A stretch of DNA of 64,000 bases from Fibrobacterota bacterium (GTDB taxonomy: Bacteria > Fibrobacterota > Chitinivibrionia > Chitinivibrionales > FEN-1185). Positions 1 through 64,000 of the stretch are shown here, in pieces (the stretch's first letter is position 1; the number at the start of each line of letters is the position of its first letter). The notes under the pieces are model-generated. The model was not told the origin of the DNA, did not search any database, and saw nothing but the letters and a program-made list of their open reading frames with translations. Both the position numbers and the translations under genes were made by a program. The stretch is from the NCBI GenBank assembly GCA_003165595.1, contig PLWQ01000033.1, positions 21,085 to 85,084 of the forward strand, in the 5' to 3' direction.

Positions 1-25
1 CGCTACGCCTCTACATACAAGGCCA

Positions 26-50
26 GGGGAAACCGCGTAGCGGTTGCCCC
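26..50. repeat. Short inverted repeat, copy 1 of the GGGGAAACCG hairpin
   Basis: Arms at 26-36 and 40-50 pair with one mismatch around a 3-nt loop, and the unit is followed by ACCA. The same hairpin, perfectly paired and also followed by ACCA, lies at 45008-45031. In both places CTACAT precedes it within about 15 bp, so this is probably the right end of a composite repeat cut by the window edge. Confidence 0.7.
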
Positions 51-93
51 ACCAAAATCGTAAGAAAATGGAAATAGAAAAGGAATAGATATC

Positions 94-1302
94 ATGGCAA
101 AATTCAAAGGTAAGGCGCTTCTCCCCACCCAGTTCGTGCTCGACTCCATCGTCCCGTCGCTATTAACCAACCTCAATTACTGGCACATGCTGCCGCATCA
201 GGTGCGCAAGTACCTGATCCCGCACTCGTGGCACAAAGACATTCCTGTGGGGCAAATTTCGCTTCGTGTCAACGAGGTGTGCAACCTGCGGTGCGGCTCG
301 TGCGGCCAATGGGGCGAAAACGGGCACTTGTCGGCGAAGCTTGCGAGAGGCGAGAAGCTCCAGCAGCTCGATTTTGATGTTGTCAAGCGCGTGGTGTTCG
401 AGACGAGGCGCGACAAGCCGTACTACTACATCTGGGGCGGCGAACCCACCATATGGAAACCGCTGCTGCCGCTGTTTGAAGAACTGGCGAAGTACAAGCT
501 GCTCGGGTCAATTGTGTCCAACGCGCAGGCGCTCGATCCGATCATCGGGGATCTCGTCGCCACCGGCGCGCTTTCGGTGCTGTTTCTCAGTCTTGACGGA
601 TGGGACGCGAAATCCCAGAACGTCATGCGGTCGGCCGCCAACGGGAAGATGTCGGATAACTTCGAAAAGACCATGGCGGTCATAGACAAGGTGCACGACA
701 TCAAGCAGAGGAAACATCTCAAGTTCCCGATTGTCATTCCCATCTCGGTAATCTCAAACGGCAATTACACGCACCTTGCCGACATTCACCGGCTCGTTAT
801 CGACAAAACCCAACTGCACCCGTACTACTTCGGCTGGTTCATCACCGAGGAGCGCGCCGCGCTTCACGAAAAAGTATTCGAGGAACGGTTCGGCTATAAG
901 CCGAAGAACCATCGCGGCTATCTCAAGTCCTGCTTCAACGACGTCGACCCGGCGGTCACCGCAGCCCAGATCGCCGAAGTGACGAGGATTTCCAAAGGCC
1001 GGTCGTCGGTTCCCCAGTTCCTGCCCGATATCACCACCGAAGCGGAAATAGCCCGCTATTATTCGGACCACACGTGGCATTGCGGCTATCCGAGCTGCGA
1101 GAGCATTTATTTTATCGCTGAGGTCTCGCCGGACGGCCGCGTTACGCCCTGCCGCGATTACCAGGACTACACCGCGGGCAACATCAACGACCAGACGTTC
1201 TACGACATCTGGAACGGCGAGAAATTCAAGCTTTTCAGAAGGGAAATGGAGAAGGGCTTGATGCCGGTGTGCACCCGGTGCTGCGGGTTGCAGGGATTCT
1301 AG
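94..1302 (+). CDS. Radical SAM protein with SPASM-like C-terminus
   Basis: A 402-residue radical SAM enzyme. The cluster-binding CX3CX2C motif is C63, C67, C70 within VNEVCNLRCGSCGQ, followed by a GGEPT-type motif (WGGEPTIWK) typical of the S-adenosylmethionine-binding barrel. The last 70 residues carry a second cysteine set (CGYPSC, VTPCRDY, CTRCCG) with the phrase GNINDQTFYDIWNGEKF, the signature of SPASM/twitch domains that hold auxiliary Fe-S clusters. Family members modify peptides or act as anaerobic maturases; the substrate cannot be read from this sequence. No precursor peptide gene is visible within the window beside it. The start follows an AAAAGGAATAG ribosome-binding site. It converges on the histidine kinase at 1394-4123. 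Confidence 0.85.
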   Translation: MAKFKGKALLPTQFVLDSIVPSLLTNLNYWHMLPHQVRKYLIPHSWHKDIPVGQISLRVNEVCNLRCGSCGQWGENGHLSAKLARGEKLQQLDFDVVKRVVFETRRDKPYYYIWGGEPTIWKPLLPLFEELAKYKLLGSIVSNAQALDPIIGDLVATGALSVLFLSLDGWDAKSQNVMRSAANGKMSDNFEKTMAVIDKVHDIKQRKHLKFPIVIPISVISNGNYTHLADIHRLVIDKTQLHPYYFGWFITEERAALHEKVFEERFGYKPKNHRGYLKSCFNDVDPAVTAAQIAEVTRISKGRSSVPQFLPDITTEAEIARYYSDHTWHCGYPSCESIYFIAEVSPDGRVTPCRDYQDYTAGNINDQTFYDIWNGEKFKLFRREMEKGLMPVCTRCCGLQGF

Positions 1303-1393
1303 ACCTACGGGAAAATGCTTCACCACAGAGACGCGGAGATCACAGAGAATTCGATTTGTGCCGAACACGGGAAACGTCACCGTCGAACTTCTG

Positions 1394-4123
1394 TCAACTG
1401 TCAACTTTCAACTTTAAACCAATCTTCTCTTCGTCTCCGGGGTGAGGATTCATGCCGCCGCCGTCCGGCGCTTCTGCGGGAAGATACACGTTGAACGTGG
1501 AGCCCTTTCCCGGCTCGGAGCTGACGGTTATATATCCGTCGTGTTTCCTGATTATTGAATAGGCCGTGGTGAGCCCGAGCCCGTTGCAGTTCGGCTTCGT
1601 GGTGAAATACGGATCGAATATTTTTTCGAGGTTTTCCGCGGGAATGCCGACGCCTTCGTCCTGTATCGATATGCAGACGTAATTGCCGGGCTCGAGGTTG
1701 GAGTCGCGCACCACATGGCTGCCGGAGCGCTCACTGTTGGCGCCGATTGTAACATTGCGCGCGCTTATGGTGATTGTCCCGCCCGGCCGCATGGCCTGGT
1801 CGGCGTTTACCACGAGGTTGCTCATGGCCTGGTCGATTTGACCCCGGTCGATGTCGACGGGCAGCAGGTTTTCGGGAAGATCGAGGCGGTAGGCTGCGCT
1901 CGATCCCGACAGCGAGAATCCCACGGAGTCTTCGATAAGCGCCTTTATCGACGAGCGTTCCTTTACAAGCGCGCCACCCTTGGAGAAGGTGAGCAGTTGC
2001 TTGGTAATCCGGCTTGCGCGAAACGCCGCCGCTTCGGCGCTTGTGATGCTGCGGTATGCGTCGTCACCCGCCTTGAGGAAGATCTTGGCTGCAAAGAGGT
2101 GGGTGACGATTTCCGACAGAATTACGCTGAAATCATTTGCGATGCCGGCGGCAAGCACACCCATGGATTCGAGTTTGCGCGCCTTGAATAATTCCGCTTC
2201 GAGCGTTTTTCGGTCGGTGATGTCGCGAATGACCAGGACCATGCCGACGATGCGGCCCGACGTCTCCTTGATAGGAGCGCCGATGCACGAAATGCTGCGC
2301 CGCGAACCGTCCCGCGCAACAAGGAGCGTATCGTCGTCGATCGAGACGTCGCCCCGGGTGGCAACAATATCGCTCAAGGGGTTGGGGCGGCGCGCCATGG
2401 ATCGTTCGTTCACCAGGTAAAGGCATTCGTCGATGTTCCTGCCAAAGGCCTCGCTTTGCGGCCAGCCGGTGAGGCGGCCGCCGGCGCTATTGACAAGACG
2501 GATTCTGCCGGCGGTGTCCGTGGTGATCACCGCGTCGCCTATGCTGGCGAGCGTCACTGCGAGACGTTCCTTCTCCGCGGCAAGCTCGTCTTCGGCTGCC
2601 TTGCGGTCGGTGATGTCGGCGCCCACGGCCTGGAACTCGGCGAACCCTGCAAACTCGTCGTAGAGCGGGCGAACCACAAGGTGCTGCCACCTCACCGCGC
2701 CGTCCTTTGCCCGCACGCGGCATTCGATGGGCGCGGGTTTGTCTGAGCGGGCGCATTCGTCCATCTGCGCGCGAAACGCGTCCCGGTCCGAGCTTGCGAT
2801 GATCCGCAGCAAAGGGTGGCCCACCAGCGACTCCTGCCCTGCCCCGAAATACCGGCAGAAAGCCGTATTGACAAACGTGAGTGTCGTATCGGGCAGGAAG
2901 CGGCAGATTATTTCGGTGTGGTCTTCAACGATGCCGCGGTATCGTCTCTCGCTATTGCGGATCTCCTCTTCGGCAAGCATTCTATTGGCGAGCTCGATGT
3001 TGAGTTCTTCCGTGCGCAGGGCAACTTTGCTCTCCAGCTCGCTGCGAGCGTCCTGGAGCGCTTCCTCGGCGCGTTTTCGCTCCGTGATATCCCGGCAGAT
3101 AAAAACCATGCCGGAAATTTCATCATTGTCGTCCTTGAGCGTCGATGCGGACAGGGAGACCGGCACCATGCGCTGGTTGGACGCCTTGAGCGATGCCGGG
3201 ATATCGCTGATGCATCCTGCGGACAGGAAGGTGGAAAACCACGTTCTGTCGGACAATGCCGGGGTTGGGGGGCTGTCCGCCAGAATGGCGTCGAGCGGCC
3301 TGCCGATCAGCTCATCCTTTACCATGGCGAGCATTTTGCACATTGCATTGTTCACCATCCGGATCGTGTCCTCATCGTTGACGATGATGAGGCCGTCGGT
3401 CATTGTCGAAATGATGTTGTCCGCGGCCATGGCCGGACTAAGGTTGAACAGCCGGTGTTTCCAGATGCCGTATCCGATGAGCGCGAAAGCGATGACAAAT
3501 GTGGTTATTGTAAAATCGGGAATCTGCTTTTGGGTGTAAAACTCGACGCTGTAGGTAACGATTCCGGTAACCACAGGTACGCAGATTCCCAGGGCAACAT
3601 ACTTTGCCTGTTTCTTTCTGGAATGCCCGCGCACCAAAAGAAAATGGCGCATCGAGACAATCACCGAGGTTATCCCCATGGCAAAAACCCAGATCATATC
3701 AACCTTGAACAGTGCGTCACTCTTGAGAGCGTATGTCCATCCCCAATACACTTTGAGCGGCAACCCCAGCACATGGTGTTGCCATATGTCAAGAATGATG
3801 AAGGCGAGCGCCGGCGTGTAGAGGGCGATTGGAACAAATGGATTACGGAGATACCGTCCTTTTTCGGAAAATACAAGGGAGAAATGGAGCAGGATTGGCA
3901 GGGAAAGATGCCACAGGGAGAACAGGTCGAACCAGACCCTCGCGTCCAGACCGGTATCAGCGTCGCGCAAACCGAATTCGGTGAACCCCCAGAATGACAC
4001 AGAAAGTCCGAGCAGCAGGAACATCCTGTTGGTATATTGCCGGGGATTTCTGAGAAAAACGAATATGCCAAGAAAAAGGCTTGCGACAAATCCAATAAGC
4101 GACAAAAGCACAAACGGGTTCAT
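1394..4123 (-). CDS. Membrane PAS histidine kinase-like protein lacking the phospho-acceptor His
   Basis: 909 residues. Residues 1-225 hold about seven hydrophobic helices (histidine-kinase N-terminal 7TM type). Three PAS/PAC units follow (about 235-350, 395-515 and 515-640), then a HisKA-like helix and a HATPase_c domain (about 755-890) with intact N, G1 and G2 boxes (NLVVNADQAM, DEGVGIP, GLGLTTAYSI). The dimerisation helix reads KLESMGVLAAGIANDF, whereas the family pattern, and the paralogue at 51611-55342, is GGIAHDFNN. Residue 663 (codon at 2135-2137) is therefore Asn rather than the phosphorylated His. ATP binding looks intact but canonical autophosphorylation should fail. No receiver domain is attached. 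The tail GLKLKVDS and its stop codon are written in an intergenic phrase repeat. A 10-bp palindrome TAAGCGCTTA lies 15 nt before the start. Confidence 0.85.
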   Translation of the reverse strand: MNPFVLLSLIGFVASLFLGIFVFLRNPRQYTNRMFLLLGLSVSFWGFTEFGLRDADTGLDARVWFDLFSLWHLSLPILLHFSLVFSEKGRYLRNPFVPIALYTPALAFIILDIWQHHVLGLPLKVYWGWTYALKSDALFKVDMIWVFAMGITSVIVSMRHFLLVRGHSRKKQAKYVALGICVPVVTGIVTYSVEFYTQKQIPDFTITTFVIAFALIGYGIWKHRLFNLSPAMAADNIISTMTDGLIIVNDEDTIRMVNNAMCKMLAMVKDELIGRPLDAILADSPPTPALSDRTWFSTFLSAGCISDIPASLKASNQRMVPVSLSASTLKDDNDEISGMVFICRDITERKRAEEALQDARSELESKVALRTEELNIELANRMLAEEEIRNSERRYRGIVEDHTEIICRFLPDTTLTFVNTAFCRYFGAGQESLVGHPLLRIIASSDRDAFRAQMDECARSDKPAPIECRVRAKDGAVRWQHLVVRPLYDEFAGFAEFQAVGADITDRKAAEDELAAEKERLAVTLASIGDAVITTDTAGRIRLVNSAGGRLTGWPQSEAFGRNIDECLYLVNERSMARRPNPLSDIVATRGDVSIDDDTLLVARDGSRRSISCIGAPIKETSGRIVGMVLVIRDITDRKTLEAELFKARKLESMGVLAAGIANDFSVILSEIVTHLFAAKIFLKAGDDAYRSITSAEAAAFRASRITKQLLTFSKGGALVKERSSIKALIEDSVGFSLSGSSAAYRLDLPENLLPVDIDRGQIDQAMSNLVVNADQAMRPGGTITISARNVTIGANSERSGSHVVRDSNLEPGNYVCISIQDEGVGIPAENLEKIFDPYFTTKPNCNGLGLTTAYSIIRKHDGYITVSSEPGKGSTFNVYLPAEAPDGGGMNPHPGDEEKIGLKLKVDS

Positions 4124-4310
4124 GAGGTTTCTTTTGTTAAGCGCTTAGAATTTCTATTGCATTGATTCGTTTGCAGTCCTTCGCGTTGCACTCTATGCCA
4201 AATTGTATCATCACCGACAGAGCGCATGCAATGACTGTTTGCGAATGCCGATGCCGGCCAGCTCTTGGTGCAGACCGCGTGCGCCGTGCCTGCGCCGGAA
4301 ACCGTAACTA

Positions 4311-4340
4311 TTGACGTCCGACTGTTCCTATTGTGATAAT
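4311..4340 (+). promoter_or_regulatory. Sigma-70-type promoter for the FlgT-like gene
   Basis: TTGACG at 4311-4316 and GATAAT at 4335-4340 are separated by 18 bp. Transcription would start near 4347, upstream of the ribosome-binding site AGGAGG at 4379-4384. This argues against the longer open frame that begins inside the promoter. Confidence 0.6.
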
Positions 4341-4391
4341 ATATATTCCTATTTCGAAGTAGCTTTCAGGACCAAACCAGGAGGAACGGCC

Positions 4392-5537
4392 ATGGGGAAG
4401 ACCTTACTCGCGATTGCCGGATGCGTGCTGCTCTTGGGAGCCGCACTCTATGCTGCGGACGACGAAACGATCATTGCGGAAGGAAGCGGTGAAGGCGCGA
4501 ATCCCGAAGAAGCCCTTCTGGCGGCCAAGCGAAACGCCATTGAAAAAGGCATAGGCACCATCCTTCTTTCACAGACGGAAATCGAGAATTTCCAGGTAAA
4601 ACGGGACCAGATAATCACCAAGACCATGGGTTCGGTAAAGAGCTACGAAAAGATCTCGGAAGGAAAGTCCGCCGGCGGGTATTACGAAGTCAAGATCAAG
4701 GCGGTGCTTTCAAGAAGTTCGATAAACCAGGACCTTGCCGCTTTCCATATTCTTATCGAGTCAATGAACAAGCCCAGGACTATGGTGATCATTGACGAAA
4801 GCAATATCGGCACTGCCGAGCCGAATAATTCCGCAGCCGAAACCGCCATTCTCCAGTTCCTCAAGGACCCCTACGAGTTCGAGCTTATCGATCCCAAGGC
4901 AAGCGCCGCCATCCGGAGTTCCGAAGAGAAAATGGCCAACATTGCCGGGGATGCCGCTGCCGCCGCGCAACTCGGCTCGCAAAACGGAGCCGAGGTCATC
5001 ATCACGGGCACGGCCGTGAGCAGGGAAGCGAAACAGTTGAGCCAGAACCTGGGCGGCATGGTTTCCGCGCAGGCCGACGTCACGCTGCGGGCCATCAATT
5101 GCAGCACGGGAAGCATCATCGGCACGGCATCGGCGCACGCCCCCATGGTTCACATAAGCGCGGCAACCGCCGGCTCGCAGGCAATCACCAAGGCTTCGCA
5201 GAAAGCAATAAAGGACTTGCTTGACAGAATCATTAAGGAATGGCAGAACCAGCAGAACAACGGCGTAACGCTTAGCCTCACCATTGCCGGGGTGAGCAAC
5301 TTCCGCCTCAAGAACGACCTTGTCCAGACGCTCACGTGGGTTCCCAACGTGAGCGCCGTGCACGAGCGCAACTGGGACATGCAAAGCAAGCTGCTCATGG
5401 TAGACATACAGTACAAAGGCAACGCCAACGGTTTTTGCACACGCATCGACGGGTTCAAGCTCAAATCGGGCGCAGGCAGCATCGCCGTATCGGGCCTCAA
5501 CGGCCTGCGCGTATCGCTGCAGGTTCAGGCGATGTAG
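4392..5537 (+). CDS. Secreted FlgT/LPP20-like protein
   Basis: 381 residues from the ATG at 4392, chosen because AGGAGG sits 8 nt upstream and a signal peptide follows at once (MGKTLLAIAGCVLLLGAALYA, cleavage near AxA). There is no lipobox. The mature N-terminus (GSGEGANPEEALLAAKRNAI, then a Tyr-rich segment ending YYEVKIKAVLS) resembles the LPP20/FlgT N-terminal domain, in which a beta-sheet packs on a long helix. A middle domain with IDESN and GAEVIITGTAVSRE resembles the TolB/FlgT middle domain. FlgT proteins support the flagellar basal body, but no flagellar gene is seen here, so a general periplasmic or envelope role is equally likely. The gene ends 78 bp before ispG. Confidence 0.6.
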   Translation: MGKTLLAIAGCVLLLGAALYAADDETIIAEGSGEGANPEEALLAAKRNAIEKGIGTILLSQTEIENFQVKRDQIITKTMGSVKSYEKISEGKSAGGYYEVKIKAVLSRSSINQDLAAFHILIESMNKPRTMVIIDESNIGTAEPNNSAAETAILQFLKDPYEFELIDPKASAAIRSSEEKMANIAGDAAAAAQLGSQNGAEVIITGTAVSREAKQLSQNLGGMVSAQADVTLRAINCSTGSIIGTASAHAPMVHISAATAGSQAITKASQKAIKDLLDRIIKEWQNQQNNGVTLSLTIAGVSNFRLKNDLVQTLTWVPNVSAVHERNWDMQSKLLMVDIQYKGNANGFCTRIDGFKLKSGAGSIAVSGLNGLRVSLQVQAM

Positions 5538-5562
5538 GAATTTCACCGCGCGAGTGTTTCCG

Positions 5563-5590
5563 GTAGGGGTTCACCACGGTGAACCCCTAC
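5563..5590. repeat. Perfect 13-bp palindrome, GTAGGGG/CCCCTAC family
   Basis: Arms 5563-5575 and 5578-5590 are perfectly complementary around a 2-nt centre. The ends GTAGGGG and CCCCTAC are shared with the 46-bp palindrome at 44960-45005, while the inner sequence differs. It lies between the FlgT-like gene and ispG, 24 bp before the ispG start. Confidence 0.85.
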
Positions 5591-5614
5591 GTTGTTTACG
5601 GGGGAAAATTGACC

Positions 5615-6676
5615 ATGATAACACGCAAAGAGACCCGCCGGGTCCTCGTCCGCAACGTCCCCATAGGCGCAAACGCGCCCGTTGCCGTCCAGTCGATGAC
5701 CAACACTCCGGCCGACGACGTCGACGCGACTCTTGCGCAGATCGAACGGCTCGCCGCCGCGGGATGCGCCATCGTGCGCATCGCGGTTCCCAACAAGATC
5801 GCGGTCGAGGCGTTTGCCAAAATCAGGCAAGGCACGAGCGTGCCGCTTGTTGCAGACATCCATTTCCAGCACGAACTCGCCATTGCCGCGATTGAGGCCG
5901 GCGCAGACAAGGTGCGAATCAATCCCGGCAATATCGGGTCGCCGGACAAAGTCAAAAAGGTCGTTGACGCGGCAAGAGCCGGGCACATACCCATCCGCAT
6001 CGGCGTCAACTCCGGCTCGCTCGAAAAACACCTGCTGGCAATGCACGGTGGTCCCACGCCGCAGGCGCTTGTGGAAAGCGGACTGGGCTTCGTAAAGATG
6101 ATGGACGACTTCAATTTCCAGGACATCGTTCTTTCCATAAAAGCAAGCGACGTGCTCACGACGGTGGAAGCGTGCCGCCTGCTTTCGCAGGAGACCGACG
6201 TTCCCCAGCACATCGGCATCACCGAATCGGGCACGCTGGCAACCGGCACCATCCGGTCGAGCGTGGGCATCGGCGCCCTGCTTTCCGAGGGAATCGGCGA
6301 CACGCTCCGCGTGTCGCTGTGCTCCGATCCTGTCAACGAGGTCCGCGTGGCAATCGAAATCCTTAAGTGCCTTGGCCTGGCGCAGGGACCAACCGTTATC
6401 GCCTGCCCCACCTGCGGCCGAACCCAGATCAACGTGGAGGCTCTCGCGGAGAAAGTTGAGGCAATGGTGTCGGGGCTCACCGCGCCGATAAAGATAGCGG
6501 TGATGGGCTGCATCGTGAACGGGCCGGGCGAGGCTGCCGACGCGGACGTGGGAATAGCGGGCGGCAGGCACGAGGGCCAGATTTTTTTGAAAGGAAAGAT
6601 GGTGGAGAAGGTGCCGGAGGAGAAGCTGTTGGAGGTGCTGCGGGGGTATGTGGAGAGGTTGACGAAAGGAAACTAG
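5615..6676 (+). CDS. ispG: (E)-4-hydroxy-3-methylbut-2-enyl-diphosphate synthase IspG
   Basis: 353 residues, the usual length of the short bacterial IspG. It converts methylerythritol cyclodiphosphate to HMBPP in the MEP isoprenoid pathway, using a [4Fe-4S] cluster and reduced flavodoxin or ferredoxin in the cytoplasm. The N-terminal TIM barrel begins VPIGANAPVAVQSMTNT and contains VADIHF and VRINPGNIG. The C-terminal cluster-binding part carries CPTCGRTQ and MGCIVNGPGEA, which supply the three Cys ligands and the Glu. The start at 5615 has GGGGGA 9 nt upstream. An in-frame GTG at 5579 lies inside a palindromic repeat and is less likely. Confidence 0.95.
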   Translation: MITRKETRRVLVRNVPIGANAPVAVQSMTNTPADDVDATLAQIERLAAAGCAIVRIAVPNKIAVEAFAKIRQGTSVPLVADIHFQHELAIAAIEAGADKVRINPGNIGSPDKVKKVVDAARAGHIPIRIGVNSGSLEKHLLAMHGGPTPQALVESGLGFVKMMDDFNFQDIVLSIKASDVLTTVEACRLLSQETDVPQHIGITESGTLATGTIRSSVGIGALLSEGIGDTLRVSLCSDPVNEVRVAIEILKCLGLAQGPTVIACPTCGRTQINVEALAEKVEAMVSGLTAPIKIAVMGCIVNGPGEAADADVGIAGGRHEGQIFLKGKMVEKVPEEKLLEVLRGYVERLTKGN

Positions 6677-6898
6677 CGGCAGTTGCCCACAGCGGCAAAA
6701 ACCGATTCGTCTGAATCCCATAGCGAGCGACTATAAGTACGTTTTCATTCCATGGGGATGGAAAGATTCCTCGCACTTTGCTGCGAGGTCTATCAATATA
6801 TGGCGGGTCTTTATGCCTTGGGTGCTGCCGCGGGAATACAAAGTAGTATATTCTCTGAGCGGATTCACATTCTGGGTTCCACGCAAAGGAAAAACGTA

Positions 6899-7927
6899 AT
6901 GCGCATCCTTGTCACTGGCGCCGACGGATTTATTGGACAGCACTTGGTGCGTGCGCTGCTCGATGAAGGGCACCAGGTCCGTGGAATGTACAATGTGGAA
7001 AAACCGCTCTATTTCTTCTCAAAGACGGAGATAGAATGGCGGAAAGCTGATTTGCGGGATGCAGCAACACTGGTGAAAATAGCGGAAAATATTGACGTCG
7101 TATATCATCTGGCGGCGATTCCCAGAAACGACATGCGAAAAAGCTGGGACGACTACAAGGTTGTAAATGTCAATGGAACGGCCTCTCTTCTCGAGGAAAG
7201 TAACAAGGCTGGCGTTCGGCGCTTCCTGTACGTCAGTTCCGTGGAAGCAGCAGGCTACGGCGATGGCATTCACCCCCGGGTCGAGACTGACCCGCCCCGT
7301 CCGGATAACAATTACGGCAAGAGCAAGCTGGAGGCCGAAGGGCTCGTGCTTGGAAAAAAGTGGAACATGGAATGCGTCGTCCTGCGGCTGCCCATGATTT
7401 ACGGGCCCGGAACGTTTCTGATTGTTCCCAAACTCTTCGGTTTTGTCAAAAAACGGTTCTATCCTCTCATCGGCAAAGGCCAAGGTCTCATGGAATTCTG
7501 TTACGTTGGCAATGCGGTGAACGCGCTTGTGCTGGCAAGCCGCCACGAGAAAGCTCGAGGTGAGCTGTTCTATATCTCCGACAAACGTTCCTACCTGATC
7601 AAGGATGTTATCGCCTGTGTGGCGGAATCCATGAAGGTGAAGGTGCGGTTCATTCATATCCCTGTCTTAGTGGCAATGTGCGTGGCAGTGTGTTTTGAAG
7701 CGGTCGCAAAATTATTCCCTTTTCCTCCCTTGGTTTCGCCATATTCGCGCAAGCCTTTCTTTACCCGGGAAACGGTGAGGTGGACGACAAAGAATTGGAA
7801 TACCGTCTCTACCGAAAAGATCAGAACCATGCTGGGGTATGCTCCGACCGTGGACATTGCCGAAGGGTGCAAACGGACCGCCGAATGGCTCAAGGAACAT
7901 GGGGATCAACAACATTTGCAGGCGTAA
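6899..7927 (+). CDS. NAD-dependent epimerase/dehydratase (extended SDR)
   Basis: 342 residues from the ATG at 6899, which has AAAGGA upstream; the frame is open for 49 further codons but the Rossmann fold starts here. The motif GADGFIGQH binds the dinucleotide, and NNYGKSKLEAE contains the catalytic Tyr-X3-Lys of extended short-chain dehydrogenases. Such enzymes epimerise, dehydrate or reduce nucleotide sugars. The gene opens the glycan locus and ends 10 bp before a glycosyltransferase, so it probably makes an activated sugar for it. The exact substrate is not readable. The 222-bp gap after ispG shows no clear feature. Confidence 0.8.
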   Translation: MRILVTGADGFIGQHLVRALLDEGHQVRGMYNVEKPLYFFSKTEIEWRKADLRDAATLVKIAENIDVVYHLAAIPRNDMRKSWDDYKVVNVNGTASLLEESNKAGVRRFLYVSSVEAAGYGDGIHPRVETDPPRPDNNYGKSKLEAEGLVLGKKWNMECVVLRLPMIYGPGTFLIVPKLFGFVKKRFYPLIGKGQGLMEFCYVGNAVNALVLASRHEKARGELFYISDKRSYLIKDVIACVAESMKVKVRFIHIPVLVAMCVAVCFEAVAKLFPFPPLVSPYSRKPFFTRETVRWTTKNWNTVSTEKIRTMLGYAPTVDIAEGCKRTAEWLKEHGDQQHLQA

Positions 7928-7937
7928 AGATTGAAGC

Positions 7938-9050
7938 ATGAACATCGGAATAAACGCTTCCGGCATCGGCAGGATAAAAGGCGGCGCCTCTTTTTACATA
8001 ATCAACATCATTCGCGCACTGGCCGCGGTTGATCACGAACACAGGTATCTCATTTTTTGCACCGCTTACGGAAAAGACGAAATCGGCAATCTGCCTTCAA
8101 ACTTCAAGCTCGTAGTCACTGCGCCGCAACATACCGTGCGACGGCTGTTATGGGAACAGACCGTCCTTCCTTTTTCGCTTTGCAGGAAATACGGCATCCA
8201 GGTACTGTTTTCGCCAAATTACACTTCCCCCCTTTTCCACCCAGGGTTTGCGTCGGTTGTCACGATCCACGACTTGAGTTTCTTTCCTCTAAGCAGACTC
8301 TATCCCCGTGGGCGGCGCCTGTTCAAGCCGATCATAAAATTGTCCGTTCTGCTGGCGGACAAAATTATTGCTGTTTCGGAATTCACGAAAAAGGATATCC
8401 TAAGATACGTGGGGAATTTTCCCGATAAAATATCTGTTGTATATGAAGCTGCTGAAGAAAGGTTTTCAGCCTCCGTGCCTGCTGAAGCAATTGATAATGC
8501 GAAGAAGAAGTTCGGCATTGCGAAGGAGTACGTCCTCTTCACAGGATTTCTGGAGCCGCGGAAGAATCTGGGACGGCTACTTGATGCTTTTGCGTTGATC
8601 GTGCGCGATATTCCGCATCAGCTTGTGATCGCCGGTGCCAAAGGCTGGTGGTACGATACGACGTTTAAAAAGGTGAAGTCTCTTGGTCTAGCTGACCGCG
8701 TTATTTTCACGGGGTATGTGCCTAGCGACGAGCTGCCTGCACTCTATGCCGGTGCCGCGCTGTTCGCCTTTCCAAGCCTGTATGAAGGATTCGGCATTTC
8801 GGTGCTGGAAGCTATTTGTTGTGGGACGCCTGTTCTGGTTTCAAACAATACGGCCTTGCCCGAGGTGGCGGGGGAAGCGGGAGTGTATGTTGATCCATAT
8901 AGCGTTGAGGACATTGCGAAGCAATTGAAACGCGTGCTGTTTGACAATGCTGTCTATCAACAGCTGAAAGAGCGCTGCCCCGGCGTTGCAGGGAAGTTTT
9001 CGTGGAAAAAGGCGGCGGAAGAGACGCTGAGCGTTATGTCGCAATTGTAG
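7938..9050 (+). CDS. GT4-family glycosyltransferase
   Basis: 370 residues with the GT-B two-domain fold. The N-terminus IKGGASFYIINIIRAL is the acceptor-side domain. The C-terminal domain has TGFLEPRKNLGRLLDAF and the donor-binding E-X7-E motif in YEGFGISVLEAICCG. GT4 enzymes transfer hexoses from nucleotide sugars with retention of configuration, usually at the inner face of the cytoplasmic membrane on a lipid-linked glycan. It is co-directional with the epimerase just upstream and probably in its operon. Confidence 0.85.
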   Translation: MNIGINASGIGRIKGGASFYIINIIRALAAVDHEHRYLIFCTAYGKDEIGNLPSNFKLVVTAPQHTVRRLLWEQTVLPFSLCRKYGIQVLFSPNYTSPLFHPGFASVVTIHDLSFFPLSRLYPRGRRLFKPIIKLSVLLADKIIAVSEFTKKDILRYVGNFPDKISVVYEAAEERFSASVPAEAIDNAKKKFGIAKEYVLFTGFLEPRKNLGRLLDAFALIVRDIPHQLVIAGAKGWWYDTTFKKVKSLGLADRVIFTGYVPSDELPALYAGAALFAFPSLYEGFGISVLEAICCGTPVLVSNNTALPEVAGEAGVYVDPYSVEDIAKQLKRVLFDNAVYQQLKERCPGVAGKFSWKKAAEETLSVMSQL

Positions 9051-9137
9051 TTGCGGTTGCAAGTATTCCACGGGACGGCATTCCGAGATATGTCAGCACA
9101 GCACCGCATTTGATCATACTTGCCAAAAGGTGGCGCA

Positions 9138-10031
9138 ATGAACGCTAAGAAATCAACGTGGCTTTCAGAATGTAAAAACAATGTTTATTCACAACTGGGC
9201 GAAGACGGCGTTATCAGCAAGATTCTTGAAATGCTCCCCTGCAAAGATCGATGGTGTGTTGAATTCGGCGCGTGGGACGGCAAGTACCTAAGCAATGTTG
9301 CCAATCTCATTCTAAATCAATCCTTTTCAGCGGTTCTCATTGAAGCAAACAAGGTAAAATTTAGAGAATTGAGAAAGAACTATGCCAATTTCAAAAATGT
9401 CTATTTACGGAATCAATTTGTTGGATTTGTGCATAACGACAATCTTGACAATATCCTTCAAGAAACCCCAATTCCTTTGGATTTTGATTTTCTATCTATC
9501 GACATAGACGGAAATGACTATCATGTTTGGAAAGCAATTCGAAAATATAAGCCCAAGTCAATCTGCATTGAATTCAATCATACAATTCCAACTGAAATCG
9601 AATTTGTTCAAGATGCCGATCCTCAAAAGAACCAAGGAGCAAGTCTTCTGTCACTGACCCTGTTGGGCAAAGAAATGGGGTATGAACTAGTATCCGTTCT
9701 TACGTGTAATGCATTCTTTGTTAAGAAAGAATACTTTCCCTTGTTTTCGATAACCGATAATGCTCCGCAAACGCTTAGAACAGATTTACAGACCATAACG
9801 TACTTGTTTTCCGGTTTTGATGGTCATGTCTTTCTTAGAGGTTATAACAGACTTGCCCTGCACGCAATTGAATTGAGTGAATCGAAGTTTCAGCCCTTGC
9901 CAAAATTTCTCCAGAAAATGCGTGATCAATATGGATTTCATGAATTGGCAATCTATCTCATGATCCTGTTTCTCCGGAAACCACAATACTTTTGGAAAAA
10001 ACTATGCGAACGAATATTGCGAAGGAAGTAA
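9138..10031 (+). CDS. FkbM-like / class I SAM methyltransferase-like protein
   Basis: 297 residues from the ATG at 9138, which is preceded by AAAGGTGG; a TTG 18 nt earlier is also in frame. The N-terminus NVYSQLGEDGVISKIL followed by WCVEFGAWDGKYLSN looks like the SAM-binding motif I of FkbM-type methyltransferases, and DFDFLSIDIDGNDYHVW fits the acidic motif. These proteins O-methylate sugars or lipids in glycan loci. Base composition is visibly more AT-rich than the neighbouring glycosyltransferase, suggesting separate acquisition. Catalysis is not proven by the sequence. Confidence 0.6.
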   Translation: MNAKKSTWLSECKNNVYSQLGEDGVISKILEMLPCKDRWCVEFGAWDGKYLSNVANLILNQSFSAVLIEANKVKFRELRKNYANFKNVYLRNQFVGFVHNDNLDNILQETPIPLDFDFLSIDIDGNDYHVWKAIRKYKPKSICIEFNHTIPTEIEFVQDADPQKNQGASLLSLTLLGKEMGYELVSVLTCNAFFVKKEYFPLFSITDNAPQTLRTDLQTITYLFSGFDGHVFLRGYNRLALHAIELSESKFQPLPKFLQKMRDQYGFHELAIYLMILFLRKPQYFWKKLCERILRRK

Positions 10032-10075
10032 AGTATCCCGTGTTCACTTTGTCGACCACGCAGCAAGGGCTATGG

Positions 10076-11170
10076 CTAGGTTCTTAATGGGAAAGATAAT
10101 CGGTTGCCTAGTTCAACGAAAAGGCCCTTTGCTTGAGCAATATAGGTGGCTCTATCAGATAAGGTCTCAAATTTCATCAGGTTGTTTTGAGAAATTCTGA
10201 TCCAGGCATTTCTGTTTGCTAGAGAATTTATGGCGTCCGCAATATCCCGCGGATTGTCGGTGGTGCATATAAAGCCGTTTTCATCGTGTATGACAAGTTC
10301 CGGAATGGCCCCGTGCCTGGAAGCAACAATCGGCAATCCGAATTTCATAGCTTCGGCATACACAATCCCATATCCTTCCATCTCGGAGACAAGAACGAAA
10401 ATGTCGCTTGCCACGTAAAGCGCATCGAGACGAGTTTTTTGCAAATAGCCATGAAAAGTACACGACTTAGAAACCCCCAGATCGTCAATTCTACTCAGAA
10501 GCGAATGATAGTAGGCCTCTGATTGTATGTGACCGGCAATATCCAGGTGAAACGGCAAAGAAAGAAACCGCAGCGATTCCACTATCAGGTGTATGTTTTT
10601 CCGCGGCTCAACGGTACCAACGGAAAGCAAGCGCATGCTGTTTGCAATACGGAATTCATGTTCAAGAGGCTTGTCTGCGGGAGAATCCTTGACGAAAGGA
10701 GGGATGACGCTAGATCGAATGTTTCGTGGCGATGTTATAGACGCGAATGATGACTGCGAATACTTGCTGATGGTGATAACCGCGGTTAACGAGCGGGAAG
10801 AGAACGCTTCGATCGCCTTCAGAATCGTCCGAGCGAGAATGGGCTTCTTGTAGGGGAACTTGTAGTGATACAGCGTACCTATGACAGGAACGCGGGAAAT
10901 ATGCTTTGTCAACAAAAGGCCAAGAAGAAAACGCGTGCAATAATCGAGATCAAGAAGGATGCAGCACGGTTTGTTAATGCAAAGACTTTTGAAAAGATAG
11001 GAGAAATTTGCAGCAAAGATATTGGACCCTACCCTCCGGCCCTCCCATTCGACCACACTCATTCCAGCCAGCCTGGCAGCTTCAAGAAGGGCGGCATTGC
11101 ATTTTTCGCCGCCAGTAATTTGATCGCCGGTACGGTACGAAATGAAATATAATGTTGACTGTGGGGTCAT
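10076..11170 (-). CDS. GT4-family glycosyltransferase
   Basis: 364 residues. GT-B fold with the N-terminal ITGGEKCNAALLEAAR and the C-terminal SVGTVEPRKNIHLIVESL. The E-X7-E donor motif is in MEGYGIVYAEAMKFGLPIVAS. The ATG overlaps the stop codon of the upstream GT2 gene by 4 bp (ATGA type), implying translational coupling in a minus-strand operon of glycosyltransferases that starts near 14.6 kb. It converges on the FkbM-like gene with only a 44-bp gap and no visible terminator. Confidence 0.85.
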   Translation of the reverse strand: MTPQSTLYFISYRTGDQITGGEKCNAALLEAARLAGMSVVEWEGRRVGSNIFAANFSYLFKSLCINKPCCILLDLDYCTRFLLGLLLTKHISRVPVIGTLYHYKFPYKKPILARTILKAIEAFSSRSLTAVITISKYSQSSFASITSPRNIRSSVIPPFVKDSPADKPLEHEFRIANSMRLLSVGTVEPRKNIHLIVESLRFLSLPFHLDIAGHIQSEAYYHSLLSRIDDLGVSKSCTFHGYLQKTRLDALYVASDIFVLVSEMEGYGIVYAEAMKFGLPIVASRHGAIPELVIHDENGFICTTDNPRDIADAINSLANRNAWIRISQNNLMKFETLSDRATYIAQAKGLFVELGNRLSFPLRT

Positions 11171-12171
11171 GGCTCGGGTCGTGAAATATCGAAACAGGGG
11201 ATTTTTTTGCGTTTGAAGAATATGTTCAATTCGATCATACGTTCTTTGATGAGAGGAACAATGGCTTTTCTCTGAGCGAAAAAATAATGGAGCCCGACAA
11301 TAGCGTGAATGCGCGACCTAAAATAGACAAGAGGCAGTCTGTTCTTTATCGCAACTACACGGAAAATACGGAGTTCATAGAGAACGATAAAAACCAGGTG
11401 TCTTATTAGTGTTGATGCCGGATATGTTTTAAATAGAAACCAAATTCTGTTTCTTTCCCTATAATAATAATACTGATCAATTTGTTTGCTGAAACTGGCG
11501 CCACCTCTCTTTCCTGCCTTGTGGTATACAACGGCAGATGGTACGTAAAGGCATTTCCAACCGTGCGCAAAGGCGCGAAGGCACAAATCAATTTCTTCAA
11601 AGTACGCAAAGAAACGCTCGTCAAAGCCCTGCAGTTGGTCGATAAGTTCTTTTCTGTAGATAGCGGACCCGCCATTAGCTCCCAGAACGAACCCTGGCTG
11701 ATCGTAGAGCGGGTTCTTGTTCATCTTTCTGTTGTGCCCGAAGGGAACGAAGCCCAAATGTCTAGCTAACACTTGGTAAAGGCCGTCGATTGTCGACTTG
11801 CCAAAATAATTCATTTGTCGGCACGACACTATGCCGATTGCGGAATCTTCTTCAAGCCTGAGAATGGCTTCATCAAGCCACGCCGCATCGACAACCATAT
11901 CGTTGTTGAGCGTCGCAATGTATTTACCGCGGGCTTGTCTAAAACCGGCATTATTTCCCGCGGCGTATCCCACGTTGTTTTCCAGTCGTATCAGGCGTGC
12001 CATATCATATTTTGCCACGATGTTACACGACCGATCGGTTGACCCATTGTCAACGAAAAGGATTTCAACCGGTTCATAATGGAGCGATCGCAGCGATTCC
12101 AGGCATTCGGGGAAAATGTCTTCGCCGTTCCAGTTTAGAATGATGATGCTGACAAGCGGGTTTCCCACCAT
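11167..12171 (-). CDS. GT2-family glycosyltransferase (rhamnosyltransferase-like)
   Basis: 334 residues with a GT-A fold. VSIIILNWNGEDIFPECLES, VDNGSTDRS and the metal-binding region ATLNNDMVVD (DxD-like) mark a GT2 enzyme. The later ANGGSAIYRKELIDQLQGFDERFFAYFEEIDLC is the conserved acceptor-side block of WbbL-like rhamnosyltransferases, which add a sugar with inversion at the cytoplasmic membrane. It is coupled by a 4-bp overlap to the downstream GT4 gene. The 164 bp upstream (12172-12335) are AT-rich and show no certain element. Confidence 0.85.
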   Translation of the reverse strand: MVGNPLVSIIILNWNGEDIFPECLESLRSLHYEPVEILFVDNGSTDRSCNIVAKYDMARLIRLENNVGYAAGNNAGFRQARGKYIATLNNDMVVDAAWLDEAILRLEEDSAIGIVSCRQMNYFGKSTIDGLYQVLARHLGFVPFGHNRKMNKNPLYDQPGFVLGANGGSAIYRKELIDQLQGFDERFFAYFEEIDLCLRAFAHGWKCLYVPSAVVYHKAGKRGGASFSKQIDQYYYYRERNRIWFLFKTYPASTLIRHLVFIVLYELRIFRVVAIKNRLPLVYFRSRIHAIVGLHYFFAQRKAIVPLIKERMIELNIFFKRKKIPCFDISRPEP

Positions 12172-12335
12172 GAGTAACCAATTCTCGAAGAAATTCAGAC
12201 CTCTGAGCTAGTTGCCCAGATTAGTTTCATCCTCGTCTACGAGCAGAAGTGTAATGAATTAACCATATATCACACAAACGAATAAGTAAATAGACAAAAC
12301 GACTTCTTGATCATCTCTTTAAAGCCAGGCATGCT

Positions 12336-13268
12336 TTACTTTTGTGCCCATCCTTGGGCCAAAACCTCACATGGAGTTTTCCAATTGCTGGATCCCAGTG
12401 CCCCATATCTGATGAAAGCAAACCAATATCTGAATAACAAATCCGACAATAGAATAGTGTGAATCAGCCTGATTTCAAGACTTGAACAGTGTTTTTCAAG
12501 GTAATGTCGCCAACTCTGGTAAAACATTGCCTGAAGGGATCTGGCAATGGCGCCATCGGGAGTCTTTTTGCCGCTACTCGATCCGGCAAGGTGTACAACC
12601 CGGGTTTTCCCGCAATAGTATGTTTTTAGGCCCCAATCCTTTGCTCGGCGCGCGAGATCAACATCTTCAAAATACATGAAGAAGGTCTCGTCTAAACCAC
12701 CTAGGCTCTGTAAATGAACAGTTCTGATTAGATAAAACGCCCCCATTACAAAATTAACCGGATATACTCCGTCATCATCCGCTTTTGGTACAACGCCTCG
12801 GCGATAATTTGGACGGAATGTACACACTTCAAGTACCACGCTAAGCAATTCAGGAAAATGACCATAGGAGATGCCATTCGACAAGTCGCTGTTCAGCAGC
12901 TTACAACCGCATCCGAAGACTTCGGGGTGACTATCTATCCAGGTCAAGGCATGGGTGATAGAATCATCGATGAGGTATGCATCGCTATTAAACAACAGAG
13001 TATTGCGTCCCCTTACGCGCGCAATTGCCCTATTATTCGCTCCAGCGAATCCAGAATTCTTGCCCGAGAAAATCAGCTGAATATCTGTGTGCTCTTCCAA
13101 CAACTTTCTGAGTGTGTCCTGTGAACCATCCGTGGAGGCGTTATCAACAATGAACACTTCAAAGGCGACGTGCCCGGGGATGTGGCGGTAAAGACTTTTT
13201 ACACACTCCTTTGTTAATTCCCCGGTGTTATAGTTTACCACTACCACAGAAATGTCAATTTGTCTCAT
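12336..13268 (-). CDS. GT2-family glycosyltransferase
   Basis: 310 residues. The N-terminal ISVVVVNYNTGELTKECVKS and VDNASTDGSQDT, the LLFNSDAYL metal site and the ETFFMYFEDVDLARRAKD block place it in the GT2 family near rhamnosyltransferases. It resembles the neighbouring gene at 11167-12171 in layout, so the pair may add successive residues of one repeat unit. It overlaps the stop of the upstream gene by 4 bp. Confidence 0.85.
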   Translation of the reverse strand: MRQIDISVVVVNYNTGELTKECVKSLYRHIPGHVAFEVFIVDNASTDGSQDTLRKLLEEHTDIQLIFSGKNSGFAGANNRAIARVRGRNTLLFNSDAYLIDDSITHALTWIDSHPEVFGCGCKLLNSDLSNGISYGHFPELLSVVLEVCTFRPNYRRGVVPKADDDGVYPVNFVMGAFYLIRTVHLQSLGGLDETFFMYFEDVDLARRAKDWGLKTYYCGKTRVVHLAGSSSGKKTPDGAIARSLQAMFYQSWRHYLEKHCSSLEIRLIHTILLSDLLFRYWFAFIRYGALGSSNWKTPCEVLAQGWAQK

Positions 13269-14599
13269 ACCCTTCCATACTTGGCAAATGTTTTCTTTGG
13301 CAACTTTTCCGAACTCGAACCAATGGCACTCAGCAACTGCTGGGAAAAACCGGAAATATCACAAACCCGACGCACTTTCTCTAATGCATTATTACGAATC
13401 TGCAGCCAAATAGTTTGATCAGACAACAGTCGGATACAGGCCAGTGCAAACTCTTCCGCAGTACTTCCGCACAATATTTCTTTTTCAGGATACCAACCTA
13501 GCTGGGAACAAAGTAGAGGTGTCGCGACAACTGGTATTCCGTTGGCTGCAGCGTCATACACTTTCAGCGGCACACCTGCTGAATACCGTGTTGGTGCTGC
13601 AAAAATTTTATTTGAGTTGTAAAACGGCGTGAGATCATCGACCATGCCTACAACTTTCACAATGTCCGTTTGATATGCTTGCACCCGTTTCGATGAGTTA
13701 GGTCCAACGATCGTAAAACCGACATCCATCTGACGGCGTATCAGCGGTAATACGTCGGTAATGAAAAAGATGACCGCGTCTTCATTGGGGCTTGGTGAAC
13801 TGAGTATTGGGCCTGCAAATAAAATGCCGCTCCTTTCCGAAAAAGGAGCTTTCGACGGCCGGATAGGCACAGTGTGACCAACGACTGCTACCTTCGGGCA
13901 GCCATACCCGCGAAAAAGGTTTGCTTCGGCATCTGAAACTGCCATTACCGAATCTGCCTTTCGTGCCAGGCCAAGCTCTTGTTCGACAAGTCTTTTCTCA
14001 GTTCTTGCAGCGAGGGGCTTTCCTATCAGTTTTCTATGCATTATTTGTCTTAACGCGAAGACCGCTTCTGCATCATACACGACTAACGCGTTTCCCTGGT
14101 AATGCCTGAGCGTGGCGTAGAGACGTTTCAAATTAGTTGGACGGCTGACGATAATTACTGTATAGTAGTTTTTCCGGAGCTTCAGTAAACTAGTGACAAC
14201 GGGCCGTTCTGCCGGGGTAACTCCAAACAGAATCTCAACACCTGCTACCCTGAAACGTGCAACCGAAGGATTCAACGCCTTGTTTGGAATTAGAGGAATA
14301 AAAGTGATTTGAAATCCCTGACCTACGAGAACATCAAGAATCTGGCATGTCCGCGGAGCGCCGCCTCCAATGCGCGGATCAGGAAGCACATCCTCAATAA
14401 ACAGAAGCCGCGTTCCATTAGACGATGCGCAGGGTGACTGTAAACCATAGAGCTCCTTGTGGCGAATCAGATTGGATATGATTGTGGGAATAGTCTTGGG
14501 GAAACGATACGCATCAGCAACGACAGAAGCAAAAAAATATCGGCGTGTTCCACGGGGGAAAAGTAATTCCAAGAAGGAGCTGATTGCCTCGCGAACCAT
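13265..14599 (-). CDS. GT-B-fold glycosyltransferase, first gene of the leftward operon
   Basis: 444 residues from the ATG at 14599; a TTG at 14635 adds 12 residues and cannot be excluded. The N-terminal half has IGGGAPRTCQILDVLVGQGF. The C-terminal half has GILFAGPILSSPSPNEDAVIFF and GVPLKVYDAAANGIPVVAT, the family-4 donor-site region with the first Glu of the usual E-X7-E replaced. Members transfer sugars from nucleotide donors. It reads away from the export genes across a 324-bp divergent promoter region. Confidence 0.7.
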   Translation of the reverse strand: MVREAISSFLELLFPRGTRRYFFASVVADAYRFPKTIPTIISNLIRHKELYGLQSPCASSNGTRLLFIEDVLPDPRIGGGAPRTCQILDVLVGQGFQITFIPLIPNKALNPSVARFRVAGVEILFGVTPAERPVVTSLLKLRKNYYTVIIVSRPTNLKRLYATLRHYQGNALVVYDAEAVFALRQIMHRKLIGKPLAARTEKRLVEQELGLARKADSVMAVSDAEANLFRGYGCPKVAVVGHTVPIRPSKAPFSERSGILFAGPILSSPSPNEDAVIFFITDVLPLIRRQMDVGFTIVGPNSSKRVQAYQTDIVKVVGMVDDLTPFYNSNKIFAAPTRYSAGVPLKVYDAAANGIPVVATPLLCSQLGWYPEKEILCGSTAEEFALACIRLLSDQTIWLQIRNNALEKVRRVCDISGFSQQLLSAIGSSSEKLPKKTFAKYGRV

Positions 14600-14868
14600 G
14601 GAAAGTGCCCTGGATACACCTAGGTTGAAAAACAAACGTGTTAATAAAATATATCTGATCAGGAAGAAGAAATACGTTGTAAGGTTAAGTATGGGGAACC
14701 CGGTATGTGGAGCGAAGAGCTACCGGAGATGGATGAAGGTGCATTGCTGTGCACCGAGTGTCTTCCAACGGCACGATTCCTTGGCATTATGGACAGTCCG
14801 AGACCAATTTTCTCCAAATTGTTCAAGTCCTACTTATGCGCAGCCCGCAGATTATTACCAAGGACTTT

Positions 14869-14896
14869 TTGACTTGGAATACCATTCTGATGTAAT
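14869..14896 (+). promoter_or_regulatory. Probable sigma-70 promoter in the divergent region (14600-14959)
   Basis: TTGACT at 14869-14874 and TGTAAT at 14891-14896 with a 16-bp spacer, about 60 bp before the export-protein start. The rest of this intergenic stretch holds a small hairpin (GGTGCA/TGCACC near 14730-14747) and no open frame I would support. Confidence 0.45.
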
Positions 14897-14959
14897 TTAA
14901 GACAATGTAAGAATTTATGATCTTCTCGTTTCTTTTCAGCTAGCAGGTCTTTTCTGCCT

Positions 14960-16585
14960 ATGCGGGACATGTTCTTGAAAAAGGTGGAATTAAAAGTAAT
15001 TGTTCTCCTGAGCCTACTAGTCCCTTTTCCCCTATATTCCGTCGATCTTTCCGACGATTCCAAGTTGGATGCCCTTGAGACCTCCAAGTCGAATGCCGGC
15101 GCTCTTGGCACATCTGCCCGCGGCAGCGGCCAATCTTCGGATCAGAATGACATGTTCAATTCAGTCAACCCGGATCAATATTATGTAGGTGGAGGCGATG
15201 TCTTCTTCATTTCGGTTGTTGGCAATGCGTCTATCCAATACACCGGAATAATCAATCAACAATGCGAATTATACCTTCCTGCTCTGGGCGTGATTAAGCT
15301 GGGGAAAATATCACTCACCGAAGCAAAAAAGAAAATTGCTGAGTTTGTGCAGGGAAAATTAAGAAGAGCAAACACCATATATGTTGAACTGACGAAGGTA
15401 AAAAAAATAACGGTTTCAATAAGCGGCGCGGTTTCTAATCCTGGGACATATTCGTTGCCCGGCGCGTTCAGGGTGCTTGATGCGTTGCGCGCGGCCAACA
15501 ATAACGTCATGCCGTCGTATAACGATTGTAATTTTAGAGAAATAATCTGTATTACGGGGGATAGTATCAGAATTATTGATTTGTTTCCTTATTTATTAAG
15601 AAACGATGTTGCCTCAAACCCGTATCTTTATCCAGGTAACACCATTAATATTCCTTACGCCACCCGGCATGTAGTACTTAATGCGCCAATAAGAGCTATT
15701 GTCAGCGGATGGGTTCCCATTAAAGAAAAAGAACCTCTTTCCGAATTTCTTTCTCTCTTTAAATTTGATGCCTCAGCCGACACGGCAAAGATTCTGTTCC
15801 GAAGAAATGTACCAGGCAATCAAAATTCCATCCAGACTGTTGCATGGAACGATGCGGCTTCAATTCTTCTGGAAGACAGAGACATCATAACGATTCCGCA
15901 GAAGAAGAATTACTCCAATATGCCTATGGCTTCCGTCACAGGCGAAGTTGCCAGCCCGGGTACATTTCCAATACTTGGAGATTCGACCACCGCAAGAGAC
16001 CTTCTGGAATTGGCGGGAGGAGTTACAATATACGGTGACAAAACCCGTGCGGCGATTGTGCGGCATGGAAGAACAGAAAGTACGGATTCCGCGAAAATCT
16101 TGTCCTTGTTAAAAATCCAGGCCATGGGAATCCGGCCGGAAATCAATGCCGGACTTTCAAAAATGACATTGCTTCAGGATTATTCGATTATCGAATTGAC
16201 CGAGTCAAATTATTCGATAAAACTCTGTCCAAACGACAATATCGTGGTTCCGCGAAGAGACAATTTTGTGTACGTCAGCGGAAATGTCAAAATTCCCGGA
16301 GCCTATGAGTATCGCCCAGACAAACCATGCTCCTATTATGTCAAACTAGCTGGAGGATATACCAACAAGGCGGACAGGACTAATGTTTTTGGAATACGCA
16401 ATTACAATGGCGTTTCGCAGGTAATTGACGTAAGCCACATTCGGTCCGCAGATGTCATTGTCGTCCCCGACTCGCAACAGGCTAAATTCCTGACAGTTAT
16501 TTTTCTACCGATTCTAACAACGGCAGCAACGATAATTTCCGTCGTTCTGGCACTCTATACAGTAGCGCACTCTTCAGGAAGATAA
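14960..16585 (+). CDS. Outer-membrane polysaccharide export protein (Wza/OPX-like)
   Basis: 541 residues. A signal peptide (VELKVIVLLSLLVPFPLYS) precedes a Poly_export domain (DQYYVGGGDVFFISVVG, then CELYLPALGVIKLG) and several SLBB domains (ISGAVSNPGTYSLPG, VTGEVASPGTFPILG, VSGNVKIPGAYEYRP). OPX proteins form the channel that carries capsule or exopolysaccharide through the envelope. There is no lipobox Cys, and the last 40 residues contain a hydrophobic helix (VIFLPILTTAATIISVVLAL). That recalls OPX proteins anchored by a C-terminal helix rather than the lipoprotein Wza. Starts at 14960 or 14969 are both possible. The Wzz-like gene follows after 21 bp. Confidence 0.85.
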   Translation: MRDMFLKKVELKVIVLLSLLVPFPLYSVDLSDDSKLDALETSKSNAGALGTSARGSGQSSDQNDMFNSVNPDQYYVGGGDVFFISVVGNASIQYTGIINQQCELYLPALGVIKLGKISLTEAKKKIAEFVQGKLRRANTIYVELTKVKKITVSISGAVSNPGTYSLPGAFRVLDALRAANNNVMPSYNDCNFREIICITGDSIRIIDLFPYLLRNDVASNPYLYPGNTINIPYATRHVVLNAPIRAIVSGWVPIKEKEPLSEFLSLFKFDASADTAKILFRRNVPGNQNSIQTVAWNDAASILLEDRDIITIPQKKNYSNMPMASVTGEVASPGTFPILGDSTTARDLLELAGGVTIYGDKTRAAIVRHGRTESTDSAKILSLLKIQAMGIRPEINAGLSKMTLLQDYSIIELTESNYSIKLCPNDNIVVPRRDNFVYVSGNVKIPGAYEYRPDKPCSYYVKLAGGYTNKADRTNVFGIRNYNGVSQVIDVSHIRSADVIVVPDSQQAKFLTVIFLPILTTAATIISVVLALYTVAHSSGR

Positions 16586-16606
16586 AAGCTAGGAAGACCC
16601 TGGTAC

Positions 16607-17782
16607 ATGGAAAACCGGATCGACATAAAACCCTATGTGTTCGCCCTCATTCGGCACAGAAGGGCTATTCTGCTTCATTTCCTTATTGTAATAATTGCGG
16701 CCTCGGCTTATGCATTTTTTGCGGCCAAAAAAGAATATAAGTCAGAAATGGTTTTCTTGCCGCCGATCAGCGAAAATTCGATCAGCAGCATTCTTCCTGG
16801 CGTTTCTTTGCCCACTTCATCGTCGTCGGATATCATGCCCGAGCAGATCAGCACGATATTCTTGAGCAAAGCCCTTAAGCGCAAAATAATCGACAAATTT
16901 GATTTGTACCAGCATTATAAGATGAATAAGAACCAAAACAAATTCGAGAACACCGTTAAACTCCTCAACAAGAGCTTGTTTTTGAATTCCGATGAAACCG
17001 GGTCTTTTGGATTCTCAAAGACCATTTCCTTTACCTTGAGCGCGTTCCATACCTCGCGCGATACAGCCTGGCAGATGGTCAAATATTCCTTTGACCTGCT
17101 CGATTCCGCAGTTCGGGCAATTTCGTCCGACAGGGCCCGACTGAATCGAGTATTCATTGAGGCGCAACTTGAAAAAAACAAGATTATTCTGGATAGCCTG
17201 CAAACTGCGGTGCGGAAATTCCAAATCGAGAACAAAGCGTATGACGTTCCGGAGCAGGTTAAGATGACGATTAAGGCATATGCTGATGTTAAGGCCGCGA
17301 TGCTTGGCAATGAAATAAAAATACAAACGATCCATAATGAATTCAGCGGTGAAACGCCGGAAATCGCCGCTTTACAAAAAAGCAACCTTGCCTTGCACGA
17401 AAAACTTGGGCAAATCGAAACGAGCCAAAACCCGGCGGTCATGCCGAGTTTGGAGAATTCCACGAAGCTGTTGCCGCAATATGCCAACCTGATGCAGGAC
17501 GTGGAGGTCCGCGACCAACTTATTCTGTTTGTTACCAGGGAACTTGAACAAGCGAAAATAAAGGAAGCGAGGAACGTCTCTGGTCTCCTGGTTTCAGACC
17601 CACCTTACGTGCCGGAATACAAGGCGCGGCCAAAGAGAATGGCGATTATGGCGATTATGGTCGGCATTTATATGATGTTTGTTCTTTGTTTCTTCACGGT
17701 GGCGGAATTCTACAGCCTTTCTGTGAAAGACGGCGAATTTATAAACACATTGCGCCAGGCGTTCAAAAGACAATCCGTGTAG
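16607..17782 (+). CDS. Wzz-like polysaccharide co-polymerase (chain-length determinant)
   Basis: 391 residues. One helix near the N-terminus (AILLHFLIVIIAASAYAFFA) and one near the C-terminus (MAIMAIMVGIYMMFVLCFFT) flank a long, helix-rich periplasmic part. The Pro-rich PPYVPEYKARPKR sits just before the second helix, as in Wzz/PCP proteins. It would set chain length with the Wzy-type polymerase downstream. There is no fused tyrosine kinase (BY-kinase) and none is seen nearby. Consecutive to the OPX gene. Confidence 0.85.
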   Translation: MENRIDIKPYVFALIRHRRAILLHFLIVIIAASAYAFFAAKKEYKSEMVFLPPISENSISSILPGVSLPTSSSSDIMPEQISTIFLSKALKRKIIDKFDLYQHYKMNKNQNKFENTVKLLNKSLFLNSDETGSFGFSKTISFTLSAFHTSRDTAWQMVKYSFDLLDSAVRAISSDRARLNRVFIEAQLEKNKIILDSLQTAVRKFQIENKAYDVPEQVKMTIKAYADVKAAMLGNEIKIQTIHNEFSGETPEIAALQKSNLALHEKLGQIETSQNPAVMPSLENSTKLLPQYANLMQDVEVRDQLILFVTRELEQAKIKEARNVSGLLVSDPPYVPEYKARPKRMAIMAIMVGIYMMFVLCFFTVAEFYSLSVKDGEFINTLRQAFKRQSV

Positions 17783-17829
17783 GTTCTATCTCGCCCGAAA
17801 ACTCCTCCCTGTCAAAAATAGGCGAGAAT

Positions 17830-19251
17830 ATGGTTGCATCGAAGACCATGATGTTGTACGGAAAAGTTCTGAGCAACGGATCTCTTCCCCGGTTGTCCTT
17901 GATATTTGTGCCCTTCTTCTTTCTCCTGTTCATCTTACTTTGCTTTCAAATAAATAGGCCTTTGCTTTCCCTTGTCCCGTGCGCTGCTTTGATCTTGCTG
18001 ATCGCTTGTGGCTATTTTGGAACCATCCGGACGCTTGCGGCGGTTTCGATCTCAACATTTTGCCTATACTATTTGAAAATTATACCGGGCATTTTTACCT
18101 TGTTACCCGTAGAAATACTCATATTGCTTTGTTTCCTTTTCTTTCCTTTGTTTGTGGGAAAGGATATCCGGAATTTCATACACTCGATCCCGTACAAGAA
18201 AAGCATGCTCCTTCTCTTGTTTTCAATACTTTTGACATCGATGTATATCTTCACAAAGTCGAACAACTACTTTGGACAGGCTGCTTACGGAAATTCAAAA
18301 GTTATCATATTTGTCCTGGGCTTTATTCTTGTGTTCTACTTACTTTATTATGAATTCATTTCAATCAGGATGGTTCTCAACTGCATTACAAGCGCTGGCG
18401 CCATATTCCTGGCAATCATCGTCCTCTTTTATTTGAAAAACGGTGGATTGCGAGTAGTTCTTTCCGAGAGAATCGGAACAAGTATTGATATAGGCCCGAA
18501 CACAATCGCCATGGCTCTGGACATGATCTTTCCCGTCACTTTCTTTTCCGCCCTGTATTGCAAGAGGAACATAATAACAAAAACAGCGTTGTTCTTGCTT
18601 TCGTTTCTATATCTTATTGTTCTGTTTTTGACCTATTCTAGGGGCAGTATTTTTGGGTTGATCGCGTTGGGTGTTTTTCTGGTTTTCCATAAAATCAAAT
18701 TGCATAAAATCGCAATATTTATGGTTATCTTGCTTTTGTCCCTTACAGTTTGGCAGGAAGGAATCTTTAAGAGATTCAATGCGCAGGATCGCGCCGTAAT
18801 GGAATCCAATTTTGATCGTGTAGTCCTACTGCAATCGGCAATGAAAATGATAAGAGAAAACCATATAATCTTTGGAAACGGGATGCTGACGTTCAGCCTC
18901 GCAAAATATGATTACTCTTTCCCTAAATGGGCAGACAAACAAAAAGGCCTCTCTACCCACAGTCTTTATGTGGAACATTTTGTCGGCCTTGGTCTTTTTG
19001 GAATGCTTGGTATTTCGTCCATGCTATTTGGTACCTTATTCTCACTGGTGCGCTTGAAAGTGCCGGATAGCAACGAGGGAATCAAATTCGGACTTCTGTT
19101 TTCGTTGCTTTCATGCATGCTGCACGGCTTTGTTGACTGCCAGGTGGGAAACCCAGCCTTCTCCCTGCCGCTTTTGGCGATTCTGGCATGTTCGGCAATT
19201 CTGAAATATAGGAATGGCGACAAGCCTAGAAATCAACCAGAATCAGTTTGA
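17830..19251 (+). CDS. O-antigen ligase/polymerase-like membrane protein (Wzy/WaaL)
   Basis: About 473 residues from the ATG at 17830. The frame stays open back to 17686 inside the Wzz gene, so the start is uncertain. It has at least ten hydrophobic segments, a cytoplasm-facing short loop, and the region LTYSRGSIFGLIALGVFLVF, which matches the conserved TxSRG block of the O-antigen ligase family. A large periplasmic loop contains NGMLTFSLAKYDYSF and THSLYVEHFVGLGLFG (the usual H-N/S-x5-G region). Such proteins polymerise or ligate lipid-linked glycan units at the periplasmic face. Fits the OPX-Wzz-Wzy order. Confidence 0.8.
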   Translation: MVASKTMMLYGKVLSNGSLPRLSLIFVPFFFLLFILLCFQINRPLLSLVPCAALILLIACGYFGTIRTLAAVSISTFCLYYLKIIPGIFTLLPVEILILLCFLFFPLFVGKDIRNFIHSIPYKKSMLLLLFSILLTSMYIFTKSNNYFGQAAYGNSKVIIFVLGFILVFYLLYYEFISIRMVLNCITSAGAIFLAIIVLFYLKNGGLRVVLSERIGTSIDIGPNTIAMALDMIFPVTFFSALYCKRNIITKTALFLLSFLYLIVLFLTYSRGSIFGLIALGVFLVFHKIKLHKIAIFMVILLLSLTVWQEGIFKRFNAQDRAVMESNFDRVVLLQSAMKMIRENHIIFGNGMLTFSLAKYDYSFPKWADKQKGLSTHSLYVEHFVGLGLFGMLGISSMLFGTLFSLVRLKVPDSNEGIKFGLLFSLLSCMLHGFVDCQVGNPAFSLPLLAILACSAILKYRNGDKPRNQPESV

Positions 19252-19338
19252 AACCGAACAAATCAACCGACACATTTGGTAAGTGTATTTTTGTTGTCTT
19301 CCATAAACACACTTTTGTCAATGCAATAGAGATTAGCC

Positions 19339-20295
19339 ATGAAAATTCTCTACGTCTATGATGAACCGGGCTGGGCCATTCAAAAGGTTGGAGAGCTGTG
19401 GTTTGACGGCCTTAACGGCCTTACGGGAATTGAGACAAACTTCTGTTCATTCAAGAATCTTCCGAAAATCCGAACCAGCAGATTTGATATCATTTGGTAT
19501 GGTTATTTGGGAACTTTTTTTAAAGAGATAAAACCTTCACAAAAGCCGTCATTTCTTCATAGAATACCTCCCGTAAAAAACATCGTAGCCTTAGGGAGAA
19601 GCGTTATTGCCGTTCACGATCCGAGCGAGCTATTCCCCTTGTCTCGACAATGGCAGGAGAGCGGGATCGGCCGGAAAATGCGATGGATACTTGGGAACGC
19701 TTTGGGGGTGGTTACTGTCTGCAAAGAAATGGAGGAGGTTCTTTTGCGGAAGAAAATCAAGGCTTGCACTATTTCCACCATGAGCAGTCTGAACCCTCGG
19801 GACGAAAACGACATTGTTACCAATAAGTGTTCTGCTTATGCAGCGTACAATCCTTATCCCCGTAAAAACAGTCCCTTGATGGAAAAGCTGAAATCGTTCT
19901 GTTTAGATACTTTGGGGATAAGTTTCGAATACAAATTGGGGCGCATACTGCTTTCGGAAAAAGAATATGTCAGCCAACTGGACTCCCATGAAATTTATCT
20001 GTGCACCTCGTTGCAGGAAGGAGGACCGATTCCGGCAATGGATGCGATGGTTCGCGGTGCTGTTGTTTTGTCAACGCCGGTTGGACAGATGCCTGAAATT
20101 ATCACCAATGGCGAAAATGGATTTCTTTGTTCAAGTGAGGATGATTTCAAACGATATCTTCGACTTCTGGCCGACGACCACAACCAACTCCAGCGGTTGC
20201 GTTTGGCGAGCAGGCGTAAGATTGTTCTGCTTCGCAATAGGGAAGAAATACAAAAGAACATGCTTAGATTCCTTCAGCAACTTCGAACCACATGA
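19339..20295 (+). CDS. GT-B-fold glycosyltransferase
   Basis: 318 residues. The N-terminus MKILYVYDEPGWAIQKVGEL is a Rossmann start. The C-terminal part ICTSLQEGGPIPAMDAMVRG with LSTPVGQMPEIITNGENGF is the donor-binding region of GT4-like enzymes, with E-G-G-P-x-P in place of the usual E-G-F-G. Somewhat shorter than typical GT4 members. Its stop overlaps the flippase start by 4 bp, which indicates coupled expression. The ribosome-binding site is weak (AGAGATTAG). Confidence 0.75.
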   Translation: MKILYVYDEPGWAIQKVGELWFDGLNGLTGIETNFCSFKNLPKIRTSRFDIIWYGYLGTFFKEIKPSQKPSFLHRIPPVKNIVALGRSVIAVHDPSELFPLSRQWQESGIGRKMRWILGNALGVVTVCKEMEEVLLRKKIKACTISTMSSLNPRDENDIVTNKCSAYAAYNPYPRKNSPLMEKLKSFCLDTLGISFEYKLGRILLSEKEYVSQLDSHEIYLCTSLQEGGPIPAMDAMVRGAVVLSTPVGQMPEIITNGENGFLCSSEDDFKRYLRLLADDHNQLQRLRLASRRKIVLLRNREEIQKNMLRFLQQLRTT

Positions 20296-21839
20296 AGAAA
20301 CTATTCTTCTCTTCCGAGTCTTTCAAGAAAGGCTACCTTCGTTCCTCCGGCCTTAATATTATTTCAAAATTCGTTGCGTTTTTCAATACTCTGCTGATCG
20401 CCTATTTCTTTGGAACTACAACTTCAACAGATTTCTATTTCTTTTGCATTGGCCTCGTTACGACCGTGTCCGCTTTCTTGACCGCCCTGGACATCAGTAT
20501 CCTGATACCGGAATCCATGCGCATCAAAGCGCAGCAATCCGAACCGGAGTTGCAACGCTTTCTCACCACATTTCTTTTCCTGGCGGCGGCGTTGTGTGTC
20601 GTTGTTTCACTGATGGTGCTTATAAATCCCCAAAGCTCATTCATTCTTATATCAAAGTTCACGAAGGAAGTGCTAAACGCGAACTTGCTTATTGTCTATT
20701 TGTCCATGCCACTTCTTCTGCTCATTACGGTCAATACGTTCCTGACCGATATCCTTATTTCGTACAAGTTCTTCAGTGTTTCCGTTCTGTCCGGACTATT
20801 GAATTCGGTTCTTTCCATCCTCATCATAGTCGTATTCCATTCGAGCCTCCACATTCTTAGTATCCTTCTAAGCCTTCTTATTGCAAACCTTATCCAGCTT
20901 TTCATCAATGTTGTTCTGATGAAGAGCAGGCTGGGCTGGACATTTTGCCCGAGTGTCAAGGGTATCAAACGGAAAATAATTACCGACAGCATTGTGGCGC
21001 AGGCAGGCAATTTTACAACGCTTCTCTCAACCTATGTTCCCCTGTGGCTCATATCAAGCTTTTCATCCGGTGTCCTGTCTTCCGTTAGCTACGCTTCAAG
21101 AATCCCGGATTTTATTGCGCTGTTTGTTACGACGCAGTTCGGAACCGTTACGGGGATAAAGTTTAATGAATTGTATGCACAAAAGAGAACGGATGAAATT
21201 CGAAGGGTGTATGTTGAAGCCTCGGCCTTCCTGCAATTTGTTCTTGTCCCGATTTGCATTCTTGTCTTTATTTTCAGCGAGGATATCGTGGCTGTTCTTT
21301 TCGGCCATGGGGCTTTTAACAGGACGTCCGTCGCGAATACCGGGGAGCTCATGAAATATTTTGTGCTCATATTGCCATTCACAGCCCATAATACGCTGGT
21401 GGCCAGGTTATTCATGGCCGCACAGAAAATAAAGAACTCATTTATTTTTCAAATGGTGATGAATGGCATTATGGTTATCGTGGTCTATGCGCTTATCAAA
21501 ATGGTGGGCCCCAAAGGGTTGCCGATCGGCGTTTTGGCTACTTATGTTCTGATTTGTATTACATCGGATATAATCATGAAGAAGAATTTTGATTTTATCC
21601 CTTACAAAAAGACTCTTGTTTACAGCTTGAAGTGTTTGTTGATAAATTCGCCGGTATTCCTGATTGTGGCAGTTCTTAACAGAGTCATAGATTTGCATTC
21701 TTTATGGTACATGGGAGCAGTTGCCATTTTTTATGGCCTTGTACTTGTCATGCTCAATCATATTTTTAAGGTAAATACAACAATATCCGAGGCGGTGACG
21801 ATCGCTTTGAGAATCGGGAAAATGCATTCAAAGGAATAG
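20292..21839 (+). CDS. MurJ/Wzx-like lipid-linked glycan flippase
   Basis: 515 residues with about 14 hydrophobic helices. The opening STDFYFFCIGLVTTVSAFLT and the conserved FTTLLSTYVPLWLISSFSSG, VSYASRIPDFIALFVTTQFG and VLFGHGAFNRTSV segments match the MviN/MurJ branch of the MOP flippase family more than classical Wzx. It would flip the undecaprenyl-linked repeat unit to the periplasmic face for the polymerase at 17830. A role in lipid II flipping is possible but the locus argues for the surface glycan. Confidence 0.8.
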   Translation: MKKLFFSSESFKKGYLRSSGLNIISKFVAFFNTLLIAYFFGTTTSTDFYFFCIGLVTTVSAFLTALDISILIPESMRIKAQQSEPELQRFLTTFLFLAAALCVVVSLMVLINPQSSFILISKFTKEVLNANLLIVYLSMPLLLLITVNTFLTDILISYKFFSVSVLSGLLNSVLSILIIVVFHSSLHILSILLSLLIANLIQLFINVVLMKSRLGWTFCPSVKGIKRKIITDSIVAQAGNFTTLLSTYVPLWLISSFSSGVLSSVSYASRIPDFIALFVTTQFGTVTGIKFNELYAQKRTDEIRRVYVEASAFLQFVLVPICILVFIFSEDIVAVLFGHGAFNRTSVANTGELMKYFVLILPFTAHNTLVARLFMAAQKIKNSFIFQMVMNGIMVIVVYALIKMVGPKGLPIGVLATYVLICITSDIIMKKNFDFIPYKKTLVYSLKCLLINSPVFLIVAVLNRVIDLHSLWYMGAVAIFYGLVLVMLNHIFKVNTTISEAVTIALRIGKMHSKE

Positions 21840-21930
21840 AGGAAAACGATAACGTAGTTTCGTAAGTTCTCCTGTCTATGATTATCAACACCTTAGCTGT
21901 TCGGTAGGAAATCCGTTTGCATCGCCACCT

Positions 21931-21959
21931 TTGACAAAGAGATCAACGGACTGTATTTT
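21931..21959 (+). promoter_or_regulatory. Strong sigma-70 promoter before the methyltransferase
   Basis: TTGACA at 21931-21936 and TATTTT at 21954-21959 with a 17-bp spacer in the 161-bp gap, about 40 bp before the 22001 start. It suggests the methyltransferase is a separate transcription unit. Confidence 0.65.
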
Positions 21960-22000
21960 CTAAGCTCTGGAGAAGCACCAATTTATCATAAAGGAACGCT

Positions 22001-22822
22001 ATGGAAACTAATGAAAGCATCTATGCAAAATCCCGCACGGTGGAGAATATCAAAGACTGTTATTTCTATCAAACAGTAGAATTGCCGGGCTTTGGCCTCC
22101 TCAAGGGGGAGTGGGATTTGCGCGGCAGGGTGGACGAATATTTCGGGTTTGTACCCTTTAAAGGGAAGCGGATCCTGGAATTGGGTACTGCCAACGGGTT
22201 CTTGTGCTTCGAAATGGAAAAAAGAGGCGCGGATGTCGTGGGATACGATCTCTCGGAAAAAGATGATTGGGATATAGTTCCGTTTGCCGGGAAAATCACC
22301 GAAGAGCAGATACAAGACCGGAAAAAAGCAATACGGGGTATCAATAATGCATGGTGGCTCACGCACCGCCTTCTTGGTTCAAAGGCACATGTAGTCTATG
22401 GGACCGTATACAACGTCCCGCAGGACCTAGGCATGGTGGATATAGTGACCTTTGGAAGCATACTGCTACACCTGAGGGACCCTTTTCTTGCTTTGCAGAA
22501 GGCTTCGACGCTTGCTCGCGAGAGTATCATAGTTACCGAATGGCAAAGGAACATACCAAGAGCAGTGTACTCCCCGATTATTCCCAATTTCGTTCGAAAG
22601 AAATACATTAACCCAATCCTCTATGCCCCGCTCTTTTTACCCGATCCTGATAATCAAAGTTCCTGGGCAACATGGTGGTATTTTACCCCGGAAACTATTG
22701 TCCGTTTCCTCAAAATCCTGGGCTTTCCTCAAGCAAGGGTGACTTTTCACAAAGAAAAGTTTTCAGAATCCAAGAAACCAATTAACCTTTTTACCGTTGT
22801 GGGGACAAGAGGAAAGGTGTAA
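22001..22822 (+). CDS. Class I SAM-dependent methyltransferase
   Basis: 273 residues. Motif I is RILELGTANGFLCFEMEKRG, followed by VVGYDLS (motif II acidic residue replaced by Asp-Leu-Ser) and the DIVTFGSILLHLRDPF post-motif seen in CmoB/DUF1698-like methyltransferases. Likely methylates a sugar or nucleoside-type substrate; the glycan setting favours a sugar. RBS AAAGGA is 7 nt upstream. It converges with the next gene. Confidence 0.75.
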   Translation: METNESIYAKSRTVENIKDCYFYQTVELPGFGLLKGEWDLRGRVDEYFGFVPFKGKRILELGTANGFLCFEMEKRGADVVGYDLSEKDDWDIVPFAGKITEEQIQDRKKAIRGINNAWWLTHRLLGSKAHVVYGTVYNVPQDLGMVDIVTFGSILLHLRDPFLALQKASTLARESIIVTEWQRNIPRAVYSPIIPNFVRKKYINPILYAPLFLPDPDNQSSWATWWYFTPETIVRFLKILGFPQARVTFHKEKFSESKKPINLFTVVGTRGKV

Positions 22823-22871
22823 GCAAGGATATTGCACAATTTCCTGACCGCATAATAAACCACTCCGCCGC

Positions 22872-24401
22872 TCAAAAATACCGCAATTCCCTGCAACCCC
22901 TTCCTCGGGAAAAAAATCCCGGCAGGTTCGCAAATGCATTCAAGCGGATTTCCGCAGGAGAACGCACGAGGATGATTTCCTTGATGTTTCTTGTCTCAAG
23001 AAGTACTCTGAGCTGATTGGTATTGTACTCTGAAAAAAGCTGGGGAGGATCAGTCGCAAGAAGATTGCCAACGTGGTATACCGGCTCCGGATAGTAGGAC
23101 GATGTTCCCCACATTGTCTTGCAGTTCGGATGCGAAATTGTCCTGTACACTGCAGCTTTGTCAAAAAACCAAACGAGCATTCTATCCGTGCAGGGAAATC
23201 CGAAAAGGAGCCTTGTCGAATCCTGGTTGTTGACAATAGGAACCAATGCATCATACAGGACCTTGTCCTTTTTCTGGTTTTGCCATTCGTCCTTCACCAA
23301 GCCGGGTTCAACCTGAAAATGGTGATGCCTGAGATTTACTTGCCAGAACAGACTCCCCGCCATTATGGCTATTCCTGCCAGGAGCAGGAACCAATTCTTC
23401 CGGCGCAATCCAATCATCAGAAACAGCGCAGTTCCAATCAATAATGGCAGATAATAGGAAGCCTTATCGGGATTCAAATAGTAACAGATGGTGTTCAAAA
23501 CGGAAAACAGGAAAAGGGTACGGATTGCCCAGCCCTGCCTGTTCCAGGCTTGCTCTATGATGTGTCCTCGCAAATTGGATACCGCAATAAATGCGAGAAC
23601 CACTATGGCTGCGGAACCAATAAGTCCCCCACCAAGGGAGAAAAGCTGTTGTATCTCCCAGATTGAAGCTTGAAGATGAGTATGGTAGCTTCTTGTTCCG
23701 CTCAGGAACTGTATCCCGTATAAATGAATAACGGGATACAAGAACAGCACCGAGAACAGCAAAGATGATACGAGTAATCCGACGATAATCCAAATTCTAG
23801 CTGCCAACGGACGAGATTGCTTTTCGAAAATGATCGCACCAACCGCGGAAGGAAGGAAGAGAAACGCGGTCAACCGCGTGCTCACGCCCAAAGCAACCAG
23901 AATGCCAGCGACCACGGAGGCTGCCAATGCACGGGGCAATCTTACCGACGGCTTTGAACAAAATGATAATACTATGGCTGCTGCAACCACAAAGAGTATC
24001 GAGACAGTGTAATCCATTGCCACGAAAGCGGTCATCATCCATAGAGGTACTGCGGCAAAGAAAATGCCGACGAGAAGCACCGTCAAAGGTTCTCCTCCGG
24101 CAAGCAATCCAAGACAAAAAACCAGAGCAACCACAACTATTGAACAAGCTGCAACCGTGACTTTTGCCGGTCGGGCATCGGTTTGTGAGATGAAAAATGA
24201 CATGCAACGCTCGAATACCGGAAATCCCGGAAGTCGGGACGGTTCATACGGTTGATGATGTGCAAGCAGTTCCGCTACATGGGCTACGAGAAAAGCGTCA
24301 CGGTCCGAACCGTAGGAGATTTTCTCTGAGAATACGGCAAGTGACAGATAGAGAATAGCTACGGCGAGTATCGCTCCGCCAAAGACAACCAACTTGTTCA
24401 T
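22872..24401 (-). CDS. Polytopic membrane glycosyltransferase (GT39/ArnT-like)
   Basis: 509 residues. It has about 11 hydrophobic helices in the first 370 residues, then a soluble C-terminal domain. An early acidic loop after helix 1 (SYGSDRDAFLVAHVAELLAH) with a following RLPGFPVFE segment fits GT-C enzymes, which use polyprenyl-phosphate sugars at the periplasmic face. The catalytic Asp would be in SDRD. The soluble tail is not assignable. It could decorate the exported glycan or lipid A. Confidence 0.6.
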   Translation of the reverse strand: MNKLVVFGGAILAVAILYLSLAVFSEKISYGSDRDAFLVAHVAELLAHHQPYEPSRLPGFPVFERCMSFFISQTDARPAKVTVAACSIVVVALVFCLGLLAGGEPLTVLLVGIFFAAVPLWMMTAFVAMDYTVSILFVVAAAIVLSFCSKPSVRLPRALAASVVAGILVALGVSTRLTAFLFLPSAVGAIIFEKQSRPLAARIWIIVGLLVSSLLFSVLFLYPVIHLYGIQFLSGTRSYHTHLQASIWEIQQLFSLGGGLIGSAAIVVLAFIAVSNLRGHIIEQAWNRQGWAIRTLFLFSVLNTICYYLNPDKASYYLPLLIGTALFLMIGLRRKNWFLLLAGIAIMAGSLFWQVNLRHHHFQVEPGLVKDEWQNQKKDKVLYDALVPIVNNQDSTRLLFGFPCTDRMLVWFFDKAAVYRTISHPNCKTMWGTSSYYPEPVYHVGNLLATDPPQLFSEYNTNQLRVLLETRNIKEIILVRSPAEIRLNAFANLPGFFSRGRGCRELRYF

Positions 24402-24522
24402 CTCGACGATTTTCCCGTCTTGGGATGGAAATTTACTTTCACGCTAACCGATCCTTTGAAACCATAGCCAATTGCCCACTCATGCGCCTCAAGGATTGTG
24501 CAAGTGGCCAAGAACGGTGGTG

Positions 24523-25170
24523 TCAAGCCTTTCTCGCCAACACCCTGTATGCGGAAGAAATACGATGCACGTACGCATTCGAATGCTTGCATTGATATCG
24601 CAATATCGGAAAGATCAGGTATCTCAATGCTCTGTAGAAAACAGATTGTTTGGATGTCAACCACTCCTGCATTATCCATGATACGGTGTGATAGACATTG
24701 AGAAAGCCTTCGATCGTAACGACTTCAAAATGATTTGTTTCAACTATTCTTTGCAAACCATCCTTTGTAAACCTTTGAAAGTCCGTTGGGTCCAGATGTT
24801 CCGGTTGAAGAAACGGGACGGCTAGGTAGAGGTAACCGCCCTTTTTCATGACCCGATAGAATTCCCGCATTACCCTCAACGGGTCTTCTACATGTTCCAG
24901 CACAGCGTTGCACACGATCGCATCAAAAAAATCGTCTTCAACCGGAATTTCATGAAGGGGAGAATAAATGTGGATATTCTTGTTATGAATGCCTGTTGGA
25001 ATATCCTGGTTGTATAATTCCCCTTCCACTAGATGAGATATATCTCTATCCCCGGCTCCGGCGTTCAGCACCCTTCCTTTTAAATACTTCACATATTCAC
25101 CAATCTGTGAATCAATGGAAGGCCAGTAGGTTGCAGTATTGAAAAAGGATCTTATTCTATCTAGTTTCAT
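24523..25170 (-). CDS. Class I SAM-dependent methyltransferase (Methyltransf_11 type)
   Basis: 215 residues from the ATG at 25170; a TTG at 25212 inside the upstream gene is also in frame. Motif I is GRVLNAGAGDRD. The strand-4 block is DDFFDAIVCNAVLEHVEDPLRV, followed by MKKGGYLYLAVPFLQPEHLDPTDFQRFT, the typical pattern of small-molecule and glycan-locus methyltransferases. The C-terminus SAYRVLARK is complete. The 121 bp between it and the GT39-like gene show no feature. It follows the GT2 gene by 16 bp. Confidence 0.75.
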   Translation of the reverse strand: MKLDRIRSFFNTATYWPSIDSQIGEYVKYLKGRVLNAGAGDRDISHLVEGELYNQDIPTGIHNKNIHIYSPLHEIPVEDDFFDAIVCNAVLEHVEDPLRVMREFYRVMKKGGYLYLAVPFLQPEHLDPTDFQRFTKDGLQRIVETNHFEVVTIEGFLNVYHTVSWIMQEWLTSKQSVFYRALRYLIFPILRYQCKHSNAYVHRISSAYRVLARKA

Positions 25171-25186
25171 CGAAACGTCCCGGGCA

Positions 25187-26014
25187 TCATGGATTTCGTT
25201 GGTTTCGAACAATATGCCTTTTTATGGTTTGAACAGGGTGAAGCAATTTGTCTTTTATCAGCCTGTCTATTATTGATCTGTGGCACATGGTTTGAATATG
25301 GTAGATTTCCCTAATTAACTCTTCAAGGTTCGCCATATAAAATTCCTCGTGATTGCGAATTATTTGCGCGTGCATTTTCACCTTATTCTGCTCTGTCATT
25401 GAATGAACCATCGACTTCTTTCGTACCCGGTATTCATGCAAAACTTCAGGAATTCTGTAAACCTTCTTGCCTGTGGAAATAATAGAAAGCCAGAAATCCC
25501 AGTCTTCCCAGCCATATTTCATGTTTGGATTATACCCCTTTAGTCTCTCCCAATCACTACGCCAAAAAAATGCGCAGTGAAAAATCAGGTTATGAAAGAG
25601 CATTTCCTTCAAAGAATATTCGGGGAGAAGCCATCTCCCGTGTTTTTCACCGAAAAATTCTGCATTGCAATATACTATGCCGATCTCTTTATCTGTTTGC
25701 AATATTCTTACAGACTTTTCGAGATACGTGGGTGCGATTTTGTCATCCGAATCAAGCGGCAGAATGATCGGCGCCTGCGCCTCGCGGATACCGTTATTAC
25801 GAGCAGATGCGAGTCCTTGGTTAGATGTATGAAGGACTCTTATTTTGGGATGGTGTATGTTTTTGAGAATTTCAACGGTTTGTGGATCCGTCGAACCATC
25901 ATTAACAACGATAATTTCGAAATTTTGGAAGGTTTGGTTCAGAACCGAATCTATAGTTTCATGAATATACTGCCCATGATTGAAGCACGGTATTATGACG
26001 CTTACGTCAGGCAT
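25187..26014 (-). CDS. GT2-family glycosyltransferase
   Basis: 275 residues from the ATG at 26014, with an AGG 9 nt upstream; a TTG three codons earlier is possible. VSVIIPCFNHGQYIHETIDS, VVNDGSTDP, the nucleotide-sugar Asp block LPLDSDDKIAPTYLEKS, and the later WEDWDFWLS (ED of the catalytic region) define a complete GT-A GT2 enzyme. First gene of a short leftward unit with the methyltransferase and GT39-like gene. Confidence 0.85.
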   Translation of the reverse strand: MPDVSVIIPCFNHGQYIHETIDSVLNQTFQNFEIIVVNDGSTDPQTVEILKNIHHPKIRVLHTSNQGLASARNNGIREAQAPIILPLDSDDKIAPTYLEKSVRILQTDKEIGIVYCNAEFFGEKHGRWLLPEYSLKEMLFHNLIFHCAFFWRSDWERLKGYNPNMKYGWEDWDFWLSIISTGKKVYRIPEVLHEYRVRKKSMVHSMTEQNKVKMHAQIIRNHEEFYMANLEELIREIYHIQTMCHRSIIDRLIKDKLLHPVQTIKRHIVRNQRNP

Positions 26015-26121
26015 AGAATCCAACCTATGTTTCGGCTATTGCGTAGCAAAACCGAAAAATCGAGAGCGGGTTTCACTACGCATTCAATCACCAAGTAATT
26101 TACTTGTTGGTGGTTTTTCAG

Positions 26122-27672
26122 TCAAGGAGAGACCACTGTCGGCAAGTATTCGATTATCGAGTATTCCAGCGGCTGCTGATTCCTTGGTTTTTTACAATTC
26201 CAATACTTGACAACCCAAAGGTTTTTCTCCATGCTGCCATTCTGACATCGGCACTTGATACAATTAGGAACCAAGCAGTTATTTGAAGCCTCGTTATTGC
26301 ATGGATACCAATCCGCAAAGTACCCAAGATACCTATTCGAAAGTGTGCAAGCTGTCTCAGTTAATAGCCCGGCTCGCATGAGAGCATCTCCTGAAATTGC
26401 TGAGCTATCCTTTGGAACATCAACAGCGCTCCAGGAACATATTTTGAATCCCCGGTCCACAAAGTACGTCATTGCTGTCGCGGCATTGTAGACGCTCCTA
26501 GATGTACTGTCGTCTAACCAGCTTCGCATAGTGTAATACCATATATTCATGATGACATTATCCTTGATCCATTGCCTTCCGGCCGCAGGAAGATAATTGA
26601 CTTTCCTGCCCTTAAACAGCATACCGGCAGTGTCGGGGAAATCAAGGACATCCATATTCCGGCCTTCACGCGCGGCGAGTTTGACTGTTTCATTATCGTT
26701 GTTCAAGAAAAAATGGTAGGGGACTCCGCCATAATATTCCGGATCGAACATTTCGGCCAGAATCATGACCTTTGTTTTACCGGGAAAAGAGCTATCGATT
26801 GCGGTCTTTGCCCTTTTGTAAATGTTGTAGGCATACAGGCACTTTACGCCCATAGCCTTGTCTTTGAATTGACAGATATATTCCGAATCGATAGCGCCGC
26901 CCGATGACGGTCGCAATTGTTGCATGCCAGGCAACAGGTATCGCCTGTAGCCGCCTCCGGAGATCGTATCTATCCACCAGTTTTCATCATATGACAAAAG
27001 AATATATGGCAAAAAATCCGGCGCTCCGGACAATGAGTCATGGTATCGATATTCAGCGAGAGTATCGTACGGGTGCATTCCATGGGCCATTATGTATTCT
27101 TCTCTTACCCGTGCGATAATCTCTCCAAAATAAGCATCAAAGCCTTTCCAGTGAGGCCTGGTTGAGTCATCTGCAAGGGGCGTACACCAGGCATCCTTCC
27201 CGCAGTTGTCATTACCACATCGTTTTGCGCTACCGTGATTCATTGCAATTTCCGGGAGACAAGCCCAATCCGAACCGTATTGGGTCGAAACGGTAAAGCT
27301 TGGGATAAGCATAAGCTTATACTTCCAGGCTTTTACGAAAGCTTCCCTGAAGGTTTCCCAGACTTTCTTTTGACCATCGGGGAAGACATGCATGGCTGTC
27401 GGATAGAATACGGATTCGCGCAGTTTTAGATCATCATATTCAGCAACGGTACCTGAGGCGACCACGTAGTTGTAACCATTTGATTGGAGCCTTTTCAGGA
27501 GAGAATCGGGAACATAGCTTTTGGGCCATCCGCAGCATGACTTATTAATCCTGAGCCTTTCTGGGGACAACAATAAGATGCCTTGCATGTTGGCGCCTCT
27601 CACTTCCAGATGCTTTTGGCCAGACACGAGCATGCAAAGACAAGACACCAAAAGAAGGGTTCTTCTGAACAA
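26122..27672 (-). CDS. Unrecognised secreted protein, possibly a glycosidase-like barrel
   Basis: 516 residues with a signal peptide (MFRRTLLLVSCLCMLVSG). I do not recognise the family. The early part RGANMQGILLLSPERLRINK and SNGYNYVVASGTVAEYD looks like the first strands of a TIM barrel. Later segments (AYFGEIIARVREEY, LLSYDENWWIDT, VMILAEMFDPEYYGG) contain acidic residues at strand ends, as in clan-A glycoside hydrolases. It is rich in Trp, Tyr and paired Cys, which fits an exported disulfide-bonded protein. It lies at the edge of the glycan locus, so processing of the exported polysaccharide is an attractive but unproven role. It ends 107 bp from the GT2 start. Confidence 0.4.
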   Translation of the reverse strand: MFRRTLLLVSCLCMLVSGQKHLEVRGANMQGILLLSPERLRINKSCCGWPKSYVPDSLLKRLQSNGYNYVVASGTVAEYDDLKLRESVFYPTAMHVFPDGQKKVWETFREAFVKAWKYKLMLIPSFTVSTQYGSDWACLPEIAMNHGSAKRCGNDNCGKDAWCTPLADDSTRPHWKGFDAYFGEIIARVREEYIMAHGMHPYDTLAEYRYHDSLSGAPDFLPYILLSYDENWWIDTISGGGYRRYLLPGMQQLRPSSGGAIDSEYICQFKDKAMGVKCLYAYNIYKRAKTAIDSSFPGKTKVMILAEMFDPEYYGGVPYHFFLNNDNETVKLAAREGRNMDVLDFPDTAGMLFKGRKVNYLPAAGRQWIKDNVIMNIWYYTMRSWLDDSTSRSVYNAATAMTYFVDRGFKICSWSAVDVPKDSSAISGDALMRAGLLTETACTLSNRYLGYFADWYPCNNEASNNCLVPNCIKCRCQNGSMEKNLWVVKYWNCKKPRNQQPLEYSIIEYLPTVVSP

Positions 27673-27687
27673 ACAGGCCTCTTTCCG

Positions 27688-29157
27688 TCATACGAATCTA
27701 CGATAGACCCGCGCCACAAGCGCCCTCACCAGAAACGTCCCTGAAATCTTCTCCAGCATTCTCATCGCAATATATCCCCTCCATAGAGGCTGCCGGGGGA
27801 ACAGCGCTCCCATAATGAGCCGCACGGGCAAGAGTATCAGCGCTCCCTCATCGAACATGAAGAAATTGTGATTCCATGCCGCGGCGACCGACACCAGCGC
27901 CTTGAGTTTCTTTATGGTGAGCGAGCCGGGTTGGTAGGCAACGGGCTGGAGAAAGTTGTCGTCCGGTGAACGCTTCTGCTCGGCCTTCCACGTGTCTGCA
28001 ATGGGCGCGCCATTGTACACTCTGATGCCTACCGCAATGCTCACAAGGTCCAGCATGGAAGCCGTGCGGGAAATGTTTGAGAACGTTTCCCTGATAGTTT
28101 CCGTGGTTTCGCCGGGCGCGCCAATGATCAGGTACCATATCACGGGAATGCGGGTTTTGTGAATAACAGCCGCTGCGGCCCTGATATCGTCCACCGTGAA
28201 ATTCTTTGCAAGGGATTTGAGCATGGGATCGTTCATGGCCTCGATGCTGAAGCACGCTTCGATGAATCCGGCCTTCTGCATGAGCCCGGCAAGCTCGCTG
28301 TCCATGAACCGCGGGTTCAACCCCATGGTCAGCAGGCGCAGGTTTAACTTTCGGGAAATTACTTCCCTCAGCACTGCCTTTGCGTGGCCGAGCGGCACGT
28401 TGAATGTGCTGTCCACGATTTCCACCGTGCGAATATTCGTGGCTTTCACGAAATCCTCGATTTCGTCCGCCACGGCCGCCGGAGATCGCAGGCGGTAGGC
28501 CCGGCCTTCGAGGCGGTTGTAGGTGCAATAGGTGCACGCAAGCGCGCAACCGCGCTTGGTCTGGATCGAAAACGGCGTGTTGTACAGCTTGTAAAGGCCT
28601 ATGTCAAGGTATTTCTGCGGCCGCGCCGCCGGGAGGCTGTCGAGGTTGTCCACGAAATCCGGGGCGTTGACCTCCGTTACCACTCCGTTGCGCCGCATAA
28701 CGAGCCCCGGCAGGCCGCTTGTGCTTTGCCCCGCCTGCATGCGCCGTGCAAACGCGGCCATGGCGCTTTCGCCGTCTCCCTGGACGGCATACTCGCAGTC
28801 GAAATACGAAAGCAGCTCCGGGCCGTTGATGCCCGCCGCCGCTCCTCCCAGCACGATGGGGCCGGCAAACGCCCGCTTGAGCGGAAGGAGCATGTCTTCC
28901 TTTACTTTGTCAAGCATGAACGCGGGGCGGACGCCGTTGGCCGTATCGATATTCCGGATGCCGACGCCCACCATGTCCGGCGAAAATGAAGAGACCGCGG
29001 CGGCGATTGTGCGGCCCGGGGCCAGGGAGAAGCACAGGTCAAGCACCCGCACCTGGTGGCCGGCCGCCTCGAGGGATGCCGCCACGGAGCACAGCCCGAT
29101 GGGCATCACCGGGAAAGGGACCTTGTGCCTGTTTGTATTGATGAGAAGAATGCGCAT
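27688..29157 (-). CDS. B12-binding-domain radical SAM protein
   Basis: 489 residues. The N-terminal cobalamin-binding fold is MRILLINTNRHK to VLGGAAAGINGPELL, although the DxHxxG cobalamin His motif is not obvious. The radical SAM motif is C204, C208, C211 in RGCALACTYCTYN. The rest resembles B12-dependent methyltransferases such as BchE-like proteins, including TIRETFSNISRTA in the barrel. These act on hopanoids, lipids, carbapenems and other substrates; the substrate here is unknown. It sits 12 bp from the DUF4175 gene and could be read from it. Confidence 0.75.
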   Translation of the reverse strand: MRILLINTNRHKVPFPVMPIGLCSVAASLEAAGHQVRVLDLCFSLAPGRTIAAAVSSFSPDMVGVGIRNIDTANGVRPAFMLDKVKEDMLLPLKRAFAGPIVLGGAAAGINGPELLSYFDCEYAVQGDGESAMAAFARRMQAGQSTSGLPGLVMRRNGVVTEVNAPDFVDNLDSLPAARPQKYLDIGLYKLYNTPFSIQTKRGCALACTYCTYNRLEGRAYRLRSPAAVADEIEDFVKATNIRTVEIVDSTFNVPLGHAKAVLREVISRKLNLRLLTMGLNPRFMDSELAGLMQKAGFIEACFSIEAMNDPMLKSLAKNFTVDDIRAAAAVIHKTRIPVIWYLIIGAPGETTETIRETFSNISRTASMLDLVSIAVGIRVYNGAPIADTWKAEQKRSPDDNFLQPVAYQPGSLTIKKLKALVSVAAAWNHNFFMFDEGALILLPVRLIMGALFPRQPLWRGYIAMRMLEKISGTFLVRALVARVYRRFV

Positions 29158-29169
29158 AAGGAAAGGAGC

Positions 29170-32100
29170 CTATTTTTCCTTAAGGAACAGAACGCCGAGT
29201 GAATCGAAGTAGCTCTTTACGGAAAACCGGTAGCTCTCCGGAAAATTGCCCGCAAACGCCCGCTGACGCAGCCGGTAGTAGGTGTCCAGACCCCGTGAAT
29301 CGTTTGACGCGCCGAGGTCGTCCTGCTGCGGCGAAAAGACCGATTTCGCCGACTGCGAAGTCCGCTGTTCCTTGCCCTCGTCCTGTTTGTGCTGCGATAG
29401 CGAGGTCTCGAGCATACGCGACAGAAACCGGTCCTGACGGTCGCGCAGCTCTTGAGACGGGTTGGCGAACATGGTCGAGAGCTTCCTTGCCTCGTCTTCG
29501 AGTTCTCTTGCCCTTTTGTCAAGTGATGTGCCGGCCTCTTTCCCGTATTTGTCTGCAAGCCGCTTAAGCTCGTCGGCGATCGCTTTTTGCGCGGCGGCTG
29601 CCTGGGCCTTCGCGCGCTGCGAGCCGGAGCCCTGCTTGCCGCCTGCCTGCTTCGATCCTTTTCCGTCATTGCCCTCGGTCCCGCCCTCGCCGAGCATGCC
29701 GCGCAGCAGTTCGCCGGTGGCGGCGTTGAGAAGAGCCTGCCGGGACGACAGCCGGCGCAGACCGGACATCATGCCGCCCATGCCGCTGCTTTGCGCCTGC
29801 GACTCGCCGCTCAACTGCCCAAGCGCGTCGAGCGAGGTCTGGGCGATGGCGCCGAGGTCCGATGCCGGTCCCTCGGAGAAGATCTGCCGGTTGGCTCCGG
29901 ACAAGAGCGAAGTTGCATCCCGGAGCGAAGCTGCCGCATGGTCGTAGGATTTCTTGAGCGAGAGCAGCGACTGGGGCGACACCATGGCGAGGCGGTTCAT
30001 CTTTTCCATGCTGCTCAAAAGAGCGCTCGAAAGGTTCTGTTCGAGCTCCGCCGTCTCTCCGGCGGACCCATCCGGCGCACGGGAGGCCTCGGCAATCGAC
30101 TGCTGCATCCGGGCCATGCTCAGCGCATCGTGGGTGATGTCTAGAAGCACCTCGCGTTCCTTCCCGAATCGCCTGGCCATGGCGCTACTTTGCATATCGG
30201 ATAGATTCTCCGCAAGAGAGGAAAGGAGCCCGGCCATGGCGCTCATGTCGTCCTTTGAAGGCAGAACCTTGCCCCTCAGGCTCGATTGCATGGATTTTTG
30301 AAGTGGACACAGCTTATCGAGCGCGGGAAGCTGGATTTTGGAGAACAAAGCCGAGTCGGATTGCTGCGCATTCTTGTCTACATCCGAAAGCAGGCCGTTT
30401 ACCCCCTTGCAGACGCCTTCTTGTTTGGAAAGACATTCGCCGGCGTTGCGCGGCAGCGAAGCTGCATCCTGCTGCTCCCTGGCGAGGCGCTCGGCGTTTG
30501 CGGCAAGCCTGGCAAGCGCCTGGTCGCGTTTGAGCGCCTGGAGGAACTTGAGCGTTGTTTCAAGCCTGGATGCCAGGTCCGGAAGCGTGTTCTTGAGTTT
30601 TTCCAGCGATTCCCGGAGGTCGCGCATGGACACGGATTCGTTGCCCTTGGGCGTTGAAAAAAGCAGGCTGTCGCCGTACTGCTGCCGAAGGTCTTCGATT
30701 GCCTTCTGCACCTCGTTCATCTTCGACAGCAGGTCCGAGGGCGCCGACTGTTCCTGTTTGAGTTTGTCAACAGCTTCCCGGAACGACTGCACGGCCTTGG
30801 ACAGCGAGTCGGCCTGCGCGGCCATTTCCTGCTTGAGGTCGCGGACGATCTGCTGTTGCTCCCACGAGAGTGACTTTTTCCCCTGGGCCGATTGCATGAG
30901 GCCGGCAAGGGACTGCTGAAGGTCGCTGTTCTTCCGTTGCGCCGATTGCAGCGCGTGCTCTGTGTAGTCCTGTTCCTGCGATACGTCCTGGTGAATTTCC
31001 TCGAAGCTCGGCACGCGAAAGAAGAAAGTGTCCGACGCAACGCACTGAGAACCACGAAAGGCCCGGTTGTCGCACGCGTTGGCCCAGTATCGCAAAGTGT
31101 CGCCCGGGTACAGCGAAAAGCCGGACAGCGCGAGGGGCAGTTGGAGACGGGCCAGCTTTACCATGCTGTCCCGCTGCGAAAAAACGCGCTGGACGTAAGG
31201 CAGGGCCTGCTCCGCGTTCTTTTGCGTCGTCACCGACATGCCGCGGATTCCTATATCGTCAATCGCCTCGACCCACAGCGTTTCACGCATGGCCGCGGAA
31301 CAGTCTTTGTTCCGGCCGGGCTTTTCGAAATAGACCGACGGCGGGGCGTCGGGGATCACCTCCATGGAGAAAAGCGGGATCGAATCGCTAGCCTGGCCGA
31401 AGGTGTCGACAAGAGCGAAGGTATAGCTGCGGCGAGACGCGACAACCACCTCGCCCTCCGCCTCGCTCCCGGTAACGGACAGCGCCATGGTATCCGCGCC
31501 GGGCGACACGAATTTTGCGCGTTTGAGCGGATAGGCCGCGCTCAGATAAAAATGCGCCTCTGTCCCCGGGTACGCGGCGAAATTCCCCTGCCCTTCGGGA
31601 AGCGCGGCCGGCTTGAGCCCGGTATAGCGGGGAGGCGTTACAAGGATTCGAAGTCCCGACAACTGGGGCTTCGGGACAACGAATAGCGTATCCGGCGGGA
31701 AAGCGGTATTTCCCAATGTAAATTGATACGCAACCGACCGGGTGACGGCGCCGAGCGAAAGCGAGAACCGGCCGGAGTCGCCTGGCGACAACAGCGAGTT
31801 CGCAACCGGGGTGCCGTCGAGAGCGGCGCAGATCAGGCGGCATGACGGGAAGTACGGCGAAACCGGGGAAAGCCGCACCGTGCACGACGCGCCGGTGGGC
31901 ACATGCACCGTTCCCGGCCACACCACGGCGTGCACGGGGCTAAAATAGGAAAAAGGCAGCTTCCAGAACGCGGCGCATCTCGGTTGCAAGAACAGCCCGC
32001 TCAGCACAAGAGCGGCAGCCGAAACGGCCAGCGCTATGCCGAGCCGCCGCAAGCCGGGGGCAGCCGGTCGTGATGGACAAAGGTGAATTGCGGCGGCCCC

Positions 32101-32478
32101 CTGCTCGTACACCGCGGCGGCAAGATCGGCCGAGCCGGCCGGCTTGGAACGTGAGAGTTCCAGGGAAAGCGACAGCCACGGATGCGGCAGGCGCGCCTGA
32201 GATTCGGCGGTGCAGGCCACGGCCGCAAGGCCGGGCCTGCGCCACCAGAAGATGTCGATTGCTGATGCCGCCGCACCGGCCGCAAGCGCCGCGACCAATA
32301 GATCCCAGAGAACGGGAAGCACCACCCATGGAAACACGGCGAAAAGAACCTGGACAAGCGCGCATCCGGCGCATACGGCGGCAAGGATCATCAGGCACCG
32401 CCGCACCAGGGCTGCTGCGGCAAATCGCCGCCGCAGCATGCGCACAAAGAGCGTAACTTCCTTGAGATGTTGGTTCAT
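29170..32478 (-). CDS. DUF4175-like large membrane-anchored coiled-coil protein
   Basis: 1102 residues. Two hydrophobic helices near the N-terminus and another near residue 160 anchor a beta-rich Ig-like middle (about 170-480). A very long Gln/Lys/Ser-rich coiled-coil part follows (about 490-1040; for example SVSMRDLRESLEKLKNTLPD), then a Gly/Gln/Lys-rich linker (EGNDGKGSKQAGGKQGSGSQ) and a C-terminal block. This layout matches DUF4175 proteins that accompany DUF4159, MoxR and DUF58 genes in FCB-type bacteria, probably in the periplasm. The function is not known. It overlaps the DUF4159 gene by 4 bp. Confidence 0.7.
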   Translation of the reverse strand: MNQHLKEVTLFVRMLRRRFAAAALVRRCLMILAAVCAGCALVQVLFAVFPWVVLPVLWDLLVAALAAGAAASAIDIFWWRRPGLAAVACTAESQARLPHPWLSLSLELSRSKPAGSADLAAAVYEQGAAAIHLCPSRPAAPGLRRLGIALAVSAAALVLSGLFLQPRCAAFWKLPFSYFSPVHAVVWPGTVHVPTGASCTVRLSPVSPYFPSCRLICAALDGTPVANSLLSPGDSGRFSLSLGAVTRSVAYQFTLGNTAFPPDTLFVVPKPQLSGLRILVTPPRYTGLKPAALPEGQGNFAAYPGTEAHFYLSAAYPLKRAKFVSPGADTMALSVTGSEAEGEVVVASRRSYTFALVDTFGQASDSIPLFSMEVIPDAPPSVYFEKPGRNKDCSAAMRETLWVEAIDDIGIRGMSVTTQKNAEQALPYVQRVFSQRDSMVKLARLQLPLALSGFSLYPGDTLRYWANACDNRAFRGSQCVASDTFFFRVPSFEEIHQDVSQEQDYTEHALQSAQRKNSDLQQSLAGLMQSAQGKKSLSWEQQQIVRDLKQEMAAQADSLSKAVQSFREAVDKLKQEQSAPSDLLSKMNEVQKAIEDLRQQYGDSLLFSTPKGNESVSMRDLRESLEKLKNTLPDLASRLETTLKFLQALKRDQALARLAANAERLAREQQDAASLPRNAGECLSKQEGVCKGVNGLLSDVDKNAQQSDSALFSKIQLPALDKLCPLQKSMQSSLRGKVLPSKDDMSAMAGLLSSLAENLSDMQSSAMARRFGKEREVLLDITHDALSMARMQQSIAEASRAPDGSAGETAELEQNLSSALLSSMEKMNRLAMVSPQSLLSLKKSYDHAAASLRDATSLLSGANRQIFSEGPASDLGAIAQTSLDALGQLSGESQAQSSGMGGMMSGLRRLSSRQALLNAATGELLRGMLGEGGTEGNDGKGSKQAGGKQGSGSQRAKAQAAAAQKAIADELKRLADKYGKEAGTSLDKRARELEDEARKLSTMFANPSQELRDRQDRFLSRMLETSLSQHKQDEGKEQRTSQSAKSVFSPQQDDLGASNDSRGLDTYYRLRQRAFAGNFPESYRFSVKSYFDSLGVLFLKEK

Positions 32479-33137
32479 GGATTAAAGAACCAGGCAACGA
32501 TGTTTACGCCCATGTCAAGCGCGGCGCGATGCAGCACGGGAGGGTCCGGGTAGACGCCGACATCTTCCATGCCGTCGCCGATGTCCGAGCTGAACGCGTA
32601 GAAAACCACCAGGCGGTTGTCAAAGAAGATCCCCAGACCCTTGGCCGGAAGACCGTCGTGCTCGTGAATCTTGGGCAGGCCGGCCAGCTTATGTACGCTG
32701 GAGTAGATCGGGTGGGACAAGGGCACTATAACGAGCGGGTTTTCCGGAAACAGGGCGTTCATCTCGCTCCGGAACGACTTGTCCATGCCGTAGTCGTCGT
32801 TGGCAAGGAGGAAACCTCCGTTGACGAGAAAGGTCCTGAGTCTCACCCGTTCTTCAGGTGAAAAATGCACGTTGCCGTGGCCGGTCATGTAGAGAAACGG
32901 GTAGTGGAACAGGGTGGGGTCCATTATCCGGACAACTGCAACGGTATCGCAAACGGGAATGGCGGTTTCCTTCTTTACAGCGTCCACAAGGTTGGGCAGC
33001 GATGAAGGTCCGTTGTACCAATCGCCGCCGCCGCCATACCGGAGGCGGGCAATGGTAAGTTCGCATTTGTCGGCAGGAAGCGCCGCCGCGACCAGCGATA
33101 TGACGAAGAGGATTGCAGCGCAGGACATTTTTCTCAT
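32475..33137 (-). CDS. Secreted DUF4159 protein
   Basis: 220 residues. Signal peptide (ILFVISLVAAALPA), then the DUF4159 core: LTIARLRYGGGGDWYNGPSS, FLYMTGHGNVHFSPEERVRL, NGGFLLANDDYGMDKSFRSE and GLGIFFDNRLVVFYAFSSDIGD. The fold is predicted in the family to be a glutamine-amidotransferase-like alpha/beta domain. It is coupled to the DUF4175 gene by overlap, so the two products probably work together at the periplasmic side of the membrane. Confidence 0.75.
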   Translation of the reverse strand: MRKMSCAAILFVISLVAAALPADKCELTIARLRYGGGGDWYNGPSSLPNLVDAVKKETAIPVCDTVAVVRIMDPTLFHYPFLYMTGHGNVHFSPEERVRLRTFLVNGGFLLANDDYGMDKSFRSEMNALFPENPLVIVPLSHPIYSSVHKLAGLPKIHEHDGLPAKGLGIFFDNRLVVFYAFSSDIGDGMEDVGVYPDPPVLHRAALDMGVNIVAWFFNP

Positions 33138-33339
33138 GGGTTGCCGCGCGGGATGGTGAAGATCCGCGCATCGGCTAAAATAGCATATTCTCCGGGCGGG
33201 CGTTGAGTCTCACGACAAACACATCGCGGGCAGTTCATTGTGGTGCAAATCCGGCATAGTGAGGGAGAATTGCGGAAGTTTCCGTGCCTTGCCTTTTGCG
33301 TTAGGTGGACCGGAGTAATGCGCCTGCCCAACCGGAAGG

Positions 33340-33521
33340 GCAGAAAGCGCCGCTAGAGCGCAGTGCAGCCTGACCGCGGCTTGTAGAGGCGCTGCGCCGC
33401 AACGTCTCTACAAGCCCTTGCGGCAGGCGGCACCGAGGCCGACCGGCCGAGCCCGCAGGGAGACCGACCCCGGAAAACAGAGGCGCAAAATCTTGCGCCT
33501 CTGTTTTCCGGGGGAACGCCC
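33340..33521 (+). repeat. Composite GC-rich intergenic repeat, copy A (with two long hairpins)
   Basis: Fills most of the 406-bp gap 33138-33543. Conserved frame: GGCACCGAGGCC-N4-GGCCGAGCC at 33429-33453, then GGGAG, a hairpin, and GGGGAACGCCC ending at 33521. The terminal hairpin has perfect 21-bp arms at 33468-33488 and 33493-33513. A second hairpin (33378-33416, one mismatch) sits before the core, where copies C and D have only a short stretch; its ends GTAGAG/CTCTAC recall the GTAGGGG palindromes. The remainder of the gap (33138-33339) shows no gene. Confidence 0.75.
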
Positions 33522-33543
33522 AGCCTTTTTCTGAATTGAATTC

Positions 33544-34464
33544 TTATTTCAGTTTCGGCGGAAACCGCTTGTTCCACAACAAGACTATGGGGCTGGCTAT
33601 GTAGACGGTAGAATACACACCGCTCGCGCACCCGACGAGCATGGCCAGGGAAAAGTCCTGGATCACCTGGCCGCCAAAGAATGAAAACGCGATAAGCACG
33701 AAAAGCACGGTGCCGGTGGTAATAATGGTTCGAGACAGGGTTTGGTTTATGCTCTTATTGATCATGGACTCCACATTGGGGCCCAAGAGCCTGCCGCCCA
33801 TGTTTTCGCGTACCCGGTCGAACACCACGATGGTGTCGTTGAGAGAGTACCCCACAATGGTGAGCAGCGCCGCGATGATTCCGAGGGAGATTTCCCTGTT
33901 GGTAAGCGAGAAGAAGCCGAGTGTTATGAAAACGTCGTGAAACAGGCTCAACTCGCCGCCGAGACCGTAGGGAATATTGAAACGAATTCCCATATAAATA
34001 ACGATGCCCACAAGGGAAAGAAGCACGGCCCAGAACGCCTTCATCGCGAACTCTGCCCCGATTTTCGATCCCACTTTTTCTTCCCTGCGAACTTCAAACT
34101 TGTTCTGGCCATAGCCGCTGGTAATTGCGCCTTTCACGGCGTCACCAACGGCAGTGCCCTCCGCCTGCTTCTTCACCGTAATCTGGATTTCGTTGTTCTT
34201 TGCAGGTCCAATGGTCTTTATTTCGGGCTGGCCATAGGACAGCGCGGTGACGATGGATCGGATCTTGCCTATGTCGCCGCTTACGGGCTTCTCGAACTTG
34301 AGCTGGATTTCGGTGCCCCCGGTAAACTCGATGGAGGTGTTGAACCCTTTGTGATAAATTATGGATCCTACCGTTATCAAGAGCAGCACACCCGAGATGG
34401 AAAAAGCGATTTTCCAAACCCCGATAAAATTGACGTTGGGAACTTTTTTAAAGATCTGAATCAT
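33544..34464 (-). CDS. secF: Protein translocase subunit SecF
   Basis: 306 residues with six membrane helices. The N-terminal FNTSIEFTGGTEIQLKF is the conserved D1-like motif of SecF after helix 1. Further conserved blocks are YMGIRFNIPYGLGGELSLFHDV and GYSLNDTIVVFDRVREN. With SecD it uses the proton gradient to complete protein export through SecYEG on the periplasmic side. It follows secD by 32 bp with RBS AAAGGA. Confidence 0.95.
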   Translation of the reverse strand: MIQIFKKVPNVNFIGVWKIAFSISGVLLLITVGSIIYHKGFNTSIEFTGGTEIQLKFEKPVSGDIGKIRSIVTALSYGQPEIKTIGPAKNNEIQITVKKQAEGTAVGDAVKGAITSGYGQNKFEVRREEKVGSKIGAEFAMKAFWAVLLSLVGIVIYMGIRFNIPYGLGGELSLFHDVFITLGFFSLTNREISLGIIAALLTIVGYSLNDTIVVFDRVRENMGGRLLGPNVESMINKSINQTLSRTIITTGTVLFVLIAFSFFGGQVIQDFSLAMLVGCASGVYSTVYIASPIVLLWNKRFPPKLK

Positions 34465-34496
34465 AGAATGAACATCCTTTGCCTGTTTCTATAGTG

Positions 34497-36197
34497 TTAA
34501 ATGCTGAGTTTTTCCCCGGTTTTCGGCGTGAACACGTTATACATGATATGGGTGATATAGAGCGAGGTAAACATCGAAATGATAAGGCCGAACATGAGGG
34601 TAATCGCAAAACCCTTGATGGGGCCCGTGCCTATCCAGAAGAGAATGCCCGCTTTAATGAGCATGGTGAGGTTTGAATCCAGGATAACCACAAACACTCG
34701 TTTATATCCTATATCGATGGCGCTCCTCACGGTCTTGCCGAGATGCAGCTCCTCTCGTATGCGCTCGCAGATGAGAACGTTGGCGTCGACCGCGACGGCA
34801 ATGTTGAGCACGAGACCGCAGATTCCGGGAATGGTGAGCGTGGCGTTGATGCTTGCCATTGTCGCCAGAACAAACAACAGGTTCAGGATAAGAGCGAACA
34901 CCGCATATACGCCGCTTAACTTATAGTAAATAATGATAAACAGAAACACAAGGGCCGAACCGAGGAGACCCGCTATGACGCAATCGTGGATGGAATCCTG
35001 GCCCAGCGATGGTCCAATGGTTCGCTGTTCCATGATCCTCACGGGCGCGGGCAGTGCGCCGGCGCGCAACACAATTGCAAGGTCTTTCGCTTCTTCCATG
35101 GTGAAACTGCCTTCGATCTGCGCCCGCCCGGACGGTATCTTCGACCGGATCACCGGTGCCGAGTACACCGTGCTGTCGAGCACGATGGCAAGGTATTTTC
35201 CCACGTTGGCGCCCGTGACGCGCGCAAAGGAGCGCGCGCCGTTGTTGTTCATTTCGAGTTCGACGATGGCCGCACCGGCAGAGAAACCGCCACGGTCCAG
35301 GGAACCGCGCGCGTCCTTGATGGCGTCGCCCCGCATTTCGGGGCTCGATTTTACATAGTAGAGCATTCGGTACACGGAGCTGTTCGCGACCTTTGTCTCG
35401 TGTCCCCAGAGAAAATTGGACCCGCCCAGGCCGGAGCGTTGAAGCGCCTCGTGGACGTCTTTACGCGCAAGAATCTTTTCGACCTGCGCTTTGTTGCTTT
35501 CCAGGACCCCGATCTGCTCGCCGATGCCGGACAGGAGTTCGGAAAACGACGTGACCGGCTCCTTTTGCGTTCCCGTTGCGGTGGATTCGGCCGCAGCCGC
35601 GGCGGTGTCTTTGCCTGTTTCTTTTCCTTCAAACAGGCTCTGCGCCTTGGATTGGGCTTCCTTGTTCTTTGCAACGGTTGTGTCGGCGCTTGCGGCAGCT
35701 GCGGACGTATCCGCTATTTTCTGCCCCTTGAGAACATTGTCGACAACCTTTATCGCCTTGTCGAGTTCCGCGGGTTCCCGAAGCAGATTGAATTCGAGTT
35801 GTGCGGTAGAGCCGATCACCCGGGATGCGGCGCCTTCGTCGCGGAAACCCGGCAGTTCAACGATGATCCGGTCTTTCCCCTGCTTCTGAAGGCTCGGCTC
35901 GGCAACGCCGAGGCCGTTGATGCGATTCTCGATGACGGTGTAGGCGCGATCAAGAATATCGCCCGTCGCTTCCTTGGGCAGGTTCGACCTGTCTATTTCC
36001 AGGACGATCCTCATGCCTCCCTGGATGTCGAGCCCCAGATTGATGATCTTCTTGAAAATTGTAGGATGAGTTTGGGCATATTTGTCCTGTTCCTCCGGAC
36101 TCTTTGAATAAAACAGGATGGAGTCCTTGAGAAAAAAGAGCGCCAGCCCGATGAGGCCGACAGTGACGATGAGGCCGACGGTGATTTTCCTGTTCAT
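34497..36197 (-). CDS. secD: Protein translocase subunit SecD with a long low-complexity insertion
   Basis: 567 residues from the ATG at 36197; 16 further in-frame codons upstream look non-coding. NLGLDIQGGMRIVLEI and INGLGVAEPSLQKQGKDRIIVELPG are the SecD head motifs. The C-terminal LRAGALPAPVRIMEQRTIGPSLGQDSI and ICERIREELHLGKTVRSAIDIGYKRVF blocks are typical. Between the first periplasmic strands (about 155-260) lies an Ala/Ser/Thr/Lys-rich insertion of about 90 residues (for example KQ-free ADTTVAKNKEAQSKAQ). Extended P1 domains of this kind occur in FCB-group SecD proteins. The products form a membrane complex with SecF. Confidence 0.95.
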   Translation of the reverse strand: MNRKITVGLIVTVGLIGLALFFLKDSILFYSKSPEEQDKYAQTHPTIFKKIINLGLDIQGGMRIVLEIDRSNLPKEATGDILDRAYTVIENRINGLGVAEPSLQKQGKDRIIVELPGFRDEGAASRVIGSTAQLEFNLLREPAELDKAIKVVDNVLKGQKIADTSAAAASADTTVAKNKEAQSKAQSLFEGKETGKDTAAAAAESTATGTQKEPVTSFSELLSGIGEQIGVLESNKAQVEKILARKDVHEALQRSGLGGSNFLWGHETKVANSSVYRMLYYVKSSPEMRGDAIKDARGSLDRGGFSAGAAIVELEMNNNGARSFARVTGANVGKYLAIVLDSTVYSAPVIRSKIPSGRAQIEGSFTMEEAKDLAIVLRAGALPAPVRIMEQRTIGPSLGQDSIHDCVIAGLLGSALVFLFIIIYYKLSGVYAVFALILNLLFVLATMASINATLTIPGICGLVLNIAVAVDANVLICERIREELHLGKTVRSAIDIGYKRVFVVILDSNLTMLIKAGILFWIGTGPIKGFAITLMFGLIISMFTSLYITHIMYNVFTPKTGEKLSI

Positions 36198-36304
36198 GGC
36201 GTTACAGAGATTCCTTTCGGTGAAATTGCGGCCGCTACGGCACAATCAAACGTGTGCCGGTTGGAAAACGGCCTGTGATTTCGTGTTGCTGAGAGCAGTC
36301 CCGG

Positions 36305-36709
36305 TTACGATACCGGAAGCGCATTGTCTTTCGTCTGCAAAAACTCCCGGACTTTTTCCACGATATCCTTCGGGTTCTGCGGTTTGGTAAGATACAGGTC
36401 GCACCCGAGGCGCTGTCCTTCGCGGTAATCGTGTTCCTGGTTGAGCGCGGTAAACAGAAAAATGATAATGTCCTTTGTTTCCGGATTGTTCTTCACCCAT
36501 TCGCATACGTCAAAACCCGACTGGCCGAACAGAATAACATCGAGTATGATGAGGTGCGGCCGCTCCTTCTTGACCACCTGCATTGCCTGGTTGGCGGTAA
36601 TGGCCTCAAAGACGGTGTATCCTTCCAATTCCAGAAACAGTTTGAGAATCTTCCGGATGCCGGGCTCATCATCAACAAGCAGGATGCGGTATGGGTTCTG
36701 CTTGGCCAC
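36305..36709 (-). CDS. Single-domain response regulator (CheY-like)
   Basis: 134 residues from the GTG at 36709, chosen because AGGA lies 8 nt upstream and the receiver fold begins at once; the open frame continues upstream to 36856 without family support. The acidic pair D13-D14, the phospho-acceptor D57 (HLIILDVILFG), T87 and K109 are all present. There is no output domain, so it acts by protein contact or as a phosphorelay step. No kinase is adjacent. It could be served by the hybrid kinase at 51611-55342. A CGGCACA/TGTGCCG hairpin lies between it and secD. Confidence 0.85.
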   Translation of the reverse strand: MAKQNPYRILLVDDEPGIRKILKLFLELEGYTVFEAITANQAMQVVKKERPHLIILDVILFGQSGFDVCEWVKNNPETKDIIIFLFTALNQEHDYREGQRLGCDLYLTKPQNPKDIVEKVREFLQTKDNALPVS

Positions 36710-36951
36710 GATAAATTCCTGTCGGTTAAGCGGGTTGTTCTCACTTGCCGGACGTTCGTCGGTCGCTGTTGACGAAGGCACAACTCTTGTTGACGTGACG
36801 GGCGTCCCGCTCCCCGTGGCAGAGAAGGCTCCACGGGGTACCACCAAACCGGTCACCTAAAATAATATTTGGTTCCGGCGGATACCTATGAGGAATGTTT
36901 CTTTTAAGAAGAGGCGCGGAGGGTGGCGCCGGTACGGTGAACTTTGTACCG

Positions 36952-38349
36952 CTAGAACGACAGTGCCTCCAGCGGCGCGGGATAATGCACGTTTTTGTAT
37001 CCTTTCGCCAGCAGTGCGTCGCGAAGCGGCAGGGCCTGGTCTTCCTCGCCGTGCACAAGAACGATGTGGCGGAGCTTGTCGGGCGGCGTGAGCAAGGCGT
37101 AGTCGAGAAGCTCCTGCGAGTCGGCATGCGCGCTGAACGCATCGAGGATCTTTATTTTGCATTTTACCGTGTGCTCCACGCCGAAAATACGGACTACCCT
37201 GTTGCCGTCCATCAGTTTGCGGGCAAGCGTTTCCTTCGCGGCATAGCCGACGAATAGAACGAGGTTCTTGGGGTTTTCGACGTTGTTTCTCAGGTGATGC
37301 AGAATCCGTCCGCCTTCGCACATGCCGGAGGACGAGATGATGATATGCGGATAAGTGAGTCCGTTGAGGGACTTTGATTCATCGATTCCATTCACATATT
37401 TGAGCCGCGAAAACCCGAATGGATCTTCGTGGCCCGACAGGAAGATGCGGTCGGTCTCCCGGTCCATGCACTCCGGGTGATTCCTAAAGATATTGGTTGC
37501 GTCGCAGGCAAGAGGGCTGTCCACGTAGATTGGCATGTCCGGTATGCGGTCTTCGTTGAACAGCTTGTGAAGATGATACACGAGCTGTTGCGTTCGTCCC
37601 ACGGCAAATGCCGGGATGATGATTTTGCCGCCGCCGGCCGCCGTTTCCCTGATAGTGGAGGCAAGGTCCTCTTCAACGTGGTCCGACGGGCCGTGCCTGC
37701 GGTTGCCGTAGGTACTTTCCATAAGGAGGACGTCGATGTCGCGGAGAACGTTCGGGTCCTGGATCACGGCCATGTTCGGCCGACCAATGTCACCGGTAAA
37801 TCCGAACCTCACCATGCGTCCGTTCTCGCTGATCTCAAACGATGCTCCGGCCGACCCGAGAATGTGGCCCGCGTCTCGAAACGTAACGCTCACGCCGGGC
37901 ACAGGGGAAAAGGGTCTGTTGTACGGGACAGCCACGAACTTGTCCATGCAGGCCTCGGCGTCCTGTATCGTGTACAGGGGCACCAGCGGAGTGTCGTGAC
38001 GCTTGCGCTTCTGAACGTTGACAAATTCTAAATCCTTCATTTGCAGGTATGCCGAATCGCGAAGCATGATGCGGCACAAATCCACCGTTGGCGGGGTGGC
38101 ATAAATGGGACCGGAGAATCCCTTCTTGACCAGGTTGGGAATGTTGCCGCTGTGGTCGATGTGCGCGTGCGACAGGATAAGGCACTCGATCTTCTTGGGG
38201 TCGAACGCGAAGTTCAGGTTTTTCTCATACGATTCGCTTCGACGGCCCTGGAACAGCCCGCACTCGATGCAGAGCGAATGGCCATTGACAGAAAGAACGT
38301 GTTGCGAACCGGTAACGGTGTGCGCGCCTCCGAAGAATTGCAGCCTCAT
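36952..38349 (-). CDS. Beta-CASP metallo-beta-lactamase protein (RNA exonuclease-like)
   Basis: 465 residues from the ATG at 38349, with GGAGGGG about 6 nt upstream. The first zinc motif is SHAHIDHSG (H61, H63, D65, H66). MLMESTYGNR, FTGDIGRPN and the beta-CASP phrase IVLVHGEEDQALPLRDAL, with SSGMCEGGRILHHLRNN, mark the YSH1/CPSF73-like branch of bacterial MBL-fold proteins. Members process RNA, and this one is probably cytoplasmic. It has a long 5' leader containing an intrinsic terminator at 38391-38425. Confidence 0.85.
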   Translation of the reverse strand: MRLQFFGGAHTVTGSQHVLSVNGHSLCIECGLFQGRRSESYEKNLNFAFDPKKIECLILSHAHIDHSGNIPNLVKKGFSGPIYATPPTVDLCRIMLRDSAYLQMKDLEFVNVQKRKRHDTPLVPLYTIQDAEACMDKFVAVPYNRPFSPVPGVSVTFRDAGHILGSAGASFEISENGRMVRFGFTGDIGRPNMAVIQDPNVLRDIDVLLMESTYGNRRHGPSDHVEEDLASTIRETAAGGGKIIIPAFAVGRTQQLVYHLHKLFNEDRIPDMPIYVDSPLACDATNIFRNHPECMDRETDRIFLSGHEDPFGFSRLKYVNGIDESKSLNGLTYPHIIISSSGMCEGGRILHHLRNNVENPKNLVLFVGYAAKETLARKLMDGNRVVRIFGVEHTVKCKIKILDAFSAHADSQELLDYALLTPPDKLRHIVLVHGEEDQALPLRDALLAKGYKNVHYPAPLEALSF

Positions 38350-38390
38350 ACGCAGGCCCCTCCAAAACATGGGTTTGTGCATTGTTTCCA

Positions 38391-38425
38391 AAAAAAGAGC
38401 CCGGGGCTTTCGGGAACCCGGGCTC
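38391..38425 (-). terminator. Intrinsic terminator inside the leader of the MBL gene (possible attenuator)
   Basis: On the minus strand GAGCCCGGG pairs with CCCGGGCTC across a loop and is followed by seven U. It lies 42 nt before the gene start and about 75 nt after a good promoter, so transcripts of the gene must read through it. On the plus strand there is no T-run. Confidence 0.7.
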
Positions 38426-38503
38426 GTTCAGTCCGGCAAGACCCAGCAAGGGGGACAAGGGTGGGTTGTGTCGGAACTGAAATTCTGTGTTTCCGCAACT
38501 TCA

Positions 38504-38531
38504 ATTATACCATGCAATCAACGAAAATCAA
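38504..38531 (-). promoter_or_regulatory. Sigma-70 promoter for the MBL gene leader
   Basis: On the minus strand TTGATT (38531-38526) and TATAAT (38509-38504) are separated by 16 bp. Transcription would start near 38497 and give a leader of about 150 nt, with a small hairpin CGGAA/TTCCG (about 38475-38500) before the terminator. Confidence 0.65.
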
Positions 38532-38595
38532 CCTCAAAATACCTGCAGTACGGCTGAGCCGGGATGGCCTATTATGTTACAATAGTTTGGCAGTG

Positions 38596-38624
38596 TTGCT
38601 CCTAGCCCTGGAAAATTGTATACT
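38596..38624 (+). promoter_or_regulatory. Probable promoter for the outer-membrane protein gene
   Basis: TTGCTC at 38596-38601 and TATACT at 38619-38624 with a 17-bp spacer. It is divergent from the MBL leader promoter, and the 331-bp region 38350-38680 holds both. Confidence 0.45.
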
Positions 38625-38680
38625 ACCTCCATTACCTGATTGAAAGACGACATACATCGTAGCCTTAAGGAGGCACCGCA

Positions 38681-39343
38681 ATGAAGATCTTCTCCATCGG
38701 GAAAGTGGGGGCTGCGGCGCTGCTGGCGGCACTCATCGCGCAGAGCTCGCCCTGCATGGAACTATCGGTGGGCGCGAAACTCGGACTCAACGCGTCGGGC
38801 GTCATTGGAGACACGTCCAACGCCATGGTGCCCAGGATTGGGGTCAACGCATGCGCGTTTGCGAGTGAGTGGCTCACCGAGAGCTTTGGCCTTCAGGAGG
38901 AAATCGGGCTCGGGTTCAGGGGTGAGAACTGGAAAAACCCCGACAGTCTCTACCCTCTTGCCAACACGTATCCCAACAATTTTACCTATCTCGAAATACC
39001 CGTTCTCGCCAAGTGGAAATTTTACAAACACGACATGATCCGCCCCGTCCTGTACGGAGGCCCGGATTTTGCTTTCCCCATTATCTCGGAATCCGTTTAC
39101 CTGAACGGCAACACGACAGACATGATTTCGAAGACGCAGCCGTTCGACCTGGGGCTGTGTGCTGGCCTGTCTGTGGATATCAAACACGGCAACGCAATAA
39201 TCCCAATCGACATCAGGTATATATGGGGCGCAACGCCGTTCCTCAAGGACCCCGATTATACGCTCGCAATGCACCACAGCGTATTCTCGATCTCGGCCGG
39301 GTTCGGGTGGATCCTCGATTTTGTGAAGAAGAGCGAGTACTAG
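38681..39343 (+). CDS. Small outer-membrane beta-barrel protein
   Basis: 220 residues with RBS AAGGAGG and a signal peptide (GAAALLAALIAQSSPCMELS). The mature part has alternating hydrophobic strands with turns, starting VGAKLGLNASGVIG, with LEIPVLAKWKFY and PVLYGGPDFAFPI. This resembles PorT/OmpA-like eight-stranded barrels of FCB bacteria. Its function is unknown; such proteins are often structural or porin-like. Confidence 0.7.
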   Translation: MKIFSIGKVGAAALLAALIAQSSPCMELSVGAKLGLNASGVIGDTSNAMVPRIGVNACAFASEWLTESFGLQEEIGLGFRGENWKNPDSLYPLANTYPNNFTYLEIPVLAKWKFYKHDMIRPVLYGGPDFAFPIISESVYLNGNTTDMISKTQPFDLGLCAGLSVDIKHGNAIIPIDIRYIWGATPFLKDPDYTLAMHHSVFSISAGFGWILDFVKKSEY

Positions 39344-39452
39344 CGGCGGGGCGGAAGATTCACCGCGGAGGGCACGGGGAAGAAAATTGAAAGTGTCAAT
39401 CTGTCGGGGCCGGTTGGCACTTTGGAATTTGGAATCTGTACGTGGAATTCCC

Positions 39453-39808
39453 TCAGCGCCTCGCTTGCCCCGCGCATCTGAACCCTACATACTCGCAGGA
39501 AGAAGATGCCGCAGTGGGGTAGGTGGCCGAACGGCAGGTTGGCCTCAGATTGAAGATGCCGTGTTCAAAAGATCCACCCTTAATGACTCGCTCAAATTCG
39601 TTGTTTGCATTTTGTGCGCCGATGGGATTTGTGACGGGTTTGGCCACATGCGGCCCTTTCAAATCATTTGTCCATTCAAAGACATTCCCGGCCATATCGT
39701 ACAAGCCTAAGGAATTCGACATCTTTGTCGCAACTGAGAAGGTTGTTCCGTTGCTATTGCGATTATACCAGGCGTAGAGCGACGCGGTAGAGGTATCGCT
39801 CGACGAAA
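39453..39808 (-). pseudogene. 3' remnant of a formylglycine-generating-enzyme (FGE-sulfatase) family gene
   Basis: In frame on the minus strand one reads ASLYAWYNRNSNGTTFSVAT, then MSNSLGLYDMAGNVFEWTND and RVIKGGSFEHGIFNLRPTCR, ending YVGFRCAG. This is the conserved C-terminal third of FGE-sulfatase (SUMF1) proteins with its natural stop. The reading frame continues upstream without a start codon, through the tRNA terminator, to a stop near 39836. Everything N-terminal is missing. The only ATG (39722) would give an 89-residue fragment. The original gene was probably cut by a rearrangement at the tRNA locus. Confidence 0.8.
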
Positions 39809-39855
39809 CAAAAAACCCCTCGTTTGTTTATTACCTACAACAAGAGGGGTTTTTG
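39809..39855 (-). terminator. Intrinsic terminator of the tRNA-Pro/tRNA-Arg unit
   Basis: AAAAACCCCTC at one side and GAGGGGTTTTT at the other form an 11-bp stem with a U-run on the minus strand, directly after tRNA-Arg. It overlaps the broken end of the FGE-family remnant. Confidence 0.8.
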
Positions 39856-39858
39856 ATT

Positions 39859-39932
<74 letters not shown>

Positions 39933-39936
39933 AAAA

Positions 39937-40013
<77 letters not shown>

Positions 40014-40155
40014 AAATATCTTTTGCAAATATCAACAGCGGTTTCGTACGGTGCTTCGCACCGGCGACACGTTCACGGCATCCATCCGGGATGCCGCCCT
40101 CAAGGGGCTGCTCGCTTCGCTGCGCAGTGCCCTTCGGCCATCCATGGCCTGCGGG
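40014..40155. repeat. Hairpin-rich spacer between tRNA-Pro and its partial copy
   Basis: Contains short perfect hairpins: GGTGC/GCACC near 40049-40061, CGGCATCC/GGATGCCG near 40077-40097, and GGCCAT/ATGGCC near 40135-40149. No gene is supported; open frames here are antisense reads of tRNA sequence. Confidence 0.6.
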
Positions 40156-40200
<45 letters not shown>

Positions 40201-40322
40201 ATTACAAATAAGCAAAAATTATCCGCTAAAATATACATTCGTGCTCTATATAATCGTCTATAAAGTCTGAAAGTCATAAGGTCTGAAGGTCTTGAGGCTA
40301 CGGTCAGGTCGATAAAGATACC

Positions 40323-40631
40323 CTACTTGGTTGTTGCTAAATACTTGATGAAGTTTCCGATCTTGCCTGAAAGGTTTTGAGCTGTAATCACGAAAACGTC
40401 GAATGTCTTTTGGTCGATGTACCCTATATCAAAGGCTACATACAGGAGCGATCGCAATTCACCGGCAGAGGCCTTGGCAATATACAGGAATTGGCAGAAT
40501 TCCTTGTCGCTTTTTCTTTCAAAGCCTTCGGCGATGTTCGACATGATTGAAACTGCAGCCCGCTGGATCTGGTCTTTGAGCCCCCAGTCTTTTCTGAAGT
40601 ATTCATTGCCGGTACTCTTAGACTTTTGCAC
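40323..40631 (-). CDS. Four-helix-bundle protein (S23/IVP family), N-terminally short
   Basis: 102 residues from a GTG at 40631. WGLKDQIQRAAVSIMSNIAEGFER, the later AKASAGELRSLLYVA and the ending IKYL match the four-helix-bundle (23S rRNA intervening sequence, PF05635) family. Normal members begin about 20 residues earlier with a first helix containing LxxWQxA; here this is replaced by KSKSTGNEY. Upstream the frame runs into the end of the next gene (40646). Probably 5'-truncated, and possibly not functional. Confidence 0.6.
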   Translation of the reverse strand: MQKSKSTGNEYFRKDWGLKDQIQRAAVSIMSNIAEGFERKSDKEFCQFLYIAKASAGELRSLLYVAFDIGYIDQKTFDVFVITAQNLSGKIGNFIKYLATTK

Positions 40632-40645
40632 ACCGCCTTCGCCAT

Positions 40646-41788
40646 TCAGAACGCCACCGTCACCCGCAAACCGTAGGCGACGACGCCGTAGGGGACCGGT
40701 ACGAGCCCGGTTGACGAGGCGGGATAGCCCTGGACGTACGCGACGATGGTCGCGTTTTGCAGGACATTGTAGGAGTACTGTCCGGTGTAAACGCCCGATT
40801 TCGCGGTGATGTCCGCGATGGCGCTGAGGGAGACGTTCATGAGGTCGTTGATCTTATAGCGGACCACGCCGAACCCGTAGTGATTGTGCGAGAGGGTCAC
40901 GTTTGTTTGAAGAATTGAAAATTGTGCAGTGCCGGATGGCGGTTGCGGGCGCTCGTTATACAGATACTCGGCAACAAAATACCAGTCGTCGCCGAGGGAA
41001 TAGTCTGCGCCCAGCATGCCGATAAACGAACGGTACCCGCCGCCTCTCCAGTGCTCCACCAGTTCGCCATAGACGCCCGCCACCAGATCGCCCTTGAACT
41101 CCAGGCCCGTAATATATTCGCGATTTGCACCCTGATAGATGCCGACGCCCGCCATGTCGAAGCTGCCGGCATGACCGTAGGCCTTTATCGCGCCCGCGAC
41201 GCCATCGGCACGGGAGCTTATCTTGACTATTGCGTCGACCCCGGATAAGTCGCTGAGCGGCACGCGAACCCGCGCCACGTCGCTGCCGCGCCGGCGCAGC
41301 GAAAGGTCGAGAATATTGACCGAAGAGAAGACGTCGATGGGCGAGAAGACCAGGCCTTCTCCAAAAGAGATAATCTGCCGGCCCAGCGAGAAATCGGCAA
41401 ACGGCAGGTACAGCGCACCGTACAATTTGCGGATATCAAGCACAAGCGCAGCCGACGGCGATTGCAGCACCGCTGCCCCGGGAGCGGAATCGGCCTTGCG
41501 AAATGCGTCGGCGTAGGCGCCCAGCAAGAGCCACAGATCGGCGCTAGCGTCGAATTTGAGATGCGTGGTTTTCGTGTTCTGCGCGTTGAGTGTAAGAAGG
41601 TTCGCTCCTGCCACGTCGAACTGCTGCGCCAGGGGCTTGCTCCTATCCACGGTTTGCAGTCCAATCACGTCGTTCTGCAGATCGCCGAAAAAAATTAGGC
41701 CCTGCTCGCCGGGTGATTGGGCCCAGGAGGAGAAGGCAAGCATTGACAGGAGGATCACTGATGTTGATTGTGAAGAAATGGTTTTCAT
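40646..41788 (-). CDS. Outer-membrane beta-barrel protein of the export cluster
   Basis: 380 residues from the ATG at 41788 (AGGAGCT upstream; an earlier ATG at 41833 precedes the signal peptide needlessly). Signal peptide SVILLSMLAFSSWAQ, then a strand-rich chain with LYLPFADFSLGRQIISFGEG, VFSPIDVFSS and RRRGSDVARVRVPL, ending in aromatic Phe (LRVTVAF), the usual barrel C-terminus. It resembles the barrels found next to LolA-like carriers and ABC or MMPL exporters. It is downstream of the LolA-like gene on the same strand, separated by repeat copy B. Exact function unknown. Confidence 0.65.
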   Translation of the reverse strand: MKTISSQSTSVILLSMLAFSSWAQSPGEQGLIFFGDLQNDVIGLQTVDRSKPLAQQFDVAGANLLTLNAQNTKTTHLKFDASADLWLLLGAYADAFRKADSAPGAAVLQSPSAALVLDIRKLYGALYLPFADFSLGRQIISFGEGLVFSPIDVFSSVNILDLSLRRRGSDVARVRVPLSDLSGVDAIVKISSRADGVAGAIKAYGHAGSFDMAGVGIYQGANREYITGLEFKGDLVAGVYGELVEHWRGGGYRSFIGMLGADYSLGDDWYFVAEYLYNERPQPPSGTAQFSILQTNVTLSHNHYGFGVVRYKINDLMNVSLSAIADITAKSGVYTGQYSYNVLQNATIVAYVQGYPASSTGLVPVPYGVVAYGLRVTVAF

Positions 41789-41934
41789 GATAGCTCCTGC
41801 GGTTTCAAATTCTTCTTGATTGGTAAATGGCAATGTAGATCAGAAAGTATGCTTTGTCAATCAATGTCCGCCCTGAAACTCAACTCTTTGCACTCACCTT
41901 CCATCCATGCTGCAGCAGTCGCTCGCACGCATGC

Positions 41935-42084
41935 GTTAGGACGGACCACAATGCGCGCCAGAGCGCGGTGCCGGCCGAGCCGCGCCGCAGGCGATCCTGG
42001 CGGTCCGGCACCGAGGCCGAACGGCCGAGTATGGAGGGAGGGCCGACCCGAGCCTGCGTTCTAACGCAGGCGAGGGGAACGCCC
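41935..42084 (+). repeat. Composite GC-rich intergenic repeat, copy B
   Basis: In the 311-bp gap 41834-42144. The frame runs from GCGCGCCAGAGCGCGG, through GGCACCGAGGCC at 42007-42018, to GGGGAACGCCC ending at 42084. The variable hairpin has perfect 9-bp arms at 42052-42060 and 42063-42071. The remaining gap contains an ATTATTACT-type microsatellite near 42125-42145 and nothing else I can assign. Confidence 0.75.
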
Positions 42085-42144
42085 AAACCTATTGTCAAGA
42101 TTTGAGACAGACTGTACTTTCCCCCACTAATATTACTACTATTA

Positions 42145-42876
42145 TTATCTTTGCAAATTCTGCAAACTGAAAATGCTCGGATCAAGCTTGACGTCGAAGC
42201 TCACATCATTCATTTCGAAAACGGTTTTAGTGTCTTTACGCAACTTGTTGATCATCTCGACCTTTGTCGGAAAATACCGGCTGCCGATCTTCTTGACGTC
42301 AAGCACATGCGACACCTTGAGCAGCGTGCCGCTTTTTGCGTACATTTCTTCCTGCCGCTGGATAAACAGTTCCTTGTCTACCCACATTTTGCGTTTGTAG
42401 TACGGCGCGTCTTTGACGGTTGCATTGAGTGTGAGCACGTAGCACCCGTGGCCTTCGAACTGCTCCTCGCCGTCGAGCGTGGCCGCGTACTTCTTGTGCA
42501 GCGCGTCGGACTCCAGCGCGTCCTCGTACGAAACGTCGGACCCCATCATGCCTTCCTTGAGCATGTGGCCGGAGATCTTGACAACATCCTGTTCCGACGG
42601 GAAATAAATCCAAAGCTCCTTGTCGATTTTCAGGTACTTGGTGCCGCGGTCTTCGGGATTGGTGAACTCGGCGAGCGCCTTCTGGGTGCCGAGCCCGAGG
42701 GCCTTCATGGTCTTTGTCCTCACCTCGCCGCCCACATGGATTTCCATGGTTGCGGTATAGGAAATTGTGCCGTAGTCCCGGTTCTTGTCGATTCGAGACA
42801 GAATATCCTCCGGCGTGATGGCGAAAAGCGTTGCAGGAAACAAGAGCAGCGTGACGATGATTATTTGTGACCTCAT
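42145..42876 (-). CDS. LolA-like outer-membrane lipoprotein-sorting protein
   Basis: 243 residues with a signal peptide (IIIVTLLLFPATLFA). The mature part starts TPEDILSRIDKNRDYGTISY and has KALAEFTNPEDRGTKYLK, LWIYFPSEQDVVKISGHMLK and MMGSDVSYEDAL. These are hallmarks of the PF17131-type LolA-like family, periplasmic half-barrels that carry lipids or lipoproteins. In other genomes they sit beside ABC or MMPL transporters, as here. Minus strand, in line with the ABC genes upstream. Confidence 0.8.
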   Translation of the reverse strand: MRSQIIIVTLLLFPATLFAITPEDILSRIDKNRDYGTISYTATMEIHVGGEVRTKTMKALGLGTQKALAEFTNPEDRGTKYLKIDKELWIYFPSEQDVVKISGHMLKEGMMGSDVSYEDALESDALHKKYAATLDGEEQFEGHGCYVLTLNATVKDAPYYKRKMWVDKELFIQRQEEMYAKSGTLLKVSHVLDVKKIGSRYFPTKVEMINKLRKDTKTVFEMNDVSFDVKLDPSIFSLQNLQR

Positions 42877-42942
42877 GGCATCCTCCCAGAATGAGAAAAC
42901 TCAAGCATGAAATGCGTCCTCAGAGTCTTTGGCAACTAGTTT

Positions 42943-43074
42943 TGTGGGTGCCCCCCAACCGAAAATTGATTCTTGCAACTACTCCAACAAGGGGGTCACC
43001 CATGAGGGGGTAGCGAGAGACCCCGCAGGCCGGAGGCCGAGGAGGCTCGAGCGAGGGGGATACTTCCCCCGCAA
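42943..43074 (+). repeat. Second type of GC-rich hairpin repeat (single copy in window)
   Basis: Between the LolA-like gene and the ABC permease (gap 42877-43091). An imperfect stem joins GGGTGCCCCC (about 42946) to GGGGGTCACCC (about 43011). A second hairpin has GGGGGA/TCCCCC around TACT near 43055-43070. The stretch CAGGCCGGAGGCCGAGG between them resembles the core of the composite repeat but is not the same. Confidence 0.5.
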
Positions 43075-43091
43075 TAAAAGCCTTGACATAA

Positions 43092-43880
43092 TTAGACATG
43101 GTCCGCATACCTCCACCATGCAACCGTGCCTAAAAACCCAAGCAAGATCGTTGCGCAGTATATTGTCCAGCTTGCCGGGCCGGGATGCGGCAGCGCAGAT
43201 CCTGCCGCGCCTGAGACCAATGCCGGGAAAGCCCATGGAAAGTACTGCGCGGCGAGCGGCATGCCTACGCCTACGAGCTGGGTAAGGATAAGCGTCAGAA
43301 TGACAAAGCCAACCGGCAGCAGGTATCCGCGGCCGACGCCCGCCACAAGAGCCACGGGAGCACACAGCAGAATGGTGAGAATTGCGCTTTTTGTAAATAC
43401 TTCCAGGAATGGCCAGACCAGTCCGCCCGACCAGCCGGGAACATGCAGAGCCAGCCCGGTAATCATTCCGGCGGCAAGGAGCGTAGCGGCGAGCGCGATA
43501 TTCCAGATGAAGCCTATCGCGAATTTCGCCGATACGATTGCGAAACGGGAAACCGGCAGCGCGAGCAGATCTTTTACAGTGCGGTCGGAGAATTCACGGC
43601 CAAATATCCAGCTCGTGACAATGCCGAAACCCATGACACCCAGCGCCAGAATACTCTGAACGAGAAACCCGAAGAAGGATGGCCAATCGCCTTTTCCTAT
43701 CGCCGAGGTCTTGGCGCTCAGCGTTGCCGACCTGCCCGAGATTTCCGGATGCTGAGCGACGAACATCAGAAGGCCCATCACGATTCCGATAAAAGCGAAA
43801 ACCGCAACGGTTCCTATGAGCATTTTTGACCGCCGCACCTTGAGGCTTTCAACCCACAGCGCCGAGCCAAATCCGTTCAT
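43092..43880 (-). CDS. ABC-2 type transporter permease
   Basis: 262 residues with six hydrophobic helices. The opening MNGFGSALWVESLKVRRSKM and the loop IFGREFSDRTVKDLLALPVSR are typical of ABC-2 permeases of the bacitracin/NosY type. It overlaps the ATPase gene by 4 bp and forms a two-gene exporter with it. The cargo is unknown. Confidence 0.85.
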   Translation of the reverse strand: MNGFGSALWVESLKVRRSKMLIGTVAVFAFIGIVMGLLMFVAQHPEISGRSATLSAKTSAIGKGDWPSFFGFLVQSILALGVMGFGIVTSWIFGREFSDRTVKDLLALPVSRFAIVSAKFAIGFIWNIALAATLLAAGMITGLALHVPGWSGGLVWPFLEVFTKSAILTILLCAPVALVAGVGRGYLLPVGFVILTLILTQLVGVGMPLAAQYFPWAFPALVSGAAGSALPHPGPASWTIYCATILLGFLGTVAWWRYADHV

Positions 43881-44815
43881 GCCGCTCCTCCCGCTGATCC
43901 AACCACGCGCAGAAAATACGATTCCAGGTCCTCTTCGTCCGCCTTCAGCATGAAGGGCACGATGCCGGCCTGAACAAGCATGGAGTTGATATTGTCCGGC
44001 TTGTCAATTGCCGCCGAATCAAGAATCTCCAGAAAGCCGTTTTCCGCCAAAGTGGCCCTGAATCCCTTTTGGGAGAGAAAATCGGATGCGGCGGAAGGAT
44101 CGCGGACTCCCAGCAAAAGCCGACGCTTGCGCTCGCGGTCAAGCTCAGTTGCGTCCATTTCCCTCACAAGCCTGCCCCGATGAATGATTCCGATGCGCGT
44201 TGCAACCTTTGATACTTCTCCCAGAATGTGGCTGGACACAAACACCGTAGCCCCGCGGTTTTGCGCCAGATCGGTCAGCAGCTCCCGGATTTCCACTATT
44301 CCGGCAGGGTCAAGCCCGTTTGCAGGTTCGTCGAGGATAAGAATGTCCGGATTATGGATGAGTGCCTTTGCCAGGCCGAGCCGCTGAGAATTGCCAAGCG
44401 AGAGGGTTCTTGCCTTTCTTGCCGAATACTGCGACAGGGCGAGGCGGTCCATCACCGAGTCCACCGCTTTGGGATCGGCAACCGCCCGCAGCCGCCTCAT
44501 TGCCTCCAGGTTTTCCCTCACCGTGAGTTCCGGATACGAATACGGCACCTCAACCAGGTATCCTGTCGATTTCCAGATGTCAAGGCTGCCCGCAGACACT
44601 TTTTTGCCGTCGATCCTTGCTTCACCCGAGCTTGGCCCGATCATTCCCAGGAGCATGCGGATGGTGGTCGTCTTTCCCGCCCCGTTGAGCCCCAAAAACC
44701 CGTAAATCTCGCCCTTGCGGACGCTGATGTTGATTGTGTCAACAGCCGTGAAGCGTCCGAATTTCTTGGTGAGGTCGTGTGTCTCGATGACGTTTGGCAT
44801 AGTGACCCGATTCAT
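43877..44815 (-). CDS. ABC transporter ATP-binding protein (bacitracin/NosF type)
   Basis: 312 residues from the ATG at 44815 (GGGGA upstream). The frame is open to 44980 but that part lies in intergenic repeats. Walker A LGLNGAGKTTT, the ABC signature LSLGNSQRLGLAKAL (a Gly-Asn-Ser variant of LSGGQ), Walker B ILILDEPANGLD, then the C-terminal domain seen in drug and lantibiotic exporters. It pairs with the permease at 43092. The unusual signature still fits the family. Confidence 0.85.
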   Translation of the reverse strand: MNRVTMPNVIETHDLTKKFGRFTAVDTINISVRKGEIYGFLGLNGAGKTTTIRMLLGMIGPSSGEARIDGKKVSAGSLDIWKSTGYLVEVPYSYPELTVRENLEAMRRLRAVADPKAVDSVMDRLALSQYSARKARTLSLGNSQRLGLAKALIHNPDILILDEPANGLDPAGIVEIRELLTDLAQNRGATVFVSSHILGEVSKVATRIGIIHRGRLVREMDATELDRERKRRLLLGVRDPSAASDFLSQKGFRATLAENGFLEILDSAAIDKPDNINSMLVQAGIVPFMLKADEEDLESYFLRVVGSAGGAA

Positions 44816-44959
44816 TCTGTTCCCCGCCGCGAAGCGGCGCACCGCAATGGATGCGTTGCGAAGGCGTGACGCGCCCAATAAGAAGGGCGCAATTTGGCAC
44901 GGACGCCTCGCGAGCGTCAAGCGAGCGACCTTGGCGCGCCCCTTTGCTGGAAGGGGTGT

Positions 44960-45031
44960 GGGTGCCATGTAGGGGCGCAAAATTTTGCGCCCCTACATGG
45001 CACCCCAGGGGAAACCGGCTACGGTTTCCCC
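44960..45031. repeat. 46-bp perfect palindrome followed by the GGGGAAACCG hairpin
   Basis: 44960-45005 is a perfect palindrome with 23-bp arms and no spacer (centre CGCAAAATTTTGCG). Two bases later, 45008-45017 and 45022-45031 form a second perfect hairpin followed by ACCA. The same pair order seems cut at the left edge of the window (26-50). The gap 44816-45061 has other small inverted repeats (for example GGGCGC/GCGCCC) and no gene. Confidence 0.85.
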
Positions 45032-45061
45032 ACCAGCCATTCACTACTATTGTCTATTAAG

Positions 45062-46300
45062 CTAGACACTCTTTATCGCATCCACCACGTTCATCCCCGC
45101 CGCCTGACGCGCGGGCGCCACCGACACGAGCGCGGCAAGCACCGTGCCCAGAACAACCGAATAGATGATGTTTGCAGCGCCTATCGTCGGGTATAGCACA
45201 TTGTCAAGCGGGATGCTTATCCTGCTCATGTACGCCGTGAGATCGAGCCCGTAAGCGTGGAAGATTGCCACGGACGCGCCGCCCAGCGCAACGCCTGCCA
45301 GGCTTCCCACAAACCCGAGCGCCATGCCTTCCACCAGGAACATGATTAGCACCTGGCTTCTCCGAAAGCCCATGGATTTGAGAATGCCGATCTCCTTGCG
45401 ACGTTCCAGCACCGCCATCATCATGATGTTGCTGATGATGAACGCCCCCAGCAGCGCGATAACCACATAGATCCACTCGTAGATGCGCGTGACGAGCACC
45501 ACGGTGGTGTAGGTATCGCCGATGTGCGTCCAGGATGTCACGCAAATTGACGTATCGGATATGCCTGCCCGTATGCGGTTTGCCACCATGTCGGCATTGC
45601 GGTAGTTCTTGAGCATGATGATGATTTGCTGGACCGCGTCTCCGGTGCGCAGAAGGTCTTGCGCGTCGCTCAGGCCTATCTGGAGCATCCTGTCGTCGAA
45701 CACGTTCATGCCTGTGGAAAAAAGCCCTACGATCACGAATTTCTTCAGGTGCAAGGCATAATCGCTTCCCGAGGTCATCATGCGAACCGTGTCGCCCACA
45801 CGGTACCGCAGGTTCTTTGCCAGAGCGCTGCCCAGGATGAGGTCGCGTGGTCCGGAAAGATACCGTCCGCCCGGAAGGATCGACTTCTGCAGAAGAAGAA
45901 GGTTCTTTTCCTTTTCCGGATCACCGGCAAGCGCAAGCGCCGACTTGTTGAGACCGTTGTTGGAAAGGAGCACGCCGAAGGTTATCCGGGGGGAAACGAG
46001 TTCGATTTCGCGGGCAACGGCAGGGTCGCGTTCGATGGCGCGAATAATGGAATCGGGCCTGGGAACCGTGTAGGTAACGGGAAGAAATCTGCTGCGTTCC
46101 TCGAACTTTTTTGCCGCTATGCGGATATGACCAGCGTCGTTCTTGGTGGCGTTCTTGACAAACGATTGCACGAAGCCGCTCACGAACCCCTGCGCAAACA
46201 CGATAACCGAGAGCGAAATGGCCACCGACACAAACGCAAGGATCGACCGGCGCCTGTTTCTGCCCACGTTCCTCATTGCTAGACGGATGAGAGAGAACAT
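45062..46300 (-). CDS. FtsX-family ABC transporter permease (LolC/E-like)
   Basis: 412 residues. N-terminal helix after RNVGRNRRRSILAFVSVAIS, then a large periplasmic domain (about 45-270) and three C-terminal helices with AFIISNIMMMAVLERRKEIG, GFRRSQVLIMFLVEG and PARQAAGMNVVDAI. These are the FtsX/MacB-type permease signatures. It lies downstream of a second FtsX-type permease and an ATPase, so the pair probably forms a LolCDE-like heterodimer working with the LolA-like carrier. Confidence 0.85.
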   Translation of the reverse strand: MFSLIRLAMRNVGRNRRRSILAFVSVAISLSVIVFAQGFVSGFVQSFVKNATKNDAGHIRIAAKKFEERSRFLPVTYTVPRPDSIIRAIERDPAVAREIELVSPRITFGVLLSNNGLNKSALALAGDPEKEKNLLLLQKSILPGGRYLSGPRDLILGSALAKNLRYRVGDTVRMMTSGSDYALHLKKFVIVGLFSTGMNVFDDRMLQIGLSDAQDLLRTGDAVQQIIIMLKNYRNADMVANRIRAGISDTSICVTSWTHIGDTYTTVVLVTRIYEWIYVVIALLGAFIISNIMMMAVLERRKEIGILKSMGFRRSQVLIMFLVEGMALGFVGSLAGVALGGASVAIFHAYGLDLTAYMSRISIPLDNVLYPTIGAANIIYSVVLGTVLAALVSVAPARQAAGMNVVDAIKSV

Positions 46301-46419
46301 CTGTTACCTCGTCGGATGATTACATTCCAGATTCCAGATTGCAAATTCCAGATTGAAAAACCGCTGGACATTCTGAATTCTTGTTTTAGACTGTCAACTT
46401 TCAACTCTGGTGACATTGA

Positions 46420-47676
46420 TCAATTGAAACGTAGCGCCTCGGTCACCGGTATTTTCGACGCCCTGCGCGCCGGAAGTATCCCGGCAACGGTCGCAACCGC
46501 GATGCCGAGCACAAAGACCACCACAGTGGCCGCCACGTTCCATTCCCCGTACACATTACCGGCAATGCCGTAGGAGGCGGTGGCGATGCTGCCCGCGACC
46601 TTCTCCATAGGAATGCCCTTTGTCACAAGCAGCAGATTGAGGAGCGAACCAAGAACGCAGCCGAGCACGCTTCCCAGCAGGCCGGTAATCACTCCTTCCA
46701 GAACGAACATTGCCGAAATTTCCTGCGGCTTCATGCCGTGCGCGCGCAGCACGCCGATTTCCCGGATGCGTTCATACACGCTCATGAACACGGTATTGAA
46801 GATACCCACAACGGCGATCACGAGAATGATTCCCATTATGATAAACCCGCTCATGCGCTTTGCGTGTGTGAGTTCCATCACGCCGGCGCCAAGGTCCAAG
46901 AACGAGTTGACGCGCAGGGAAGGAAAATCGGCCTGAAGATGTTTTTGGATATCTCGCGTCTCGGCCGAAAAAGCCGGAAGGCTTCCGGTCCTCGCAACCG
47001 CGACATCAAGCTCGGTGGTTGAGTTTTCCAGATCAAGAAAATCGTTCGCGGCGGCAAATGTCATGAACACGCCGCTGTGGTTGATGCCCGGATCGGCCGT
47101 GGAAAGCACGCCCACGATTTTGAACACATCGGCGTTGCGGCTGTCGTATTTGGTAAGAGCGTACAGCGTGATATTGTCGCCCACGCCCACACCCAGGTCC
47201 TGCGCAAGCTGCCGCCCGATGATGATTTCCCGTGAATTGTCCGCACCGAAATACGAGCCCGTGAGGTACGGTTTAAGGCCGAACACCAGCGTGTCTGCTG
47301 CCGGATCTACAACCGTGCCCACCACCGGAACGGTTTCGTCGTAGTTGGACAATTGCCCAAGAAACTGGGTGCGCCGCGTAACATGGGAAACGCGTTTGTT
47401 CTGTGCCAGCGCCGCGGCCAGGGGAGCAAGCGAACTGTCGAGCGTCAGGTTGAGCGGGAATGACTCTTTGTCTTTGTCGTAGTCCGCGGTCTGGATCTTG
47501 AGCGCGCCGGACGAAAGGTTGATCAGGTTGTCGATGCTCATGCGGTCGACGCCGGTGAGCATGGAATCCATGCAGATGAACACGATGAGCCCGGCTGCGA
47601 TGGTGAGCGCCGAGAGAACCGTGCGCCGCTTATGGCGGCCGATGTTGCGAAATGCTATCTTGATGATCATCCCCAT
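46420..47676 (-). CDS. FtsX-family ABC transporter permease
   Basis: 418 residues. AFRNIGRHKRRTVLSALTIA and ICMDSMLTGVDRMSI lead into a periplasmic domain, then NTVFMSVYERIREIGVLRAHG, EISAMFVLEGVITGL and PARRASKIPVTEAL. Same architecture as the gene at 45062-46300 but different in sequence. The ATG is in the TAATG overlap with the ATPase stop, preceded by GGAGG. A phrase repeat begins 15 bp after its stop (46391-46405). Confidence 0.85.
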   Translation of the reverse strand: MGMIIKIAFRNIGRHKRRTVLSALTIAAGLIVFICMDSMLTGVDRMSIDNLINLSSGALKIQTADYDKDKESFPLNLTLDSSLAPLAAALAQNKRVSHVTRRTQFLGQLSNYDETVPVVGTVVDPAADTLVFGLKPYLTGSYFGADNSREIIIGRQLAQDLGVGVGDNITLYALTKYDSRNADVFKIVGVLSTADPGINHSGVFMTFAAANDFLDLENSTTELDVAVARTGSLPAFSAETRDIQKHLQADFPSLRVNSFLDLGAGVMELTHAKRMSGFIIMGIILVIAVVGIFNTVFMSVYERIREIGVLRAHGMKPQEISAMFVLEGVITGLLGSVLGCVLGSLLNLLLVTKGIPMEKVAGSIATASYGIAGNVYGEWNVAATVVVFVLGIAVATVAGILPARRASKIPVTEALRFN

Positions 47677-48365
47677 TACTGCCTCCGTTCGTCTTTCTCG
47701 ATTGCTCCGTCCCTCAGCGTGATGATGCGTTTGGCGTGGCGCTCCATGCGCAGGTCGTGCGTGGAAAAAACAAATGTGGTCGCACGCTCCGTGTTCATCC
47801 GTTGCATAATGGAGATCACGTCTTCGGCTGTCGTAGAGTCGAGATTGGCGGTGGGCTCATCGGCAAGCACCACGAGCGGATCCTTTACAAGCGCTCGTGC
47901 GATGGCCACGCGCTGCTCCTGTCCGCCGGAAAGTTCTTTGGGAAGGCGGTCGGCCATGCCGCCCAGTCCCACGCTCTCGATGACGGCCAAAGCTTTTTGC
48001 GCCATTTCCGCTTTCGAGTATTTGCGCTCGATCACAAGCGGCAGTTCTACGTTTTCCCGCACAGTGAGCACCGGAATTAGGTTATAGGATTGGAATATGA
48101 ACGCGATGTTATCGCGGCGGTAGTCCGAAAGCTGCTGTTCGGAAAGTCCGCCGAGCTCGCGGCCGTTGTACAGCACGCTTCCGCTCGTTGGCGTGTCGAG
48201 GCATCCCACGATATTGAGCAACGTGCTCTTTCCCGAGCCCGACGGGCCCACGATCGAAAGAAACTCGCCCTTTTCGATGGCAAGGTTCACGCCGGAAAGG
48301 GCCGTGACGCTTTTGTCACCCTTGCGGTATTCCTTCTTTACGTTCCTGATGTCGAGGAGAGGCAT
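47676..48365 (-). CDS. ABC transporter ATP-binding protein (LolD/MacB type)
   Basis: 229 residues. Walker A GPSGSGKST, signature LSGGQEQRVAIARAL, Walker B VVLADEPTANLDS and the switch STHDLRMERHAKR are all intact. Closest in form to LolD and MacB ATPases, which drive FtsX-type permeases. It is coupled to the next permease by a 1-bp TAATG overlap. Confidence 0.9.
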   Translation of the reverse strand: MPLLDIRNVKKEYRKGDKSVTALSGVNLAIEKGEFLSIVGPSGSGKSTLLNIVGCLDTPTSGSVLYNGRELGGLSEQQLSDYRRDNIAFIFQSYNLIPVLTVRENVELPLVIERKYSKAEMAQKALAVIESVGLGGMADRLPKELSGGQEQRVAIARALVKDPLVVLADEPTANLDSTTAEDVISIMQRMNTERATTFVFSTHDLRMERHAKRIITLRDGAIEKDERRQ

Positions 48366-48390
48366 GATAACAATGCTCCTTTCGATCCAG

Positions 48391-48479
48391 TTTAAAGTTC
48401 AAAGTTGAAAGTAGAAAGTTTCTACCGATTTGTTCTTCTTCCTGACTTTTGACTTTCAACTTTTAACTTTCAACTTTTT
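48391..48479. repeat. Short-phrase AT-rich repeat (AACTTTC units), two blocks
   Basis: Blocks at about 48391-48419 and 48447-48479 repeat AAGTTGAAAGT-like units. The second block encodes the last residues (KKLKVKS) and stop of the winged-helix gene. Similar blocks occur at 1394-1416, 46388-46405 and 49571-49592. Confidence 0.7.
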
Positions 48480-48776
48480 AATGAGCCCGTCCATTTGTTC
48501 CACGTATCGTTTGAGCGCCGTGCTGCCTTTTGCCGTGAGAGACGCCTGCGTGAGCGGCTTGTTGTCCCGGAACTCCTTGGTGATCCGTATGTATCCCGCT
48601 TCCTCGAGCGTCTTGAGTTGCACGGACAAATTCCCTGATGTAAACTCAAGCTTCTCCCGTATTTCGCCGAACGGAACGGCGCTCTTGTCGTGGCTGGCAA
48701 GGTAGGTGAGGATAAGCAGCCGCGCGCGTTCGTGAACGATCTTGTCGCTTACGAGTAAACTGATGTCAGGTTCCAC
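48456..48776 (-). CDS. Winged-helix transcriptional regulator (MarR/HTH_34-like)
   Basis: 106 residues. Helix-turn-helix region RARLLILTYLASHDKSAVPF, EIREKLEFTSGNLSVQLKTLEEAGYI followed by a wing (ITKEFRDNKPLTQASLT) and a C-terminal dimerisation helix. This single-domain type often precedes ABC or membrane protein genes and represses them. It lies 4 bp after the membrane protein gene and 90 bp before the ATPase. The tail KLKVKS comes from a repeat. Candidate operator: the AGTTTA-N5-TAAACT palindrome at 49481-49497. Confidence 0.8.
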   Translation of the reverse strand: MEPDISLLVSDKIVHERARLLILTYLASHDKSAVPFGEIREKLEFTSGNLSVQLKTLEEAGYIRITKEFRDNKPLTQASLTAKGSTALKRYVEQMDGLIKKLKVKS

Positions 48777-48780
48777 GTAC

Positions 48781-49455
48781 CTATGCCTCCGTCCGCTTCT
48801 TCGGCGGCAGATACCAGATGATGGTCAGAAGCAGCAATCCGCATCCAAGGGTGCTGGCCAGGCTCAGGAACGCGGAAACAGGGTTGAAAACAATAATGAC
48901 GCAGCCGGATATGATAAACCAATATGCCATGGCGAGAAACTCGTCCATCCTGAGCCATGAGTGAAAGGTGTTGTACAGGAGGCCGGCTCCTATGGACAAA
49001 ATGGGAATGATCAGATGTGAATTTCCGTGAAACCCCGCATAAACACAGGCGAACAGCATCACCAGTCCCGTGGGAATGAAATGGTGATACATGCGGGCGG
49101 AATAATACTCCTTGATAAGCCGGAGCCAGGTCATGCCGGGTTCAAAGGAGCGAGCGGATTTGAGGACGCCGGTATTCTTGATGACGCCGAGAAGGATGAA
49201 ATCAAGAGCGATGGCGCAGATGCCGATCACCTTGTAAGTCGTTGGAATCGCCGCAAACCTCCCGAAATGCCTGATGAGCATCTGAAAAACGCCGCAGAAC
49301 AGGAATATCGAGACCGCCGACAGCAGGATGGTAAGCCGGAGTGACGTCCGGAAGTCGATACGGTTGAGAATTGAGGCGTTCTTCTCAATGGCCTTTTTCA
49401 CAAAGGAAATGTCCTCTGTGAGCTGGCTTATTTGTTCGCGGGAAAGGTCCTCCAT
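48781..49455 (-). CDS. Membrane protein of unknown function
   Basis: 224 residues. N-terminal coiled coil (SREQISQLTEDISFVKKAIE), then about six hydrophobic helices. It shares an operon with the winged-helix regulator just downstream, an arrangement repeated in several bacteria with related pairs. The RBS AAAGGAGG is strong. No function can be read from the sequence. Confidence 0.7.
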   Translation of the reverse strand: MEDLSREQISQLTEDISFVKKAIEKNASILNRIDFRTSLRLTILLSAVSIFLFCGVFQMLIRHFGRFAAIPTTYKVIGICAIALDFILLGVIKNTGVLKSARSFEPGMTWLRLIKEYYSARMYHHFIPTGLVMLFACVYAGFHGNSHLIIPILSIGAGLLYNTFHSWLRMDEFLAMAYWFIISGCVIIVFNPVSAFLSLASTLGCGLLLLTIIWYLPPKKRTEA

Positions 49456-49480
49456 AAGGCCTCCTTTAGAATCGCAAAGT

Positions 49481-49497
49481 AGTTTATACTGTAAACT
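49481..49497. promoter_or_regulatory. Candidate operator AGTTTA-N5-TAAACT
   Basis: A perfect 6-bp inverted repeat with a 5-bp spacer, about 25-40 bp before the start of the membrane protein and winged-helix operon and in an AT-rich promoter-like stretch. Its size and place suit a dimeric winged-helix repressor. Confidence 0.45.
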
Positions 49498-49657
49498 TAT
49501 TTATAAATATAGCACAAAAGGGAGGCGGTGTCAAGGGATTTGATTCCACAGCAACTCTGGGGACTTGGAAAGTAGTTGAAAGTTCAAAGTTGATAGCGGG
49601 AGAATATTGACATTTCGTAATCTGATCTCAAGAATTGTGGCAACAACCTTCTACCCA

Positions 49658-49791
49658 GCGCCAGGTTGGACCGCCAGGCGCGCAAGAGCGCGGGGCCGGC
49701 CGACCCGGCCGATAGGCATAGGGCGGCCCGGCACCGAGGCCTGTGGCCGAGCCTAAAGGGAGAACCGCCGCTGCAAAGCAGCGGGGCGCCC
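49658..49791 (+). repeat. Composite GC-rich intergenic repeat, copy C
   Basis: In the 373-bp gap 49456-49828. It starts GCGCCAGGTTGGAC, has GGCACCGAGGCC at 49730-49741, and ends GGGGCGCCC at 49791, followed by a run of T (49795-49801). The terminal hairpin has 7-bp arms (49768-49774, 49778-49784) and loop AAA. It is very similar to copy D up to the hairpin. The rest of the gap holds the operator, a phrase repeat (49571-49592) and no gene. Confidence 0.8.
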
Positions 49792-49828
49792 TTATTTTTT
49801 TCAAGACCCGATCAAAAATAATTGGACC

Positions 49829-50968
49829 CTATTCCTCCAACATGTCCTCGTCTTCAACTGGCATAAACCACTTTTGCGCGATAAATGTCGGAATCACCGC
49901 GCTGGCCACCACGACGCCGACGAGAAGGGAATATTGTGATTGATTGATGATGCCAGCCTGCAGGCCGAAGAGGCTGGAAATAGTGCCGAAGGTGAGACCG
50001 GTGCTCATCAGGAGCGTGGTATACATGCTTCCCTTTGGAATGTATTTCTTTGCCAGAAAGTAAACTCCGAGGAATTTTGACGCTATCTTGAGGCCGAAGA
50101 AGAGGAGAAAGAGCCCGATTCCTGCGCCGATCATCGGATATGATATTCTCATGCCGCCCACGATAAAAAAGATCGGGGTTATGAGCGCGTAGGCCACGGT
50201 GCGGGTGCGCTTCATCACAAGGTGATGTTCCGCTTCTTTGGCAAAGTACCCCGACATGCAGAGGCCAAGGACAAAGGCGGGCAACACGGCGTGGCCGTTG
50301 CCGAGCTTTGCAAAGAAGATTAAGATAAGCAGAAGGACGAAAATGTACTTTATCTCAGATTCCACCACCTTGTTCTTGAACATGACATGATCAAAGAGGT
50401 AGTGGGAGAACTTGGAGGCCACAACAATGACTGCCGCGGATACCGCGTAGAACAGAAGCGTGAACCATGAGAGTTTCACAAAGATCACGCTCAGCGCAAG
50501 CGCGGTTCCCATGTCGGTGATGAAGGTGGATGCCATGAGCAATTTACCGATGCGTGTGTCCGACATGCCGCTCTCCACAAGCACCGAATAGACCACGGCA
50601 AGCGATGTTGTTGAAAGCGCGATGCCCGCCACGAGCGACGGACGCAGGTCCCAGTGAAGGCCGAAGCGGCACACGAGCATCACAACGGCAAACGGCACTG
50701 CAAAAGAAAATGCGCCGATGAGAAAACTTCCCTTGAAGTTTTCCCGCATCATCTTGGTGTCGATTTCCGTGCCGGCAAGGAAGGTAAGAATTATCCCGCC
50801 GAAGGTTGCAAGGTACTGCATCCATTCCTGCGTGTGAAGCCCAAGGTTGCCGGCAATCGACCCAAGGGCGATTTCGATGATGGCAACGGAAAGGCCGAGT
50901 CGCAGCGAAATGAGGCTGGCGACAAAAACAATAATGCCGACAATCAACGGGGTGGCGTCGGACAGCAT
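49829..50968 (-). CDS. CPA2-family cation:proton antiporter
   Basis: 379 residues from the ATG at 50968 (AGGAG 6 nt upstream; a TTG one codon earlier is in frame). About 11 or 12 hydrophobic helices. FLAGTEIDTKMMRENFKGSF and the LSTTSLAVVYSVLVESG block are the Kef/NapA-like core. The motif region around AGIALSTTS lacks the clear NapA ND pair, so ion specificity is uncertain. There is no C-terminal TrkA-N domain. Confidence 0.8.
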   Translation of the reverse strand: MLSDATPLIVGIIVFVASLISLRLGLSVAIIEIALGSIAGNLGLHTQEWMQYLATFGGIILTFLAGTEIDTKMMRENFKGSFLIGAFSFAVPFAVVMLVCRFGLHWDLRPSLVAGIALSTTSLAVVYSVLVESGMSDTRIGKLLMASTFITDMGTALALSVIFVKLSWFTLLFYAVSAAVIVVASKFSHYLFDHVMFKNKVVESEIKYIFVLLLILIFFAKLGNGHAVLPAFVLGLCMSGYFAKEAEHHLVMKRTRTVAYALITPIFFIVGGMRISYPMIGAGIGLFLLFFGLKIASKFLGVYFLAKKYIPKGSMYTTLLMSTGLTFGTISSLFGLQAGIINQSQYSLLVGVVVASAVIPTFIAQKWFMPVEDEDMLEE

Positions 50969-51158
50969 CAAATGCTCCTTGCAAAGGGGATCGTGGGTGC
51001 AAAAAGACGGGAATCTGCGTCGAAGTAGGAGTCATCAGCCAGTTGTAAGGCGGTTTGCGGTGAACTCCATCACCGTAATTGGACCGGACAGGGACCGTAT
51101 CGACCCGGGAATTCGTATTCTAACATGGATGAGGGACGCGCAACGCAAGAAATTTCCG

Positions 51159-51383
51159 TCACGAGCACCGGCTTCCCTTTTCCTGCTCCCAATGCTTGCG
51201 GAACGCGAGCGCATGCTGCTCGATCCATTCCTTGCAGATTTCGTTCATCGACCGGTCGTTGAGCGGGTCGTGACCCAGACGTTCACCCAGGTACCATTTG
51301 TATTTTTCGATCTCAACGATTTCGGCCTTGATCGTTTCCTCCATCTCCTTGCCGGAGACGGCGGCCCCGTTTTTTTGTTCCAT
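51159..51383 (-). CDS. Small conserved-looking hypothetical protein
   Basis: 74 residues. The segment IVEIEKYKWYLGERLGHDP with MNEICKEWIEQHALAFRKHWEQ is compact, charged and rich in aromatics. The sequence looks like a real globular alpha-helical gene, and a close RBS (AGGAG) supports it. No family name is known to me. It lies alone between the antiporter and hybrid kinase. The flanking gaps 50969-51158 and 51384-51610 hold nothing I recognise. Confidence 0.6.
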   Translation of the reverse strand: MEQKNGAAVSGKEMEETIKAEIVEIEKYKWYLGERLGHDPLNDRSMNEICKEWIEQHALAFRKHWEQEKGSRCS

Positions 51384-51610
51384 GCTCCTGCTTCACCGAT
51401 TAAATGATGCCCCCACCCCGCGGTAATTTTTCCCGGCAATCAACGCGGTTTCATCCACGACTGAAAACAAAATAATTCAAAAACCTGACATGAATACAAG
51501 AAAGTAACCCCATCGCACGCCCGACGTGTCACCGTACGACATCCCAGCGGCCGACCCGCTGCCGCAAAGACGTCCTGAGCCGGCGGGACATCTTCAGGAA
51601 AAATCGTCCG

Positions 51611-54600
51611 CTATCGAGACATCATGGCCCTCATCACGTCCTCCAGCTCGGCCAGGTTGTACGGCTTCCGAATCGAAGCGTCGAACGCGAAATCGCGGGG
51701 CCGTGCAATCACCGGGTCGTCGGAATAGCCGCTTGATGCGACAATCTTGACAGTTGGTGCAAGCTTCCGGAGTTGATCCTTGGTTGCCGTGCCGCCCATT
51801 CCGCCGGGGACGGTGAGGTCGAGAATAACAACGTCGAACGGCTTGCCCGATTGTGCCGCGCTTTGGAATTCGTCAATCGCCTCCTGCCCGTGCGAGGCCA
51901 CCGTCACGGCATAGCCCATGTTGCCGAGCATGGACTGCGCCACGTCACGGATGACATCCTCGTCGTCCATCACCAGCACCCGGCCGCTGCCCTTGAAACT
52001 GTTGCGTTGCTCAGCGACGTGCGCCGGCACCGCGGCCTTCCGGGACGCCGGAAGATAGATGGTGAACGTCGCGCCCATGCCCGGCCCGCTCTGCGCTTCG
52101 AGGGCGCCCTCATGCCGCTTCACAATAGAGTATGACGTTGCCAGCCCGAGGCCGCTACCTTTTTGTTTGGTGGTAAAAAACGGGTCAAAGATGCGCGATA
52201 GGTGCTCTTTGGCGATGCCGACCCCCTGGTCGCAAATGGAAACGCGCACGTAATTGCCCGCCGCAAGCTCCAGTGGGATCTCCCCGTCTGCCGGGACGTT
52301 TTCGGCGGTTATCGCCACTTCGCCGCCCATGGGCATCGCATCGCGCGCATTGATGACGATATTGTCGAGCACCTGGCTAATCTGGTTTTCGTCAACGTCG
52401 CACAGCCACAGGTCGTCCGCCAGGTCGAACGTCGCCCTCACCGATGACCCGCTCAGGGCAAAATGCACCGCATCGCGGATAAGGGGAGACAGCGAGTGAG
52501 GCTTTCGCGATGGCGCGCCTCCCTTGGAAAAGGTGAGGAGCTGGCCGGTAAGATCCTTTGCCCGTCCGAACACCGAAAACGCCTTGTCGAGATAATCCGC
52601 TGCCTTGTCGTTTTTCTTCACGCTCGATTTTGCAAGGTCGAGGTACCCGAACAGCCCGCTGAGCAGGTTGTTGAAATCGTGCGCGATGCCGCCGGCGAGC
52701 ACGCCCAGCGATTCCAGCTTCTGCGTATTTCGAAGCGCCAGATCCGCCTTGAGCTTCTCGGAAATATCGCGGAATACGAGCACAACGCCGATGACGACGC
52801 TGTCTTTGTCCCGGATGGGCGCACCGCTGTCGGCAATGGGGATTTCGCGGCCGTCTTTACTGATGAGAACCGTGTGGTTGGCCAGGCCGACAACCAGTCC
52901 CGAACTCAGCACTTTCTCAACCGGGCTTTCGAAGGGCTGCCGGGTGTCTTCGTTGATAATATCGAAAACGCCGGACAGCGGCCTGCCCCGGGCTTCGGCA
53001 AAAGGAACGCCGGTGAGCTGCTCCGCCACCTTGTTCATGAGCGAGACGCGGCCGTCAACATCGGTGGCGATGACGGCGTCGCCGATGCTGCGGAGCGTCA
53101 CCGCCAGACGTTCCTTTTCGGCAACCAGCGCGTCTTCGGCGCGTTTCTTCTCTGTGATATCCTCGAGAATCACCAGGCTGTATTGGTGCGTTCCCCGATC
53201 GTCGCGCAAGGATGACAGGGTGAGTGATCCATACAGGGTTTCGCCCGACTTCTTGACATACCGTTTTTCTGTTTTATAAACGGGGATTTCACCGCGGATG
53301 AGCTGTCCTACCGCGACCGCGTCACCGGTGAGGTGGTCGGGATGAGTGATGTCCTTAAAGGTGAGCTTCAACAGCTCCTGCTCGGTATACCCGAGCATAG
53401 CGCAGAACGCGGGGTTTACCGCGACGAAGACATTGTTTTTGTCCGACAGCGCCTTGCCAAGCGAGCTCTGTTCAAAAATCCGCCTGAACTTCTCCTCGCT
53501 CTCCTTGAGCGCCTGTTCGGCCATGTACCGTTCCGATATATCCAGAATCGTAGTCACCCGCAAATTCCTGCCGCCAGTTTGCATTGTGCGGCCCCGGATT
53601 TCCACGGGAAATTCACCGCCGCCCTTTCGAACCGCATGGAGTTCAATGGCGCCCGGTGTCTGCCGTTGCATGGTCGGGATAACCTTTTCGCGATCGGACG
53701 AAGCGACAAAGTCCCGAATCGGCTTGCCAATCACCTCCTCGCGGGTGAATCCGAACATGCGTGTCAGCTGGTCGTTAATGTCGATAATGAGCCCTTGTTC
53801 ACTCAGACAAACCCCTTCGAAAGCGGCATCAGTCAAGGCCCGGAGCCGTGCCTCGCTTTCCCTGAGCAATTCCTCTGCTTGTTTCCATTCGCTGACGTCG
53901 CGGAACACCAGTACCACGCCCAGAATATTTCCCTGAGCGTCGCGGATGGGCGCGCCGCTGTCTGCGATCGCGTGTTCGGTGCCATCCCGGGCGATGAGGG
54001 CGGTATGGTTGGCGAGGCCGACAACCGTTCCGTTTTTCAGCACCTTTTCAACCGGGTTTTCGCATTTTGCCCGGGTCTGCTCGTTGATAATATGGAAAAC
54101 CTCGAACAGCGGCCGGCCCGCGGCCTCGGTTACCACCCAGCCCGTGAGCTGCTCGGCCACCCCGTTCATCAGGGCTATCTCGCCTTTGGTGTCCGTTGTT
54201 ATCACGCCGTCGCCGATGCTGCGCAGTGTCACGAGCAGGCGCTCCTTTTCCGCGGCCAGCGACGCGGCGAGTTCCGATGTTTCCTTTTCCGCAAGATACA
54301 GGCGCTTGTACGCCTTCGACGACCGGTTTCGCTGAACCAGGGCGGTGACGACGCCGATCAACATGATAAGCAGAATGACCGCAACCATCGCGCGAACAAA
54401 AAGGGTCTGCGTGTCCGCGAACGCTTCGCTTTTGTCCAGCTTGGCGATCATGAACCAGGGCGTTCCGGGAATGGGCCGGGCAACGGCGAGCACGGGAACA
54501 CCACGGTAGTCCCTGCCTTCCATGGCGCCCCTGAAACCGGCAATGGCCCTGGAAGCGGGAAGTGCCGTGTCGTCCAAAGGGAGCCTCAGCGTAAGCGCGG

Positions 54601-55342
54601 CGTGCCTTTTATGCCGCAGTCGGTTGAGGAATATAACGCTGTCACCTTCTTTACGAACAAGAAGCACTTCCGCCGTGGGGCTGGGCAAAGGCCACGACTG
54701 AATGATCGGGAACAGGAAGTTCTTGGGGTCTATGTCCAGATCAACCGCGCCAATGGACGCGGTGTCTTTGCCCGCACGCGGGTACACCGGGACTATGAGG
54801 TCGAAATGGAGGTCGTTGGGGCCGGTGCCGTCCCTATGCAAATCGGACAGCATGATCCTGTGCAGCGAGAGCGAGGAATCGAAAAGAGGGCGTATTCCGG
54901 GCGCAATAGCCATGGCAAAGGTGTCGGGAAACGACAGTATCTTCCCACCACGGGCATCGAACAGTGTTACCGAGCGGTAGTGCCCTGCAATGACGAGCTG
55001 CGAAAGCCATTTGGAAAGCTCGGTCTTCGATGCTGCATCACGCACCGAACGGAAATGTTTTTCGAGAAGCAAGGAAACAAACGGATCACACCTGATCATC
55101 TCCGCATCCGTAAGCCGCTCATTCCGCCAGTTGATTATCTGGCCCGCTTTCAGGTCCGCGATCGTTGAAAGCTCGGCTTGTGCTTCCCGCTTGATCGCTT
55201 TTTCACGCTGCGTGTAGAACAGCCAGCCCAGGCCGATGATGCATAGCGAAAGGACAGCAAAAACGGAGATGAGAAAACCAGGACTTCCGCCGAAATTGAC
55301 CGGAGATTGCAGAGCCGGAGGCATGGATTTGTTACGCGTCAT
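51611..55342 (-). CDS. Hybrid histidine kinase with Cache-like sensor, four PAS domains and receiver
   Basis: 1243 residues from the ATG at 55342 (AGGAG 6 nt upstream). Helices at about 25-47 and 315-337 bound a periplasmic Cache-like domain (GAVDLDIDPKNF). Four PAS/PAC units cover about 365-865. The HisKA helix reads KLESLGVLAGGIAHDFNNLL with the phospho-acceptor H888. A HATPase_c domain follows (VINARDAM, DQGVGIA, GSGLGLATSYSIV). A C-terminal receiver has LVMDDED, the acceptor Asp in VVILDLTVPGG and the Lys in IRKPYN. Intact, in contrast to the paralogue at 1394-4123. No output gene is adjacent. Confidence 0.95.
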   Translation of the reverse strand: MTRNKSMPPALQSPVNFGGSPGFLISVFAVLSLCIIGLGWLFYTQREKAIKREAQAELSTIADLKAGQIINWRNERLTDAEMIRCDPFVSLLLEKHFRSVRDAASKTELSKWLSQLVIAGHYRSVTLFDARGGKILSFPDTFAMAIAPGIRPLFDSSLSLHRIMLSDLHRDGTGPNDLHFDLIVPVYPRAGKDTASIGAVDLDIDPKNFLFPIIQSWPLPSPTAEVLLVRKEGDSVIFLNRLRHKRHAALTLRLPLDDTALPASRAIAGFRGAMEGRDYRGVPVLAVARPIPGTPWFMIAKLDKSEAFADTQTLFVRAMVAVILLIMLIGVVTALVQRNRSSKAYKRLYLAEKETSELAASLAAEKERLLVTLRSIGDGVITTDTKGEIALMNGVAEQLTGWVVTEAAGRPLFEVFHIINEQTRAKCENPVEKVLKNGTVVGLANHTALIARDGTEHAIADSGAPIRDAQGNILGVVLVFRDVSEWKQAEELLRESEARLRALTDAAFEGVCLSEQGLIIDINDQLTRMFGFTREEVIGKPIRDFVASSDREKVIPTMQRQTPGAIELHAVRKGGGEFPVEIRGRTMQTGGRNLRVTTILDISERYMAEQALKESEEKFRRIFEQSSLGKALSDKNNVFVAVNPAFCAMLGYTEQELLKLTFKDITHPDHLTGDAVAVGQLIRGEIPVYKTEKRYVKKSGETLYGSLTLSSLRDDRGTHQYSLVILEDITEKKRAEDALVAEKERLAVTLRSIGDAVIATDVDGRVSLMNKVAEQLTGVPFAEARGRPLSGVFDIINEDTRQPFESPVEKVLSSGLVVGLANHTVLISKDGREIPIADSGAPIRDKDSVVIGVVLVFRDISEKLKADLALRNTQKLESLGVLAGGIAHDFNNLLSGLFGYLDLAKSSVKKNDKAADYLDKAFSVFGRAKDLTGQLLTFSKGGAPSRKPHSLSPLIRDAVHFALSGSSVRATFDLADDLWLCDVDENQISQVLDNIVINARDAMPMGGEVAITAENVPADGEIPLELAAGNYVRVSICDQGVGIAKEHLSRIFDPFFTTKQKGSGLGLATSYSIVKRHEGALEAQSGPGMGATFTIYLPASRKAAVPAHVAEQRNSFKGSGRVLVMDDEDVIRDVAQSMLGNMGYAVTVASHGQEAIDEFQSAAQSGKPFDVVILDLTVPGGMGGTATKDQLRKLAPTVKIVASSGYSDDPVIARPRDFAFDASIRKPYNLAELEDVMRAMMSR

Positions 55343-55600
55343 CGGCATCTCCTCGCATGCTTTGACGCCTGCCGGGCGGCAGGTGCCGGGGAAAGGATTC
55401 TATGCTAATATAAGCATTAGGAGTCCGGAATGAAATCATTTGTTGGAGCGTGATTCTTGCCCCACCGCACTCTATCACCAGTGTCTGTCGTTGCCTGCAT
55501 TCGAAAGCAACCAATCGACGCGCTTATTCCGGCCAAGTCCGAAATAGTATATTAGGTCCTTTGTGCCGGCACTCATTAAAAATTGACGGACTGGAATCAT

Positions 55601-56905
55601 ATGGACCCTATTACGCTCCTCCCCGCTTTTGCCAGGGTCGGGGCATCGTTCCTGGGCATTCTTGTCGCCTACCGCTTCGGGCTCGGGCTCGGCTACTCGA
55701 TACTCCTTTTCGCCTCCATATTGACATTGTGGACCGGCGCCGGACTCGCCGGCGTCGCATTCCAGGCCCGCATGATGGCATCGCCGGAAAACTATCTGCT
55801 GCTTGCCGTTGTCCTGATGCTGTTGTTTTTTACCGAAGCGCTCGATAAAACCGGCAGAATGCGGCGCACCATCGATGCTCTGGAAGCATGGCTCAAGAGT
55901 CCGCGGCTTCTGCTTGCAGGTTTTCCCGCCCTCGTGGGGCTGCTGCCCATGCCGGGTGGCGCCCTGTTCTCCGCGCCGCTCGTTGCAGCGGTGGACAAGG
56001 ACAACCGGCTCCAGCCTGCTCACAAGGTGGCCATCAATTACTGGTTCAGGCATATCTGGGAATACTGGTGGCCGCTGTATCCGGGGATAATTCTGGCGAT
56101 CAAGTACTCTGGAATTTCATCCGCGCTGTTCTTTCTGATCCAGATGCCCTACACCGTCGTTTCCGCGGCGGCGGGATTTTTCTTTATTATGCGGAAAGTG
56201 GATGAACCGCAAGGCGGCGTATCGCTGGGCACACTCGATATCCGTGCTGCCGTGTCGGCGCTATGGCCCATTGCGATACTGGTTGTCCTGTCGCTTGCCG
56301 GATCGTTTGCGCTCCCGGCCATTGGAATGACAAGGACCCTTGCAAATATGGTGGGCATGGTTGCAGGGTTGGTTGTAGGACTTGTCGCTGTGTTTGCCGG
56401 GAAGCCTGCCGCGCTCGGCCGCGCGGCGACCATGTTTGCAAAAAAGAATACCTGGGACATGATGCTGCTCGTGCTCGGAATCCAGGTGTTTTCCGCGGCG
56501 CTTACCTGTCCGCTTAACGGCGGGACGCACACGACTCTTGTCACCGGCATGCGAGATGAGTTTCTTTCCATGGGAATACCTATGGGGCTCGTTATCGCGC
56601 TCATACCGTTTATCTCCGGCGCCGTGACGGGCGTGGCATTCGGTTTTGTGGGTGCGAGTTTTCCCATCGTGTTCGCCCTGCTCGGCACGTCACCCGCCCT
56701 TCATGTCGTGTGCGCGGCGACGGTATTCGCCTTCGGGTGCGGATACGTGGGCATGCTCCTGTCGCCGGTGCACATCTGTTTCGTGGTGACAAACGAATAC
56801 TTCAAAACAGGGCTGTATAGCTCGTACCGGTACATTCTCGCGCCCGCGCTTGCCGTGCTTGCGGCATGTTTGATCATGTCGGGCGTGTATTATTATCTCC
56901 TTTAA
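55601..56905 (+). CDS. DUF401-family membrane permease
   Basis: 434 residues from the ATG at 55601; an in-frame TTG at 55583 is less likely. About 11 hydrophobic helices. Conserved GLLPMPGGALFSAPLVA and HIWEYWWPLYPGIIL blocks match the DUF401 family, related to citrate/lactate-type ion transporters. The later CPLNGGTHTTLVTGM and FISGAVTGVAFGFVGASFPI are the second half of its internal repeat. It ends 10 bp before the RmlD-like gene, so the two are likely one transcript. Substrate unknown. Confidence 0.75.
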   Translation: MDPITLLPAFARVGASFLGILVAYRFGLGLGYSILLFASILTLWTGAGLAGVAFQARMMASPENYLLLAVVLMLLFFTEALDKTGRMRRTIDALEAWLKSPRLLLAGFPALVGLLPMPGGALFSAPLVAAVDKDNRLQPAHKVAINYWFRHIWEYWWPLYPGIILAIKYSGISSALFFLIQMPYTVVSAAAGFFFIMRKVDEPQGGVSLGTLDIRAAVSALWPIAILVVLSLAGSFALPAIGMTRTLANMVGMVAGLVVGLVAVFAGKPAALGRAATMFAKKNTWDMMLLVLGIQVFSAALTCPLNGGTHTTLVTGMRDEFLSMGIPMGLVIALIPFISGAVTGVAFGFVGASFPIVFALLGTSPALHVVCAATVFAFGCGYVGMLLSPVHICFVVTNEYFKTGLYSSYRYILAPALAVLAACLIMSGVYYYLL

Positions 56906-56915
56906 TGGGAGGCCT

Positions 56916-57821
56916 ATGAAGAAACTCCTGGTTACCGGTGCATCCGGATTTCTCGGGTACAACGTGTGCGCGGTCGCGCGCGATTCGTGGGACGTATTCG
57001 GAACGTTTCACAAGCATCCCATGGCTATGGACAACGTAAAAACCCTGCAGGTCGATCTTGCCGACCAGGAACCGCTCTCCATCATCTTACGCGACATCCG
57101 GCCCGACGCGGTGATCCACTGCGCGGCAAATCCCGATCCGAATTATTGTCAGCAGAATCCGGCCACATCGTACCGGAACAATGTGCAGGCGTCAATCGTG
57201 GTCGCCTCACTGTGCGCCAAGCAGGGCATTGCCTGCGTGTACACGTCGACCGACCTGGTGTTCGGCGGCGACAGGGCGCCCTACGACGAACTGTGCCCCA
57301 CGGGCCCCATAAGCGTCTACGGAGAACACAAAGTAGCGGCCGAAAAGGGCATGACCGAGGCATATCCCGATGTTACCGTCTGCCGCATGCCGCTCATGTT
57401 CGGCGACGCGCCGCCGCCTGCAAAAAGTTTCATTCAGCCCATGATTTCCGCTCTTGTCAACGATCGGGAGCTGAGGCTCTTTTCCGACGAGCACCGCACG
57501 CCGGTAAGCGGCGTTACCGCGGCCCGGGGTCTGCTCCTCGCGCTCGAGATGTCTCCCGGACTCCTGCATCTTGGCGGAAGGGAACGGATTTCCCGGTATG
57601 ATTTCGGCCGTCTGCTCGCCGCGGCGCTCGGCAGGGATGGTGCCGCACTCGTGCCAGCGCTGCAGAAAGAGCTTGCGTTTCCCGCGCCGCGGCCCAGGGA
57701 TGTTTCGCTCACGAGCGAAAAGGCGTTTGATCTCGGATACGATCCGAAACCGCTTGCGGAACAACTTGCGGAGTTGGAATGCGTAAGGTCGGCCGGAAGG
57801 ACCCGCAATCCGGCCTCATAG
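56916..57821 (+). CDS. RmlD-like sugar-nucleotide reductase (SDR)
   Basis: 301 residues with RBS GGGAGG. GASGFLGYNVC binds NAD(P)H, SVYGEHKVAAEKG contains the catalytic Tyr-X3-Lys, and STDLVFGGDRAPYDE is the RmlD-type Thr/Asp segment. RmlD makes dTDP-L-rhamnose; related proteins act as methionine adenosyltransferase regulators or other reductases. The genes for RmlA, B and C are not seen beside it, so the exact substrate stays open. It could feed the rhamnosyltransferase-like enzymes in the glycan locus. Confidence 0.7.
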   Translation: MKKLLVTGASGFLGYNVCAVARDSWDVFGTFHKHPMAMDNVKTLQVDLADQEPLSIILRDIRPDAVIHCAANPDPNYCQQNPATSYRNNVQASIVVASLCAKQGIACVYTSTDLVFGGDRAPYDELCPTGPISVYGEHKVAAEKGMTEAYPDVTVCRMPLMFGDAPPPAKSFIQPMISALVNDRELRLFSDEHRTPVSGVTAARGLLLALEMSPGLLHLGGRERISRYDFGRLLAAALGRDGAALVPALQKELAFPAPRPRDVSLTSEKAFDLGYDPKPLAEQLAELECVRSAGRTRNPAS

Positions 57822-57886
57822 TCGCGCTGGAGGCAACCGTCCGGGCGCCTCTTCACAGATGCGTCGGCATGCAGCCGCGGGGGAGG

Positions 57887-58474
57887 TCAGGACTCAACTG
57901 CGGGGCTTGCCATACCCCAGTTGGAGGGGAACACGCCGGTGGGACATATCGCCTGGCAGTCCATGCATTTCTTGCAGGTGTCGTCGTACCGGGACAGCGG
58001 AATCCATGCCACTTCACGGTGAACGCCGCGTCCCACGAACCCGATGCAGTCCGCCTTTTTCACTTCTTGACAATAGCGAACACACAGCCCGCACAGAACG
58101 CAGTACTCCAGTGACCGTTTGTACCGTGAGCGGGAGACTCCGTAGCGCCGGGCGTAACGCTGAATGTCGGTATTCTCGTGCAAAGAAGCGAACAGGATCT
58201 CCAGCACCAGCTTTCTGGCCCGTTGCACGCGCGGGGAGTCGGTTTCCACGGTGAGGCCGTTCTTGACGTAATATCCGCACGAAGCCACCAGCTGCGAGCG
58301 GGCGCCCTGTTTCAATTCAACAAGGCACAGTCTGCAACTGCCGTGAGGCAGCAGGTCCTTGTGATGGCAGAGCGTGGGAACGTCGATGCCGAGCGATCGT
58401 GCGGCATCCAGAATGGTTTCACCGCTGCGGGCCTCGACGGATTTTCCGTCTATGGTCAGTGTGATGGAGTTCAT
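57887..58474 (-). CDS. HoxU/HndD-N-like ferredoxin subunit of an NADH diaphorase
   Basis: 195 residues from the ATG at 58474. The N-terminal [2Fe-2S] domain has C36, C47, C50 and C66. Two [4Fe-4S] sites follow: C125, C128, C131, C135 and C167, C170, C173, C177. Between them, where HndD, HoxU and NuoG carry a His-Cys3 cluster, only H99 remains and no Cys. The protein stops where the H-cluster domain of [FeFe]-hydrogenases would begin. It would pass electrons from the NuoF-like subunit to an unidentified partner. Third gene of the operon. Confidence 0.8.
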   Translation of the reverse strand: MNSITLTIDGKSVEARSGETILDAARSLGIDVPTLCHHKDLLPHGSCRLCLVELKQGARSQLVASCGYYVKNGLTVETDSPRVQRARKLVLEILFASLHENTDIQRYARRYGVSRSRYKRSLEYCVLCGLCVRYCQEVKKADCIGFVGRGVHREVAWIPLSRYDDTCKKCMDCQAICPTGVFPSNWGMASPAVES

Positions 58475-58511
58475 ACAACCTGCACGATCCTGCTGGCCCG
58501 GAAAGGCCCTG

Positions 58512-60395
58512 CTATTGCTTTTGTAAATTTGCAAGCGAAGACGCGGGCGACATCTTGGTCACTGCGCCGAACTTTGACGGGCACACCTCCAGACAGACTC
58601 CGCACTTGATGCACAGCGCCTGATCGATGCGGTGGGCCGACTTGGCAACGCCACCGATCGCGCAAACGGGGCACTGTTTGCGGCAGAGCCCGCATCCCGT
58701 GCATTTCGCCGCGGCGATGTGAAACGCAATAAGCGATTTGCAGGCCAGGGCGCTGCAGCGCTTTTGAAAAATGTGCTCCTCGTATTCCTTCCTGAAATAC
58801 CGCAGCGTGCTCATCACCGGGTTAGCGGCGGAACTGCCCAGCCCGCACAGCGACGCTTCGGACAGGAGCACGGCGATGTCTTCCAGAAAGTCAAGGTCGT
58901 CGGGTTTGCCCTGCCCTTTCACGATGCGATTGAGAATCGACGACATTTCGGAGATGCCCTCGCGGCATGGCAGGCATTTTCCGCATGATTCCTCCTTGAG
59001 GAAATCGACGAAGTACCTCGCGACGTCAACCATGCACGAATCGTCGTCCATCACGATCATGCCGCCGGAGCCCATCATGGAGCCGAGCCCGGCAAGCGTG
59101 TCGAAATCCACCTTCGCGTCGAGGTGCTGCGCCGGGATGCAGCCGCCGGAAGGGCCGCCCGTCTGGACCGCCTTGAAGGTCTTGCCGTTCTGCATCCCGC
59201 CGCCGATATCGAAAACGATCTGCCGCAACGTGGCGCCCATGGGCACTTCAACGAGCCCGGTATTTCTCACCTTGCCAACCAGCGAGAAAATCTTGGTCCC
59301 CGTGCTCGCGGCGGTGCCGGCTGACGAAAACCAGTCGGCGCCTTTTGCCACTATCAAGGGAACATTTGCCCACGTTTCCACATTGTTAAGCGTAGTGGGT
59401 TTTCCCCTCAGGCCGCTCTCGGACATGCGGACATATTTGAGCCGCGGCTCGCCCACATGGCCTTCAATAGCCGAGAGAAGCGCGCTGGATTCTCCCGAAA
59501 CAAACGCGCCGGCGCCCTGGTGAATGCCAACGCGAAAAGAGAAAGGCGAACCCAGAATGTTGTCCCCGAGAAGTCCTTTTTCCTCGGCTTGAGCAATTGC
59601 CCGCCGGGCGTTTTCGAGCGCCAGGGGGTACTCCTGCCTGATGTAGAAATAGCCCTGGGCCGCGCCGACGGCGTAGGCGCCGATCAGGAGCCCTTCCAGC
59701 ACCGAATGGGGATTTCCTTCCAGCAGGCTTCGGTCCATGTAGGCGCCGGGATCGCCCTCGTCGCCATTGACAACCACATATTTTACGGGATCGGCAGCGC
59801 TTCGAGTCGCTTCCCATTTTGTCGCGGTTGGAAAGCCGCCGCCGCCGCGCCCCCGAAGGCCGGCTTTCCGAATCTCTTCGATCACCTGCTGCGGCGTCAG
59901 GGAAAAGAGCGCGCGCGCCAGAGCCGCGTACCCGCCGCATCCGATGTAGTCGTTGATGTCGGTCGGGTCCAACACGGTGTTGTTGGCCAGCAGGCGCCGT
60001 TTCTGATGGGCGTAGAACGGAATCTCGGAATGCCGGGCGAAAAGCTTTCCGCCGTCCCGCCAGACAAGATCTTCCACCACAAGGCCGTTCTCAACGGTTT
60101 TCGAAACAATTTCCGGAATGCGCTCCGGGGTAACGCTCAGATAGCAGATCTCAGAGGGGAACACGATGAGAATGGGGCCGCGCTCACAAAAACCGTGGCA
60201 GCCGGTCCGTTTGACAGTCACATTTCTCAGCCCGCGTTTCGCAAGCTCGGCACTAAGCGCATCAAAGACTTTCTTCGATCCGTTCGCGCCGCACCCGGTT
60301 CCGCAGCACAGGGAAAGCGTCACGCCGGCCTTGTTTCCCTCAGCGACACGCTGCCGGAGGTTTTCGAGATCTTGCGCTGACGCCAATTTGTTCAC
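58512..60395 (-). CDS. NuoF/HndC-like NADH-binding flavoprotein subunit
   Basis: 627 residues from a GTG with AAGGA upstream. N-terminal thioredoxin-like [2Fe-2S] domain with C31, C35, C66 and C70. Then the FMN/NADH site (GLRGRGGGGFPTATKWEA, NGDEGDPGAYMDRS), the SLBB domain, and the N3 cluster ESCGKCLPCREG with a distal Cys in LCGLGSSA. Two C-terminal ferredoxin motifs follow, CTGCGLCRKQCP and CIKCGVCLEVCP. This is the form found in electron-bifurcating hydrogenases and NAD-linked dehydrogenases. It oxidises or reduces NAD(H) in the cytoplasm. Confidence 0.9.
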   Translation of the reverse strand: MNKLASAQDLENLRQRVAEGNKAGVTLSLCCGTGCGANGSKKVFDALSAELAKRGLRNVTVKRTGCHGFCERGPILIVFPSEICYLSVTPERIPEIVSKTVENGLVVEDLVWRDGGKLFARHSEIPFYAHQKRRLLANNTVLDPTDINDYIGCGGYAALARALFSLTPQQVIEEIRKAGLRGRGGGGFPTATKWEATRSAADPVKYVVVNGDEGDPGAYMDRSLLEGNPHSVLEGLLIGAYAVGAAQGYFYIRQEYPLALENARRAIAQAEEKGLLGDNILGSPFSFRVGIHQGAGAFVSGESSALLSAIEGHVGEPRLKYVRMSESGLRGKPTTLNNVETWANVPLIVAKGADWFSSAGTAASTGTKIFSLVGKVRNTGLVEVPMGATLRQIVFDIGGGMQNGKTFKAVQTGGPSGGCIPAQHLDAKVDFDTLAGLGSMMGSGGMIVMDDDSCMVDVARYFVDFLKEESCGKCLPCREGISEMSSILNRIVKGQGKPDDLDFLEDIAVLLSEASLCGLGSSAANPVMSTLRYFRKEYEEHIFQKRCSALACKSLIAFHIAAAKCTGCGLCRKQCPVCAIGGVAKSAHRIDQALCIKCGVCLEVCPSKFGAVTKMSPASSLANLQKQ

Positions 60396-60404
60396 GGCCG
60401 TTCC

Positions 60405-60875
60405 TTACTTGTATTGGCCCAGAATCCTGTCGAAATCAGAATTCGACGGATTACTGAAGTACGATTCGTCGATTGCAATCACCGGGCCCAGGGCGCAGCA
60501 ACCCATGCAGTTTACGGTCAGGAGCGTAAACCTGCCGTCGCTTGAGGTTCCGCCCGACTTGACGCCCAGTTTCCGGGAAATCCGGTCGAGCAGCGTGGGC
60601 GCTCCGCGCACGTGGCACGCAGTGCCCAGGCACACGGTGACGAGATGTCTGCCGCGCTCGGTGAGGCTGAAGGCTTTGTAGAATGTGGCGATCTCGTACA
60701 CTCTGGGCAGCGGCACATGGAGACGTTCCGCGATATGTTCCAGGGATTCTCCGGAAAGCCAGCGGTTTTCCTTCTGCACGTCGAGAAGTATCTGGATGAG
60801 TGTGCCGCGCTCGCCGCCGTAGCGGTTTATGATTTTGTCGACAAGCGCGAACGCGGATGCGCCATCATCGGTCAC
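60405..60875 (-). CDS. NuoE/HndA-like [2Fe-2S] thioredoxin subunit
   Basis: 156 residues from a GTG with GGAGG upstream. HVPLPRVYEIATFYKAFSL is the family signature. Cluster ligands are C82, C87, C123 and C127 (CLGTAC, CMGCC). First gene of the three-gene diaphorase operon, 9 bp before the NuoF-like gene. The 202-bp gap upstream to nudC holds a hairpin (CCCGCC/GGCGGG) and the two divergent starts. Confidence 0.9.
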   Translation of the reverse strand: MTDDGASAFALVDKIINRYGGERGTLIQILLDVQKENRWLSGESLEHIAERLHVPLPRVYEIATFYKAFSLTERGRHLVTVCLGTACHVRGAPTLLDRISRKLGVKSGGTSSDGRFTLLTVNCMGCCALGPVIAIDESYFSNPSNSDFDRILGQYK

Positions 60876-61077
60876 AAAGTCCTCCAGGACGAAAGTTCTA
60901 GAATATACTTCGCCAGCAAGAATGGTAGTGGCATTTGGGATTCCGCGGCAGGTCTTTAATCATATCCTGCGCTGGGATACCGCAGGGCGCGACAAAGATT
61001 CGCAACGGTTTCGAGAGGGGAGTATTTTGGGAGGAATAAGCCCGCCGCAGGCGGGTTAAGGAAAGGACGTCGTTTTC

Positions 61078-61908
61078 GTGAACAACAGCGGATATTTGCG
61101 ATTTATTCCGGCGGTAAAATCGCCGGAAGAATCGTCGGGTGACCTCTGGTTCGTCTTTCGCGGCGGATCGTTGCTGACTATCGGCGGCGATTCCGACCGG
61201 CGGATCCCGCGGCGGTCGGAGATGCAATCTCTTCTTGAATTGTTGACAGATAAGATTTACCTCGGAACGCTTGACGGCAAAGGCTGCCTGGCTGCGGAAC
61301 TCAACGGGTCTGCCGGCCTCACGCCGGGGTTCGAAGCAATTGACCTGCGGAAGCTGCTCGACAGCCTGGACGAAACAACCTTTCTGGCGGCCGGCAGGGC
61401 TGCACAACTCCTGGCATGGCGCAGAAACACCCGGTACTGCGGACGGTGCGGAAAATTGACGGAAGAAAAGCAAGACGAGCGTGCGCGCATTTGCACTGCG
61501 TGCGGCCTGTCGTTTTTCCCGCGCCTGTCGCCCGCGGTGATCGTGGCCGTGGTGCGGGACCGGTCGATTCTGCTCGCCCGGGGGAAAAACTCAACGCTGC
61601 CGTTCTGGAGCGTTCTTGCCGGGTTCGTTGAACCGGGAGAATCGCTGGAACAATGCGTGCGCCGCGAGGTGTTCGAGGAAGTGCGGCTCGCGGTGAAAAA
61701 CATCCGCTATTTTGCCAGTCAGCCCTGGCCTTTTCCGGATTCGTTTATGATAGCTTTCACGGCCGAGTACGAGAGCGGCGACATTCATATTGACAACATG
61801 GAATTGGAAGCCGCTGCGTGGTATACGGTGCAGTCGCTGCCGCAGGTTCCGCGGAAGGGATCCGTGTCCAGGCGGCTTATAGATTGGTTTGCAAATACGT
61901 ACGGATAG
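61078..61908 (+). CDS. nudC: NAD+ diphosphatase / RNA NAD-decapping hydrolase NudC
   Basis: 276 residues from the GTG at 61078 (AAAGGAC upstream). The zinc ribbon has C121, C124, C139 and C142. The Nudix box is GFVEPGESLEQCVRREVFEE, and the SQPWPFPDSFM array is the NADH-diphosphatase signature. It cleaves NAD(H) to NMN(H) and AMP, and removes NAD caps from RNA. It is divergent from the NADH diaphorase operon, though a shared role is speculation. Confidence 0.95.
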   Translation: MNNSGYLRFIPAVKSPEESSGDLWFVFRGGSLLTIGGDSDRRIPRRSEMQSLLELLTDKIYLGTLDGKGCLAAELNGSAGLTPGFEAIDLRKLLDSLDETTFLAAGRAAQLLAWRRNTRYCGRCGKLTEEKQDERARICTACGLSFFPRLSPAVIVAVVRDRSILLARGKNSTLPFWSVLAGFVEPGESLEQCVRREVFEEVRLAVKNIRYFASQPWPFPDSFMIAFTAEYESGDIHIDNMELEAAAWYTVQSLPQVPRKGSVSRRLIDWFANTYG

Positions 61909-61994
61909 CATCAGGGGCTTTCCCGCAGCAGCAGGTGGAAATCGCTGTTGTCAACGCGCCTTTTGAAAAGATCGGCAAATTCCCCTCTGCCCGT

Positions 61995-62127
61995 GCGCCA
62001 GGTTGGACTGCAAGGCGTGCCAGAGCACGGGGCCGGCCGACCCGGCCGTAGGCATAGGGCGGACCGGCACCGAGGCCGATTGGCCGAGCCTGAAAGGAGA
62101 ACCGCCACCGTCTTCGGCGGGGCGCCC
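61995..62127 (+). repeat. Composite GC-rich intergenic repeat, copy D
   Basis: Between nudC and the ilv promoter. It starts GCGCCAGGTTGGAC, has GGCACCGAGGCC at 62066-62077, and ends GGGGCGCCC at 62127. The hairpin CCGCC/GGCGG (62102-62106, 62116-62120) is the variable part. By eye it differs from copy C at about ten positions over the first 110 bp. The rest of the 647-bp gap 61909-62555 is covered by the ilv leader entries. Confidence 0.8.
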
Positions 62128-62204
62128 ATATTCTTTTTCCTGCTTTAAGATCAGCCTGACATCCGGGAATCTCCCGCGGAAATTCTGAATGCAAAAAATT
62201 CTTC

Positions 62205-62233
62205 TTGACCAAACAAACATTTCAAGGTATATT
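62205..62233 (+). promoter_or_regulatory. Sigma-70 promoter of the ilv operon
   Basis: TTGACC at 62205-62210 and TATATT at 62228-62233 with a 17-bp spacer. The predicted transcript starts near 62240 and contains the leader peptide and attenuator. Confidence 0.8.
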
Positions 62234-62254
62234 CTAATCACACAAAGGATCATC

Positions 62255-62353
62255 ATGTTCGCATCATCCAAGAAGAATTCCCTTATTAGCCTCGCTCTCA
62301 TTTTGAACGTGGTAGTAGCTATTCTATTGCCGCACAGGGAGACGGGCTTGTAA
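62255..62353 (+). CDS. Branched-chain amino-acid leader peptide
   Basis: 32 residues, ATG at 62255 with AAAGGA 5 nt upstream, stop TAA at 62351. Residues 10-25 read LISLALILNVVVAILL, and 12 of these 16 are Leu, Ile or Val. Such peptides sense charged Leu/Ile/Val tRNA: ribosome stalling on the run lets the antiterminator form. Its stop codon lies between antiterminator and terminator parts, as attenuation requires. No other function is expected. Confidence 0.85.
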   Translation: MFASSKKNSLISLALILNVVVAILLPHRETGL

Positions 62354-62413
62354 GAAAGACAAGCAGAAAATCACAAAGACCCGTCTCCCGAAAAGAGGCG
62401 GGTCTTTTTTTTT
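62337..62413 (+). promoter_or_regulatory. Transcription attenuator of ilvB (antiterminator/terminator pair)
   Basis: Terminator: 62375-62387 pairs with 62395-62407 (13 bp, one G-U), followed by nine T. Antiterminator: GGGAGACGGG at 62337-62346 pairs perfectly with CCCGTCTCCC at 62380-62389, which removes the left arm of the terminator. A 6-bp hairpin GCTTGT/ACAAGC (62346-62351, 62359-62364) lies between. A ribosome at the leader stop covers 62337-62346 and allows termination. Confidence 0.85.
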
Positions 62414-62555
62414 GTCATCGGCGCTGCCGCAGCGTCTCTGGAGGCCGGAACCTCATTCCTTGATTACGTACAAGGGAAGAGGTATTTTTGGAGACTCTCT
62501 CAAACGGCACTGTGAAAGCGCTTGACGAGTGCACAATCAACGGCGTGGAGGAAAG

Positions 62556-64000
62556 GTGAAGAAGAAAGGTGCCGAGATTCTGGTTGATGCCCTGATCAAG
62601 GAGGGCGTCGATGTCCTGTTCGGCTATCCGGGCGGACAGGCGATTCCGATTTTTGACGCGTTGTACGATGCGAAGGAACTGTCGGTGGTGCTCGTGCGCC
62701 ACGAACAGGCGGCGGCGCACGCGGCCGACGGGTACGCACGCGCAACGGGCAAGGTGGGCGTGTGCATCGCAACGTCGGGTCCGGGCGCAACAAACCTCAT
62801 TACCGGCATCGCCAACGCGTATCTCGATTCCATACCCATGGTTGCGATAACCGGCCAGGTTTCAACGCCCTATCTCGGGACGGACGCATTCCAGGAAGCC
62901 GACATGGTGGGCATCAGCCGGCCGGTCACCAAGCACAATTTTCTGGTGAAGGATATCCGGGAGCTGCCCGCGATCCTGAAGCAGGCGTTTTACATAGCGC
63001 GAACCGGCAGGCCGGGCCCGGTTCTGGTCGACCTTCCGCAGGACGTTTCCCGCGCGGTTCTTGACGATTACGAGTACCCGCAGGAAATCTCCATGCGCAG
63101 CTACAAGCCGACCATCGTGGGCCATCCGCGCCAGATCCAGAAGGCCGCCGAGCTTATCAAGACGGCCGAGAGGCCGATGATCTATGCGGGTGGCGGGGTC
63201 ATTACGTCGGGCGCGCACGAGGAGCTGTTCGAACTGGCAACCAAGCTCAATGCGCCGGTGACGCTTACCCTCATGGGGCTGGGCGCATTTCCGGGCGAGC
63301 ATGAACTGTTTATGGGCATGCCGGGCATGCACGGATCAAAGACCGCGAACCTTGCTTTTCAGGAAGCCGATTTGATTATTTCTGTGGGCGCGCGGTTCGA
63401 CGACCGGGTTACCGGTCATGTGGGATCGTTTGCGCCGAAGGCGAAAATCATCCATCTCGACATCGATCCGGCCGCCATATCGAAGATCGTGCGGGTGGAC
63501 ATTCCGGTGGTGGGCGACGCGAAGAACGTCCTTGCCGCGCTCAACAAGCTTGTGGCGCCGCGCGAGCCCTCCGAATGGAACGAGACCATTAGGAAATGGA
63601 AAGACGGGAAGCTGTTTTCGTACAAGCAGTCCGACAAGGTAATCAAGCCGCAGTACGTGATAGAACAGCTGTACAATTTGACAAAGGACAGTGATGCGCT
63701 CATTGCCACGGAGGTGGGCCAGCATCAGATGTGGACGGCGCAGTACTACCGGTTTGCGCGTCCGCGTACCTTTCTCTCCTCGGGCGGATTGGGAACCATG
63801 GGATTCGGCCTGCCCGCGGCAATGGGGGCGAGCCTCGGCCTCGGAAGGAGAACCGTGGTGGATGTCGCGGGAGACGGCTCTATACAAATGAACATACAGG
63901 AGCTTGCGACCATAGCAATCAACCGCATCCCCGTAAAGGTCGTGATTCTCAACAACGAGTATCTGGGCATGGTGCGGCAGTGGCAGGAAATGTTCTGGAA
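62556..64000 (+). CDS. ilvB: Acetolactate synthase large subunit (partial, runs off the window)
   Basis: 481 codons are visible from the GTG at 62556, with GGAGG 4 nt upstream. [20 protein letters not shown] and [15 protein letters not shown] open the PYR domain. The catalytic Glu is in [18 protein letters not shown], and [25 protein letters not shown] is the central domain. The TPP motif begins [12 protein letters not shown] with [14 protein letters not shown] at the edge. It condenses two pyruvates, or pyruvate and 2-oxobutyrate, for valine, leucine and isoleucine. The small subunit ilvH probably follows outside the window. Confidence 0.95.

Follow-up and report, generated by a model that had tools for sequence, protein, structure and literature searches.

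The window, i.e. the whole 64,000-nucleotide stretch of contig PLWQ01000033.1 that was analysed, contains a putative pseudo-histidine kinase gene between a radical SAM/SPASM gene and a LipL46-like gene, as well as a canonical hybrid kinase gene. The following features were assigned.

94..1302, plus strand: radical SAM/SPASM gene, convergent with the kinase gene, 85% identity to congeneric genome G001
1394..4123, minus strand: putative pseudo-histidine kinase gene, HisKA_7TM-PAS-PAS-PAS-DHp-CA, no receiver, 909-aa ORF
1394..1471, minus strand: C-terminal tail, residues 885-909 plus stop; relatives have a receiver at this place
1472..1849, minus strand: HATPase_c (CA) domain, residues 759-884, N, G1, F and G2 boxes present (Pfam, alignment)
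1982..2218, minus strand: DHp helices, residues 636-714 (AlphaFold2 model helices)
2123..2128, minus strand: Ser666-Val667 replacing Asn-Asn at H+3 and H+4 (alignment; role of H+4 from PMC3510030, in excerpt)
2135..2137, minus strand: Asn663 codon AAT, phospho-acceptor position (sequence)
2207..2548, minus strand: PAS domain 3, residues 526-639 (Pfam PAS_4)
2582..2959, minus strand: PAS domain 2, residues 389-514 (TIGR00229; Pfam PAS_3 at 416-491)
3080..3397, minus strand: PAS domain 1, residues 243-348 (Pfam PAS_9)
3434..4099, minus strand: HisKA_7TM sensor region, residues 9-230 (Pfam PF16927, E 7.8e-15)
4311..5537, plus strand: LipL46-like gene, divergent from the kinase gene; in G001 it adjoins the radical SAM gene and the kinase gene is missing
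51611..55348, minus strand: canonical hybrid kinase gene, His890 and receiver

The N-terminal HisKA_7TM domain (PF16927) of the 1394-4123 kinase scored 55.8 bits against a curated cut-off of 28.6, and the HATPase_c match covered positions 2-110 of the 111 in the Pfam model (E 5.9e-21). No Pfam match to HisKA or to the receiver model (PF00072) was found in this protein, and the open reading frame ended 25 residues past HATPase_c. In an alignment of the eight 7TM kinases described below, the other seven showed no such domain at the place of PAS domain 2. No NCBIfam equivalog cut-off was reached, the nearest models being of the CckA/AtoS type. An AlphaFold2 model of residues 635-889 (mean pLDDT 82.8, pTM 0.71) contained two DHp helices and a CA fold. 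Structure comparison aligned this model with ZraS, nucleotide-bound CckA, YycG-type kinases and DivL at Z values of 21-22; the large rmsd in some full-length structure rows is read as a probable difference in DHp-CA orientation. The closest solved DHp-CA sequence was CckA (5idj, E 1.2e-29). The neighbours of the kinase gene were the radical SAM, LipL46-like and IspG genes, and no regulator gene adjoined it.

Codon 663, at the phospho-acceptor site, read AAT (plus-strand coordinates 2135-2137, context MGVLAAGIANDFSVILSEI), and residues 666-667 were Ser-Val. The first-pass annotation had reported both the Asn and the replacement of the neighbouring Asn-Asn by Ser-Val, and had pointed to a His in the GIAHDF box of a paralogue. 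All of this was confirmed, the paralogue's His being residue 890 and its ORF ending at 55348, so that the earlier end of 55342 was six bases short. The ATP-binding boxes, described as apparently intact, were indeed so when 26 sequences were aligned: no N, G1, F or G2 position was missing, and the query kept the invariant columns N769 and N773; D822, G824 and G826; F836-F840; and G848 and G850. Among 103 homologous ORF hits from 96 loci, some of which are one gene fetched twice, the acceptor residue was His in 100, Asn in two (the query and a second protein of its own genome, G000, on contig C8) and Pro in one, a remote ORF. The own genome yielded 60 HATPase_c matches, 50 of them with a readable DHp H box (48 His, two Asn); two had no readable box (C37:195594 and C2:43224) and eight others were set aside as CheA-like, gyrase-like, anti-sigma-like or unclassified, with C9, C29 and C3:24629 represented by the match only. 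The C37 match (L206, G000:C37:195594-195848) covers part of a CA domain; its 295-aa frame is hydrophobic in the N-terminal part and contains no DHp, and it may be a broken or rearranged kinase. One survey found the acceptor His missing in 0.9% of HisKA domains (722 of 76,471; PMC12632262, in excerpt).

Two patterns, both of which miss TCN-coded Ser and other replacements, were run on 167 genomes of the phylum: for GxANDF, three of the 26 matches listed were kinases (the query, G000:C8 and G037:C341), and an A[NS][DE]F[ST]-like pattern gave six matches, including the four His-less 7TM kinases described below and two that were left unread. The other GxANDF matches with a readable ORF resembled other proteins, while several had no readable ORF; an own-genome match on C37 was rejected as a kinase and is by eye a diaminopimelate epimerase. 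The C8 protein (L161:5361-6947, G000:C8:28501-29529) is the second Asn-box kinase of the own genome, with a soluble PAS-DHp-CA-REC architecture and the box GLANDFNN. As it keeps Asn at H+4 and a receiver, by its residues it could be a kinase-dead phosphatase. The third Asn-box kinase (L160:5369-6922, G037:C341; GIANDFNN) also kept its receiver, comes from another family of the order and lies on a different tree branch. Within a literature mostly outside subscription journals, no His-less 7TM kinase of the query type was found, nor any report on Chitinivibrionales that dealt with a histidine kinase. To our knowledge, few proteins with a missing acceptor His have been studied.

The 7TM region and PAS domain 1 were used to search for relatives in 150 genomes of the phylum; 15 of these, the own genome included, had matches. 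Eight alignable kinases made up a same-order 7TM-PAS-DHp-CA group. Acceptor His and receiver were both present in all four of those from G007, G026, G029 and G037, and both absent in all four of the remainder, i.e. the query (Asn), G022 (Asn), G025 (Asn) and G028 (Ser). The boxes of the last three were NEFST, NEFST and SEFST, respectively, giving Glu at H+1, Ser at H+3 and Thr at H+4; the query had Asp at H+1, the same Ser at H+3, and Val at H+4. The G037 kinase had Asp at H+4. More distant 7TM kinases from G003, G009, G012, G027, G031 and G039, and two in G000, all had His, and the H box of two G041 7TM proteins was not readable. The first-pass annotation had considered that orthologues with His at this site would speak against its interpretation. 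The outcome was divided, with His in G007, G026, G029 and G037 but neither His nor receiver in G022, G025 and G028. The pseudokinase reading is left standing because the His-bearing relatives are receiver-carrying hybrid kinases and three others lack both features.

Across the homologous DHp-CA sequences the receiver was absent in eight of 72 rows, the query included and L054 not counted. Receivers were called by text pattern, with L162, L030 and L055 set by eye as present; L030 and L055 are cut short but show the start of a receiver, and L054 was removed, its chosen ORF not being the homologue. The receiver was absent in four of six non-His rows versus four of 65 His rows (Fisher p 0.00098, a statistic that ignores kinship). 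Tree-based pairing on the starred branches gave three independent pairs, in one or two of which the receiver went the same way as the His and in none the opposite way; with only three pairs the association cannot reach significance once kinship is counted. Counter-cases to the link were L161 and L160, which lack His and have a receiver, and L044, which has His and no receiver. L044:4002-4740 is a His-bearing kinase ending without a receiver, followed by what appears to be another gene. The eight 7TM kinases suggest that loss of the His and loss of the receiver are linked, with only two events behind the link.

The DHp-CA tree was built from 72 rows, leaving out loci L060-L096 and excluding the columns from the acceptor to H+4. 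G022, G025 and G028 formed a clade (100/100) within a larger clade that included their His-bearing relatives (97/89). The query fell outside that clade, beside the C14 hybrid kinase of its own genome and the G001 counterpart of the latter, with weak support (82/16). On this tree four changes from His to non-His were needed, three of them forced by starred branches. Holding the four His-less 7TM kinases together lowered the log-likelihood by 21.5 (AU p 0.058), and a single DHp-CA clade of seven of the eight 7TM kinases (G007 out) was not rejected (p 0.357). On the 7TM+PAS1 tree, a single origin of the four was rejected by 29.9 log units (AU p 0.00098), which implies that His and receiver were lost jointly at least twice. 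Although the DHp-CA tree alone falls short of proof, we conclude that His/receiver loss happened at least twice. Such parallel loss of the His and the same output domain in distant relatives points to a functional pseudokinase and away from a sequencing error. The genomic sites also differed: the kinase adjoins one type of gene (IIPTYNERENI) in G022, G025, G028, G029 and G037 and a second gene in G026, both of which we take from their motifs to be glycosyltransferase-like, and the query lies at a different site.

Constraint was estimated from the G022/G028 pair, the query being without a close orthologue. Identity was 74.3% in DHp+CA and 55.7% in the 7TM/PAS half, and pN/pS was 0.20 and 0.36, respectively, with synonymous differences saturated. 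As the transmitter is more alike than the sensor half, the His-less transmitter is clearly under constraint in that lineage. Conservation of the query itself was assessed at 51 columns conserved at 95% or more in 55 His-bearing homologues, 11 more distant rows being left out. The query departed at eight (663, 666, 667, 706, 719, 766, 779 and 846), three of them within the H box; leave-one-out departures in the 55 His rows had a median of 1 and a maximum of 7, and the other five non-His rows had 6 to 10. The query is thus somewhat more divergent than its His-bearing kin. In G001, a genome of the same genus, the order radical SAM, LipL46-like, IspG was kept at 85, 84 and 81% identity, and the syntenic site had no kinase gene, the ~750 bases between the radical SAM and LipL46-like genes showing no similarity to the kinase. 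Either the window's lineage acquired the gene or that of G001 lost it, and its absence from G001 indicates that it is dispensable within the genus.

The first-pass annotation had proposed dimerisation with an active kinase and named the one at 51611 for an interaction test. This partner was not supported, as its DHp identity to the query was 36/74 versus 49/78 for the C14 paralogue (G000:C14:146816-148321), the nearest DHp among the own-genome kinases compared. Similar DHp domains give no more than a hint of heterodimer formation, and the C14 kinase as partner is our guess. In G028, G022 and G025, a small gene on the same strand lies 3' of the His-less kinase gene (L147:3921-4568, L148:4112-4696 and L149:3673-4257, respectively). 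All three have a signal-like start and a common SI[IM]E[RK][RK]MW motif, and the product is a possible co-transcribed partner.

With a DHp-CA core that lacks the acceptor His, the query is classed by its sequence and model as a predicted pseudo-histidine kinase. Compared with an active HisKA kinase, it had the CA boxes but neither the acceptor His nor Thr or Asn at H+4, and it lacked the C-terminal receiver of a hybrid histidine kinase. The earlier suggestion of a pseudokinase with 7TM and PAS input is well supported, the protein having Asn663, the HisKA_7TM domain, the three PAS domains and the intact ATP boxes. In CrdS, loss of the His removed kinase activity and left most phosphatase activity (Willett and Kirby, PMC3510030, in excerpt), and Ala at H+4 abolished phosphatase activity in CrdS, HK1190, HK4262 and HK853 (same excerpt). 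We infer from Asn663 and Val667 that neither activity is to be expected of the query, the substitution at H+4 in that paper being Ala rather than Val.

The best explanation, which we rate at about an even chance, is that the gene encodes a real pseudokinase, dead as a kinase and, with Val at H+4, as a phosphatase, and that it is a sensor acting by protein contact. Its ancestor would have been a hybrid 7TM-PAS kinase that lost the acceptor His, the H+4 phosphatase residue and the receiver. The protein would neither autophosphorylate nor donate phosphate, and judging from its residues it probably would not dephosphorylate a partner, but folding, dimerisation and ATP binding are probably retained. 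Input through the 7TM and PAS domains would change the shape of the DHp-CA core, which would contact an active kinase with a DHp of this type (the best candidate being the C14 kinase) or a response regulator, and this contact would tune phosphorylation of that kinase or regulator. Loss of activity, ATP binding, partner and mode of action are all predictions. Counting against the contact model, two-hybrid assays with ChrS gave heterodimers for the native kinases and none for the truncated, evolved pseudokinase (PMC9491836, in excerpt).

The gene could instead be a relic in decay: a former hybrid kinase gene, now without its His and receiver, that is drifting to loss and is open by chance. G001 has neither the gene nor a remnant, and no His row departs from as many conserved columns as the query does; yet 909 codons are open, every ATP box is kept, the departures are concentrated in the H box rather than evenly spread, and the parallel His-less lineage is clearly constrained. 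We consider this explanation unlikely, though worth serious attention. Somewhat harder to credit is a half-kinase that forms a heterodimer with a canonical subunit and whose CA domain phosphorylates that subunit's His, so that 7TM/PAS signals feed another kinase. The query keeps its ATP boxes and an acidic residue at H+1, the DHp is near that of the C14 hybrid kinase, and kinases acting in trans between subunits are known, e.g. RT-HK (PMC12148442, in excerpt), but the other lineage, with Glu at H+1, is no help in deciding. A kinase-dead protein that acts on a phosphorylated receiver, as a dedicated phosphatase or as a brake binding the receiver, is very doubtful for the query. Most phosphatase activity survives His loss in CrdS H371A (half-life 2.6 versus 0.7 min; PMC3510030, in excerpt), a protein that sensed receiver phosphorylation but had no phosphatase activity would resemble DivL (PMC4211667, in excerpt), and Thr at H+4 makes this reading fit G022, G025 and G028 well; the query has Val there, a position at which Ala, the substitution made in the former paper, abolished activity in four kinases. 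A base-calling or assembly error in one codon hardly deserves consideration: AAT is one base from a His codon and the genome is a 42-contig assembly, but two neighbouring near-invariant changes at residues 666-667 together with the missing receiver are not the product of one miscalled base, and three other genomes have a comparable set of changes.

Beyond the sensor acting by contact, a bolder proposal is that the 7TM hybrid kinases of the order repeatedly become output-less pseudokinases through joint loss of His and receiver, serving as signal-gated half-kinases or scaffolds whose CA domain works in trans on a canonical hybrid partner, with the receiver-bearing C8 Asn-box kinase as a further part of the network. 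We offer it as speculation that is probably wrong in this full form. The missing receiver, the meaning of H+4, the second lineage and the C8 Asn-box kinase were not seen in the first-pass annotation.

Among known systems, DivL of Caulobacter (PDB 4q20) resembles the query in having PAS and a DHp-CA core with the acceptor His replaced, the boxes kept and no receiver, a likeness that is a fold comparison (Z 21.2 for the query model). DivL has Tyr at the acceptor site, or Ala in one species, whereas the query has Asn, and DivL, which has neither activity, acts through contact (PMC4211667, in excerpt). PMC11481889 (in excerpt) also mentions a hybrid kinase of Caulobacter that lacks the His. The ChrS pseudokinase of Corynebacterium glutamicum is kinase-dead and alters signalling via a paralogous kinase (PMC9491836, in excerpt); it is a CA frameshift from laboratory evolution, whereas the CA domain of the query is intact. 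The query, unlike DivL, has a 7TM sensor. The G022, G025 and G028 kinases share with it HisKA_7TM, PAS, DHp and CA domains, a non-His site, Ser at H+3 and the lack of a receiver, but differ in Glu at H+1, Thr at H+4, fewer PAS domains, another genomic site and, on the 7TM+PAS1 tree, an independent origin. CckA/AtoS-type kinases with PAS and HDFNN have the nearest DHp-CA sequences among solved structures and NCBIfam models but are active and have the His. RetS of Pseudomonas aeruginosa is likewise a kinase-like sensor, is also a 7TM protein and is known to control another kinase. RetS has receivers and exerts phosphatase and phosphate-siphoning effects, whereas the query has neither a receiver nor the phosphatase residue. 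RetS blocks GacS via a DHp-DHp heterodimer (PMC12148439, in excerpt). One order offers a natural series, from 7TM kinases with His and receiver to related ones with neither, including a second, independent case in which the phosphatase residue has gone as well, and makes testable what role is left to a histidine kinase without its phosphoryl donor, phosphatase residue and output domain. Pseudo-histidine kinases are already known; added here are the joint disappearance of His and receiver, a second and independent instance of it, and the loss of the phosphatase residue.
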